A stretch of DNA of 64,000 nucleotides from Trichaptum fuscoviolaceum (lineage: Eukaryota; Basidiomycota; Agaricomycetes; Hymenochaetales; Trichaptaceae). Positions 1 to 64,000 of this stretch are shown here, piece after piece. A program made the position numbers and the translations under genes. The stretch spans positions 3,727,773 through 3,791,772 of the forward strand of contig CAJSYZ010000007.1 of assembly GCA_910574455.1 (NCBI GenBank), given 5' to 3'. The notes beneath the pieces were generated by a model. That model was not told the DNA's origin, did no database searches, and worked only from the letters and a program-made list of their open reading frames with translations. The first letter of the stretch is position 1. Each line of letters begins with the position of its first letter.

Positions 1-1839
1 CACGCATTTGCTCACTGTCACTGTGCGGCGTAGTGCCAATCCCCCTGACGATTCTAAGACCTGACAAATCTCGAGGCAATCGAGGTACGAGAGTCGAGCT
101 GATCGCGAACTCTGTATCCTAATCTCAACCTCCTCCATGGGTGCCTAGAGCAGTCCGGCCGGCTTGGCATCCCGCACGGCGCATTCTACCCCACCCAGTG
201 CCGTCTACATTCCGGACGTCAATGCCCTATATTTACGATTATAACTCAGTGGACGAGAACATATGGCTTATTCAAGAGGATCGACCATATACGATAATCG
301 ATGCATCGCAATCGATTATCATCCAGTTTTTTCTCAGATTTTTTCATGACTCGGACTACAGAACCAGGAGGTTGCAAGCTCCGGATTTCGAGACGAATTA
401 TAGCATAATAGCAAAAAAAAAAAAAAATTGGGGTGCATTCAAGTGCTCATCACCTCAGGCCCCTGAACCTTCTCAGCATCGAGTCAAATGTCAGTCGTTT
501 CATTGACACTAAGTGTTATGCATGTTGCGATTTATTATGCGCTTAATCTGTTTTCGCAGAATCTACAGACATACGCGTGGAGAAGTTCACAACCTCCTTG
601 CTTTGCTAACATTATCGGCGTTGCGTAGATCTATGAGACAATCAAGAGGTCGTCCGCTTGCATTTATGCCTTTACTGACCTACGGACTCCGTTCTGGAGA
701 TCGACAGGAATTCCTGTCTTTGGTTTAAATCTAATCTCCTGGGGTTGTTGTACATGACCGCAGTGGAGGCTAAGGCTTCGGAAACCTACAACCCGCTAAG
801 TACCTTTTCAGCTCTGGGACAGCTACTTACCACACTCGAACTGATCATCCTGCTGATCTGCGTACTAAGGCCAATAGTTCTGATAAACAAGAACTGGTAC
901 CAATTCAAGCCTTCTGCGGCACAGACTTTCCGGACTCAACTCCTTTTCTCATGCCAGCTTTAGTGCGTGCCCACCCGCCGCCCATAATGCACATCTATAC
1001 GCTAGCTCAGGACTGGCGCCCCTGCCTACTCATCGAACGAGGAATACATAACTTGAATCCCGCACCGATTTCTGATTTCTTGGAATTCTCTAATGCGCAC
1101 CCTCTACATAAACACGCTCAACAGCCCCGGGCCTCCGGACCTCCTCCCGCTCCTTGTTCTACATAGGACATATCGGAAGGTTTACGTCCACATAGGTAAA
1201 ATTTCTTGTGCAATCTCATGCTGAATCCGGGATGGTTTAGAACACTTACGGAGCTTTTTACATACAAACATCGACTTTACTCGTTGGACTTCCGGTAGCC
1301 AGTGAGATATCTTATCTCCGGGCTCGGGATAGCTAGTACAGTACATGTATTTCTTCCCATGAGCTTTAATTTCGGTGACTTTCCTTCTGTACCAGAGCAT
1401 ATATATGAACGTGGGCATTGTCGGAGAACGGAGCAGCTCGCCACTAACCACATACATCCTACTCACCCGGAGACAGGTCCGAGATCCTCCAGAACAAAAC
1501 ACGAAAGAAACTGATCGAGCTCAGTATTCTGTCCGAGTTGGAATCCTTGTGCACCGCGGAACCGAAGTCTATATTTGAAAAGAGGACATTGGGCAAAAGT
1601 GAGAGGAACTGTATAGCATCACTTGATATTCGTGACAGAAAACTCTAGTATACAGTATGAAAGTAAGATGCATATCATAGACTCACCTCAGCATTTGTAG
1701 TATGAATCTGAGGAGAGTTACGGGCAAACATGACACTAAGTACTGCTAACTGGCCATGTACATAATGAAAGAGTACATATATGCGCAAGAAATATATAAA
1801 TGTTTGTGAGATCTAGAGCACGGAATGTCGCATTCCCCC
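1..1839. other. gene-poor decayed region
   Basis: I see no coding region that I can support here. Open frames are short, and none shows a recognisable domain or a consistent exon-intron pattern. A run of 13 A lies near 414-426. The only internal structure noted is a block at about 1668-1760 that resembles one at about 2804-2892, described separately. The region may be old transposon debris upstream of the Copia-like fragment. Confidence 0.5.
1668..1760. repeat. diverged direct repeat, partner at about 2804-2892
   Basis: The block resembles 2804-2892 in the same orientation, at roughly 70 percent by eye. Shared landmarks are ACCTCAG followed by a TGTAGTA motif, then GGAG(A/C)GTTAC, then AAGTACTG and TGGCCAT. 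On the minus strand both copies read as the end of an exon closing in TGAG followed by a donor (GTGAGT or GTATGT). This suggests two copies of the same exon edge around the gag-like fragment. It could instead be remnants of long terminal repeats. The identity was estimated by eye. Confidence 0.5.
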
Positions 1840-2814
1840 TCATCGATGCAGAACATCCCGAGAAGTACGCACGATCGAAAAGGCAATTATCTCTTGCCAA
1901 CTTTCTTCATCTAGTTCACCACCCGCATTCTCAAACTGGACTTTCAGATCTCGTAGCGAACGCATATGGTCTTGCATAGACTCTCCGGGCCTAATCCATT
2001 TGCTCCGAAGGAGCGCTTGTGCTGTACAGCGCGCAAGCTCGGATCTGTTGCTGAACCGAGCTTTGAGCGTGTGCCAGAACTCGAAGGCGTCTGTCGTCTG
2101 TATCTGGCCCAAAAGCTTCGTGTCTACGTTGTCTGCAAGTTGGAAGTACGCCCTAGCTTCAGCACTAGCATATTCTGGGTCCAACTTGTCTGCCGTTCCG
2201 TCAACAATGGCCGCAAGGTGTCGGACGCGCAGGACTGCGTATGAGAATCTTGCCCAAGCCGCATAGTTTTTCCCGCTTTCTGGAAGACGTTCTGTGCATT
2301 TGATGAGCTTGTCGTGGGCCGGTTGGACCAGGCAATGAGCTTGATGGACGAGAGGATGAGGCATTGCACAGCACTGGGCTGACTGTGCTGACATGATATG
2401 AGCCCGCAGCGGCGGAAGTGCAGATTTCTGACCTCCGGACTGCTCATACGATCTGTACGTCACGTCCCATACTCCTGGTGTTGCTGGGCTGTTATCAGTC
2501 GCAGATGCCCGGGCCAGTGTCCCCGAAGTCTCTTGCGCGCCAGGTGGCACATCTGATGCCTCGGAGACCATAGAATCTAGTAGCTCGGCCAAAGCCCCTT
2601 GGTCCTCTGATCCGAGTAAGATGCTGACAGCAGCGCGCCCTTTCCGAGAGAGCGGCATAGGTGGTTGATAGTCAACAAGAAAGAGGCTTTGGTCAGATTG
2701 AAGTGGTATTCCCAGTCGTAACGAATTGAATTCGTGCCAGTGTTTACTGTGCCTGTAGAGAATTACTACAGGTCCATTAGAAAAAGTGAAGAATAAGACA
2801 CGAATCATATACAT
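1840..2814 (-). pseudogene. Copia-type gag-like fragment
   Basis: The open frame of about 324 codons has a C-terminal half resembling the UBN2/retrotran-gag-2 domain of Ty1/Copia elements. It has an aromatic-rich stretch around NYAAWARFSYAVLRV, then FWHTLKARF, then a region ending in MRSLRDLKVQFENAGGEL. In the family this domain forms the capsid that packages element RNA. The frame stops shortly after the domain. No zinc knuckle, protease, integrase or reverse transcriptase follows, so this is a truncated relic. The first ~20 codons look like intron: a donor-like GTATG lies just upstream and CTACAG lies near 2756. The real coding part may therefore begin lower. The family call is moderate; that it is not a complete element is clear. 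Confidence 0.5.
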
Positions 2815-3248
2815 ACCTCAGTATCTGTAGTAGTAAACTAAGGAGCGTTACAAGACAAGAATAAAATGAAGTACTGTTGGCCATTCCGTGGCTAACTGAC
2901 CAAGCTACCTTTTTACAGTCTGACGCAACCACCGGCTGACCAAATGGTGAATAAGTCCACATAAGTGCTATAGAAAAGAGATGTTGCAGTCAGAAACCTA
3001 ACAGTAGCGAAGTGATGAATCTCATTGCGATCCTTCGATGAGAGTTTCATGTAAAGAGCGGACGGCATGAGGCACTTAACAATCATGTTTTTTGTGGACC
3101 CGGGAGATGCCGATACAGAGTAGTTGTGCCCGAACTTTCCACCTGAGCTCACATCATCTTTGACGTTATAGTATCCTGCTCACTCTGTTTGCAGGCCGTA
3201 CTGACTAGTATATAACACTCTTGACGTAGAGGTTGTTGTCTCTCTCCA
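2815..3248. other. intergenic, upstream of Ser-rich gene
   Basis: This holds the second copy of the diverged repeat (about 2804-2892) and the presumed promoter of the gene starting at 3249. No TATA element or other regulatory site is convincing. Confidence 0.4.
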
Positions 3249-4705
3249 ATGCCACCTAAACAACCTAAATGCACGATCTTGAACAATGCGGCAGAAACAA
3301 CGACAAGAAACCCAAAGAACACCTCCAAATCCAAACTCAAGTCCAGATCTCGACCGAACTCAGATGAAAACGAGGGCATGATAATTAAGACACACAAGGG
3401 CGATAGGCAAACGAACAAAATCGGCTTCTCTTCTCGAAGGAAGAAATCCCTCCTGGGCAACACGCAATCCAGCACAACCGGACCACGGGCTTTCGCTACC
3501 GAGATTCAGAACTTCTTGGGGAACACTGGGTCTCGCAACGGGTTTGGACTTCGGACTGACGACGCTGGAGATAGCTTGGCTCATACTGGATGGGATGCTT
3601 ACAACTCTCAGGCTGCTCATGATACTGATCTCCGTTACCCTGTGTCTTCCGGCGCTGCTGGCAAAGAAGATTTATTGGAAGAAATTTTGGAAGGGATTGA
3701 AGGTGCAGAGTATAGCGAAGCTGATAGTCCTGCGTTTGACTCCTTGACCCATCATTTCGAGGCCTTGTAAGTTCTTTCAACTAAGTATTCTGAACTCGGA
3801 TAGTCGTTACTGAAATGCCTCTTATCTCCAGATCTGTGAAGGATAGAGTCTTCCCCAGGTCTAGGTCTAATAGCACGCGCACCGGCATCCAACAATCGCA
3901 TGACGTATTCTCAGACTCATCCGCTGCTTATAATGCTCCGTCCTCCATCTTCAGTAGCTCACAACGACATGCGACACGCGCAGCTTCATCTTCCAGACCC
4001 AATAGCTTCTTTGCTCTCAAGCGCACTGCATCGGCAACATGTCTATTCTGCAAAGCGCGCTTCGGCCCTCGCTCCCGCTCTAATTCGCAATCGCAATCAC
4101 AAACCCAGAACAGCACTACTTTGAGTTCGAGCTCGAGCGCATCTTACGACAGGTGCCAGTGCCACCGCTACTCAAAGGTCTTCAACCAGCGGAACAGCTT
4201 CCGCAGTATCGCACAGCAGTCCACGCCCATCAAACTTCGCCCGAAGAAAAGCTGCTATAGGATAGACATATCGTCTCCGGATGTTTATGGGACTTTCATG
4301 GACCTAGGGTCGGCCAACTCACAGGAACTAGGGCTGCCGCAATCTGGTGCTACATTAGAGCCACTCTCGGGCTCGCAGCAGGAAAGTCAATACGGGACAC
4401 AGACGACTGCGTCGGGCAGTCAGAGCTCAGTGGCATCAGCTATTGAACAACTCACACAACAGCTTGTCGGGTGCACATTGTCTCCTTGCTCATCTGGCTC
4501 TAATTCCCCAGATACACTATCTGACGACGACGAGCGTGAAGTTGAGTCTCTTCTTGAGTCTGGCCTCGAAGGTTCTGCAGACGAATCTCCGTCTCCTCCA
4601 CCCGCATTGGTGAGGCCTAGGCGACCTAATCCCGCTCTTATTTCTCCCTCGCTTGGCTACATTCCACTCGCGTTTCCGTTGCAAACTCAAGACTTTATGT
4701 TCTGA
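3249..4705 (+). CDS. hypothetical Ser/Arg-rich protein with Cys pairs
   Basis: Exons 3249-3766 and 3832-4705 join over a 65-bp GT-AG intron into a 463-aa protein of unknown family. The N-terminus is basic and polar. Residues about 130-165 are acidic. A middle part holds CLFCKARF and, about 40 residues later, RCQCHRYSK, spacing that could bind a metal (inference). The rest is low-complexity Ser/Gln/Arg with an acidic DDDE patch. It is probably a nuclear or regulatory protein, but nothing proves this. Its last codons and stop (TTC TGA) lie inside the 9-bp target duplication of the adjacent transposon. The element therefore landed on the stop codon, left the protein intact, and displaced the original 3' untranslated region to 17577 and beyond. 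Confidence 0.65.
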
Positions 4706-4706
4706 G
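4698..4706. repeat. target site duplication, left copy (TGTTCTGAG)
   Basis: TGTTCTGAG at 4698-4706 is repeated exactly at 17568-17576, immediately outside the two TIRs. The identical stretch can be extended to 11 bp (TATGTTCTGAG, 4696-4706 and 17566-17576). The 9-bp reading makes both TIRs begin with TAG, so it is preferred. Confidence 0.85.
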
Positions 4707-4832
4707 TAGTCTCGTAACCAGACCAGGCTACTTATATGGGTCGCTTTGCTCTGAAGGTGTAACCGGTCTGGTTTCTAAGGTTTTGATTTAAAGGACTTTG
4801 CAGGGAGTTTGAAATATAATACAAATGAAGTA
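4707..4832 (+). repeat. left terminal inverted repeat
   Basis: It begins TAGTCTCGTAACCAG and matches the reverse complement of 17438-17567 over its whole length. The outer ~25 nt and inner ~60 nt match well and the loop in the middle is diverged. Inner landmarks shared with the other end are GGTTTC(T/C)AAGGTTTT, ACTTTGCAGGGAGTTTGA and CAAATG(A/G)AGTA. It contains a foldback described separately. Confidence 0.85.
4716..4773 (+). other. hairpin within left TIR
   Basis: The arm AACCAGACCAGGCTAC (4716-4731) pairs with GTAACCGGTCTGGTT (4759-4773), giving about 15 pairs with one bulged A and a 27-nt loop. The right TIR folds the same way with the same bulge. One base pair differs compensatorily: an A-T pair here corresponds to a G-C pair there (AACCAGACC/GGTCTGGTT against AACCAGGCC/GGCCTGGTT). 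That points to selection on structure. Confidence 0.75.
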
Positions 4833-4944
4833 ACAGACCCAGTTGTTGCAATGACTAAGACGCGAGTAAAAAATAATGCCCCACGCTTTTTTGGTTGACG
4901 TGACGTGAGGTCACACTGTGGCAACCGTGTGCCTTTGCGTAATC

Positions 4945-4982
4945 GATCGACGCGACGCGCTTAACGCGCGTCTACGTCGATC
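4945..4982. promoter_or_regulatory. imperfect palindrome upstream of helicase gene
   Basis: The arms GATCGACGCGACGCGC and CGCGCGTCTACGTCGATC flank a TTAA centre, ending 34 nt before the helicase ATG. It could be an operator or a binding site for one of the element's own proteins, or simply part of the promoter. Function is inferred from position only. Confidence 0.45.
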
Positions 4983-5016
4983 TCTTCTTCGCTATTACAC
5001 TTGCTTCTAATTTACT

Positions 5017-7568
5017 ATGGATTCCAACTGTTCAACCTCTCATTTATGTGAACAAATGCAATACTTAGCTATTGAAGATTGCCATAAGGTGCCTTCTCAA
5101 GAGCTCGAAGGCCTAGTCAATAATATGGTCGCACAATTACAAGATGCTTTTGAGCGGCCGCTCACCGAACAAGAACACCAAGATGTCTCTCGGGCCTTCA
5201 CTCTGATGAATTATAGGACCTCGGGAACGAAGCTTCCGAGGCTCTTTCAGATGCTTGCGACCTTGGAGATCTTAAATGGTAAGAATCTTGTCGTTCGCGC
5301 TGGTACAGGCTCCGGCAAGTCTATTGCTATGGCGTTGCCTATGCTACTTCGTCCGGAATGGATTTTCGTGACAATTGTGCCACTCTTGGCATTACAAAAC
5401 CAGCACGTAAGCTTCTTAGCCTCCTACAATCTCTATAATGTCTGACATCACATTAACAGGTTGAAACATTCAATAAGCTCGGCATTGCAACAGTTGCTGT
5501 CAACAAGGAGACACCGCCGACTGAGAGACATTCGATCAAACAGGTACGTTTAACATTATGGATAAATACATTCGATATCTAACATGTTTCAAGGGCATTC
5601 TAAAAGGAAAATATCAGCATATTATTATCTCTCCAGAGCAGTGTTCTCGGAGTGGAAATGACACTCCTATGTTCACCAAGCTCCTGGAGAGCCCGGGCTT
5701 CATTGATCGAATTAAGTGTCTTAATTTCGATGAAGCTCATTTCATTGTAACCACGGGTGAGTTTCATTCTCTAACTACCAAACACCCCATAAATTAACGA
5801 CTGGCTTGCGAGTCTAGGTGAGGCGGACAAGGAGGGGACACCTTTTAGGCCAGAGTACGCCAAAGGGTTTGAAATTTTACTTCGACTTGCAACTGGTACC
5901 CCTTGCGCGATCTTCTCAGCGACAATGCCACCAGACGTTAAGGCGAAGATCTTAAAGTCTCTGCGACTCTCCTCTGACCCTCTGAGGACTCGTTTTATAT
6001 CTTTAACGACCAACCGGCCGAATCTGTGCTTCGCCATAAAAAAAATCCCCCGCCCCCTCTCTGATGTTTCTAACTTCGACTTCCTATTACCCGGGCTCTA
6101 CCATCCACCAATGGTAGCCTTCAAAAAAACCCTCATTTTCGTTCCTTCAAAAACCATCGCGATGCCGTCGAAGAGCGCCTGGCGAAGCGACTTCCTGGCG
6201 CAGTCAAGCGCATATACTCATTGATGTCCGATTCCTACAAAAAACGATGGACTGCCGATTTTCTGAAGCCAGATGGTGAAGTTTCTATATTGATAGCAAC
6301 AACTCTCCTTTCAAATGTGCGTCTTCTTGTTTTTTTTACCTACCTTCTAACTAATTCTTTGCAGGGATTCGACCCTCCAGATATTGATCTGGTCATCATT
6401 TATGGTGCACCAAAAAATATGCTCGAATTCGAGCAAATGGCCGGTCGAGGGGGGCGCGATGGCAAAACTAATTGCCTTGTCCTCTTCTTGGCCGAGCCTT
6501 GGCTATACATTAAAGAAGAAGAAAGAGAAGAAGGACTTACGAACCCTAATGGCTCTAAAATGGCGAAGGCTAGTATTACTGATAACGAAGTCTTTGACTT
6601 CGTACAGTCGTCCGACTGTCTGCGCCGACATCTTGCTCAACTCAACGAAGACACCTCAGACACCGGTAAGCTCAATAACTATATCAAATAACTTATTAAC
6701 TTACATTGTTATAGCTCTAGATTTTATCGGCCCGTTATGCTGTGATGCTGAGATGCATGGAAGTCTAAACTATCTAGACTTATGGCTACCGAATGCCTCA
6801 TCTAATGTTTCTCTGCCTGCCTTGGACTTGAGCTCGGACTCGGATTCTGAACCGGAATACATGGCTTTGAACTCTCGAACACGAACTGTCTCTGCTACTG
6901 CTGCATTTAGGCCAATGAAGGATCGCAAAGAACTCGAAGAAGTCTTGAAGGATTGGCGATCTAGTGTCCGGTCAGTAGATCTTGGTGCTTGTCTATTCCC
7001 TGTAGATTTCGTCTTATTGGCGACTTCTATAACTATGCTTGCTCGTCTTCGTCCTGACGCACCCGAGGTCTCCTCTGCATCAAGTTTATCTATGTTTCTA
7101 GGCGAAACCAATGACTGGTCGTGCAACTATGCACATAGCTTATACTGTGTTATCTCGGACTTCGATGCCTTTGTTACAGCAAGACAGCCGGTGCCCACCC
7201 CAAGACCCCCAAAGCCCGAGAAACCGGAAACACAATATATGGGAATGCTGAAGGTCAAACAGCAGGAGAGCGCGAACGCAAGTCAAACTACTCCAGTTGC
7301 GTCAACTTCTGGTTCCTCTTCCTTCTCTCCAGCTCTACCGCATACATCTAGCTTCCATACATTTAGGGTCAGGCCACAGCAGGAGAGCGCGAACGCAAGT
7401 CAAAATACTTCAATTCCGTTAACTTCTGGTTCCTCTTCCTCCTCTCAAGTTCAACCGCATACAGTCACCTTGAAGAGGTCGTTATCGCCGTCTCTTCCTC
7501 AGACACAGAAGCCAAAACGCGTCAAACGCGTACCTTTGGCAGAAAAGTCATTGAATTCTGCGGCTTGA
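5017..7568 (+). pseudogene. RecQ-family ATP-dependent DNA helicase, one frameshift
   Basis: Exons 5017-5406, 5460-5543, 5594-5756, 5818-6316, 6365-6665 and 6715-7568 use GT-AG introns of 48-61 bp. RecQ helicases unwind DNA 3'-5' with ATP. Visible motifs, in order: Walker A AGTGSGKS, the DEAH box (NFDEAHF), motif III-like FSATMP, then GFDPPDIDLVI and motif VI QMAGRGGRDG. These are followed by the zinc-binding RecQ-Ct start (CLRRHL ... LCCDAE). The C-terminal ~250 residues are Ser-rich and carry a duplicated block (QQESANASQ at about 7259 and 7378). The reading frame breaks at the A-run 6149-6153: one more A would continue the helicase frame through the following conserved segment, giving about 763 aa. 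It is either an inactivating deletion or a homopolymer sequencing error. The gene is convergent with the DUF6589 gene. Confidence 0.85.
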
Positions 7569-7575
7569 AACAATA

Positions 7576-7744
7576 AACTTCGCTTTTCCACGATTCGATC
7601 CTCTCACGAATACTATCAGATCCTCTAAATTCGTGCTAGACTACTATCCTGTGTACTCTTCGCTTTTCCACGATTCGATCCTCTCACGAATACTATCAGA
7701 TCACGATTCAATCCTCTCACGAATACTATCAGATCCTGTGTACT
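7576..7744. repeat. short tandem repeat between the two transposon genes
   Basis: Three copies of a unit containing CACGATTC(G/A)ATCC and ACGAATACTATCAGATC occur. The first two (7579-7623, 7658-7702) begin with CTTCGCTTTTC; the third (7703-7744) is shorter. The sequence CCTGTGTACT follows or precedes copies. They lie in the 3' region shared by the converging genes. Function is unknown. Confidence 0.7.
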
Positions 7745-8114
7745 AATATCCTCATACGCACCCAAGGATATCTTTTCGTCCATCATCACCTCATCTTCAT
7801 ACAAGCATGCGTTTACACGACTACGACTACAACATCAGTGTCATCGGGTGAGTCATCTGCATATAAAGTCTCCAATGAAATCTCATCGCTTCGGCCATCA
7901 TTCCACTGTGCAGTTCACCACCGACTTCAGATACTCTCCGATTATGAGACCTACTCCAAATTATCCATCCGGGTCCAGTACAGGCTTCAACCATGGTTAA
8001 CCATGGTTGAACTCGTACTATTGTTACACATGTTCAGACTATTCCCCAAATGTCATTATGTTCAGACTGTTCCCCAATTGTCATACAGCTGCTACGACAC
8101 TACCAACCATTCCG
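7745..8114. other. spacer between convergent helicase and DUF6589 genes
   Basis: No coding region is supported. It contains two near-identical phrases around GTTCAGACT(A/G)TTCCCCAA (about 8031 and 8060) and an AACCATGG-type duplication near 7990-8006. It probably serves as 3' untranslated and terminator sequence for both genes. Confidence 0.4.
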
Positions 8115-10563
8115 TCAGTCATAATCCATCTCTTCGTCTGATTCTTCGTCTGATTCCATTATCTCTTCCAATACTAACGCGCCATCTGTTGAAGCCCCTT
8201 CAAATGGATCACTAGTGTCCTCTTCATCGATCTCAGACATGTCTCCTACTATCCGGTTTGCCCAAGGCCTGTATTTCCTTCCAAATAATTTAATTCCAGT
8301 CTTTTCGAGCGCCTCTGCACCTGCCTGTAATTTATAGAGTAATAACATATTAATTTATGAATAATTAACGGAATATAATTTGAGTGATATAAGTATATGA
8401 ACTTACTTTCCAGACATCCTTTGTTGGCGTGACCTTATTTCTTGAGAAATCAATATCATACAAGCGCGACTCTCGCACTTTCCTTCGGATCCTTGTAACA
8501 TAAGGCTCACGATTCGGCTCTGTATGCCGACTCCCTCTCCAGGATGTGTTGGCCATTTTAACAAACATTTCTCGAAGCATGCGGAACATGCCAGTAATCG
8601 GAGTAATTTTTGCTAAGTGTTCTGCTGAACCATGTACTCCTCTTCCAGCAAAATATTCCTAAAACTGCATATTAGAGCTTGTTATAGCTGATAGGAAAAG
8701 ATAACATGCCTTTTGGTAATTGATTATATGTTCCATGTTCAAATCGACACCCATATAGTGTCCCGGGTGTCCGGACATGTTAATCAGCATATGGTCACGC
8801 ATAATATTACTGTGAGATGATTATATGCACATCAGTAACTATCAGAGATTGATAGAGAAGACTCACGCAAATTCCGGTGGCCAGGAGATCGTCAAATTTT
8901 GAATTAGATGCAGAAATTCAAGTGAATAGTTTTTGCCCCCTGAGCCACTGAAGAAACAAGCCAGAATGCCGAATAAAATTTCAACCCGTCCAAAGTCCCC
9001 GGAAGACATAGCCTTATCGAATTCAAAGAACAGTAAGAGGTCACGGTTAAGTAGAATAGCATTCAGAAGGACAATGTCTGAGTCTTCGGGGTTAGGTCCA
9101 GTGCAAGCTTCAAGACCAGAGTCACTTGCAAAGTTAGCTAGAATGTTTGCAGCCGTTTTTTTTAGTTGATCGGGTGTCGGATTTGTTTTAGCATAATCTT
9201 CAAGGTCAGTAAAGCCGGTCTCCTTCTCCCAAGCACCTAGAATGTTTCCAGAAAGCACATCGTTGTAGAACTCGTACATAGTATAATAGTCCGGCCTCTC
9301 ACACTTGAGTCTGACGATACCTAGTATGTCTCTGTATTGCGAGAGACTGCATGAATCTTCCGGTCGGCCTTCGTGAATTCTTTTAATGAAATAAGCTTCA
9401 TTTAGGTGCCCATGCCAAAGTCCGGGGCCAAGCTGAGTATTTTCCATACGTAAAAAAGGGGTTTCGTCTCCTCTTCGTTCCAGAAAACCACCCCGGTCCC
9501 GAGTGTTGGACAGTTGATCATAATAAGCCGGGATCGCTCTGTTGTCCATGCTTGTCGTGGGGACGCCGAGCTGATTCAAATAAGTCTCCTCTTTGAATCT
9601 CGTGAGTCCTTCAACAGTAGATTCATCAAATTGAAGCGTCGGTAATATATATTCGGTGGTTTTGTGTCCTTCAGGGGGAGGCCGGTGAGTTTCGTGCTGA
9701 AAGAGGTGCTTATATGCGTCCATGATGGCCCTGATTCCGGGTACATGGACCCCAAGGATTTCGACAATGTCAAGAACAAGATGATTTGATATTGATGCCA
9801 AGGCCTTTGATGATGGTTTGATATGCTGTTGATACGTGATAATCGGACTTTTTTTGCGTCGCTCGATAATAGGCTGCAGATCAAGAGACCCGGGGGGATA
9901 CTCCTGCCGGAGAGGATAGATAATAGCAGCAGTAAAGCTTCGCACTGAAGCCTCGGCCCCTGGTCGTTGGGTAACGTGTTTAGACATACAAATTTGCACG
10001 TTGTCTAGCCCAAGCATATGAGGTCCTCTTGCGACTAGCGAGGCTCGTTTCATGAGGCTCGTTTTTAGAAAATCGTGAATCCGTAGAATTGAAGAGTAAG
10101 AAACAGATAAGCCACACTTTGCCAAGAATCCGATAGCCAGTTTCTGAGCCCCAGTAGAGTAGAGAAAAAGCCCCAGAATTTGTTGAAATTTGATGCACAG
10201 TCTAGACCGACTTTTACAAAGCTGAGCAAAAACGAGCCCGCAGATCTAATGCATTTGCAATCAATGAAATGAGCTATTACAATATTAGAATATTAATCTA
10301 GACAACACTTACGAAGTCAGGAGCGTTCGAGGGGTTTTTTTTGGCCGCAAAACTGCCTTGCGCGGCCGTATAAAGTACCCGAGACAGGGTAGGGACGCAA
10401 GTCTTCAAAACACCGGTAACGTGGTCTTCGAAGCTGAAATCATTGACAGACTCATATGTCATATCCTTGACCTTCATTCTCATATGAGGCAGAGCGTCGC
10501 CCATTTCCCTATCAATGCCTGCGCAAACGACATCCGCAGCTAAACCACTGCTCCGCAACCAGC

Positions 10564-10568
10564 CCTCC
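10564..10568. repeat. 5-bp target site duplication of the LTR element (CCTCC)
   Basis: CCTCC at 10564-10568 recurs exactly at 16904-16908, directly outside the two LTRs, as expected for Ty3/Gypsy integrase. Confidence 0.9.
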
Positions 10569-11142
10569 TGTTACGACCTAGAGTGGTTCCTTCGCTTTCG
10601 AGACCCTGAATCGGACACGGACGACGATCGGACGCAATGAGCGGTGGTTCTCACTCTGAGAAGCACTTTACAAGTCAATTAAGCTATTCTACACATCAGA
10701 GCTAAAGATAAACACATCACCTGAGAAGCACTTTACAAGAGGCCAAAAGTGGAGTGCTTCGCAGGGGGATCCGCGGTTTTGATGAACAAAGGTAAAAACT
10801 ATACAGTACCAAGCCACTGGACCCTGATCCGACTAGGTCCGACCTATACCGCTGACGTAAGTCGGAGTTCGGGGTCCCGCTCTAGTCGGGGTCCCGCATC
10901 GGTAGAGCGGAGGTTCGAGTCGGAGTGGCGGAAGAAAGAAAGAAAGGAGAATTGTTTGCAGGGCGCTTGTCCTAGCGGCCTGCAAACATACAGGCAAGTA
11001 CTCTACGCCAAAAGGAAGAGAATCGGAGTCAAGATAGTCCGGTTTCGGACCGGACATGTCGGGGATCCGACTCGGAGTGTGATCGTAAAAGAAAATAAAA
11101 GAAAATAAAAGAAATAAAATAACCTGAGGCGGATTCCTGACA
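10569..11142 (-). repeat. LTR, 3' copy in element orientation
   Basis: 574 bp, matching 16330-16903 base for base as far as I could compare. In element orientation it starts TGTCAGG and ends CGTAACA. An internal phrase, GAGAAGCACTTTACAAG, occurs twice within the LTR. Confidence 0.95.
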
Positions 11143-11157
11143 TTATCCCCCTCCAAG
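11143..11157 (-). promoter_or_regulatory. polypurine tract
   Basis: Directly upstream of the 3' LTR the minus strand reads TTGGAGGGGGATAA followed by TGTCAGG. This is a purine-rich plus-strand primer of the form usual for basidiomycete Gypsy elements. Confidence 0.8.
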
Positions 11158-11184
11158 GGCGCTCCTAAAGAGCGCGCGCGTTCG

Positions 11185-14100
11185 TTAGCGAATGGCGTCG
11201 GGGTACCGACGATAGAACTTTCGGATAACGGCGGGGGCATGCTCCATGTTCGCGGCATCGATCCATTGGTCTTCCTCGGGTCCATAGCCTTTCCAGCGAA
11301 CCAAATACTGCAGAGTCCGACCTCGACCGCTTCGGCGCGAATTAAGGACTTCGGATACTTCGTATTCGACGTCGCCGTCGACGTTTACGGGCTCTGGCGG
11401 TGTCTGGACGCGACCAGGAATAGTGTCCGGTGTATACTTCGTGAGAAGCGACACATGGAACACTGGGTGAATCCGCATAGTCGCAGGCAGCTGAAGCTCG
11501 TAATTCAAGAGTCCGATCTTCCGCAAAACCGTGTAGGGTCCGAGTCTCCGCGGATTCAGCTTGCGCGTGCCCGGTATTGCGATATTCCGTGCGTCGAGCC
11601 ATACCTTGTCTCCTGGTCGAATGTCCGGCGTGTCTGCATGTCCCTGGTCGTAATACCGCTTCATCCGCTCCGCTGCGACTTCGAGAGCCGCGCGAGCGTC
11701 CTCCTGAGCCTTCTGAAGCAGGTCGAGTCGGTCATCCGCTGCGGGTACCGTCGAAAGTCCGGCACTCGGTACAATGGTGAACTCGGGGTCGTATCCATAC
11801 AACAGCGCGAAGGGAGACACCTTGGTAGCGGAGTGCGCTCGAGTGTTGTGCGCAAACTCCGCCATGGGCAGTAACTCCGACCAATTTTCCTGTCGGACGT
11901 CGGTGAACGCGCGGAGATATTGTTCCAACTCCTGGTTCACCCGCTCGGTCTGACCGTCCGTTTGCGGGTGGAAGGATGTCGATGTCGCGCCCTCGATCCC
12001 GAGTCGATGGAGTACCGCTTTCATAAACCGGGAGACAAACTGCGTACCCCGGTCCGAAATGACTTTGCGCGGTGTGCCATGGTGTTTCCAGACTTCGGAC
12101 ACAAACAAGTCGGCCGTCCGCGCGGAGTCAATATCCGAGGTCGTTGGTATGAAATGGGCCTGCTTGGTGAGTCGGTCTACCACCACAAAGATGGCGTCAT
12201 ATTCACCGGAATGTGGCAGCTGTGTAATGAAGTCGCACGAAATGACCTGCCACGGTCCGTCTGGTACTTCGTTGGGCTGAAGCGGACCAACCGGACGTTG
12301 CGGGATATTCTTCGTCCGCATGCAAGTGTCACAGCCCGACACGTACCGCTCGACGAAGGTAGACATACCAGGCCACCAGTAGTTCCGACTCACCAGCTCG
12401 TAGGTCTTCCAACGACCCGGATGTCCGACCGGAAGCGAATCGTGGTGTAACTTGACAATATCGCGGCGGATTTCCTCGTCCTTCGGCACATAGACCTTAC
12501 CCCGGTACAACAGCAGCCCATCCTCCGTGTTCCACTCCTCCAGATCGTTCGCCAGCGCGCGCGGAGCCCCTTCCTTCACCTTCTCAATCGCCTCGACCAA
12601 CTCCTCGTCAAACCTCTCGGACTCCCGAATCCTCCGCAACAACTCCGTATCCCCCTCGGCCCGGACCATCCCTCGTCGCATCGCCAACGTGTAGAAGCGG
12701 TTCGTGTCCAGCAGGACCTTGTTCGTATTGTCCGGTCCGTCAGGGCGAAGATCTTCGCGCCTGGACAAAGCATCTGGCTTTCCACCGAGTCGTCCGGGAC
12801 GGTGACGGATCAGAAAGTCAAAACGGCTAAGGAACAAGCTCCAGCGGGCCTGGCGTCTCGTAAGGTTTCGGGCTTCCGCGAAGAAGAGCAGGTTTCGGTG
12901 GTCCGACACAATATCAATTTTGTGCGGACTTCCTTCGAGATAGTGCCGCCACTCGTCCAAGGCTCGGATGATGGCTAGGAGCTCTTTGTCGTGGATCTCA
13001 TAGTTCCTCTCCGCATCGCCCAAGGACTTCGAATAGTAGGCCACTGGGTGAATGTCACCATCTGGTCCGATCTGCGAAAGTACCGCTCCGGTCGCAAAGT
13101 CCGAAGCATCGCATTCAAGGATGAAGGGTTTCTCAAGGTCGGGCATCGCGAGGACCGGTGCCTCCGCAAACTTCTTCTTCAGACCATCGAAGGACTCTTG
13201 CTGGCGGGTAGTCCAGCGCCACTGGACATCCTTCCGCAACAATTCGGTCATGGGAACCGCCAGCTTCGAGAAGTCCTTGATAAAACGTCGGTAGAAGTTT
13301 GCGAACCCCAAGAAAGCCTGAATGTCCTTCACCTTCGCCGGAGTCGGCCAGTCGGCACCGCTTCGACCTTCTTCGGATCCATTGAGATAATTCCAGAGCC
13401 AATGATCATGCCCAAGTACTCGATGGAGTCCTTGTGGAACTCGCACTTTTCGGGCTTACAGAACAGGTCATACTTTTCCAAACGTCGGAGTACCTCCTTA
13501 ACGTGTTCCTCGTGCTCCGACTCGTTCTCCGAAAATATGCAGATGTCATCGAGGTAGATAATGACAATAACATCCAGCATGTCCTTGAAGAGCTCGTTCA
13601 TCATCCGCTGAAACGTAGCAGGTGCGTTCGTAAGTCCGAAAGTCATAACGGTTGGTTCGAAGTGTCCTTCCTGAGTCCGAAAAGCGGCCTTCCACTCGTC
13701 GCCTTCCTTGATGCGGATATTGTTGTATCCGGCCCGCAAGTCGAGCTTCGTGAAAACGCGGGCCTTCTTCAAGGAGTCGATGAGTTCAGTGGTCAGGGGA
13801 AGCGGGTACCGATTTTTGACGGTGATCTCGTTGAGTTTTCGGTAGTCGACGACCATCCGAAGCGATCCGTCCTTCTTTTTGATGAAGAAGACCGGAGCAG
13901 CGGCGGGGGACTTCGACGGACGGATGTAGCCCTTGCGGAGGTTCTCCTCAATGAACTCCTTCAAGGCTGCACGTTCCGCCGGTGCCATAGGATAGATCTT
14001 GCTGTACGAAGGGGTCGATCCGGGCTCCAAGTCGATCGCATGGTCAAATGGCTTCCTTTCGGGCAACCGTTCGGCCTCTGACTTAGAAAACACCTTCGCA

Positions 14101-14993
14101 AACTCGCGGTACTGCGGGGGGACCATCTCCTCGAAGGACTTGTCGCCCTCCTTCACTGCCGACTTCTCCGCAATCGCCTGCGACCAGGTATACGAGGCCG
14201 CAACTTTATGCACAAAGTCCGGATCGTCCGCCACATAGAACTGCTCCGCATCATGGTAGATGTCCATGTACTTTTCGGAGTACCGAAATCCGGGGGGAAT
14301 CTTCGCAAGGTCGTCAGACTCACTGTCCGACTCGTCTGAATCATCACCGACTTCCGCAACGCAGACTCTCGCATGGGGCTGCGGTCGCGGTCGCATCTGT
14401 CGACTGTTCTTGCATCGCGCGGCCCGCAACTTGCGAACGGCGCGGGGTAGCGGTTGTCCGGCTTCTACGACTCTTGCCGCCTCGACAGGGCGGCATTCGT
14501 TCGGACATCGCGTAAAGCTGATGGTCTCGTCGTTCCAATCAATCTCCGGGTTATGGTGGTGTAGCCAATCTATCCCAATGATCAACGGATAGTCTCCGAT
14601 GTTTGCCACTGTGGCATCGACTTCTTCTTTGTGTCCACCAATCTCCAGAGTAAGTCGGACTTGGTCTGTAATCGGACCACTCTGGTTCAGCGAATCGTCG
14701 GCGTTGTACACCTTGATCGGTCGGTCGAGAGGACGAGTACGTAGTCCGAACTTCCGCACCAACTTCTGGTTGATAATCACCGAAAATGCACCGCAGTCTA
14801 GCAGCGCTCTCATGCTCAAAATCTTTCGGCCGTCACTTATTCTCACTGGGACATGGATGAATCGACGCAAACTCTTGTGTATTAGCGAAGTACGATTGTA
14901 CACAGAGGGATCGGACACATCATCATCTAACAGCGAAAATCGGTTCGGGGTCTTTGGCGGAACGACCGCGCGCCTAGACCCACTCAAAAACCC
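11185..14993 (-). pseudogene. Pol polyprotein (PR-RT-RH-IN-chromodomain), one frameshift
   Basis: Pol is read in the -1 frame relative to Gag. Its first half (to 13329) contains an aspartic protease with LLDCGA (Cys in place of the usual Ser/Thr) and the reverse transcriptase with YLDD (YLDDICIF). The second half, open to 11185, contains RNase H (FILECDASD), the integrase zinc finger (two His in HHDSLPVGH, then CDTC), the DDE core (CDF, SDRG, TERVNQELE) and a C-terminal chromodomain (YLVRWKGYGPEEDQW). A 1-nt deletion near 13353-13358, between RT and RNase H, puts the halves in different frames. Pol is thus broken although the LTRs look identical. It could be a very young mutation or a sequence error. 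Confidence 0.9.
14984..14993 (-). promoter_or_regulatory. candidate -1 ribosomal frameshift site at gag-pol junction
   Basis: The last Gag codons read CAG GGT TTT TGA. The heptamer G GGT TTT is a textbook X XXY YYZ slippery site placed directly before the Gag stop, and Pol is open in the -1 frame through it. The mechanism is well known in retroelements; its use here is inferred. Confidence 0.6.
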
Positions 14994-16264
14994 TGACTCT
15001 TGAGAGCAGCTGCGACCGCTTTGGCGATCTCGTCAACGGTCGGAGTGCGAGCGGCGTTCACGGTCGGAGTCTCGTCGCGGACTTCCTCGAGGGTTGCAGT
15101 CGGTGTCTTGGGAGCGGCGGTGGGCGCAGAGGCGGCGGGCGGAGCGGTGGACGACGAGGCGGCGGTCTGTGAAGCCACCTTCGATCGGACATTTGATTTC
15201 TTGCTCCGCTGCGGACAGTCTCGAGCCAGATGTCCATGCTCACCGCACTGGAAGCAGAGTCCGCGGCGCATCATCTCTTCGGTGCTCAAGCGGTCGATGT
15301 CCATCGCGTCGGGGTCCCGAGTCGGTCCGCGCGAAGCGGAGTGGTGTGTCTGCGAGCGGGAGCCCCAGTTCGAACTCCAGTTGTTCTGCTTGAAGCCAGT
15401 CCGACGCGCACGCAAGTCCTCATCGTATTCGCAAAGCAGTCGGACCCACTGGTCGAAGCTCTTCGTCTCCCGGATCTCCTTGCTCGCCAGATCGTAGCGG
15501 AACTGGCTGCTGAGTCCGGTCTCGAACACCAGCATCTTCCCCTCCATCCCCCAGTCCACCTCCGACTCCACCAGCAACGCACGAAACTTCGCCGCATACT
15601 CCGACACTGTGTCCTTGCCCTGGCGCAGTTTCATAAGCTCCTGTCCGGCGTGGCGCTTGATGTTCGGACGTCCGAACGCGGACTGGAGGGACGCCCGGAA
15701 GAGTTCCAAGTCGGTCATGAGAGCGGGGACTTCGGTGCCCTCGAGGGCGGCGGTCGTGTGCGGACGAGCCCATTGTTCAGCGGGCCCGCGGAGTAGCGAA
15801 GCTGCCCATAGACAGGCCATCGTCGGACTGCCTACAAACTCCTGGGGGCGCATCCGGACATAAAGTCGGACCTTCTGCGACCACTCCTCAAAGCTGATAC
15901 TCTCCGCCTCCTTATCTTTTGGTGTACGCCCATAGAACGCGGGCGGGGCACCGACCTTCGGACCCTTGGGAGTGCGGGTCGCGCCTTCCTGCGCATTTCG
16001 GACAAACAGGTTCATGAAGTCGTGGAGGCGCTGGTTTTCGGCGGTCACCTCCTGCAGGTGTGACTGGAGAGGTCGGGTGGCATCATTGATAGCCTGGAGG
16101 ACGTCTGGGGGGAGGTCTCCGCCCTGCTGGGGCGGCGGTGCGGCCTGTGGGGGAGCAGCACCCGGAGTCGGAGTCGGAGCAGCGCCTGGCGCGGGCGCTG
16201 CTTGCGCGGGGTTGATCGGGTCGGTCATATCTTCGTCGGAGTCTTCTTGTCCGAATCTTCCCAT
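14984..16264 (-). CDS. Gag protein of the Ty3/Gypsy element
   Basis: A 426-aa intact frame. It has a Pro/Ala-rich N-terminus, a coiled region around residues 60-85, and a capsid (retrotrans-gag) domain with WAASLLRGPAEQWARP and the LRQGKDTVSEYAAKFRALL motif. A CCHC zinc knuckle (CFQCGEHGHLARDC) follows. It forms the particle and binds the element RNA. The C-terminus is Ala/Thr-rich and ends at the candidate frameshift site into Pol. There is no sign of disruption. Confidence 0.93.
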   Translation of the reverse strand: MGRFGQEDSDEDMTDPINPAQAAPAPGAAPTPTPGAAPPQAAPPPQQGGDLPPDVLQAINDATRPLQSHLQEVTAENQRLHDFMNLFVRNAQEGATRTPKGPKVGAPPAFYGRTPKDKEAESISFEEWSQKVRLYVRMRPQEFVGSPTMACLWAASLLRGPAEQWARPHTTAALEGTEVPALMTDLELFRASLQSAFGRPNIKRHAGQELMKLRQGKDTVSEYAAKFRALLVESEVDWGMEGKMLVFETGLSSQFRYDLASKEIRETKSFDQWVRLLCEYDEDLRARRTGFKQNNWSSNWGSRSQTHHSASRGPTRDPDAMDIDRLSTEEMMRRGLCFQCGEHGHLARDCPQRSKKSNVRSKVASQTAASSSTAPPAASAPTAAPKTPTATLEEVRDETPTVNAARTPTVDEIAKAVAAALKSQGF

Positions 16265-16329
16265 TCAGAGGGATCAAAAATCGGTCGGTGCAATCGCAGG
16301 GCGTCGAAAGAACAAACTTTTTGGCCTAA

Positions 16330-16903
16330 TGTTACGACCTAGAGTGGTTCCTTCGCTTTCGAGACCCTGAATCGGACACGGACGACGATCGGACGCAATG
16401 AGCGGTGGTTCTCACTCTGAGAAGCACTTTACAAGTCAATTAAGCTATTCTACACATCAGAGCTAAAGATAAACACATCACCTGAGAAGCACTTTACAAG
16501 AGGCCAAAAGTGGAGTGCTTCGCAGGGGGATCCGCGGTTTTGATGAACAAAGGTAAAAACTATACAGTACCAAGCCACTGGACCCTGATCCGACTAGGTC
16601 CGACCTATACCGCTGACGTAAGTCGGAGTTCGGGGTCCCGCTCTAGTCGGGGTCCCGCATCGGTAGAGCGGAGGTTCGAGTCGGAGTGGCGGAAGAAAGA
16701 AAGAAAGGAGAATTGTTTGCAGGGCGCTTGTCCTAGCGGCCTGCAAACATACAGGCAAGTACTCTACGCCAAAAGGAAGAGAATCGGAGTCAAGATAGTC
16801 CGGTTTCGGACCGGACATGTCGGGGATCCGACTCGGAGTGTGATCGTAAAAGAAAATAAAAGAAAATAAAAGAAATAAAATAACCTGAGGCGGATTCCTG
16901 ACA
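16330..16903 (-). repeat. LTR, 5' copy in element orientation
   Basis: 574 bp, apparently identical to 10569-11142. It carries the element's promoter. It is followed outward by CCTCC (16904-16908) and then by exon 1 of the DUF6589 gene. Confidence 0.95.
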
Positions 16904-17437
16904 CCTCCAAAGTCTTCCGGCCATCGTCGTCTTGCGCTATCAGGTTCAAAAGATTCCCAATTTGAATCGGGTCTTTCATGAATTTTGTTCTTGACGCCTT
17001 GAATTGCGTGTGCTTGCTGAGAACTCTACAAAGCAGCTCTGAGACAGGCATTCTCATCCCTTTTAAGATGTCGACGACACATCGTATGCGATCGTCGGCA
17101 TAAACACTTGAGGTTTCGACTCTGTTCCATTCTAGACAGAGAGGCCCGTTCTGTATAGGTGTCTGTTGTTGTTGTTGTTGTTGTTGTTGATAGTTGATAT
17201 TATGTTGTCCAAAGCCTTGCATTGCGAAGAATTAATGATCGAAATCTGATATGGCAATCGAGCACAGGCGCCGTCGGAGCGCTCAGAGTATCGTAAGGTA
17301 ACGTTGAAGGCAAGGGACACGCGTTCTAGGTACGCGACTGCCGTGACACTTAGCTAATGTTAACTCAATTCTTTATTACATTCACATGACGACATCAGAC
17401 GTTATTTTTGGAATACAGGGGGAACCTATGAAATCAC

Positions 17438-17567
17438 TACTCCATTTGGATTAATTTCAAACTCCCTGCAAAGTCTTGTAATCAAAAACCTTGGAAACCA
17501 GGCCAGCTACGCTGTGCTTGCTCCGCAAGCCGTATAAAGAAAGTAGCTTGGCCTGGTTACGAGGCTA
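17438..17567 (-). repeat. right terminal inverted repeat
   Basis: The reverse complement begins TAGCCTCGTAACCAG and matches the left TIR (see 4707-4832). The DUF6589 start codon lies 216 bp inside it. It is followed outward by the second TGTTCTGAG copy (17568-17576). Confidence 0.85.
17496..17558 (-). other. hairpin within right TIR
   Basis: AACCAGGCCAGCTAC (17496-17510) pairs with GTAGCTTGGCCTGGTT (17543-17558), giving 15 pairs with one bulged base and a 32-nt loop. The loop differs from the left TIR while the stem is kept. Confidence 0.75.
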
Positions 17568-17576
17568 TGTTCTGAG
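17568..17576. repeat. target site duplication, right copy (TGTTCTGAG)
   Basis: Exact match to 4698-4706, placed directly outside the right TIR. Confidence 0.85.
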
Positions 17577-18448
17577 GTGATATCTTTTCTTTGCTCTCAA
17601 TTACCTACGTGTCCTTCCCCTATTTTAAAATGTCGCATCTCTTGTGCTCCAGATGACTTACCGCTCTGCTGGGATGACGCTCGTTCATTAAATCGTTACC
17701 TTACATCTGTAGATTCCCGAACACCCCTAGGTGTAAGGGTTATAGCGGGCTAAATGTTACAAAAAGTTTGCATGCACGTGCTTCCAATTCAAAAACTAAT
17801 TTTTGCTGAAATTGACTTAAGTGTTACTTAAATGCCCTGAGAGACTGAAAGTCCTGTTAAGTAAAATTTTAAGTAAAAACTTACTTATTCAGGCATGTCC
17901 TTCCATTAATCAGGCCTAGGAACAGCTTACTGAAATCAGTGCTGTTGACTTAATTCAGTGCTTCAGTCAGTCTACTGCAGTCTCTTAGTCTCTTCTGTTT
18001 TTTCTATTGCGTGATGCAAGCCCGCCGCAGGTATAAATGTCCGAGCGCAAGCGTGCAAGCACGGGCGGACGCCCGGGCGAAGCGCGCTGAAGCCTCGGAC
18101 ATTGCCCACCTTGGTACTAGTGCGTTCAGTATCTGAATTACTGTTGTTTTCATATTTATATGGAATTGTAATTTTGCATGTCAGGGAGCTTGCCTCACTG
18201 GTGGCCCAAATGGAATCAAGTTTTGGATAAATAAAATAAAATAATGCATCAGAGCAGATAATTAACGCCCGGAGGTGTGTTCGGGTTTTGCAAGCAACCA
18301 GCTTGCCCCTACGGGCGTTATTCAATACGTTTTCCTCAAAAAACATCGTAATTTCGAAAAAAAAACATTTGTCATGTTACATAAGCTACATCTAACATGA
18401 ACTTCGTTTCCGCTTCATCCAGCTTCAACTTCGATAGCTCAGTATTCG
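17577..18448. other. intergenic between transposon and COX20
   Basis: The first part should be the displaced 3' region of the gene ending at 4705. It holds AT-rich stretches with TTAAGT and ACTTAAAT repeats near 17810-17880. The rest includes the COX20 promoter. A minus-strand open frame at 17972-18346 has no recognisable domain and I do not call it. Confidence 0.4.
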
Positions 18449-19387
18449 ATGGGGTCCTCGAGCACCGACTCAGCTGCACCTGAGAGTGGCGGAAGGCCGG
18501 GATCTGTAGATGGAGGGGAGGAGAAGTCTTCCGTACGTGTGGCTGAAGGGATCCGGTCGACGGGCAACAAGTGGACAGACTTTCAGTTGGCTGTGAGGGT
18601 GAGTTTAAAGCACAAACTCTGTGCTCTCTCATAGGTTTGCTAACGATCCTTTTCTCTTTCTCTACATACCCTCAAAACCTACCTCTATATAATACTCTCC
18701 TTTTTGTCGGGTGATGTCACAACACAATATACGGAACGTTCGCCTCGATACACACGCGTAACGCACAAGGAAGAGGATCTCTGTAGTGGACGACCTGAAG
18801 CACATCGGTGAGATCCCTTGTGCGCGGAACAGCCTCCTCGCGGGCATTGCGAGTGGGTTTGGGATCGGCGTGATTCGTGGGATTAACACGAGTGCGTTTT
18901 TTGTGTGTTTTTTTCGCATTTCCTTCAAGGCATGGCGTTTTGGATATATGAGCTCTGTACCTTACCCAAAGGATATCTGCCAGTTGTTTAAAGCTCACAT
19001 TTACCCCCATTCCTGCACCATGATTTACAGAGCTAATGTGCATGATCTGTTATTAGAGCCGTTCGTAGCAGCTAACTGGGCTGTGGGCACCTTCCTCGTC
19101 GTCTCTGTTGGTACTTGGTGAGCACCGCAACTTCCCTCCATTTCTTTCAGCTCCCTCTTCGCGTCCATCCATTTTCTAGCTCAACCAACTATCCTTCATA
19201 AGCGAGATCATACAGTTGGCGATATATAATGTACTGATACATGCGTTTTCTCAGGCAAATATGCCGCAACTCGATACGACGAGAGCGCGAGCAGGTCCGC
19301 GTCGTGGTTGAACAGATGGCGGAGCGGAGAATGCGTCGCGCCGAACAGGATAAGAAGGACGCGGATGAGAGCAGGAATAGCTCATGA
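18449..19387 (+). CDS. COX20: cytochrome c oxidase assembly protein COX20
   Basis: Exons 18449-18598, 18774-18891, 19057-19117 and 19255-19387 give 153 aa. COX20 is a mitochondrial inner-membrane chaperone of the Cox2 subunit in respiratory complex IV assembly. The family signature IPCARNSLLAGIASGFGIGV lies in the first membrane segment, and AANWAVGTFLVVSVGTW forms the second. The C-terminus is a basic, charged helix (CRNSIRRERE...). The N-terminal ~45 residues are Ser/Gly-rich. The first two introns (175 and 165 bp) are longer than usual for the window. The first acceptor was chosen to keep frame (RISVVDDLKHIGE) and is the least certain point. Confidence 0.85.
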
Positions 19388-19669
19388 CGGCGCGTCTATG
19401 TGCGCGTGTTTTCGCCTTCGGCGTCTGTCAGTCGCGGTGACGACGGCCGTAACGATGATAAGGATATGTATGCATGGCGGAAGGAAAACTACATATGGTG
19501 TGGGATCTCGAGGCTGAGGAGCGCACTGCATGCTACGTGCCAATATTCATTGGCGCACGGTGCGGGAGGCAGGGTTTAGATGCGAGAGTGCTAAACGTGT
19601 GTAATCGGGCTGCTCCCTAAACAAATAAGTAAAGTAATCCCAATTAATAATGAATGTGCTCGGGAGTGT

Positions 19670-20353
19670 CTAAAAGTAAGGGTTGTTCCAGACGTTCTTA
19701 TCCCACTTCTCGACGAGCTCTGGATCGTTCTGTGGTGATGAAAAAGTGTGAGTAAGAATGTGATGTCATAATGTCATACAGAATAGAGCATATAGCCAAA
19801 CCATACCCGGTGTTTGAGTTGGAATTCGGTGAAGCCGCCACGGAGTACGAAGACTTGGTGCGACTTGTCCTTGCCTTGCTCTTCGAGAGCATTCCGTTTC
19901 TCAGCATATATCTACCAGATGGGGGATTCGACGTTATTCAATTATCACATCTTCAATGATGCAACACGTACTCGCGCCGCCTTCGGCCCTCTATTGATGA
20001 GCGAAGTCGGCGTTAGAACACTAGAAGCGCTGGATATTATCCGAGAATACACGTACCTCTGTTGTGAGAGCGCACAGTGGAATACGACGGTTGAGATCTG
20101 CTTTGTCTGGTCGACGAGGTCCTGCACCTGCTCCTCAAACGATTCGGACGGCGAGTTGATCGCGTTCTTGATGTTGCCGCCGATGAAATCGTCGTCTCGG
20201 ACGTCGATGACTATGTAGTCGCGATTGGGCCGCTTCTCGCTCTTGATGAGCGCCGCGAGCTCCTGTGCGAGTCAAAGGCTTAGCGTTGATCTTGACTTGA
20301 AACCACAAACGTACTTCGCCAGACATGTATTGATAGGGCGGATAGAACGACAT
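19670..20353 (-). CDS. Cdc25-like/rhodanese phosphatase (YCH1, Ibp1, ACR2 type)
   Basis: Exons 20353-20315, 20262-20057, 19990-19972, 19911-19807 and 19729-19670 give 142 aa. The single rhodanese domain includes YIVIDVRDDDFIGGNIKNA and the active-site loop HCALSQQR, which fits the HCX5R signature of Cdc25-type phosphatases and eukaryotic arsenate reductases. Cys is the nucleophile and Arg binds the oxyanion. The C-terminal part has VFVLRGGFTEFQ, also typical. Which substrate it uses (phosphotyrosine or arsenate) cannot be told from sequence. A 19-nt exon lies directly after the active-site loop. It is convergent with COX20 (283 bp apart). Confidence 0.88.
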
Positions 20354-21229
20354 TGACTTGAAGTGAAGAGACCTGCGATAGAGTGAGAGCAAGATGAGAG
20401 TGGAAGAGCGAGGAGCTTGAAAGCAACCGCCTGTCCTCGTGCGTTCTCTACATCAAAGCATCCGAGTCAACGCGTCATCGCAACTTCTTCTCAACGCGCC
20501 TAAGTCGACTTAGGGTGATTATGTCAGCAAGGAAGATCGTCTTTGGGCACAGCGTCGAAATGATCTTTGCCATCGTCCATCACATCATGAGTTCAATCAT
20601 TCAAATCATTTCAAGCATGGACACTAACTCAGTTAACAGTGTATGCCGAGCAGTAGCGTTCAATACCAATGGATATCTCCCATAAGCAGTCGCTTATCTC
20701 TCGTTGTCAGGCATCTGAATCTCTCTACCAGTATGGACTAATGAACTCAGTTGGGCGCAGCTCACATTGATCAGGAAGATTGCACATCCGTTGCTCCTTT
20801 CTGCACGATACTGCATAGCCAGGATACTCTGTTGGTGGCTCTATTGACGATTGGAGAGAACTCGACGCGCAGTTCATATGCAGGGTTTGGTAGCCGAGGT
20901 TTCTCACTGCTGTCGTCAGTCGACAAGGTCTTTGACTGCATCAGTTGCCTCATCATATATTCGCGGCGCGTCCACCCCGATACTCTATCCGACATAAGCT
21001 CCTGCTTTTCGGATCCTTTAGCTCTCAGGCTCCTCTTTCCTCCCTTCTTCACCCACCATCCTCCGCCCAGGGCCTGCAGGCATCAGCTTTGGGGCTTTCT
21101 AGCTTTTCGATTTCTTGGGTTCATTTTCGCCTTTCTACGCTTCTCGTCCCTTTCAAGTACGGTGCGGTCCGTTATATATGAATCTCTCTTCAAAATCACG
21201 AAGAAGATAAACCCGGAGGGAAGTGAGGA
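20354..21229. other. intergenic region
   Basis: It lies between divergent genes and presumably holds both promoters. Short frames on both strands lack family features and start mostly at non-ATG codons. No convincing regulatory motif was seen. Confidence 0.4.
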
Positions 21230-23086
21230 ATGTCTTTGGACGGGATTGTCGCTGCCAGGCTTGCGGAAATAGCCCACTTCATGTGCGTTGGTCTATTTAG
21301 CTGTGTTTTCATTCGCGTGGGCTGATGATTGTTCAGTACAATATCGAAATACTACCAGCTTGCATCTGTTCGTAAGTGATATTTGAATTTTCCTTCTCTT
21401 AATGTCAAAACTCTTATCATATTACAGTGATTCTGGTATATGATTACTTCCTTACTCTTGATCTGGAAATCGAGAAAGTATGGCGCCGATCATTGCAGTG
21501 CTCTACCGTGCTCTTTCTTGTGGTCTGTGTCGGTTGCGAGGCTCATCGACCTTGACCTGATACATTCACTTCCGTCTCCCTCAGAATCGATACTTTCCAT
21601 TGCTGTGTTATCCTGTCATCATCTACGGTAAGCATGCCGCTCTGAGCGCAGCACCTGATTATGTCGAAGTTGATGCCTTACTTCGGAAGCCTACCATCAG
21701 ACAAATTGGTCGTCATCAGTATGTGACAATCTATCCACAGTCTATAGCTCAAGCGTGCTGAAAACACTCCTTTATTGATCCTCAGTCGTAAGTTCCTCCT
21801 TTGCCTGTACGTTCTAAGCCATCTTGTTGACCTGGATCTCAGATGCAATACCTTCCTTCACTTTCCGCTCGTCATGACGGTTGTTAGCGACGTCATTATT
21901 TCATGTAAGCATACGTCTACTTCTCCCGTCCACTCGTACCTTCAGAACAAGACCTCAGTGCTAATCATGCCGTAAACTCCTAGCAATGGTTATTTTGCGC
22001 TTGTATGCCTTATACTTGGGACAGTGGAGGGTGCCATTAGCACTGTGTATTTTGGCGGTTATACAACTTGCGTGTGGAATTGTGAGTTCCGTTGAATTCT
22101 CTTCCTTTTGGAAATTTGCAAACGACTGCCGTTATAAGCGTGCCGTAGGTGGCATCGAGCTGATACCTCCACAAGCTGGTGTGAATGGTTGCATAATAAC
22201 CGTGAAGCTCAATTCGTAAGCTCTACAAATTGTAAAATCTAAGAACGCACTGACCTTGTTTTAATACTGCTAGCACTAATAGTGATTACTTTCGCCGTTC
22301 AATTTGCTGATATCCACGTGAAACTGATTATCGTGCTGTAGGATTTGCGCTTCTTTGGAGCATAAGCGTCCTCTTTGATTGTACCGCATTCCTCTTGACG
22401 GTCTGGCAGACCCTGAGTATACGTCCGAAGTCAGGTAAAGGAATTCAGACGCGACTGTACGATCTACTTCTGCGCGACGGTGTTATGTACTTCGCGTGAG
22501 TATCTAACTGTACTTAAGGGGGTGAAATGATGGACTGACGTCTTTCAGTATAATGTTTACAGCAAAGCTTGTTAACTTTATCGTATTTTGGGTAAGTCGA
22601 ATCTTCCTTTTCATCTACCCTTCGCTTACAAAACACCTTTCGCATTTAGACTATCTCCGTAAGTTTAAAAAAACGCATAGACGTTGATGGTCCATGTAAA
22701 GCTGATTCACGCTTCCTGAAGCGAGATCTTATAACCATTAACTGGACATTCAACCATACGTAAGTGAATTATTTTCTCGAAGATATATAGACGCTCTAAC
22801 CATCTTCCTTAGAATCACTGCAATCATGATCTCCCGTCTCTTCCTCAATTTGCGCGCGGAGCCCACAACTATTGATGCAACAGGACTTGGTTCATCGACG
22901 TTCCGTTCCCTGTGGGGCAACGTTGTCGGGAATCTTGGCTCTCAGCTGGACTCGGATATTGAATTTGCGCTACAGCCTAGCCCAAAAAGCCCCGAGTATC
23001 CTGTGACTCCTGGCGGAAAGATGGCGGGGATTATGGAGTTGTATATGGAGAGTGGGTTAGTGAAATGGCCGGAGAGGAATAAATAG
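21230..23086 (+). CDS. DUF6533 domain membrane protein
   Basis: A multi-exon gene with short introns and several very small exons. Exon 1 is 21230-21282, exon 2 is 21337-21371, and the last exon ends with TAG at 23084-23086. The DUF6533 motif is clear: SKYYQLASV then LILVYDYFLTLDLEIEKVWRR, followed after an intron by NRYFPLL. Further hydrophobic segments follow (VILRLYALYLGQWRVPLALC), as does a cytosolic tail beginning ISRLFLNLR. The family consists of fungal proteins with about seven membrane segments, abundant in mushrooms and of unknown function. Middle exon boundaries between 21630 and 22800 are not fully resolved here. Confidence 0.75.
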
Positions 23087-24223
23087 ACAAGAGGGGATAT
23101 GAGGGAGGAGCGCCGGCTTTGGTGGCGGGATTGGAAGCTAACAGGAAGCTAATCTTTCTGGTCAATCTGCCTGGCTATATATTCGAGCGCTCGGGATTTC
23201 TTTGTTGTATATCTGTGTACTTGTAAAGATTCTTGTTGTAGATTGCGTATCCTTGGTAATACAAAGGAAAAAAACTGGCTCAGCTTCTTCCTATATTTTG
23301 CTCTATCTTCTGTGGGTTCTGCACGGAGATAATGTAGGGAGAGCGTGAATTTTTATGCACATGCTCATAAGTAAGAAGCCCTTGGGCTTGAATTATAAAA
23401 AGCGGTCGCGGATACTGAAGATTCTCACGACCGTTCTTGTCGTTGACCACCACCACGCTGCTATGTTCTGGAAGCCTAACTAATATCGCACAAGATATAT
23501 TATCCTGTCTTGTATTCATTTTCACCTCTTGTTCCAGATTGTGTCCTGCTTGACATACTCAATCTGCACTCCGACGATCTAGTCTTTCTTGGATGGCGCT
23601 TCAAAAGATGGTCGGTCATTGATAAATGCCATCCACTAGCGCTACTGAGGGCCAAAAGGAGTTCAGCTGTGTCCACATGAGCTACTGGTTCTTATGATAC
23701 TGACAGCATTCTAGGACCATGTGTTGATATTCTATTCAAGCTTGTGGACAGCAACAGCGGCGACCACAGGTACTAAGGAACAAGATCTGTCTCACTATGT
23801 ATTCTGGGCATTCTGCTCTTTCATCTACGTCGCACACTTCTTTTCTAGCTCTTTATAAAAAGAAGGGACGGCTTCAGAGTGTCTGAGAATCTCCAGCTCG
23901 AAGCATCAGTGATGTGCGATATGGGACCTATAGAATGTCTACGAGGAACAGCAATGTACTACACGAGGCGGACCGAAGCATGCGAGGTCGAGATTGGCGC
24001 TCGATTATGTCCCTTCCAAGTCCATGAAGATTTCTTATAATCCAATACATTCCCCCAATTATCAGAGAAGGAATATATCGCGGCGCCGATGTCTAGCTCC
24101 CGCGATAGCGCGCGTGGAGCGAGCAGTACTTGAACTTGGTATTTCTGATAGATGTCATCGGAAAGAACCCCCAACCGGTCTCTTCACATCTAACACTAGA
24201 AGACAAAGTACGAGCGCGATACA
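23087..24223. other. intergenic region
   Basis: No supported coding sequence in about 1.1 kb. Open frames are short and lack ATG starts or domains. It presumably includes the 3' end of the DUF6533 gene and the promoter of the next gene. Confidence 0.4.
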
Positions 24224-25823
24224 ATGAGCAACATAAACTGGGGTCAGCCTTCCACATCCATCACCTACTCTGGCAACACATACTCGACTAACCCATACTC
24301 GACGGGCAGTGTCAGTATCACAACGACAACGACCACCATTTTGTCCTCCGTCTTCTCAAGTAATGGATTATCTTCGATCCCGACTGGTGCTTCTTCTGCC
24401 ACTGGTAGCGGTGGTCACAGTATATCGTCTGGAACTCGTATATCCAGCAGTGCTGGTCCGACACCCACCGCCGCTCCAAATAACGCGCCTCCGGCCAACT
24501 CACTTCAATATTGCAATAACCCGCGAAACTACACTTTCTTTGACCCATCCTTCAATCCGACCGATTGCCCCGGATTTTGCCCAACTGACCGTATGTTCAT
24601 TTCTTTTTATTTGGTATCGAATCCTGTCTTATAATTGTCGTAGTCATTAGTGGTTCCGGTGCATTTTTGGTCATTGTCATTCTTCTGGCCCTAGCGGGTA
24701 GTGCCAACTATCTCATCGAGAAGCCACATTTATCAATAATGCTAATGTTATCTAGGAATCGCTATGATATGGTGCCGGGAGCGGACTGAGAGACGCCTCA
24801 CATTTTACATCATCTTCTATCAGGCTCTGGTTTGGCTCATTGTAGCACTCGTTTTCTTCGCTGGATTAGAAGAGCTGACCCCGTTCGATGTCGGTGTAGC
24901 TCTTTGGATAGTGGTCGGAGTGAATACGTCTAGTACGCCGTGGCTTTAGTTCACAGAGTCTATATGTCTATATTAATCTGCTTTTCTACAGTTGCAATAG
25001 GCAGTGCTGCCCTCCTCGACATTGTCGAGTTTCCTTTCGCTTGGCTACACTATCTTGTCACTACCGGGCTAACAATCGCTCTCTTTATCCTCGTGCGGGA
25101 AGGAAAGTCTGGTCTTCAGCCAGCCTGCGCGCTTAGTTTTCCACTGGGACGGTTTCTTCCACTTTTAATCGCCAGCGCTCTGATTTGGGCCCTCGCAATC
25201 GTTTCCGATACCACTATAATAATGGGCATTGCGGAGTTCATCTCCCGACCGTTTGTGTGGCTGATAATGTCTCTTTGTCCTCCGTTTGGAACAAGTACGT
25301 ATAGAGGAGGCCGCTATTGTTACAACGTGAATGAGTGGTAAGCTACTTTGCTAATATGACCATGGAACACGGCAGGTTAATCGATGATCGCGTTATTGTT
25401 ATTCCGCAGTAACTCGCTGGTTGCAGCCATTATGAGCGCCAGAATATTTTGGACATTGGTTCTTCTTCTGCTCGACGTTTTCTGGATCATCTTTGCTTTC
25501 CTCTTTTTCCGTCGGGCAAACAAGACCCCGGAGTTCCTGGATATTCCCGACGATAGGGAGCGCCATATATCGAACCTAGAAGTAAGTTTGGCCACTTCAC
25601 TAAAGAGTAGAAGGATATCATGATCTCTGAATACTGATAAAAATCTTTATGAATCTAGAACACGATAATCGCGTTAACGGCTATAGCGCTCATTCCTTTC
25701 ATGAAGTCCATATTCCATTTACTGAAGTGTTGTTTTGGATTAAGTGAAATGGGGAATATACATAGGAGACGGCACGAGCATGCGACAGGTGCGGTGATTG
25801 ACCCATATAGAAGACGCTATTAG
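24224..25823 (+). CDS. multi-pass membrane protein with Ser/Thr-rich N-terminus
   Basis: The start is at 24224. Exon 1 ends at 24590 and exon 2 starts at 24644; several further exons follow, and the stop TAG is at 25821-25823. The N-terminal ~100 residues are Ser/Thr/Gly-rich and probably extracellular, followed by a Cys motif (YCNNPRNYTFF ... CPGFCPTD). Then come about seven hydrophobic segments, including AFLVIVILLALAG, WLIVALVFFAGLEE, LLIASALIWALAIVS and IFWTLVLLLLDVFWIIFAFL. The tail is short and basic. No family is recognised. The topology resembles basidiomycete 7-membrane-segment proteins, perhaps receptor-like (inference). A typical signal peptide is not evident. Confidence 0.65.
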
Positions 25824-26375
25824 GGGAGAAAAGGGAAGAAGGTCGCTAGCATTCCCTCGCTTAGCATTACTTCTCGAAACTTCAAATTTCGGGGGGAAAC
25901 GCGAAAGACGCCTGTAGATACACGGATTTGTGAGAGAGAAATGTATCATAACTTATAAGTAACCGTGCGTCTGTTGTATGCACGTTTACGCGAACGATAA
26001 AATTTACGATATCGAATGTGTGGCTTCGATCCGCAGCTGAAACGCACGATATCTCACAATGCCGATAGAAATTAAGCGCTAACTGACCCCCGGCTACAAT
26101 AGTTGCAAAGCATACGATGTCGAGTCAGTAGCGGAAGGTAAAAACGCTTGCGGAGATTGAATCTGAAAAGCCATGTTGAGTCAGAAGTTTAGCTATGACG
26201 TTCTGCTTCCTCTGCTTCCTGCTATTCCTTAACTTGCTTGATTAAACATGCTTCGTTCTGGGTTTCTTTTTCCCGCAGTTGTCTCGAAATTCCATAAGAA
26301 ACGAAGAAACGCTGAACTCCCTTGGTCAACCATCACCCTTCAATTATATCCACTATAGTGGCAGCAACCTGAATC
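25824..26375. other. intergenic region
   Basis: No gene seen. It contains the presumed promoter of the first nucleotidyltransferase-like paralog. A short CTGCTTCCT repeat occurs near 26200-26220. Confidence 0.4.
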
Positions 26376-27467
26376 ATGGGCGGAAAGGCTTTCGGTTCAG
26401 AGCTTGGAGAAGACGCGTTCCCTCGCATTCCATCAGTGACGTACGAAAAGCTAAAGTCTGATCTCGAAGGACGGCTGAAGAAGCTGTACGAATATGTCGG
26501 TACACCCACGGAAGCACCTGAGAAACTAGACCATGGCGACGTGGACTTCATTGTCGAAGGACCGAAAGGGAATATATCGCACGACGAAACCAAGAAAGCT
26601 TTGGGTGCGACCTATGCCGTCGTTGCAGAGGGAAATCGAACATCCAATTACGCTGTGCCAATACCTGGCCTGGAGGGAATGTATTATCAAGTCGACGTGA
26701 ACGTTTGTGCGGACAAGGAAGAGTGGGACAATATCATGTTCTTCCATAGTTATGGGGACTTGGGAATGATCTTAGGCGTCCTGGCAAGGGCGCATGGGCT
26801 GTCCTTAGGCACTAAGGGCTTGAAGGTTGTGATCTTTGACACATACCCATATTGACGCCGTTAAACTAATCTCGGGAAACAGATTCATTCTTCCCAATCC
26901 CATGATATACAGCCAGCAACGTTGTCGCTTTCTTCCTCCTTTCCGGAGATCCTGCAGTTCATGGGTCTTTCAATGGAGACCTGGAGGCAAGGTTTTAAAA
27001 GCATGAACGACATTTTCTCATGGGTTCAAACTTCCCGATTTTTCGTCCCGTCGCGCATGACCAGCACCCCAAAAGAGGTAATAAAGCGCAAAACTCGCAA
27101 CATGTATCAATCATTCTTTGCGCACTCGCTCACGCTGGCCGAAGCCGGAGTTCTCGTCGACCGTCCAGCACTGGATCCGGCAGCTGTCGTACAGGAAGCA
27201 CTGGTTTTCTTTGGAAAGACCGAAGAATACGACGCGATTGTGAAGGAGAAAGAGATTCGTACTGCTTTCAAGACAAAGTTCACGGGTAACCATGTCATGA
27301 AGTGGACGGGCCTGTACGGGTTTGCGGTGCGGGATGTAATGCGCGGTGTGCGCGAGCGGATCGGCAACGAAGGGATACTCTCGGCAACAGAGGAAGAAAT
27401 AGAGGCAGTCACTCGCGAAGTCCAACAAGAATTGGGCCTCCAAGCTTCCGACAATAAGAATAGCTAG
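26376..27467 (+). CDS. nucleotidyltransferase-like protein, paralog 1
   Basis: Exons 26376-26825 and 26883-27467 give 344 aa. The segment LDHGDVDFIVEGP followed by YYQVDVNV has the arrangement of a Pol-beta-type nucleotidyltransferase active site (Asp-x-Asp then a third Asp). That reading is an inference from motif shape. A strongly conserved block follows (MFFHSYGDLGMILGVLARAHG, then LGTKGLK at the splice site). The second exon begins with a domain containing EILQFMGLSMETW and WVQTSRFF and ends in a charged helical tail. It forms a tandem pair with 28539-29605, with the intron at the same position. Paralog 1 keeps all candidate catalytic Asp residues. Substrate unknown. Confidence 0.7.
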
Positions 27468-28538
27468 GGATACTTTCATGTCTGAAAGTTAATGCGATGT
27501 TTTCAGTTCTGTTGTAAATGATATTTGACAATTGCCTCACTTTTTGTCGTTGTGATTGGACCCTATGTTATCGAGGTTGCTTCACTTCTTGCTATTCTAT
27601 TCGAAACTTGGTTATAATACTTATATGTAGTACTTACTACTACTAGTAGTGGTTCTATGTAATTGAATTTTGAACATGAAGCAATCGTGTGAAACGAGAC
27701 GTCGCATCGTTTCGTGGACATCACACACTTCAAGTTGTCCTGCTTTATCTTCCAAATCTACTACGAACTTCAAAGGACTCAGAGCTCTTCTTCGCTAGGG
27801 TCCTCATAACGTATTCTACTCTTGGGGTGGAAGAGGTACAACGACAACATTGGTCTCACTCGTGTGGTTCACCCGATAAACATATTGCTTGAACTTAACA
27901 GTACCGCTAAGAACAGACAATCAGCACGTCGGGGAAATTTTTTCGCGAGATGTGATTTCCTGCGTTAACCTACACAAAGCTAGTGTACCTGGTCAGTGCT
28001 CACCGTCTCACTGACATTAAAATCGATAGGATCAAAGACACAAGGTCCACAACCGTGCAGAAGTGCAGTGCATGTTTCCTCATGACGCTGCACCGCAGCC
28101 CTTCTGAAGCTACTGGTATGCTACGGCTGAGAACTTGCTTCTTTGCAACTTTCCTTGAACCCAAGCAAAAGACATCCTTCACGTCGATAACCACCGGAGC
28201 TGTGCAATCGCGCATCGACCACAGTAGATGGTGGTGTAAAGTCATGCAACAATAAAAGCTGAGTCGACGATCGATGGAAATGCGAGGGTAACCCATCGCT
28301 GCGATACTCTGAAAATATCCTTCAACCTGCGCATAGGAATCGCCCACTTTTACTCGCCTTCCGCAGTCCAGACCTAATTGAACATGCAGCGACCGCAGCT
28401 GAATTCGAGACTATAAAAGAGGGATGTAAATGTCTCTAACACCTCATCAGACAACGAACTGTCCTCTTCTCGACAAACAGCCGTCTAGATCGTTTCACTC
28501 TTACACTCACAAAACTCTTCAAATCTACGACAACGACA
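27468..28538. other. spacer between tandem paralogs
   Basis: About 1.07 kb without a supported gene. It includes a short TACTACTAGTAGT palindrome near 27635-27650 and the promoter of paralog 2. Confidence 0.45.
28412..28419 (+). promoter_or_regulatory. TATA box of paralog 2
   Basis: TATAAAAG lies 120 bp upstream of the ATG at 28539, in a good position for a fungal core promoter. No equally clear box precedes paralog 1. Confidence 0.55.
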
Positions 28539-29605
28539 ATGCCGAACAAGTCTTTCACCGCCAAGCTCGGAGAGGAGGCCTTCCCTCTCCGTTCCACGGA
28601 GTCATACACCAAGCTGAAAGTTAGCGTCGGGGACAAGCTCAAGTCCATTTACAAGGTGGTGGGCGTTCCTGCTCCATCTCCAGAGAAAGCCGAGCACGGT
28701 GACATCTACTTTGCCGTCTGCGAGCCCGTCGGCACTGTGAGCCCCGCACAGATCCAGAAGACACTTGGTGCACAGCTCATGGAAGAAGATGGAAGCCGCA
28801 TTGCACATTTTGCGGTTCCTACTGCCGGCGGAAAGTTCGTTCAGGTCAACGTCGAGACATGCGCCAACAAGGTCGAATATGAGGGAATCATGTTCTTCCG
28901 TAGCTACGGTGATCTAGGCATGATCTTGGGCGTTCTAGCTAAAGCTCATGGCCTCTCGCTCGGCTCCAAGGGTCTTAAGGTCGGCAGTCCAGTTTTAATT
29001 TGTTTACTGACTCGGTTCTGATGTTCTGTTTATTGATGCAGATTCAGTCGTCCCCGAATGACAAGGCGCACCCACCGTCGTTCCAGCTGTCTTCCTCCTT
29101 CACGGACATCTTGCACTTCATGGGTCTGTCCATTAAGACATGGGAGAACGGGTTCAACACCATGAAGGAACTTTTCGCATGGGTTCAAACCTCTCGCTTC
29201 TTTGTCCCTCGTCTCGTCATAGAGACGGCCAATGCCATAAGGGTCAAGAACGTGGATAGGCGTATCGTGTTCCAGTCCTTCCTGGGATATACGCGCGTAC
29301 TCGCCAGCGCTGCTCCATCGAAGCCAGTGGTCCAGCCATCCGCTGTTGTACAAGAGGCACTGGTCTTCTTCGGGAAGAAGGACAAATACAATGAGGCCAT
29401 CACGCGCATCGCCCTACAGAGCAAGTTCACTGGCACCCATGTGATGAAATGGACCGGTCTTCATGGCGTCGTCGTTCGCGATGTCATGACAGGTGTGCGC
29501 GAGAGGCTCGGCGAGGAAGGCCTCGTGAGTGCGAGGGTCGAGGACATAGAGAAAGTCACGAAGGATGTGCAGCAGAAGCTGAGCCTCTACCCGAAGAAGA
29601 ACTGA
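28539..29605 (+). CDS. nucleotidyltransferase-like protein, paralog 2 with lost Asp residues
   Basis: Exons 28539-28979 and 29042-29605 give 334 aa. It is clearly homologous to paralog 1 throughout (MFFRSYGDLGMILGVLAKAHG, DILHFMGLSIKTW, VQTSRFF, MKWTGLHGVVVRDVM). At the candidate active site the second Asp of HGDVDF is Tyr here (HGDIYF), and the third, in QVDV, is Asn (QVNV). If the nucleotidyltransferase reading is right, this copy is a pseudoenzyme that has kept an intact frame and a good promoter. That suggests a non-catalytic role. Confidence 0.7.
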
Positions 29606-30830
29606 GTTTCTGTCTTCCTGTTGCACAAGATGTGCCCCGCTAGTTTCTTGATGTTTCTGTTATACTGAAGTTTGCGCTTGAATGATAGTCTGTCAGATTT
29701 ATCTCAGTTCTAGCGAGTATGAAGGGGGAGAAGAGATAAGCAAGAGACTTGTAAACCGAGCGGTCTTCACAATATAGAAGGTACACAACAGATATGATCG
29801 TCATCTGAGTGGCGGAGCGGGAACTTGAGACTCCGATTTGACCCTGATCGTCGCTTCAACTTCAATACTTACTAGAACTCAGTTCTTCTTGACCTTCGCT
29901 CTCTTATGGCGGAAAATTCGAGTGCGAACTTAGAACATCACTATTGTAACGAACACACAGACGACGAGCAGAGATTACACAATTAGAACTCAAGGAAGGC
30001 GCGTAAGGGAGTATCTCTGCCATCACGACTGCTCACGACATTCTCTCAAGTAGACATACCTTTCTGGTCACACATATCTTACGATCACACAAGTAGTTTG
30101 TGGTGTAACAAACCTCCAATGCGTTCGAGGCGTGTCCGTAAGCCGTTCATTCCGTCGCAGGCAATGCCACTTGTCAGGTTTCAGCCTCGATCCCATGCCG
30201 GTGCATGAGACGCGAAGTCGACAGCCTGGCGCACTAGCAACCACCTTACCTACGATGAGCGTTCACCCCCGACAACGCGCCCCGCCCGCAAAAGAGAAAT
30301 TATATTACAGCCCTGCCCATCAAAGGGAGGATGTGGAGACCAACCGTTGAACCACATGCCGCAGAGGGGGATAACCAGCACCTCCGAGCTCATGTCCTAA
30401 AAGGATCTTGCTGGTTCGCAGGCGGGCGGTTCGGTTGCCCCTAGCCGCCCATAAATTCTCGCCACTACCGAGGATCGGACTCGGAGCATGCACCATCCGG
30501 GACGCCAACTGGATACAGGTCATCGTACATAGGAAGGCGCGTATTCTACTGCCGAGAGATCCCTCCACACGGCTTACGACAGCTTCGTACTAGGGAGACG
30601 AAGGCGGAGAGCAAACCTCGTCGACTTATTCCGTCAGGATTGTGGTCCTGCAGGTGAAAGCGAGAGCAGAATGGTGCACGCCAACGACATACAGAGCAGC
30701 CTGATCACTGAATATCACTTACCTTCGCACAGGCGTGCCAGCACATCGAGGTCACCGAACGTCAGACACGGGTGGCACATCCGTCAGCTCGTCAGTCAGG
30801 CGGCTGGCAATAACCTATGCAAGCCCAAAT
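29606..30830. other. gene-poor region
   Basis: No supported gene. The part around 30120-30600 is GC-rich, unlike its neighbours, and could be remnant transposon sequence. No tRNA fold or rRNA was recognised. Confidence 0.4.
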
Positions 30831-31167
30831 GGTCTTGAGAGCGCTGTGACGAGAGAAGCTCCGGCTCGGGGCGAAGGCTCGAGGGGACGAGGGGCTTGAG
30901 GGAAGCGCTGTGACGAGGAAAGCTCCTGCCCGGGGCGGAGGCTCGTAGAGGACGAGGGGTTTGAGGAAGTGACAGTAGGAGGAAGATAGGTGAGTGACGA
31001 TGCGTGTACTCGGGTTTATTTACCTTGGAAGGAGGTCCAGCCACCGCTGCACGCTAGTCGGTGGCTGGCATTGGGGCTGTAGCAGAGGCTCGAAGAGGAC
31101 GAGGGCTTGAGGGAGTGGCTTGATGAGGAAAGCTCGGGGTGGAGGCTTGAGGGAGTGGTAGTAAAGG
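30831..31167. repeat. tandem repeats with GAGG/AGCTC units
   Basis: At least three imperfect copies of a ~65-bp unit contain GCTGTGACGAG, AAGCTCC, CGGGGCG(A/G)AGGCTCG and GACGAGGGG. They sit at about 30838-30901, 30902-30967 and 31080-31160. The same units occur in inverted orientation at the end of the window (from about 63700). They appear to belong to a dispersed repeat family. Confidence 0.65.
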
Positions 31168-31480
31168 GAAGAAGTCAAAGAGGATAGTTGACTGACGATG
31201 GTTTGCTCGGGCTTATATACCTTGGAAAGAGGTCCGCCAGCCGCCGTTACACACTAGTCGGTGGCTGGCATTGGATGTCAGCCTGACCGGCCGTAACATG
31301 GTCTCGAGTGTTAGTTGTTAGCCTTAGGACCATATCTATACCCAATCACATGCTCAACGTGAGCTGCAATCATATCCCTTTTGAACACCTCGGAATTGAT
31401 GAAGCACTGCATTCCAATTGTTAGCATTTGAATTGTTATAGTTTATCTCTGAGCACTAGCAGAAAGAAAATCTGTTTGTG
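31010..31480 (-). repeat. dispersed repeat, inverted copy of 63395-64000
   Basis: On the minus strand it reads as a short coding tail (MQCFINSEVFKRDMIAAHVE ...) preceded by an intron-like sequence, then CGAGACCATGTTACGGC and repeated boxes of CCAGCCACCG, TTCCAAGGTA(T/A)ATAA and GAGC. The same order is seen on the plus strand from about 63395. The TATATAA-containing boxes look like a promoter. It is probably the end of a transposon or an LTR-like repeat. Its family is unknown. Confidence 0.6.
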
Positions 31481-31825
31481 TCTTATTTGCATTGGTCATA
31501 CCGTGACGATTACTTACTACGAGTCGAACAGTTTGTCAACATCGACACCGTAGCCACCTTCGACACCTTCTCCGGCCGACTATCTTGCAACGCATTCTTT
31601 CTTGTCCTATCCATAGCCTGAGGGTGCGGTTTAGTTGAGTAGTACCATTTGCAGTGGGCATCAATCTCACAATTCAAGCCTACTTCGAACTTTCAGATGA
31701 GAGACAATGGATATACAGAGATAGCAATAGCAAATACTATGGTATAGTATACAAATGTTAGCAAGTGATACATCGGAATAAAAAAGAGGGGAAAGATGTG
31801 AGCAAAAGGAAGAGGAGTGACAATC
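31481..31825. other. intergenic, 3' of POB3
   Basis: No gene supported. It presumably contains the POB3 3' untranslated region. Confidence 0.4.
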
Positions 31826-34005
31826 TCAATCTTTCTTCTGCTTTTTCTTCGCTGGCTCCTCGCTGCCCTCCCCGTCCTTTGGCTTTGCCTTCGGTTTCTT
31901 TGCTTTAGGCTTTGGTCTGTCCTCATCAAGATCCATTGGCTCGCCATCGCTACCGCCGTTCTCTGCTGGCTTTGGCGCTTTCTTTTTCTTCTTTTTCTTC
32001 TCCCCATTGGCGTCGTCCTTTTTCTTTTTCTTCTTCGCCTGCATGATTTCGCGATCACCGCTAGCGTCTGATGCAGATGCAGCAGCCTCGGAGTCTGAGC
32101 CTGATTCCGATGAAGGTGAACCGGAGTCGGAGGATGAGGCTTGGAAGTCCTCGTCTGCGCAGTAATTGAGAACCAAATCTGATTTATGCAGAGAATAACG
32201 CTTACCTTCCTCACTATCATCGTCATCGCCACCAAGCCTGGGCTTCGGGACTTCCTCCCCGCTGCTTGCAACACTCTGCATCTCTTCGTCTTCATCGTCA
32301 TCAAGAGTTGCAGGTACGAGTTCTTCGGCCATCTGGTTCTTTACACGCACTTTCTTTCCCTTCAAGTAGGTCTCGACCGCTTCATGCTCCTCCTTGTTGA
32401 TGGACGAGAAAGTGTGCTCGGATTCGGACTTTGTGAGCACGATCAAGTCAAATGTACGAGATGTTGCCATAGGACCACCGACGCTGTAACCATGTTAATG
32501 GGATCGACTAACTAAAGCGTGCGTAAACATACCGAGAGAATGTTATTTGGTGTATGTCCGCAAGCTCGATGAGAAGAGGAGCTTTTGCAACAAAGAAGAT
32601 ATATTTTTCAAGAATGAAGAGGTCTCCCTGGACTGCTTTCAAGTTGGCCTTGATACCTGGATGTCCATTTCGACTTTGGAAGCTGCCGGAGCCAATAATC
32701 TTATTTTTGGACAGTGCTCGGAAGACACTTGAGACAACTTCGAAAGTCATACTCTCGTAATGCTTCTGCAGCTTATCGTATTTTTCCACTTCCTCCCTGA
32801 AGACACTTATCAGAGTCATAAGTACAGCGCAGATGTAATTGCACTTACTCTTCCATGTTCAACTCGGCAGTAATTTCTTCTTCCCTATCAAATTGCATGA
32901 CCAAGAACTGGTAACGGGTCTGCCCTTGTCTAATTGGCGTTACTAAACTGAGCTGGTTGTTTATTAGCGAAATTTCCAAATAATGAGAGTTAACTGCTCA
33001 CAATAAAGAGGACGTGCTGGTCGTCTTTTGGCAATAAAAACAACTTCGAGATCCCAGCGTAGTTGATCTTATAATCGTAAGTTTTCCCGCGGAGTCGTAA
33101 GAAATCCGGGAACATGTCCACGTCGTAGCGACCTCTTGGAGTAAGTACGAGCACTTCCTCAAAGTTGATGATCATATTGCCGGAGACCTCGCCCAGTTCC
33201 GCCTTCTCCTTGATCATATCATGGAAAGCCTGGGCCGCGCTAGTTTCTTCTCCATCTCCCGCATCTGATTTCTTCTCGCCTTCACCTTCGTCCTCCGCAT
33301 CTGAGCCTGCCTCTTTCGCGTGCGTACCGGGAACAAAGAAGCGAATTTCGCACAGCTCATCGCCAGCACCTTTTACTGCCTTTGATGCTGTTGTAAACTC
33401 GAGGGATACTTCTGTTCGACCAGCTATATTTGAGTTGGCAACCTTTTGGAGTGGCAGTTCAAATGCCGTTTTGTTTGAGACAAGAAATGCGAGTTCATTT
33501 GCTACAGAATGCTTAGCAAAATTTATACGAATGGATGGCGCCAAATTTGAATACCTTGGAAATCTGTTGCACCCCAGTTCCAACCCTTGAACGAGATTTC
33601 CTTATTCTCGAGAATGATGCCGTAGTGTTGTTTTAAGAGGCTTGTCAGCTTATCATGATCCTAGTTGAGATTCTTCAGCATTTGTCCGACGCTTCCGATA
33701 TTGCACGGCTCACATCACGAAGAAACCCATCGAAATCCTCCCGCTTTCTATTTATCGCGTCTTTCATCCCAATTCGCAGCCTGTAGTTTCTTGCCACTCG
33801 CATCCAAGCTGCCCACTTTATATCACCCGCAGGAATGGACACAACCTCCTTCATTTCGTTCTTCCACGCCATTCCGCTCTGCGCCATACGGAATTCTGTG
33901 CTCAAATATCAGTCAGCAAGCGAACGGAAATTGAGCACACTAGAACACTGACTTCCTAGATGAGGCGACAATTCATGGTAGATATTGTCAAACTGCGTAG
34001 TCATA
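31826..34005 (-). CDS. POB3: FACT complex subunit POB3 (SSRP1 homologue)
   Basis: Eight exons (34005-33953, 33900-33714, 33660-33555, 33501-33002, 32952-32849, 32796-32533, 32483-32206, 32154-31826) give 606 aa. Pob3 with Spt16 forms FACT, which loosens and rebuilds nucleosomes during transcription and replication. The N-terminal PH-like domain has [11 protein letters not shown] and [11 protein letters not shown]. The SSRP1 middle domain has [37 protein letters not shown] sequence and the second PH fold. [12 protein letters not shown] precedes an acidic stretch. The tail is rich in Asp/Glu then Lys. As in yeast, no HMG box is present. It is divergent from alpha-actinin, with a 338-bp shared upstream region. 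Confidence 0.96.
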
Positions 34006-34343
34006 ACGATATTTACGCCCAGCTACGATAAGGACTGGGAAAGTTTTGGACAGAGATTGTAGACCGAATGGAAGAGAAACTGGAGTTGGACACCATCGCG
34101 CTCACGAAGTGGTCACAAAATGTCACGCGATTGTTGAGCGCGTCTTGTCACGCTCGCTAGCACAACTTCGTTTGCCTTCTACCTTCTACCCCTTTCTATC
34201 CTCCTGCACCTGTATTTTATTACATCATATCTGCTTCTTCAGCTTGAGCTAGAAGTCTTAGAGGATTGGGCACAACGAAATCTTATGGGAAACGAGAGAC
34301 TTTAGCTCTAAATTATACTGGACGGTTCAACGTGAACCCCGTA

Positions 34344-37093
34344 ATGGAATCTTTAGAGACGCGTTCCCGAGATGTTCAGGAGAAGACGTTCTGCAAATGG
34401 TACACAGCGTATAATTCAAGCAATGAAATGATGTCTCACCAGAATCCTGTAGGCTGAACACTAAACTAGAAGCTCATGGATATCCACCGATGACCTCGCT
34501 GGTCAAGGATTTGTCGGACGGTGTCAAGCTCATCCAATTGATGGCGAGTACATATATGCACGTACCGTTCAAGCTTAATAACGTAATTTCCTGTAGGAAA
34601 TCATGGGTACGCTTAATGTAATGCGAAGATGAATGCTTGTCATAAACAGCCGTGAATAGGGGACTGTTCGTTAGGTCGATATAACAAGAACCCGCGTATG
34701 CGCGTCCAGAAGGCGGAGAACGTGAACAAGGCATTGGAGTTTATAACATCAAGAGGTGTGAAGCTAACCAATATTGGCTCAGAAGGTGAGCTCTCCGCAT
34801 ATCTACTCTTTATCTACGAACTACCGATACTCAGGGGCTACACCTAGATATAATTGATGGGAATATAAAGCTCATCCTCGGGATGATCTGGACACTAATT
34901 CTACGGTTCACGATCGCCGATATCAGGTGTGTAGTCCACACTATGTCTATACTGCACTCCAGTAAGACTTCACCCACAGTGAAGAGGGTTTGTCCGCAAA
35001 AGAGGGTCTTCTTCTTTGGTGTCAGCGAAAGACTCAGCCGTATGAAGAAGTTAATGTTCAGGACTTCTCGTATAGTTGGGCTGACGGTCTCGCCCTGTAC
35101 GTCCCAAATTTTCTATGATCACACCTGTCTCTGACGCCTACAAAAGATGTGCACTCATCCATTGTCATCGGCCAGACCTTTTAGACTATGACAGTTTAGA
35201 CAAGGCATGGCATAGACTTTCATTCTTTTCATCCGATCTTCTAATGTTATCGTCTCTCTGTAGAATGACAGACACACAAACACACGCCTTGCATTTCGCG
35301 TCGCTGAAGAGCACCTCGGTATACCTGTGAGCCCACCTCTCTAGTTCGTTGCTAAAACGCGTTGATCATATATCTACAGCAACTTCTAGATGTCGAGGAT
35401 CTGTGTGACGCGCGCCAGCCTGATGAGAGGAGCGTCATGACGTATGTTGCTAGTTTCTTTCACGCTTTCTCCTCCATGGGTAAGCCAAACAAAATGAATA
35501 CAGTCTCTAGTGAATTTTGATGACTTCAATTCATGACAGACCAGGCTGAGACAGTATCACGGCGTGTTGAGAAGTTTGCCGAACTCATGCAGTCCGTCTG
35601 GTTGAGCAAGAATGACTACGAGAGGCGAGTACGAGCTGTACGTTCAGTCTCCTCTTTAACCTTCATAAATAATTCAATCATATCATCCTCAATTTAAGCT
35701 CCTACAAGCACTATCCGAGACCCAGGAAGTCTGGTCCGCTTCGCAATTTGACGGGACGTACGCGGATGCAAGAGCACAGTCATCTCAATTCCAGACGTAC
35801 AAGCGAACGACCAAGCGCGAGTGGGTAACAGAGCGTCAGGACGTTGCAACGCTCTTCGGTAACGTACAGACGAAGCTGCGTACATACGGACTCCGGGAAT
35901 ATATTCCTCCTCCTGGATTCAGCCTTGTTGTAAGTGACTTCGCATCTATAAACGCGATTGCACGGGACTCATCGAATAAGGACAGGATGTAGATGAGGCT
36001 TGGTCGGAGCTACTTCGATCAGAAGTGATACGATCGAAGGCGATAAATGCACAAATCCGCCAGTAGGTATGCTGGTAGAACGCCATAAATCTTTTATTAA
36101 CAATTTGTCGTCAGAATAAAGGATAGGCTTCGGAAGAAGTTTGCAGACCTCGCAAACAACTTTGAGCGACGATTGTATAGCATTTCGTCTGAGCTGGCAG
36201 CGATAGACGGCCCTCTTGAGGTAAACACCCTCAATTTCTGCCCTTATATATTATGCCTGAATATACACTAGGAACAACAAGAGAAAGTTCAAGATCTAGA
36301 AAACCGAATACAGCCATTCGCGACCCTACTGGACGAAGTAGTGCGCACCGAACAAGAATGCGTTGACGCGAACGTCGATGAGAATGATTACACGGTGTTT
36401 ACGTCTCAAGACTTGGTCTTTGAGTTGGAACTCGTCATGCAGGGCATCTCCAAAAAGATATCATTCGTGGACAACCAGATCGTCTCGCGAAACATGACGA
36501 ATTTGACACCTGCACAACTGGAGCAGTTTGAAGGCACTTTCCGATATTTTGACCGCGATGAGACGAATACACTCAATATTTCTGAGATGGCTGCTGCGTT
36601 GGCCAGTCTTGGTATCGTATATCCGGTAAGCTACTCTAGAGCTTAAGGGAAGAGAAGTGTGGTTACTAATCCTGGCGTAGGACGAAGACTTGGAAACGAT
36701 CTACAATCAGTTGACGGAGGACTACGGCGCAGTGACTTTCGAGGCATTCATCAACCTCCTGGTATGAAACAACATCACCGTCTATGTATCATGTAGTTTA
36801 TTCTTTCACAGGTGGATATAACGGAAGACCAGACTTCACCCGACCAGCTGCGGGAGGCATTCCGTGGTATTGCGGGCGACAAGGTGAGCATAGACTCGTT
36901 CTTGATGCAATGGACATCGTTTATAACACTGTTTCATCCCACACAGCCGTTTGTGACCGAGCTCGACTTGCGCGTGGCGCATCTGCCTGCGAGCGCAGTT
37001 GAATATCTGCGCGAAGTGATGCCAGGCGTGAAGACGGATTCAGGAGAGCTAGAATTTGATTACGAGGCCTGGTTGGACCGTGTCTTTGCATGA
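34344..37093 (+). CDS. alpha-actinin-like actin crosslinker (Ain1 type)
   Basis: Start at 34344; first exons 34344-34399, 34453-34543, 34597-34606 (10 nt), 34660-34785 and 34848-34926, with many further short exons to 37093. Two calponin-homology domains form the actin-binding head ([30 protein letters not shown], then [20 protein letters not shown]). Spectrin-like helices follow ([11 protein letters not shown] ... [10 protein letters not shown]). The C-terminal EF-hand pair includes the loop [12 protein letters not shown]. The protein bundles actin filaments, in yeasts at the division ring. Two introns use GC donors (34544-34596 and 35205-35263). Middle exon boundaries were inferred from frame and are not all listed. 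Confidence 0.9.
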
Positions 37094-37737
37094 CAACGCT
37101 GCCCACATTCATTGACAGAGACATTCTATCTTTCTTGAGTTACATTAATGTACAGCCCTAGCATATTGTCCTAAATAAAAACGCGGAGAAAGTGTAAGCT
37201 ATGCCTTCCCCTGGCCTGTCCACCCATCCAGGGAACAGGAGTGCTTAATTGCGTGAGACACACCTTAGTATTTGCTACAGTTACATGTATCTCTGTCTAT
37301 CCGTTGTCTCAATTGAAAGTGCGAAGTAGGTTTAAATCGTGAAATTGATGCCCACTTCCAATGGTAAGAGATATGACTACTATTTCAACTCGGTTATACC
37401 TATGAGTAACGCTTAAGCTCTGTCAACGACTATGGGTGATTTAGATTCGTTAAATTTCATCCGTCCATTCACTACAGCATCGTTACAAGCGTAAATTTTA
37501 AGGCCCTGACAGCCTGAACATATAGTTTGATCTAAAGTTTTGCATATAAGGAGGAAATGATTCGAAGGAGGGAGGAAGTTGCAGATTCATTGGACTCGGT
37601 ATTAGGAAACCCAATGCTGAGTCGAAATCTTGCGCTTGTATGAACATTATGATAATAAAGAGGATAGAAGAGGAACAGAATAGAAACAGAACAAAGCAAA
37701 AGATCAGCAATTCACAACGCAACTTAAGAGGCGTTAT
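37094..37737. other. intergenic between convergent genes
   Basis: It contains the 3' untranslated regions of alpha-actinin and FZO1. No gene seen. Confidence 0.5.
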
Positions 37738-40436
37738 CTACAGGTCGCCAATGACACTGATCTCCTCGCGAACCTGGCCAGTCCTCTTCTGCACCTCACT
37801 AAACCAAGAAAGAGCACTCTCCGACTGGCGTTCAACCTTCTCAGCGCGTTCCACTTCGCGGGCGTTGGTCTCCATCGCACCGCGGAAGCGCTCCTTCATG
37901 TCCCAGCTGGCGATTCGGAGCACCTTGCGCGTCTCACGGCTGATACGCGCAGAGTGGATGCCAATGAATGTCGTCTCCTCCGCACCGTGGCCGTGCTTAG
38001 CGTGTGCGTGCTCGTCTGGCTTCATGAGTGCGGCACGGATACGCCGGCCAACCGTTCGAGGTATGGTATTAGGCAGTTCGAGAATAAGGTACACCGATGC
38101 GCCAAGGGCCACTGCACCGATGACGGGAGCGGCCCATTTTCGAGCCGTCTCGTTCTCAAACAAGTCTGAGATTCGAATGAAGCCCTCGATAACGCCTCGA
38201 GCACCAATTGCCTTTCCGCCAACCATAGTTAGGGCACCAAGACCGACTGACACAACGCCCAATGCGCTGGGCAAACTGTCCTCTTCTTCGTCCTCCGCCT
38301 GCTTCTTCGCAGCGGCCTTCTCGTCGTCCGATCCGAAGTAGAGATGGAACTGATGCTGAAGGTCGAAGATATCGAAGAATGTTGGCTCAAGCATCTCTTG
38401 GCGTTGCGCAAGACCGATACCGAGACCATATAGACCACCTGCGACAACTGTTCCGGCCGACGCACGCCTAAGCTTGCCATCCTTCGTAGAACGGCGGCGG
38501 GCAAACATAGCCTCGGGCATGAATACACGCTTAGATCGGTCGACGCCCTCTGGAAGATATTTGTCTCCAACATCATTTATGCCCTTGACGCCCGATGACG
38601 TGATAATGCGAGCCTCGTCCTCGGCCAGCTTCACTGCAGCGTCCAAGCTCGCAAGCAAAGCCCGACGAACATTGCGAGTGTAATCCCAGATACCAAGTAA
38701 ACCAGGGTATGTAGGCATAGGAACGGCAGTCCGTTCGCAAGCGAGTGACCCAGAACCGACCTTCTCCAGTGCTTGGCCAAGTACATCTTTTGTCTTCCTA
38801 CTAGCCGACGTGGCGCCATTTTCTTCCAGCTGCTCGAGGCTCTCCTCGAGTTCATCGCGGGTGTTCTTCAAAAGCTCGAGTATGGGGCGCGTGCGATTCA
38901 AATCATCCTTGGCTTGTTCAAGCTCTGTCTTCGCGAGGATGGCATTTGAACCGGCAAGGAGATCAACGTCCGCTAACAGGTGAGTGAGGAAGGTCGCCGC
39001 GGGTTGAAGTTTTGACTTCGAGCGCTTAATCAAAACGAATGATCTGAGCGACGATTCGAGTGATTCGAAAGCAGCACTCGATGGATCGACACCGAGCACA
39101 GAAGCCGAATCAACGAAGTGAACCAGATCAACGGCGTCATCGTATGTCCTTGGGCTAAGTTGCTTGATTTGATCCAGTACCACCCTCTTGCACTTATCCT
39201 TGTTCTTGATGCCTTCAAACTTGTTAACGACAATGAAAACATATGCTTTCTCGCGGCTTGCGCTTTCCAAGAACTCGCGCGCTGAAAGAGTGAAGTGATT
39301 CTCCGCAGAAACGACAAATACAACGACATCGATTTCCTCTTGGCGAGCAAAAAGAGCCGTGGTCTTGACGCTATCGCGGTTCAGGCCGGGCGCGTCGATT
39401 AGCGAGATATCAGCAATGCCGTTGTTCAAGAACGAATCTGACGAAGGACGTGCATCCTTAATGTAGACTTTGACCATCTGCTTAATATCTTCATTCTCCG
39501 CGATATGATATTCCAGATCGGCAATGCTGACACGTGTGAAAGTCGCCTCGTCCTGGGGAGAATAGGTAACGCCCTCCTTAACGATATGCACTTCCTCCAC
39601 TCCGTTATTTTCTGCAGCGTCATGAACTTCGCAGAAAGCAGTCGTGCAAGGCTGCTGGTCAACCGGCATAACCTCCCGGCGAAGGAGCGCATTTACGAGA
39701 GTCGACTTGCCTGAGTTGAGATCGCCTGTCACAAGAACCTTGGACGATGTGTCCTCCACACGCTGGCGAAGCTTGTCAACATGTTGCATCGAGGCGTTGA
39801 TTCGGTCATCCAAAAGGTTGGCAATGGATGACTTCTCCAACTGTGTGACAAGTGACGAAGTGGATGAAGATGACCCATGCGGACCCAACTTCAAATCCAA
39901 ACGAAGAACATGGAAGTCGAGGTCTGACGACTGGGGAACGAGGCGTCCAGTACTTTCTTTAACCTTTTGTTCATCAACATCTTCCCCAAGCTCCTCGGCA
40001 TCACTCGCATCTTTAATTGATGCTAACGACAATGAGCGAGGCTGTCCCATGCGCGTCCGAGGAGTGAAAGTTACTTCGGTTTCCGTCTTCGGGTCATCCA
40101 CAAATGTCATTGAACGCCTGATATTCGCTCTTTTTTGTGTCGGAGATGAGCTCGAAGGTTGGTCACGGAAGGAGGGATATCGCACGACCCAGGACTTTTT
40201 GTTGAAGTCCTGGAGATCGCTTAAGATTGTCTTGGTTTCATCGAGCCCATGAACCAAACTAACCAGCAAATCAGCTCGACATTTCACATATGCATGCAAA
40301 TGGGTCTTTCATACCGATTCTTATGATCAACAAAGGCCTCTTGCACATCCTCAATGTCCAGCTGCTTCTCCATAACAGGCGGCATCGGCGATGGTGATTC
40401 TGACTGTTGTCTCAACGGAAAGTAAGACTGCGCCAT
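37738..40436 (-). CDS. FZO1: mitofusin FZO1, mitochondrial outer-membrane fusion GTPase
   Basis: Exons 40436-40315 and 40258-37738 give 880 aa. Fzo1 is a dynamin-related GTPase that tethers and fuses mitochondrial outer membranes. GTPase motifs: G1 GDLNSGKST (about residue 220), G2 in PCTTAFCEV, G3 DAPG (about 327), G4 NKFE (Glu for the usual Asp). Heptad-repeat regions flank the domain. Near the C-terminus are two hydrophobic segments (VVSVGLGALTMVGGKAIGA and VIGAVALGASVYLILELP), followed by a coiled-coil tail. The N-terminal ~180 residues are polar and Ser-rich. It is divergent from the secreted-protein gene downstream. Confidence 0.95.
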
Positions 40437-41131
40437 GGCGCAATTTTAACTATCTCGTTCAACAAAATAGAAGCTTATAGTGCAGTTACGGAGGACTTTT
40501 TAGCCAGCGATGTCGGCGTCGAGGAAGACGATGATGTTGTTACTTTGCGGAGACGAACGGAGCTATGATGAGGAATGAGAAATTACCTCTCGAGCCGTGC
40601 CGCCACAAATAACAACAAATATCAGCTGTTGCGGCCGTCCGACTCTTCCCGATCAATTCTTACCCACCTTTTTTTTGTTGCAACATTGAACACTCCGTTT
40701 CTCTATGTACTAATAGTAGCCTGGTCTGGATACGAGACTATCCTCTATCATCAACCTGTTATCTATGGCTTGTGCTTTTCACGCTATCAAATAAAGCACG
40801 TTCTGAAAACGACATCCTACTCGTCCTCGACCCTTGGTGAATTTGCAGAGACACACCATGCCTCAAATACTCGTACACTACAATCAGGACCTAGAGCATG
40901 TGGCGACTTACTCTACGTGGTCTGTTACTGTTAAGTGTGTCATGATGAGTTCGGGATATGCCACAAACAGCTGCTTCTCTGATGCGGAAACGGACTAACT
41001 GTAGTATGCAGTGAATCGAATCTGCTCCATGAGAACAAAAAGGTGACTCTACAACTCCCTCTCGCGCTGTCCACCTGCTGAGGCTTTCCCGCCATTCCGA
41101 GCTTGAACATTTGCGTTGCTCTACGCTGAAC
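40437..41131. promoter_or_regulatory. shared upstream region of FZO1 and secreted protein gene
   Basis: A 695-bp region between two divergent starts. No coding region and no clear TATA box. It is assumed to hold both promoters. Confidence 0.4.
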
Positions 41132-41950
41132 ATGATCATGCGAAGCGTCACATTACTCTGTCTCTTGTTCTGTCTTCTGCCTAGCTGTATTTGTGCCTTT
41201 GTTAATGTATCGATCGACGACACGCTTGGTGACGAGCGTACTGGGAACCAAATAACTTATCTCCCGAGTAACGGATGGAACATTGGACAAAACTGCACCA
41301 GCTGCACGGCAAATGTTGACCCTAGCCAGCCTTACGACCATACCTGGCACGATAGTACTTTTTCTCCCCCTAGTCTGGGCGGAGATGGCATTGTTCGTTC
41401 TGCATCGGTGTCTTTCAACGGTATGCCGTGCATCGACCTCCACTTTTTCAAAATCGCTTATCATCACTAGGCACGGCTGTTTACGTATTTTGCATTTTGA
41501 CTGGCTCTTTTTCTGGCCCAGATGGAAATACGGATATGACATTCTTCCTTGACGGCGAACAAGTTGGCGACCTTGAACAGCCGCCAACTGGCAATAACAC
41601 CTACCTCTACAACCAAATTGTCTTCTCTCATACTGGTCTGTCTGATAGTTCTCATACTATCCAAATCGACTCCGGCCATAACGGCACGAAGGCTCTTCTT
41701 CTACTTGATAGAATCGTTTACACGTGCGTGTACCAAAGTTCTACATTGACCTGTCAGAAACTAAAAAAATCTATTTAGCACGGACGTTTCGGATTCTTCA
41801 TCTCCCACGCCGTTGCCACAACTCACAATAACTGATGTTATATCTACTCCCACTTCCCTTCCTGGTTCTGGAGCGCCAATTTCAGTGCGAACAACTCTCC
41901 TCACTTTATTGGCTTCGGTACTTTCTGTAGGCGCATTGTGTTTGTTTTAA
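41132..41950 (+). CDS. secreted, probably wall- or membrane-anchored protein
   Basis: Exons 41132-41420, 41471-41723 and 41779-41950 give 237 aa. A clear signal peptide (LLCLLFCLLPSCICAF) precedes an extracellular beta-rich domain with TYLPSNGWNIGQNC, DGNTDMTFFLDGEQVG and HTGLSDSSHTIQID. This pattern resembles carbohydrate-binding-like jelly-roll modules common in basidiomycete secreted proteins (inference). A Ser/Thr/Pro linker and a hydrophobic C-terminus (LLASVLSVGALCLF) suggest GPI anchoring. The exact family is not recognised. Confidence 0.7.
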
Positions 41951-42267
41951 TTTCAGCAATGACTGTCGATTGCGATGGAAACACTTTCTTGACTCTCCTA
42001 TATATGTATGTGTGGTTTCAATATGACATTGTTGATCTTGTAATGTTTACTCTGCTTTGAGAACGGATCATTACTCAATAGATATAAGCGTTGGTTTCAG
42101 CAATGCATCAGGATCGTTACCATCACCTTTTGCAGCATCAGAATCACCAGAAAGGTTGTTCTACAACTGTTCTACGTCGTGAGTGCATCGTATCCGCTAA
42201 CGTTGCGCTCGCGTGGCATTAATTGCGTTATGTTTTTCATTTTGTCGATTACAACCGATTACGGCTT
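41951..42267. other. intergenic between convergent genes
   Basis: 317 bp, nothing recognisable beyond the 3' ends of the flanking genes. Confidence 0.5.
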
Positions 42268-43661
42268 CTACAAGCACTGTGAGTAGTAATCGTTCAGCTT
42301 CGTGCACGTATATGGAGAGACGCTGCGTGAATGATTGTGAGTAAACAGAGGAACAGACGCTAGTTTTTTCTGATACACACCATGCCGTGGCGCCAGTCCA
42401 TCCAATCCCACCGCATTGCGCGTAGTGAGCTGCTCCAGTACCAGATGATGCGGATGAAGTGGTCGTGGCTGAAGTGGTCGTGGCTGACGTAGTTGTGGAA
42501 GTGGTCGCCTTGGAGGTCGATGTTGTCGTCGTGCTTGATTGGGACGTTGTCGTCTTCGCAAGGTAAGAATATATGCTATTGTTTAACATAAATCACAGGA
42601 GAACTTACAGTGGATGACGATGATGTCGTAGTCCCAGTAGACCCGCAGTTCCCGGACACGTCGGTTGTGAGCGATCCGCTCTCGACGTATACTCCGGAGA
42701 TATAGTAGTCCTCGGTGCTGGGATTGAGGAAGTTCAGGACACCGACGTGGAAGTCTGCTGAGTTTGTGGATGTCGAGGCTGCAACATTATCGAAAACCTT
42801 GACGAGGACACCCCCATCCGTAGATGCCCAAAGACCTACAGTCCCCGCACTGAACTATACATGGATTCATATCAGCGAATGGTTAACCCACGACCATAGG
42901 AAGGTGGAGAATATATTTACTGACATCAATGTCATACGCGAAGTTGTACCAGGTATTTGCGGTCCACGGTGTACTCCACTTTGGTGTACCCCCTACACAC
43001 CATGAGAGATAGGTGGTATTTGGAGAAACTCCAATCTTGAGCTCGGTGAAGTGCGATTCAAAGAAGAAGATCTGGTGCTCTTCAGCGGGCTATCGCGGAC
43101 ACCAGCATGAAAAAATGTTAGCAAGTCCTTTCGATCAGAACAAAAAGGAATCACATTCTACTCACATTCGGTGCGTTCACTCCGTTCTGCATGAGCGAGA
43201 AGTGATAGTATAGTTGCCCTGTTCCCAAATTTGCAGTCGTCTGTGGAATGAGCTCTGTTCGCTCGAAGTTTGAATTCCATGTTGACGTGCTATCCACGGT
43301 GAGCTTCAATCCCTTGGATTCACAGGTGTCCGCTGGGTTTTTGTACGATGACGAAAGATCAAGGTAATGTGCGGTTTCCTGACTCCCGTGGATGTACTAA
43401 TCGATGCTAAGATTATATATGAATTCCCCCCGGGTTAGTTGTGCAAGCTCACCCACTGGTACTCTCCAACCTCATTCGACCATGACCCTTATTATATGCG
43501 TTTTGGTACGGAGCATTATCTTGCATGCAACACACTCACATGTATCGAAATCGGAAACGGAGCTATAGTAATCGAAGTTGCCAGACCATATGTAAGACCG
43601 TACCAGCTTTGACCACTTCGTTCAAGAGAGCAACTGCAGCGAAAGAGACTAATGCGCGCAT
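42268..43661 (-). pseudogene. GH131 beta-glucanase with C-terminal CBM1, exon-1 frameshift
   Basis: The catalytic part is spread over short exons, ending with 43089-42925, 42854-42609, 42553-42381 and 42322-42268. GH131 enzymes cleave beta-1,3/1,4-glucans and are secreted by fungi growing on plant material. Family landmarks are WSWSNEVGEYQW, YIHGSQETAHYLDL, ERTELIPQTT, HQIFFFESHFTELK, SPNTTYLSW, TPKWSTPW and YNFAYDID. A Ser/Thr linker leads to a cellulose-binding CBM1 (HYAQCGGIGWTGATAC ... PYTCTKLNDYYSQCL). The signal peptide is MRALVSFAAVALLNEVV. In exon 1 (near 43590) ACATA stands where the duplicate at 49.6 kb has a single G. This net +4 shifts the frame between the signal peptide and catalytic part, so this copy is probably not functional as read. 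Confidence 0.75.
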
Positions 43662-44729
43662 CCTCGAAAGAAGGTCCTAAAGCGAGTCCACCACTACGCA
43701 TACGGACGTAGTCCTAAGTTTATACGAAGTCGTCCAATACAATACCGATTCTCCGGAGCTCGCGAAGATGTATGCGAAGTTAGGCCGGCACCATGGCGAT
43801 GGGAAAATGTCGGTTGTAATTCTGCTACGCTCGCTGCTACCGCACCAATGGTAGTACAGTAAAGGTTTCGGCCGGTACATCCAAGATGCCATCCATCGCT
43901 CAGCCCTCTATCCAGTCTTCTCTTTCCAAATTCCTTCATAGCAGAAAGATATTCTTCCGCAACAACTTCGTATGCAGCACATACATCTGCCGTAATAACA
44001 AATTGAAGCCTTTTTCCATCATCCCATGTGGTGTCTCATTTCTAGAGGCATAGTGAGGAAATACTTGTAGCTGAGGGATTCAATAGCAGGAGTGATGGAG
44101 ATACGACGAATAGATGGTATCGTCCACCGCGACAGAGTAATTCAATTTACCTGTAACAGCTAAGCTGTCAGTGCTAAGGTGTTCAAGAATATGTATTGAT
44201 ATGGTAAACGAACCGATCGTAGCTGGTTGATTGGAAAATTAAAACTCGGACCACCGTCTATAGCCACACGTTGATCCATTATTGGATTATTCGAGGGGTT
44301 TAAGTTGATATCCCATATCCCGAGTTTGTCTAGCACGGTCCAAGTGAGTGTGAATATTCACATTAGTAGGGATTCTTCCCACACGGAGTAGGTGTAGGTG
44401 TCTGAGTGTCTGAGACAGGTGTGGTGGAAAACTGAGAGGCAATGCAAACTGGTTCGAGTCTATTCCACTGGCAAGATGTTTGAATGTGGGCCAGCCTTCT
44501 ACCCGCTCAGGCTAGCAAACCCTCCCACGGTTCGGAAGAGGCCGAGTCCTGTATAATAATCTTGAACTTCGATTATCGTACTATGTGGTGAGTTCTAATG
44601 TTGATAGCGAATACACGTACATGATTGGATATGTACAATTCGGTCAGATGTCGCTATAGTCATACATCCATAATGCAAACCACGTTCTCGTTATTCTTCA
44701 AAGTTAATAAAGCCTTTCATGTATCACCA
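43662..44729. repeat. degenerate segmental duplication, unit A
   Basis: Upstream of the GH131 gene, this sequence runs parallel to about 49661-50930. Examples are TCGCTCAGCCCTCTAT near 43897 and 50150, GCAGAAAGAT, and CATACATCCAT near 44663 and 50905. It ends in a short remnant resembling the 3' end of the CSC1/TMEM63 gene. No intact gene is present. Confidence 0.6.
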
Positions 44730-44952
44730 AGGCCCGCGCAATAATCAATGCCAGGCCTCATCGGACATCCCCCGAGCAGGTTCACAGCACAACGATGGCG
44801 AAGTCAGCTCGGAACTCCCACACGGGACAGGGAAAACGTAGTAGGGGGTTCGTGAAGACATGGTTCAAGTAGCTCTTTATCAACAGTTCTTTAACAGGAA
44901 TACATGATGTTTATATCGCTTTCCTTGCCCATATTTGACAATACACACATCC

Positions 44953-45309
44953 TTAAGGGGGCCCCTCCGAGCGTATGTTATCCATGACAGCTTTAGCCAA
45001 GCTATCCATGTTGTTGTGGGTGCTGAGTTTGTCCAGAAGAAGCGTGCCATCCCAGCCCTTGACGCTAATAACGCGTACGTGTCCTTCGACTGAATGTTCC
45101 TTCGGTTCGAATGTCATAGCAAAACGCCAATCAGCCTGGGTGAGCGCCGAGCCGAGCCGGATCGTGTTATCATGGCAGCCGTGGGGTCCCCAAATGATTT
45201 GACCTTTGAATCTGAGGGTGCCTGTGAGCGTGTGGCCTTCGACGGTCTTGTCCTTGTGCTCGGTCCAGACTTCCATCGGTACTGTAGTATCGCTAATGGC
45301 AGTTAGCAT
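44953..45309 (-). CDS. 118-aa protein, inverted-repeat copy 1
   Basis: A single-exon frame beginning MLTAISDTTVPMEVW, with predicted beta structure (GTLRFKGQIIWGPHG, WRFAMTFEPKEH, GHVRVISVKGWDGTLLL) and a short C-terminal helix. No family recognised, no signal peptide. It is the same as the copy at 48488-48844 except for two adjacent residues (HNNMD against HDSMD). A TATA-like box (minus-strand TATAAAG near 45446) lies about 135 bp upstream. The kept frame and near identity support a real or very recently duplicated gene. Confidence 0.55.
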   Translation of the reverse strand: MLTAISDTTVPMEVWTEHKDKTVEGHTLTGTLRFKGQIIWGPHGCHDNTIRLGSALTQADWRFAMTFEPKEHSVEGHVRVISVKGWDGTLLLDKLSTHNNMDSLAKAVMDNIRSEGPP

Positions 45310-45575
45310 TGTGAGAAACCTCTGTGTTAAGAACTCACTTTAGTGATAAAAATCAATATTTCTTGCAGCTAGTGAACGTACAAGCGGCAGATGAGAGGTG
45401 ACGATGCTGGTTGGTGGTAGCCTAGGGATGAGATTTGGCTCCCTTTATATGTATTCGGGACCCTTCCTCTAGGGCCGCCATAGTCAACTGTGCCATCCGT
45501 GCTACTGGTAGTCGGGTATGAAGGGGGTAAATTCGACGAGATCATCTTCAGTGCTAGCTTGGAAGGAGACGTCAA

Positions 45576-45840
45576 CCGTAGGGGACTCGTGGATAGGAAC
45601 CTACTCGGAACTCTTAGTCAAGTGACTGAAGAAGCGAACAGCACGACCCGGACTGGCGAACTCCAGTCTCATAAGTTGCTGTTTGTCGCCAGTAATAGTG
45701 AAGAAGACGTGTTTGCTGCCAACGACGCCACACTCGACTTCCATGTTATGGGCGGCCTCGACAAGCGGCGTTCCAGCGAAGTCCGAACTACATATGGTTG
45801 TGAGATAATGAACTGCAAAACTTCCGTTACATAGGCCGCT
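45576..45840 (-). pseudogene. gene-tail fragment in left arm
   Basis: On the minus strand, after a TAG acceptor-like site, it reads SSDFAGTPLVEAAHNMEVEC, then VGSKHVFFTITGDKQQLMRL and FFSHLTKSSE followed by a stop. Related copies lie at about 47700-47880 and 47990-48190 (plus). It looks like the last exon of an unknown gene that was multiplied. Family not recognised. Confidence 0.45.
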
Positions 45841-45930
45841 TCATGACGTGAAAGAATATGTCAGAGCTCACGCTGCCCTTTGAGAAGTAACTGGTCGAGG
45901 CTCTGTGCTTGTTCTCTGCATGAATCCCAG

Positions 45931-47569
45931 CCCAGACTGCCCTTGCTCTTGACCATGTAATTAAGGATTCGAGGTTCACCGTCCCACCATGGACAACCTC
46001 CACGATCTATTGGTTCTCACATGACTTTATACACTGCCGTCATGGGAGAAGCATTCAGAGGTTGAATCAGAAGGAAATGTCTTCGAGGTCATTGATGGTC
46101 CATTGCTTCCGGAAGCGCTCCCGTCGGATAGTTCCGAAGGATTATGGCCGTGTTTGTGCTCTGTTGCATTTCGGAACTTCTACATAGTACTCGTATGAAC
46201 TGGAATTTTGTGCGTGCCTTTATTGTCTCAACTGCCTCTACCATGCACACAAACCGAATACTCAAACAAATCGATACCTAGTCCTCTGAATCGCCCCGTA
46301 TATAGCGTTGGTTCTTTCGAGCTCCCCGCGTACCTCGGAGATGTGGCTTCTGTAGACCCCAAATGCTCAAGCTGCAAACGTAAAGGGAGATTTTGCCATC
46401 AGCATTGCAACCTGCGGCCGAGACTGCTCTTCTTCTCATCAAAGTTCACCGGTTCACAAGTGCCGATGGGCCAATCGACGCGGCAACCGCCATTCATCTG
46501 AATATGCTACCCTCTAAGTTCAGTGACGCCGAGGGAGAACGCGACAAGATAAGCTCGGTGAAGAACAGTTGGAAGCGCGGGAAGCGGCCGAAAACCAGGC
46601 GTTGAAGTGGAACGATTGGACACAGGGCTGTACACGGACTATCGTGCTCAAATCCACGAAGCCGGGCGTGAACAACTTTGTGAGGGCGGTCGCTGCGAAG
46701 GTTCGTAGTCATGGAGTTTTTGGATGATTGCAGACGCAGACTTTACCGATATCCACTTGCCTCCTTTATCGCGCCATGGAAAGCGAAAGCAAATGGAAAA
46801 ACTTCCTTGTTATGAAGTCGCTTTCTCGGAAGAGATGGATGTGAAGGCTGTCCTGCTCAAATCCTAATCGTTGTGAGTATAGGATATATTTTGAAGAGAT
46901 GTCGTTCGCGATCTCACTATTCGCACTCTACGAACAGGGCAAATTGCAACATGCCGAATATCAACGCAGTGAGTTTGCGTATGCCTGGCACTTTACGATG
47001 TCCAACCATCTAAGTCTTTACACATCCCTCTGAAGGACAAGCATCCGGTTTCCAACACCCGCACAATTGAACTTTTCAAACGAAACCGCGGCGATTATCC
47101 GCATGAACGGTGACCTCGACGTCAATCTCTTTATATTTGACTATTTAATGTATTAAAATCGTGTCGACTATCTCTACCATCTGGCGCGGATATTTAGGTA
47201 AGTGGCGTTGTTACTTGAGCCCGTTCTTGACGCGGTGTGGCGCGTTGTGACCATACGCCTCAGGCTTCGACTGCATCACGAAATTATCCCACAGCATATC
47301 AATGTTCAACCACCTGCTTCTACTTTCCGAGCGTAAACGCATGTTTCGTTTTCTCAACAAATTCCTCCATATTCAGCTCGGACATCTTTCGATCGAGGCA
47401 AAAAACACCAGTACTGCACACTGGCAGTACGGCTTGATGAATGTGTGGAAGACGGGTGTTGATTTAGAATGGAAATGTCCCGGAGTTAGAATAGAAAACA
47501 CGGTCAGCCGTTCTGTTTCTATTGTGCCTGTTATGACCGGACAAGATACATTCAGTGCGTAGGCCATGT
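45931..47569. other. spacer of the inverted repeat with decayed coding fragments
   Basis: On the plus strand a frame around 46208-46500 includes a Cys/His cluster (CSSCKRKGRFCHQHC). A second part around 46400-46730 reads TALLLIKVHRFTSADGPIDA then, after a frame change near 46545, EAAENQALKWNDWTQGCTRT and VNNFVRAVAAKV with a stop at 46725. These look like pieces of one or two old genes broken by frameshifts. No family recognised and no intact gene. Confidence 0.4.
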
Positions 47570-48347
47570 ACGTGGAGCAAACACAGAGCCTTGGCTAGTT
47601 ATTTCTCAAAGGGCAGCGTGAGTTCTGATATATTCTTTTACGTCAAAGCAGCCGATGTAACTGAAGTTTTGCAGGTCGCTATCTTTAATTACATGTAGAT
47701 CGAACTTCGCTCGGACGCCACTCGTCGAGGCGTCCCACAAACGACAAGATATGTATGGAAGTCGAGCGTGGCGACGATGACAGCAAATACGTCTTCTTTA
47801 CTACTACTGACGGGCAGCAGCAACTTACGAGCCAGTCCGACTTGTGCTGCTCGCTTCCTCAGTCATTTGACTAAGGGTTCTAAGTAGGTCCGTGTTCACG
47901 AAGCCCCACGTTTGACGTTTCCCTTCAAGCCAGAGGCTCTAAATATGGCTTGACTATGATGGCTTACTCCACAATATTGGTGCCCTTGACTTATCTCACA
48001 ACCATATGTAGTTCGGACTTCGCTGGAACGCCGCTTGTCGAGGCCGCTCATAACATGGAAGTCGAGTGTGGCGTCGTTGGCAGCAAACACGTCTTCTTCA
48101 CTATTACTGGCGACAAACAGCAACTTATGAGGCTGGCGTTCGCCAGTCCGTCGTGCTGTTCGCTTCTTCAGTCACTTGACTAAGAGTTCCGAATAGGTTC
48201 CTATCCACGAGCCCCCCACGGTTGACGTCTCCTTCCAAGCCAGCACTGAAGATGACCTCGTCGAATTTACCCCCTTCATACCCGACTACCAGTAGCACGG
48301 ATGGCACACTTGACTATGGCGGCCCTAGAGGAAGGGCCCCGAATACA

Positions 48348-48354
48348 TATAAAG
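48348..48354 (+). promoter_or_regulatory. TATA box of 118-aa gene copy 2
   Basis: TATAAAG in ACATATAAAGGG, about 140 bp before the ATG at 48488. The same box precedes the other copy in mirrored position. Confidence 0.5.
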
Positions 48355-48487
48355 GGAGCCAAATCTCATCCCTAGGCTACCACAAACCAGCATCGTCACC
48401 TCTCATCTGCCGCTTGTACGTTCACTAGCTGCAAGAAATCTTGATTTTTATCACCAAAGTGAGTTCTTAACACAGAGTCTTCTCACA

Positions 48488-48844
48488 ATGCTAACTGCCA
48501 TTAGCGATACTACAGTACCGATGGAAGTCTGGACCGAGCACAAGGACAAGACCGTCGAAGGCCACACGCTCACAGGCACCCTCAGATTCAAAGGTCAAAT
48601 CATTTGGGGACCCCACGGCTGCCATGATAACACGATCCGGCTCGGCTCGGCGCTCACCCAGGCTGATTGGCGCTTTGCTATGACATTCGAACCGAAGGAA
48701 CATTCAGTCGAAGGACACGTACGCGTTATTAGCGTCAAGGGCTGGGATGGCACGCTTCTTCTGGACAAACTCAGCACCCACGACAGCATGGATAGCTTGG
48801 CTAAAGCTGTCATGGATAACATACGCTCGGAGGGGCCCCCTTAA
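48488..48844 (+). CDS. 118-aa protein, inverted-repeat copy 2
   Basis: Same single-exon frame as 44953-45309, with two residue changes near the C-terminus (HDSMD). A GTGAGT...CACAG segment at about 48459-48477, just upstream of the ATG, could be a 5' untranslated intron. Function unknown. Confidence 0.55.
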   Translation: MLTAISDTTVPMEVWTEHKDKTVEGHTLTGTLRFKGQIIWGPHGCHDNTIRLGSALTQADWRFAMTFEPKEHSVEGHVRVISVKGWDGTLLLDKLSTHDSMDSLAKAVMDNIRSEGPP

Positions 48845-49090
48845 GCTTGTGTATATTGTCAAATGTGGGCGAGGAAAGCGATATAAACATCATGTATTCC
48901 TGTTAAAGAATTGATGATAAAGAGCTGCTTGAACCATGTCTTCACGAATCCCTTACTGTCCTTTCCCTGGAGTTCCGAGCTGACTTCGCCATCGTTGGGC
49001 TGTGAACCTGCTCGGGGGATGTCCGACCACGCACGCCATTACGTCTGACCCGATGACGAGGCCTAGCATCGATTATTGAGCGCGTACTAG

Positions 49091-49660
49091 ACGGTTGAGC
49101 CCGTGGGCTATCGAGGATACCAACGGAAAAATCAATGTTAGCAGGCCCATTCATTCAGAGCAAAAGGCAATCAAAGTCTACGCACATTCGATGCGTTCAC
49201 TCCGTTATGCATGAACGAAAAGTGATAATATAGATGCCCTGTTCCCAGATTTGCAGTTGTCTGTGGAATGAGCTCTGTTTGCTCGAAGTTTGAGTTCCAC
49301 GTTGACGCGCTGCCCACGGTGAACTTCAATCCCTTGGATTCACAGGTGTCCGCTGTGTTCTTGTATGATGACGAAAGATCGAGGTAATGTGCAGTTTCCT
49401 GACTCCCGTGGATGTACTAGTCGACGCTAATGTTACATATAAATCCCCTCCCCCCCCACTGGTACTCTCCAACCTCAGTTCACCATGACCTTATATATAT
49501 GCATTTTGGTACGGTGCATTATCTCGCATGCAACGCACTCACATGTATCGAAATCCGAAACGGAGCTATAGTAATCGAAGTTGCCAGACCACAAGAACGT
49601 ACCAGCTTTGACCACTTCGTTCAAGAGAGCAACTGTAGCGAAAGAGACCAATGCACGCAT
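49091..49660 (-). pseudogene. truncated GH131 copy (5' half)
   Basis: The 5' half of the GH131 gene is duplicated, with the start codon at 49660. Exon 1 is intact here (signal peptide, then GTFLWSGNFDYYSSVSDFDT). The next exon has lost a base near 49487 and reads out of frame. The following exon (Y-H-Y-L-D-L and ERTELIPQTT region, about 49200-49420) is recognisable. The copy stops near 49140, before the downstream catalytic exons and the CBM1. It cannot encode an enzyme. Confidence 0.7.
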
Positions 49661-51420
49661 CCTCGAAAGAAGGACCTAAGGCGAGTCCACAACTACGCAT
49701 ACGGACGTAATCCTAAGTTTATACGAAGTCGTCCAATACAATACTGATTCTCCGGGACTCGTAAAGATGTATGCGAAGTTAGGCCGGCACCATAACGATG
49801 GGAAAATGTCGGTCCTTGTTCTGCTACGCTCGCTACTAGCGAACCAATTGTAGATGATAATTTCCCAGATTTAATCAATTCTCGCTGATTTCCGGCGAAC
49901 GATCTGTATCACGTCAAGAGAAGTCTTTGAAGGACCGGATGCTTTTCCACAATATGCCAAGATACAGTAAGACAAAAAGTGGGCTGTAGCCAGCCTATAG
50001 AGTAATAGAGATCTGAAGGGGGGGAAGCGATTGGTTAAGACATTCGTGATACAGGTGTTAAGCTTACAGAAACGAATATGCGTGAATCGTCTGACGGGCC
50101 CGTCTAAAGTAAAGGTTTCGACCAGTACGTCCAAGATATCATTCATCGCTCAGCCCTCTATACAGTCTTCTCTTTCCAGATTTCCGGATTCCTTCATAGC
50201 AGAAAGATGACATTCCGCATTAATGTCGTTTGCAGCACGTTCATCTGCCTTGGAAGATTTATAGCTTTTCCATTCATCGTCCCGTGAGGTTGTCGTTTCC
50301 ACAGGCACATTGAGGGCATTACTAATGGATTCAATGGCAATGGTAAATGTTAAGCAACGGATAAATGGTACCGTCCGACGTCCAAAGAGTCAGAGTGAAT
50401 CTATTTATCTATTAGGTATCTGAGGAAATAGACAGATGATACAGGAAACGCACCTGATCATGATCGAACGAATGGCGCGATAGAACTCCGCCCACGTCTA
50501 CAGCTATTGTTGGGTTATTCAAGGAAGTTAAGAGATATTCTGAGTTCTAGCGCAGTCCAGGTTGCTATGGATGTTCACGTTTGTAGGGATCCCACCCTAA
50601 TGGAGCAGGTATATCAAGTTGATTCGTATTTATCCCAAGACGTTTGGGTATGTGAAGGAAGAATTCGATAAGTTGAAGGGGATTGAGATGGATATACGGA
50701 GAGGACGTGTAGAAGACAATCCGGGAAAGAATTTCCCTTGTATAGTGGAATAGTATTGACTAGGACATGCCCTTCATCGAGTTCGCTCGTGAAAGTGCAA
50801 TAATCTTGAGAATTATGTTATGTGGTGAGTTTCAATGCTGATAGTATAGAATACACGCACATGATTGAATTGTACTCACGATTCGTTCAGATGTCGCTAC
50901 AGTCATACATCCATGATGTTAACCACGTTCTTCTAGTTCTCCTCGCTTTCTTCTCTTCCTTGCGAACCCGTTTCATAGTTGTGAGATAGCAATCCGCGAT
51001 ATGGGTGTACGCGACGTATTCTCTGGTCGTGAAAGTCTCGAAGTCCCTACACTCATCATCCCGAGTGGCGGGCTGTCTCCTTAGGCGTATTGAGAACATT
51101 GATATGGTGCGAAAAGTAGGTGATGTTGCGCAATGGAGTGTCTCGCCTGGACAGCGAGAGCTCCGAGTCAGGGAATTGGAATGAATGGTGTTGTGGAAAC
51201 GCACCTACTACTAGCTGAAAGCCCCGTGGTTACTATGGACTGAGGTTGCCAAGAGTAATATAAGAGAATGTGAACATTGGAAGAGTCCTACACCCGGTAT
51301 ATATAACGATGCATTCGGCGGCTTCGATGGAACATGCATCTAAGACATTGCGGAACGGGATACTGTGTATGAGACAGTTTGGACGGAACATGAAGTCACA
51401 GAGTTGAAGGTTCATTTCGT
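49661..51420. repeat. degenerate segmental duplication, unit B
   Basis: Parallel to 43662-44729, with an extra ~250-bp segment at about 49850-50105. The end (50887-51204, minus strand) reads ...MKRVRKEEKKARRTRRTW then LTSWMYD. This resembles the last residues of the CSC1/TMEM63 protein (RVRKEELAASAPASRSWFTSW) encoded just upstream. The unit therefore contains a decayed copy of that gene's 3' end. Confidence 0.55.
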
Positions 51421-51855
51421 TCGAGAGAGGATCAGTGAACCATTCTTGTGTTGCTTTGACTAGGATTATCGAAAAAATAATCTGATAGGCTATCGATACA
51501 TAACTTCTTGAACGTTCTCGGTTTCTTGATTATATACTGCCCTACTATAAACATACTAGTACTAGTAGTTTATGTTCTCACGCATGTGCAACTTGTCTGG
51601 AAACGTGACATATGCTACATATTAGCTTTTACTATATGGAGTAGTTGTGTGACTGTCACATGCTAAGATTAAGCGTCTTTAAGAAATGGTCTACATTACA
51701 ACGGACACGAGTTACATAGGAAAAGAATCTAATACACTGCAAATAAGAAACAGCGAAAGCGATGACCTGAGATGATATAAAGCGCCGAAAACGATGATAT
51801 GCGACGGGTATGAAGTACATGCAAGAACGAAGTCATAAATATACATGAATAGTCA
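51421..51855. other. intergenic, 3' of CSC1/TMEM63 gene
   Basis: No gene. It includes the palindromic phrase ACTAGTACTAGT near 51558. Confidence 0.45.
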
Positions 51856-54800
51856 TCACGAAGTCCACGGCATCCTAGAAAACATCCAGGACGTGAACCA
51901 AGATCTTGACGCCGGAGCGCTCGCAGCCAACTCCTCTTTCCGCACCCGATTATCCGTAGCGTTCTGCTCTTCAAAAATAACTTCGTTTACTACAGCCTCA
52001 CGGGTAGAGATAGGGCCGGAGACGAGGCTGGTCCTGTCGCCCATCCGTAAAGAGGATTGATTACCCGGAAGAAGTGAGGGCATCGACAATGGGCTCGATA
52101 CCAATGGACCTGCGACAGTTATGCGGGATCTCGCGAATGGTGCTTGTGCATGGAGATCCGGCTTGCTTGCAGGATCAAAATACGAGCTGCGTCTTTTCGG
52201 TTGCTCCGCCAGCGAAAGCTTAGGGGATTGAGCAGCGTATGAATGGAAGGACATGAAGGAAGAAGTTCGCATCCTAGAAGGTCCAGCAGCTTCCGGTGCA
52301 CCACCTAAGTGCGGTAGGGGTAGAGAAGGTGTTCTCCTACTGCTGAAGCTACTTGTATGTCGTGTAAGGATGCTTGGTCTTCTCAAGGACGAGGGTCGAC
52401 CCTCCTCTGCAACTTCAAAGTAGTCTCCTTTCCGTGGATGTTCGATTCGGTCTGTGATATCTGGAGGAAGGGAAATTTCTTCATCGCCAGTCAATTGCCT
52501 ATGTATAGGGGGACTGAGAGTCATTCGCTCTGACAGATCAGACGTTGAGATGAATGTTGGCAGATCGGCAATAGCAATGCCGCCCTCAACCCATTCTCCA
52601 AGCTGGCCGTGGGTAGGGTCGCTCGTTAACGCTCTGAATACGTCAACTGTATCGTCCAAGTCTAAGATCCCCACTGGATTCCTAGGAAGCCAAAGGTGAT
52701 TGTAGATGGGACGACTATAGTAGGGATTGTCGTACGGACGATCTAGGCGTGCGTTGTCATCCCAAGCAGGGTGCTTCTCGTGGGGAATGACAAGAGACGG
52801 TTTTGTCACGGGCATGGCGAGCGTCTGAATACCATTATGGATACCAGTATGGTCAAGGCTCAGATCAGGTTCAGAACCTGCAGGTCTCGTCACTGTCGCG
52901 TTTCCATAAGGCCCTAGCGCTGTGCCAGTCCAGGATTTCATCCGTTTGAATTCGTCAAATGGTATAGGTTTATGGTCGTCCGGTGATAACGTTCGTTCAG
53001 GAACAGCAGAGTACGTGAACTTTAAGCCCTTTGGTAATTTCCATGTCTTGAAATTTGCCGCCGTGCCCTCCGTTAGCATCTTGTCAGCAATCTGGAGTCC
53101 CGTGCTTCGTCTGCTTTCCCGCTTGTCGTTTGATTCATGAGCTGGTGGTTCAATCCCACAGATGACATACGCTTCGACAATGTCAGCGGCCTCGAATTTT
53201 TTGCGAACGATTCTCGTAAACCTGAAAAGCTAAAATCAGTCAAACAATAATCGATAGGTTCAAGACACTCACAGAATCTTTGACAGAATGGTTGCAACTA
53301 TCATAACGGCCGTAAGACCGACATGTACCTCCTTTTTGACGACGGCCAGAAACCCAAGGAAGACAACCTTAGAACCACGTAAGCCCTCAAGAAAACACAG
53401 ATAGCTCTTCTGCATCTACCTGAGCCAGAATAAGTCCGTCTAATGAGTATCGACCTAGGCGTATCAATAGAAGGCTACCATTTTGCTCATAGTTCTTCGC
53501 ATACACGTGAAGCAACTAGCTCAAAATTAGATGATAAGCAATTCTTAATGCAGGAAAATTACGAACTTGGTTCCGAATGACGGCTGTACGATTGACATGT
53601 GTGTGTTAGTTATATAAAATCAATACTAACATAGATGGAACCTACCAGACTCGAAGGTAAAGTAGACCAGCGCGAAAGGCATCAGTAGCGGATTTAGCAC
53701 AGAGAAGACCAGAATAATGAAGACGATAAGCAGATGGTTTGGCAACCAATCTTAATATCAGGTTAGATACGCTGTGATCAAAACTCAAGCGTGGCAAATG
53801 CTTACAGTAATAGTTGAATGTGCGAGGTCTGATTCCAACGGCTCGCCTCCGTGGTACTGTTGCGCGTTTTGTCGAAGGATATGTGAACAATGGGAGCTAC
53901 AGCTATGATTAGTAAACGATGACAATATGATGCAATGAGCCTACCCCAACTGAACGAGATACATTAGCAAGATGGTAAGATAGCTCTAAGGAAGAAGGGA
54001 CGTACAGAGGATTAATTCGATGCCTCCATGAATAGCCATGGTGAATATGACTGAACACGATATTTAGTTGAGTGAAATCTGACGATTGAAATTCATACTC
54101 ACTCCATCCAACGTAAAATGGCCCTGCAGCGGGAAAGCTACCCCCGACCACATCCAGAACGGTGACGGACGATTGCTTAAATGAAGTAAAGAACGACTCC
54201 AGTGTAACAACACCAACGCAAAAAAAGACCAAGACGTTTGATACAAGAAATTTATGGTAACGGACCATGATCTTGTCGTGCAGCGCCGATAGCGTGATAA
54301 TCGTATGCGCTTTCTTTGCGATGAGCAAGAGGATGAGGGGGATGGTGAGCATGAGTAAAGAGGTAAGCACGGTTGGTAGGAGAGACGTGATTAATTCTTG
54401 CGCGAGTTCGTGATGGTTGAGAAAATTTTGCTGCGTGAGCTTTGTCAGATGGCTGCTCGTATAAGCAGTACAATTAACAGACTTACCAGCCCAGGAATGA
54501 CACTAGCAATAGTGGTAATATTAACCAGACCAACCAGCGCGGAAACTGGGATGACCCAAATGATTATAAAACCCCTTCATTTCCTAGTCAGCACCAGATA
54601 ACAACACACAATCATGAGAATGGCTGAGACACACCATACACCAATGTCAACGACCCAGTCCTTAAGTAACTAAACAGAGCCATTAGCGTCAAGAAAGCAA
54701 AGCACTCAGGGGTATTTACCTCTGCTTTGAACGTCTGCTTCATAAGTCTGACCCAATCTATATCTTCATATTCAGGCGCCATTTCCACCATGCATGCTAA

Positions 54801-56805
54801 AGGATTGTCGGGGTGCACAGCAAGATACTTGCAAGCCCGTCGAGCGTAATCCGGGTGCGCAAACGTCACGAAAGCGGTAGAAACGGGCTCAAAGTCCGAA
54901 ACGGGGTGGCTCCTGTTCTCCGTGATCAAAGACGTCAGTAGCCCAACCTTCGCCGTGTAGTAATCAATAGATGGGACAGTCCTCCCCCGAAAGAGAGCAG
55001 ATAAATGAATGAGGGGCTGATATGGATCGAGAACTGAGCGTGGAAGAGAAAAGAGTGCCTCCCAAACGGTCTGCTCGGGAGAGTCCCCTGGGCCGCTCTC
55101 CAAGTTCGTCCTTTCCAAAGGCATGGTTTGTTTCTCTAGCGCCCTAGGCGTTGGGATCTCAGCCATGGATGGCGGGCCCAGACGAAGCTTAGCCCCCAAA
55201 CGCGACCACCAAGAACGTCTTTTCCGCATTCCATATTTTTCAACAAATGGTCCTAGCGTACGAATTAACATATCCGCCCGGTCTTCCGCAGGAGTTTCAT
55301 CTTCGTCGGTACCCAAAGTAGGTTCCATATCAGTCTCTACCGATAGCTTCCCTTCGCCTCTTTGTCTTGTTGGTGTAACACTCAGTAGCTTGTGAGCAAC
55401 ACGACTCATACGAGACGGACCATAATCTTTTATGTCCATCAATGTCCTGACTGCTTCTAACGTTTTGACGGCGAGTTTGATATGGGCCATTTCCGTCTTT
55501 TTCAACATTTCTTCTCTCCTATCAAGTAGAGAAGCCAGCTCTGTCATTTTGCGAGCGAGGACGACACGTTCGACCTCAGGTTTTACGGGCATCTCTGCTT
55601 CGCCTTCAACGGTTGGAGCTGACCCGATGATACTTGGAGTAGAAGAATTGTCCTGAGAGTGTTTGAAGTACTCAAGTCTTCGAATTCGGTTGAACAGATA
55701 AGAAATCATTTTGTTGATGAAGCCTGGGTGGCGGTTGGAAGTCAAGCCGATGGCGGGCTTAGCAAGTGGACGAGACAAATGGTACTCGAAGTACTCCTTC
55801 AGTTCTTTTTCCGAGCGTAGCCGCGAAGGGATGTTTGTGACCATGACAGTCCGAAGTCTCAAGCCTCTGTTCGTTGACATCTCTTCTGATGGAGGCATCG
55901 AGTGAAATGGGTGTTGAGGGTGAGGGTGAGAAGGGGGGTCATGTTGGCCTCCGGGAGATGTCGAATCTATCTCGCGGCGAGTCCGTTCTGCGGAAGCCGC
56001 GATGGATTGTGCTCGGCACCGAAAAACACCCTGGCTTATCCAAATTAACGTGTAGATCCATGATACCGAAACCCAGGCTAAAAGAGTAAGATGGATCCAT
56101 AGTAGTCTGAGACCTTCCTGGGTTTGGGTAAGGGACGAAATTAGAGCTCGGTCCATTGACTTTGGTGCGACATTTGGATCCGAGAATTTGATGTGGATGG
56201 GTAAAAGAACCACCGTGGTGGTGAAAGTGTGCAGCAATGTAAACCAGACTGTGACGATGAGATTACTTCTAAGCTTAGGATGGATAAGTCGACAAACTCA
56301 CGGCATCCTCGCATGAACCGGCTATATAAAGTGGCATCAACGCCACGAAGTTCGCATAGTTTCGACTCGGGAAACATGATTACTTCCGGCACCCATGCTA
56401 GAGGCCATTGTTGCGGATGTGGTGGGGAGGGATTCCTGCGCAAGTCAATGAGATATCTAATCAGGGGGCGAGTCTTAAGTTACGCACTTTGCCCATGATC
56501 TGCCTTGATAGAGACTAGAAAGGATTCTGAGTCTCAAGCTACCTCTGTGAAAAATAGTCGAACTCACTATCCGAACTCCCAAGATTCCACGCTGCCTAGA
56601 GGCTTATCCCTCTTGTTTCCCCGTCGCTTTCTCTTCATGAGCTCGTGTGCTGTTACACATATCGTTATGATGCACCCTGCCAACACAGACTGTGTTATGA
56701 GGCCACTGAACCATGGAGTGGAGTGTCAGGACCTCGCGTTGCGCTTGAGATTTGTCGGACTTGCCTATAATTTCTCGAGAAAGGCCGCTCTTGAAGGGTC
56801 GCCAT
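51856..56805 (-). CDS. CSC1/TMEM63 (DUF221, Rsn1-type) calcium-permeable channel-like protein
   Basis: Start at 56805; exon 1 is 56805-56765 and exon 2 starts at 56705. There are large exons within 56237-54680 and 53079-51856, with many smaller exons between. Family members are osmosensitive cation channels of the plasma membrane or vesicle membranes. The first membrane segment (SVLAGCIITICVTAHELMKR) is followed by ESWEFGYLYQGRSWAK, WPLAWVPEV and GVDATLYSRFMRGC, all typical. A long cytosolic domain (TVMVTNIPSRLRSEKELKEYF) and the RSN1 7-TM core follow. A ~350-residue Ser/Pro-rich cytosolic tail contains WLPRNPVGI. The first intron (56764-56706) has a GC donor. Fragments of the 3' end are duplicated at 44.6 and 50.9-51.2 kb. 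Confidence 0.87.
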
Positions 56806-57797
56806 TAGGTTCGCCCACGAAGGCGGCGGAGTATGTGGGGGGACGACTACAACCTAGGGGCTCGTGGACGTGTGTTTCTTCAGAAGCCCAGCGTGCACGA
56901 CGAACTGCAAAGAAGCTGTAATGACGCCACATTTAGATGGGCTAATTTTAGAGTTATCTACGACCTGGATAAGATAACCTGCTACTTCAGTTACATATGT
57001 ACTATTGATCTACCCGCCCTGAATAGAGTGGGTGCAAATTGATCCCGTCAATGTCGTTTTTCACCTATGTATCATGATCCTCATGCGGAGGTGAGGGATA
57101 CCTTTCCATCGCCCAGAAGCACGCCCGCTCTGAGCTCCGGCACTGATGTTCTCCCCGCTCTCACTCCTCTGATTCTACGTCTACAACGATATTATCTGGG
57201 TCGTCAAACGTTTCTCAGCTAGGGCTCCGAAGAAGACTCTACAATTCTCTCCTCGTAACCGGTCTGTCCTGCGCAGTCTGCTCGCTGTGCTTCCCTTTTT
57301 TACCTGCCAGTATTCATTTGTATCCAAGCTACTGGTATAAGGTCATCTGAAGCTTCGCTTAGTCCAAGCTCTTCGCCGACAGTGAAGAAGGCTCTTTGGC
57401 GCGAGACCTCTGCTGCTCCAGCTTGTACTCAGTCTCCAATGTTCTTTACTACTGGGAACCAAGCATGAAGACTAGTAAGCCACTGCACGCACTATTTGAA
57501 ATGCCTCGAGGCATGCGTTGCCACTGGTGGTATCCAAGCGAGCAGTCCCATTGTTCTTGGACACATCCACCTTATGTCATAGCCAACTTTTCTGCTTGTC
57601 TATGTTTGGCGCACCACAACCAGATCGCATATTTTAATAAACGCTCTACTTCGTGGGCCTCTTTCTGACTTACCCAGTTACTACAACCTCGCTCGCACAA
57701 GCACTTGATCCTCTATTTACCAAACGGTGAATACCATCTATACTAATAGCTACTACCTAGCTAACGACTCACTAGCACCTCGGGCATTTAGTTTGCC
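56806..57797. promoter_or_regulatory. shared upstream region of CSC1/TMEM63 and RasGEF genes
   Basis: 992 bp between divergent starts. No supported coding region; short frames have no features. It presumably contains both promoters and 5' untranslated regions. Confidence 0.4.
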
Positions 57798-60681
57798 ATG
57801 GCTTCGGATCGAAGCATAAGTATGCCAATGCCGCTTATGCGACACTCGAAGTCGATGGCTACTGGCCTCCGAACCAACACTCCTACCGACGCACAGCGCC
57901 CCGGTTCCACGTACTCAACCCAGTCAACAGCCTCTGTTCCAAGGGACGTCAAAGTAATCTCTAACTCCCTAAAGCACCTCAACATGCCCCTTTCCGACGC
58001 CAACAGGGCGTCTTGTTCAACTGATCAACTCAGCGTCCCTTCGTCAAACCTCTCGCACAGGAGAGCAAAGGAGGCACATGTCTGCAGCCCCGTCAAAGAA
58101 GTCCCCGAGGAGAGTCTTCCCTCACCCACTCCCCGCCCTAACGCAGACGAACTCTCGAAACGTCGCACTGGTGCCATGTCTTCCACCATGGGAAGTATTG
58201 TCCCTTCTTTGATCGACTCTTACCGCGCCTGCCGCAAAAGTATGGTAGATTCCTCGGTAATGGACCTTGAAATGGTGAAGTTGACCGCGGAGGTTTATGA
58301 AAGTCAGTTCATCGCTTACCTGGATAGCATCGACAATCTTCCTCAAGAAGTGAAGGAGTGCCCTGAAGTCATCAGTCTACGGGAGGCGGCACTAGATACC
58401 GTCGACCTTTTCAACAAGTCTCTGGCGAAAAGCGAGCAAGAGCTTCTGCTCACTATGACTGACAAGGTGATGGGCCACGCGAAGCAGCTCATGGAGAACA
58501 TCCAGCGTCTCATCCTTGACTTCAACAAGCCTCTTCCAACACTACCCGAATTGGACAACGAAGATGGCGATGATGCTAGCATCGAATCTACAAGCACATC
58601 TACCAGCACATCTTCTACCTCGAGTGAAGCAGTGACCGTTGACATGGATGATTCATTAGTGGATGCCTCCGTGACTATCGTCGGGAACGAGGAGAACTAC
58701 GACGGCTTCGCTCACCAAGAGAGTAATCAACCCGAGCACCCGGAGCGTCGAGGAAAACGTCTTCAAAAGGTACGCCGGGTAAAGAGTTCTTTCCTTTCTT
58801 TGGGACCAAGGACTCGTACGATCTCTACACCTACTGCGCCAGACGACCTCTCCACTATTGCACCTCGTACTCAGAATCCGACGTTCGATGGGCCCCCAGT
58901 ACGGTCATCTGCCTCTGTCACGTTCGATACCGAGAGCATCCAGAGGCCAGCGAACAAGTTCACGAACTTCCCTTGTCTTACCCAAGTGACGCTTGTCGAC
59001 GAAACTGGACAGTACAACCAAGACCTTATTGACCAGAATATGCATGCATTCAAGCAGATCAACATTTCGAACAGGAAACTGCACTATGCGAAGTCAATTC
59101 CAGACGACTCTGTCGACTTCACGTACGCGATTGATGGGAACATCAAGTCGATGGCGCAGTACTGCATCATCCCGCACATGATTCACCAACAGATGTCGAC
59201 AAACATCGAGGATCCCGGTGAGGGCTTCATCGATGTTATCCTCACTTGCTTCCGGTACTGGATCAGCCCAGAGAACTTTGCGAAGAGCTTTGTTGACGCG
59301 TACGAGTGCGAGAAGTCTGACATGATGAGGTTGAGTCTAGCTCTCGTTATCCGACGTTGGCTCAAATCTTTCTGGCTCCCGGATTGCAGAGAAGCGATTC
59401 CTATTCTCAAAAAGTTCGTTGGACGTATCCTCTGCGATGAGCTCAACAGCTCCATCGCTCTGGATCTGCTTAATCGCCTTCAGGGACTATCGGCTCTAGA
59501 CGATGATACAAAAACAACAGCAAGTGTTATTCAGTTTGATGAGGCAGAGATTTCTACCCACTGCACTAGTTTACGCCGACCGCTCGCCGTTCGTCTGCAG
59601 TCCTCACCAACCACACCGATCTATGAGATCCGCTCCGACGTGAAGCTCATCGCGGAGCAGTTGACGCTCCTCGAGTCCGAGATGTACTTGGACTTAAAGC
59701 CACACGAGGTTATGCACCGCTTCATTCTCCGCGACCAAGCTGGTGCCGATATAGGGAAGAGAATGAAGGCCCAAGCTAACTTCTCGACACAACTGATGCA
59801 CTGGGCATTGTACGCGGTTGTCAGTCAACATTCGCCCGCGAAACGCGCAAAGATGTACAGTTTCTTGATCAAGCTTTCTTTCGTAAGTAATCTTCATTCA
59901 TTTCAAGGTCTGTCTCTAAACAATTGGTTACAGCGTTGCTTGCGTTTGCAAAACTACAGCTCAGCCCACTCTATCTACAATGGTCTTGAGAAGATTCACC
60001 TCGGAGAGTTGCCGTTAACAAACAAGGTGAGTGCTTGGAGGATCGAATAGTATGATCACACTCTTAACACATTTGTTTTATAGCTTTTGTCGCAGAAGGC
60101 CAAGGCAGGCATGTCGTACCTAAGAGACTTTTATATGACGGGAAAGGAAGAGAGTTGGCTGGAATCCCATGGAAAGCCTTGTGTGCCAGTAATGGGTAAG
60201 TCGCAGCCCTTAGTATGCGTTTCTTGAGCTCACAGCGTTTGCAGGCGGTTTCGCCGGGAAGTTTGGAAGGCTTTCAGAGAAGCAGATCTATGTCCCATCT
60301 TCGGTTAACAAGCACGTCAAGCACGTCAACATCCTCCTCTTCAAACATGCGACGCGTGTGTTTTATCGTAGGTCCTTTTGCTCTGAAAATTCGATCTTCT
60401 TCATCGCTAACCGATAATCACCTAGAATTGAAAAGCACGCGTCTGCTTTACAAACTTAAGCAGCACAAGGCCATCAAGGAGTACCTCTTGAGGCTCTTCC
60501 AGGACATTTCAGACGACCCTTACACGCTCAAGTGCGTAGTTTATGCTTTCCTTCCTCCGCGCTTGACTAATCTGCGCCTAATCCCAGAACGAGTGCATAT
60601 GCCGAGGAGCGAAGCCGGGCACCGACGAAATCGGAATCAACGCTAGACCAGCTCATGGCTAGTAGTAGAATCGACAACTAA
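57798..60681 (+). CDS. RasGEF (Cdc25-type Ras guanine nucleotide exchange factor)
   Basis: Exons 57798-59882, 59934-60026, 60084-60195, 60245-60367, 60426-60531 and 60588-60681 give 870 aa. These proteins load GTP onto Ras-family GTPases at membranes. The N-terminal ~350 residues are Ser/Thr/Pro-rich with a helical stretch and an acidic block. A RasGEF-N module is seen around ILTCFRYWISPENFAKSFVD. The catalytic domain starts with LIAEQLTLLESEMYLDLKPH. It includes the conserved block SPAKRAKMYSFLIKLS plus the exon-2 segment RCLRLQNYSSAHSIYNGLEK, then KAGMSYLRDFY and PCVPVMGGF. The first exon is unusually long for this window. No SH3 domain was seen. Confidence 0.85.
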
Positions 60682-61158
60682 CCGACTGGTTGCTCTACTT
60701 CCTTACCATCCACTATACGTGGTAGTATGTCTTCTCTCACATGCTTCATTGCCTCTTTACTCGCCTCTTCCTGCAACCTTATTCGATCCACGTTCCCTTC
60801 TCGTCCCGTTTGCACGATAACCACACTCCTTACCTTTGATTCGCTCCTGCTATCATGATGCTTCTACATCCCACAACACTCATTGGCTATCTTTAACTTT
60901 CAATTATAAAAACCTCTACACTCATTGCACTTCGTCTCTTTCTTGTTCATCGCACTCTCATTTATCCTCCAGCTTTTCGCAAATGTAGCGCTAACAAATC
61001 GTTCGTTCATTGTATTCTATGTTTACAAACTCTCAATATCGTCGCTCCTTTGTTGAATAATTAGGATCGCTCCCTATATCATTATCTCTTATCTTTTATT
61101 CCAAGATTTTCGTTCTATTCTGATGTTCAATGTATTACCAGTCCTTGAACCACCACCG
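60682..61158. other. 3' region of RasGEF gene
   Basis: Pyrimidine-rich sequence with repeated CTCTTTC/CTTC stretches. No gene. Confidence 0.45.
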
Positions 61159-62126
61159 TCACCGAACCGGCGGAAATCTTATGAAGTGCTAAAAGATTAT
61201 GGAGCCTTGTAAGGGCTCTGTAACCCTTTTGTAGTCTTATCTAATTCATTATGTTTCATTGCAGTTCGTTTAAAGCTTTTATGGTAGTATGTAAGACCTT
61301 AATAAGCTATTATGGGAGATTATGAGGGGCTTGCAAAACGAGAAGTTCCGGAATAAGTTTTCTCGATCCCCGGTATCCGAGTTGCCGGTGGCTATATGCA
61401 AAACTATATAGCCACCACAGATATACTAGTAGCTGCCATAGCATGTCTGAGTCGTCTCTCCCTCGCTTATCAACCCCCATCTCTGTGGATTTCCTGCCCT
61501 TGTTGCCGTGCTTATGTTTGCCTCAAGTTTGCAATGTCTCTGAACAATCTGTTTCTCTGTCTCTGTCTCTCTTCTATGGTCTGGCTCTACTGTGTCTATG
61601 CTGTCTAGTTCTCTCTTTGGTCTCTGGGTCTCCGGCTATTCTCCCAAAGCAATTCCCCAAGGTGTGTTATATTAACAAACTCTCTTTGTAGTCCCATTGA
61701 AGAAAAAGAGGGATGGAGCTGCCAAATAGTGCCGGGTATTTGGGGAGGAGGAGGGTGCGGTGAGCTTGGAAGGAATTCTGTGGTTGCAGAACAGTTGACC
61801 ATTGTGTGTTGGTGAGTGCATTGTTATAATATTCTTCCGGCCCACGCATACATGTACATATCTATTTTAAATGCACAATTTATTACTCAATTTGTCCGTT
61901 CTATAAACCCTATCTGGCCCTATTCTGAACTGAAATATGTGAGGCACACGACTATATTATACGGGATTATGCACGATTATAATGTCCTTACGGGCTCCTT
62001 ACAAAAGGGCCTTGGTTGAGTACGAGAAATTTTTTTATTGTAAGGTGCCATAAGGCCTATAACCTATCTACAAGGTGTCTGTCACCCCATTCTAAGTGCC
62101 CCGTAGTATTTCCGCCGGTTCGGTGA
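61159..62126. mobile_element. non-autonomous element with 19-bp terminal inverted repeats
   Basis: TCACCGAACCGGCGGAAAT at 61159-61177 is repeated exactly in reverse complement at 62108-62126. The 968-bp interior is AT-rich, with short inverted phrases (GGGCTC...TTGTAAGG types) near both ends. No frame of substance. A target duplication is not clear: CACCG lies next to both ends but not in matching registers. It is most simply a MITE-like deletion derivative. Confidence 0.7.
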
Positions 62127-62442
62127 TGCACCGTTCGTTGAAATACTTTCATTCTCTACACCAAAAACCCCAAATGTATAAATCTTTGCACTTATTACCT
62201 TCAATGCAATGCGAACGAGATGTTCTCAAATTCTGTATTCTTTGTGGCTCCAGCTGTACCGATATCGCAAGCATTCAGAAGAGAAGAAGCCTGACCTGAC
62301 CACGGGCTAGATTTTGAGCGAATTTTCACACTTAACCTATCCATGAAACACCCATATGTTGATTGAAGTACGACGTCATCTCGTCCTTGCAGATTATATT
62401 ACATGAATCAAAATACAGTTGTGGGTTACAATAGCAATCGCC
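62127..62442. other. intergenic, 3' of EAF7
   Basis: 316 bp, nothing recognisable. Confidence 0.45.
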
Positions 62443-63317
62443 TCATCTTTTCCGTTTTCTTGGGATACGTGCGTTGGAAACCGTTCTAGCTCGACCACCA
62501 ACGTTTGGCTTTCTTCCGCCCTTTCGTGGGCGTTTGGTCGTGTCTGGCAAAGAAATAAGAGTAGCACAGCGACAATGTTCAAAGAGAGTACCTTGATCAA
62601 CATCCTCCCCTTCCTCAAATTGCAAGTCCTCCGTCCCTCCGTCTGTGCCTGTTACAACACTCGCAGCACGCCTGTCAGTCGGCGATTCCGGCGCATCCTC
62701 CTCTGCGCTCTCCTGCGTTAATGCGCTGCTATCGCTGTCCCCACTGACGAGACCCGCTAGATCTGCCTTGTTCACTTTGCTCGGCTTCCGTCTTCGACCA
62801 CGCTTACTTGCCTTCGCAGGCTCCGGGCTGTTGCGACCTGGTGTAGATGACGAGGAACCAGGAGGGCGCAACCGCCTCTTTGCAATCTCCTGTTCGATTA
62901 GCGGATCAGCTGGAAGCGAGAATTCTTCCCGGAAGAAAGGATGCGTTGCAAGATTGTCGGCTGGAGTAGGTGACGAAGGGGGCTGCGGTGTCGATGTCGA
63001 TGAACTATTAGCCTCATAATCCGTTTCCTATGTTTCCCCCGGAGTTTAAAGATTTCAGCAAAGATTATAAGCAAGATTCACAGACTCACAAGAGCTTCTA
63101 AAGCCTCGAGATTGTAGCAACTTTCTAACTTCTGCCAGATATCGCCTATTGACACTTGAGCCTTGGTTCCCTTCTCGATCGCGTTTTGCATGGCCATTAC
63201 GTGGAAATGTCGGTGCATACCAACCGGCCGGGCGCGCATGAGTGCGCGAAAGAAGTGGATTTCGCCTTCAACAGTATCGAGAACATGATGTTGTTCTTGT
63301 TCGACGTCGATGTCCAT
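62443..63317 (-). CDS. EAF7: chromatin modification protein EAF7 (MRGBP, NuA4 complex)
   Basis: Exons 63317-63090, 63027-62592 and 62543-62443 give 254 aa. Eaf7 is a subunit of the NuA4 histone acetyltransferase complex in the nucleus. The conserved CT20/MRGBP block is complete: TVEGEIHFFRALMRARPVGM, HRHFHVMAMQNAIEK, IGDIWQKLESCYNLEALEAL. After it the protein is Pro/Ser-rich. It then has basic, nuclear-localisation-like clusters (KRGRRRKPSKV) and ends in KRPRKGGRKP and PRKRKR. The acidic patch EEGEDVD precedes the last intron. Confidence 0.92.
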
Positions 63318-64000
63318 GTCGACTTTCTCAACCTCTATGGCACGACACTGACTTTCCTAAAGTAGTCGTAAGTCCAATGTAAATAAGGCACAAACAGACT
63401 TTCTTCCCAGAAGAGCTCAGAAATAAATTATAACAGTTTGAATGCAATGCTTCATCGATTCAGAGGTTTTCAAAGAGATATGATTCCCGCTCACGTTGAG
63501 AAATGTGACTGGGTAGTCATATCGTCCTACTAGGCTAACAACTAACACTCGAGACCATGTTACGGCTGGTCAGGCTGACATCCAATGCCAGCCACCGACT
63601 AGCGTGCAACGGCGGCTGGCGGACCTCTTTCCAAGGTATATAAACTAGAGCACACCATCGTCACTCACCCATCCTCTCTTGACCTCTTTCCCCCTCTGCC
63701 ACTCCTCTTTCATCTACGATCACTCCCTCAAGCCCATCGTCTTCAAGCCCCCGCCCCCAGCTAGAGCTTCCCTCAACACAGCGCTCTCAAGCCACTCCTT
63801 CAAGCCCTCATCCTCTTCGAGCCTCCGCTACAGCTCCAATGCCAGCCACCGTCTAGCGTACAGCGGTGACTGGACCTCCTTCCAAGGTAAATAAACCTGA
63901 GCACACGCATCGTCACTCACCTATCCTCTCTTGACCGCTTTCCTCTTCGGGCCTCCACCCCGAGCTGGAGCTTCCCTCGTCCTATACCGAGCCTCCGCCC
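63318..64000 (+). repeat. dispersed repeat, partly homologous to 31010-31480 inverted
   Basis: From about 63395 the sequence follows the minus strand of the 31-kb repeat. It has a decayed coding tail (ATGCAATGCTTCATC ... with a shifted frame relative to the other copy), CTAACAACTAACACTCGAGA, CATGTTACGGC, then boxes with CCAGCCACCG, TTCCAAGGTA(T/A)ATAA and ATCGTCACTCACC. The boxes recur at 63589-63700 and 63838-63950 with GAGCTTCCCTC units between. It continues beyond the window. The first ~75 bp upstream of EAF7 probably include its promoter. Confidence 0.6.

Follow-up and report, generated by a model that had tools for sequence, protein, structure and literature searches.

Within the 64,000-nucleotide stretch of Trichaptum fuscoviolaceum DNA that was analyzed, hereafter the window, a RecQ-like helicase gene and a DUF6589 gene face each other between long inverted repeats bordered by an exact 9-bp duplication (Table 1). 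An earlier note on this DNA had proposed a DNA transposon with inverted repeats of ~130 bp (4707-4832 and 17438-17567), a 9-bp flanking duplication, and two inward-facing genes for a RecQ-like helicase and a DUF6589 protein. The repeats were recovered at closely similar limits, the duplication was found on both sides, and both gene calls were supported by Pfam matches. The right repeat starts TAGCCTCGTAACCAG, and the two repeats agree over 27 bp at 89% and then over 84 bp at 74% identity; a gapped alignment was also made. A maximal reading of the duplication as 11 bp was rejected because the two extra bases, TA, are part of the element's own terminus. A host ORF of 296 aa without a Pfam match (3815-4705) adjoins the left end, and its TGA stop lies inside the target duplication, so that its reading frame was left unchanged by the insertion. 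Elsewhere, the window contains a Copia-type gag fragment (1843-2817, minus strand; PF14223, 8.1e-10), and a tRNA scan run with the bacterial code found no tRNA in it.

Table 1. Features of the transposon locus in window coordinates.
Feature	Position	Strand	Remarks
Left target-site duplication, TGTTCTGAG	4698-4706	.	exact 9-bp
Whole transposon	4707-17567		two convergent genes between inverted ends
Left terminal inverted repeat, starts TAGTCTCGTAACCAG	4707-4835	+	inner limit approximate
RecQ-like helicase gene	about 5017-7568	+	multi-exon; ORF-based limits; Pfam matches
DUF6589 gene (presumed DDE transposase)	8115-17222	-	Pfam; split by retrotransposon
DUF6589 exon 1, split	17222-16904 + 10563-10313	-	predicted from L034 copy
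DUF6589 further exons	10245-8867, 8809-8710, 8658-8407, 8324-8115	-	predicted from L034 copy
Nested LTR retrotransposon, Ty3/gypsy type, 6.3-kb, full-length	10569-16903	-	not part of transposon
LTRs of nested retrotransposon	10569-11142 and 16330-16903		574 bp each, 100% identical
pol of nested retrotransposon, two overlapping frames	11185-13455 and 13329-15032	-
gag of nested retrotransposon	14984-16264	-	Pfam
Right terminal inverted repeat, ends ...AGGCTA	17437-17567	-	inner limit approximate
Right target-site duplication, TGTTCTGAG	17568-17576	.	exact 9-bp

The helicase gene product matched the Pfam families DEAD (PF00270, 2.5e-11) and Helicase_C (PF00271, 3e-8), and the closest solved chains, found with a 297-aa piece of the copy L034 (described below) as the query, were those of WRN and BLM (E 3e-5). 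Just 3' of this gene, direct 45-bp repeats occupy positions 7578-7735, two identical ones that lie 80 bp apart, plus a third with 73% identity. The DUF6589 protein matched PF20231 (2e-66); the exons of its gene in the window were obtained by transferring the exon model of L034 by eye on the sequence.

The statement of the earlier note that nothing else lies between the genes did not hold, since an LTR retrotransposon inserted in exon 1 of the DUF6589 gene had been overlooked. Its insertion generated a 5-bp duplication, CCTCC (16904-16908, repeated at 10564-10568). Pfam matches to gag, RNase H, integrase, and chromodomain families, obtained in a scan that left out the reverse-transcriptase frame, are the domains by which we called it Ty3/gypsy-type. 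All 40 listed matches of its LTR in the genome, its own two included, were 98-100% identical, which marks it as an independent young family. In a frame comparison with L034, the helicase frame of the window was found to be broken near 6.1 kb; with the DUF6589 gene split as well, the window copy is probably no longer autonomous.

Genome searches with each end of the element returned at least 40 and at least 42 matches, respectively. For the boundary test, 36 regions picked from these lists of matches were combined with the window and three gene-bearing relatives, giving 40 loci, of which 28 were paired at their ends and 12 were unpaired. Exact 9-bp duplications flanked 21 of the 28 paired loci and exact 8-bp duplications another 4, while 3 had none, the pair giving the longest duplication being taken wherever a locus offered several. 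The control, in which the left flank of one copy was set against the right flank of another, yielded no duplication in 756 combinations. A stricter earlier pass over 37 loci gave 24 paired loci, with duplications of 9 bp in 17, of 8 bp in 4, and none in 3. Other copies in the genome thus have the ends and the duplication length of the window element in common with it. No fixed sequence was seen among the target duplications of the paired loci.

These duplications bear on whether the element could be a KolobokH, that is, a fungal Kolobok element with a RecQ helicase. In the excerpted text of PMC9587614, KolobokH encodes RecQ and is found only in fungi, and in one algal Kolobok the RecQ gene lies on the opposite strand, so that the orientation of the genes by itself would not rule Kolobok out. 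However, Kolobok duplicates TTAA, 4 bp, according to the same text, against 9 bp of no fixed sequence here; we rejected this extremely improbable assignment on duplication length.

Five copies, namely the window element, L034, L012, C9a, and C9b, have the two genes between a pair of ends and are flanked by an exact 9-bp duplication. Identity to the window copy over the DUF6589 exons was 96% for L034, 60% for L012, and 53% for both C9a and C9b. L034 lies on contig 4, spans 6587 bp without the retrotransposon, and is flanked by the 9-bp duplication TGCTGGCAC; a five-exon model of its DUF6589 gene, drawn up by eye, encodes 836 aa. Identity between L034 and the window copy reaches 99.2% on one side and 99.7% on the other, yet is only 94.7% across most of the DUF6589 gene; this mosaic pattern suggests that copies have recombined. 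On contig 3 (166-181 kb), a sixth close relative has just one visible end, its DUF6589 gene is split, and the nearest helicase match lies 12 kb off. The more distant L017 has 83-bp inverted ends that are 87% identical and start CTAGACTCG; no target duplication was found in the distant pair copies L017-L019, though their end sequences are similar.

Short derivatives are also present in the genome. The short copies L035 and L041 match both ends of the long element (96-98% and 90-95%), as would be predicted if such derivatives were mobilized in trans. Another derivative of the window transposon, L050 (contig 7, 3685900-3693330), is interrupted by an apparent DIRS-type retroelement, so called from reverse-transcriptase-like and tyrosine-recombinase-like frames, with domains judged by eye, and from split direct repeats. 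Because the longest duplication was chosen at each locus, a 686-bp short copy nested in C9a is one of the 28 paired rows, and the outer C9a element has an exact 9-bp duplication of its own, GTTCAGTTC. At about 933.5-942.0 kb on contig 9, the C9a region was further seen to consist of a putative AcademH-type element (see below) nested in another inverted-repeat element, whose ends TAGTGTTGCAAAAGTTCGGTTC are alike at 21 of 22 positions and whose duplication CACCGGCG is 8 bp long.

When the flanks of C9a were joined with a single 9-mer, 7 other places in the genome matched along the full 180 bases with 91-100% identity, which shows that the element inserted precisely, with a 9-bp duplication, into a repeat of which copies free of the element exist. 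The joined flanks of the window insertion (expected allele ...TTTATGTTCTGAGGTGATATC...) matched only their own two halves in this genome. Within this genome, the empty-site check was thus positive for the relative C9a and negative for the window insertion. Together with the shared ends and the duplication length in other copies, the empty sites of C9a corroborate the proposed DNA transposon with terminal inverted repeats. The same evidence bears on the possibility that host helicase and DUF6589 genes lie by chance between chance inverted repeats. Such a reading could draw on the labels of the named DUF6589 homologues, which are just 'hypothetical' or 'DUF6589 domain-containing', but multi-copy ends, 9-bp duplications, and empty sites leave it a negligible probability, and we rejected it on the copies and empty sites.

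Across the genome, 42 DUF6589 matches merged by position into 22 loci. A helicase match, sought with two helicase queries, within 5 kb, and in convergent orientation, was found at 18 of them; at the other four, the nearest helicase was convergent at 12 kb, convergent at 39 kb, and non-convergent at 6 and 27 kb. Even copies at only about 25-39% protein identity (L017-L019) kept the pairing. The helicase suggested in the earlier note as the partner of DUF6589 is thus a regular one. This regularity matters for the alternative of a Mutator-like element (MULE) that carries the helicase as a passenger. MULEs have long inverted ends and duplications of about 9 bp, and the present element resembles them in both respects. 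However, the helicase is a regular partner rather than a passenger, and the Pfam scans of the DUF6589 proteins, at E up to 0.1 and up to 0.5, detected neither the MULE domain (PF10551) nor any other transposase domain. We consider a MULE very unlikely and rejected it because its transposase domain is missing from these scans.

The DUF6589 proteins were aligned in 95 rows, comprising 94 aligned proteins, the window ORF included, and the spliced L034 protein. The first conserved D (in DNFD or LDN) and the second (in HGDLGT or YDQLS) each occurred in all 95 rows. Of the 89 rows with a residue at the site of the conserved E (in VDWLLE or VDLNME), 88 have it, and six rows, including the window ORF, have a gap there; the rows are not independent of one another. 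This conservation appears to follow the pattern of a DDE transposase. The DUF6589 profile had no match among solved structures even at E 10. From the D, D, E pattern and the constant position of the gene inside the ends, DUF6589 is very probably the transposase of the element, in support of the role that the earlier note had assigned to it.

A homologue search with the 836-aa L034 protein gave only 3 matches (459-472 aa); the wider search used as its query a relative whose DUF6589 part is a single 658-aa open frame. Those of the 120 listed homologues (of 383) that carry organism names come from mushroom-forming fungi. We found no paper that ties DUF6589, PF20231, or IPR046496 to a transposon in the full-text literature searched, Repbase being outside its scope, and the assignment of DUF6589 as a transposase may therefore be a small addition to knowledge.

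Taking these data together, we propose that the DUF6589 protein, acting as a DDE-type transposase, would bind the roughly 130-bp inverted ends, cut the element out, and insert it into a target opened by staggered cuts 9 nt apart, the repair of which would give the 9-bp duplication. These steps are probable in view of the duplication length, the empty sites, and general knowledge of DDE enzymes, and we infer cut-and-paste movement rather than copying. The RecQ-like helicase of the element may serve as a helper that unwinds or clears strands, either at the ends or during donor or target repair.

The window element is most likely of the AcademH type (Academ superfamily), with DUF6589 as its DDE-type transposase and the RecQ-like helicase as its helper. 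Kojima (2020, Mob DNA 11:15), as summarized in later papers, reportedly described AcademH as a helicase-encoding lineage of animals and fungi. Passages of PMC10045372 give 9- or 10-bp duplications for AcademH and 3- or 4-bp duplications for AcademX, and relate this difference to the encoded helicase versus nuclease. In the sections of PMC10799480 cited here, AcademH are low-copy elements of Basidiomycota, Ascomycota, and Mucoromycota, and the domains attributed to AcademH, KolobokH, or Helitrons include DEAD and Helicase_C. A 2019 paper, as excerpted, reports recognizable protein domains such as DEAD and recQ_fam in 81% of fungal Academ copies and states that Academs frequently carry host-gene annotations (PMC6416283); a RecQ helicase in Academ was named in 2013 in a passage of PMC3627910, and Academ is listed as a DDD/E superfamily in one of PMC9587614. 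The window element agrees with AcademH in being a DNA transposon with terminal inverted repeats, in its RecQ-like helicase, in its 9-bp duplication (10 bp also being allowed), and in its occurrence in fungi. The earlier note had regarded the combination of helicase, inverted repeats, and 9-bp duplication as undescribed; this claim fails because AcademH had been reported as helicase-encoding with duplications of 9 or 10 bp, and recQ and DEAD domains had been reported in fungal Academs. The comparison used the published description of AcademH, Academ transposase homology lying outside it, so that the proposed membership rests on anatomy.

The element might instead represent a separate, undescribed superfamily, in which a DUF6589 transposase unrelated to Academ gained a RecQ helicase independently as its regular convergent partner, as in KolobokH, and in which the AcademH-like duplication length is a convergence. 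Pfam still names DUF6589 as of 'unknown function', the literature search described above linked it to no transposon, and a RecQ helicase does occur in another superfamily in the excerpted text of PMC9587614. However, the helicase type, the 9-bp duplication, and the fungal distribution all fit AcademH as reported, and we regard a separate superfamily as unlikely. Under the favored AcademH assignment, DUF6589 proteins and their RecQ-like neighbors look like parts of AcademH-type elements and should be checked before being counted as host genes in annotation. This genome holds relatives that carry the genes, the DUF6589 gene model being open in at least one of them, along with numerous short copies whose ends are known and the empty sites of one relative; a cell test of the part that the helicase plays in DDE transposition would therefore be possible.

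Among known systems, Helitrons resemble the window element in carrying a helicase but differ in their HUH nuclease and in having neither terminal inverted repeats nor a target duplication. AcademX, which belongs to the same superfamily if the present assignment is right, has duplications of 3 or 4 bp and a nuclease (PMC10045372, in the passages cited), whereas the window element has a 9-bp duplication and, the retrotransposon aside, encodes only the helicase and DUF6589. KolobokH is likewise a fungal transposon with a RecQ helicase but has 4-bp TTAA duplications, as excerpted from PMC9587614. Compared by description, AcademH showed no difference from the window element, both being fungal DNA transposons with a helicase and a 9-bp duplication, apart from the nested retrotransposon that breaks the window copy. 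Non-autonomous relatives abound in this genome, much as a passage of PMC8290104 reports widespread putative non-autonomous Academ elements from the mushroom Marasmius oreades.
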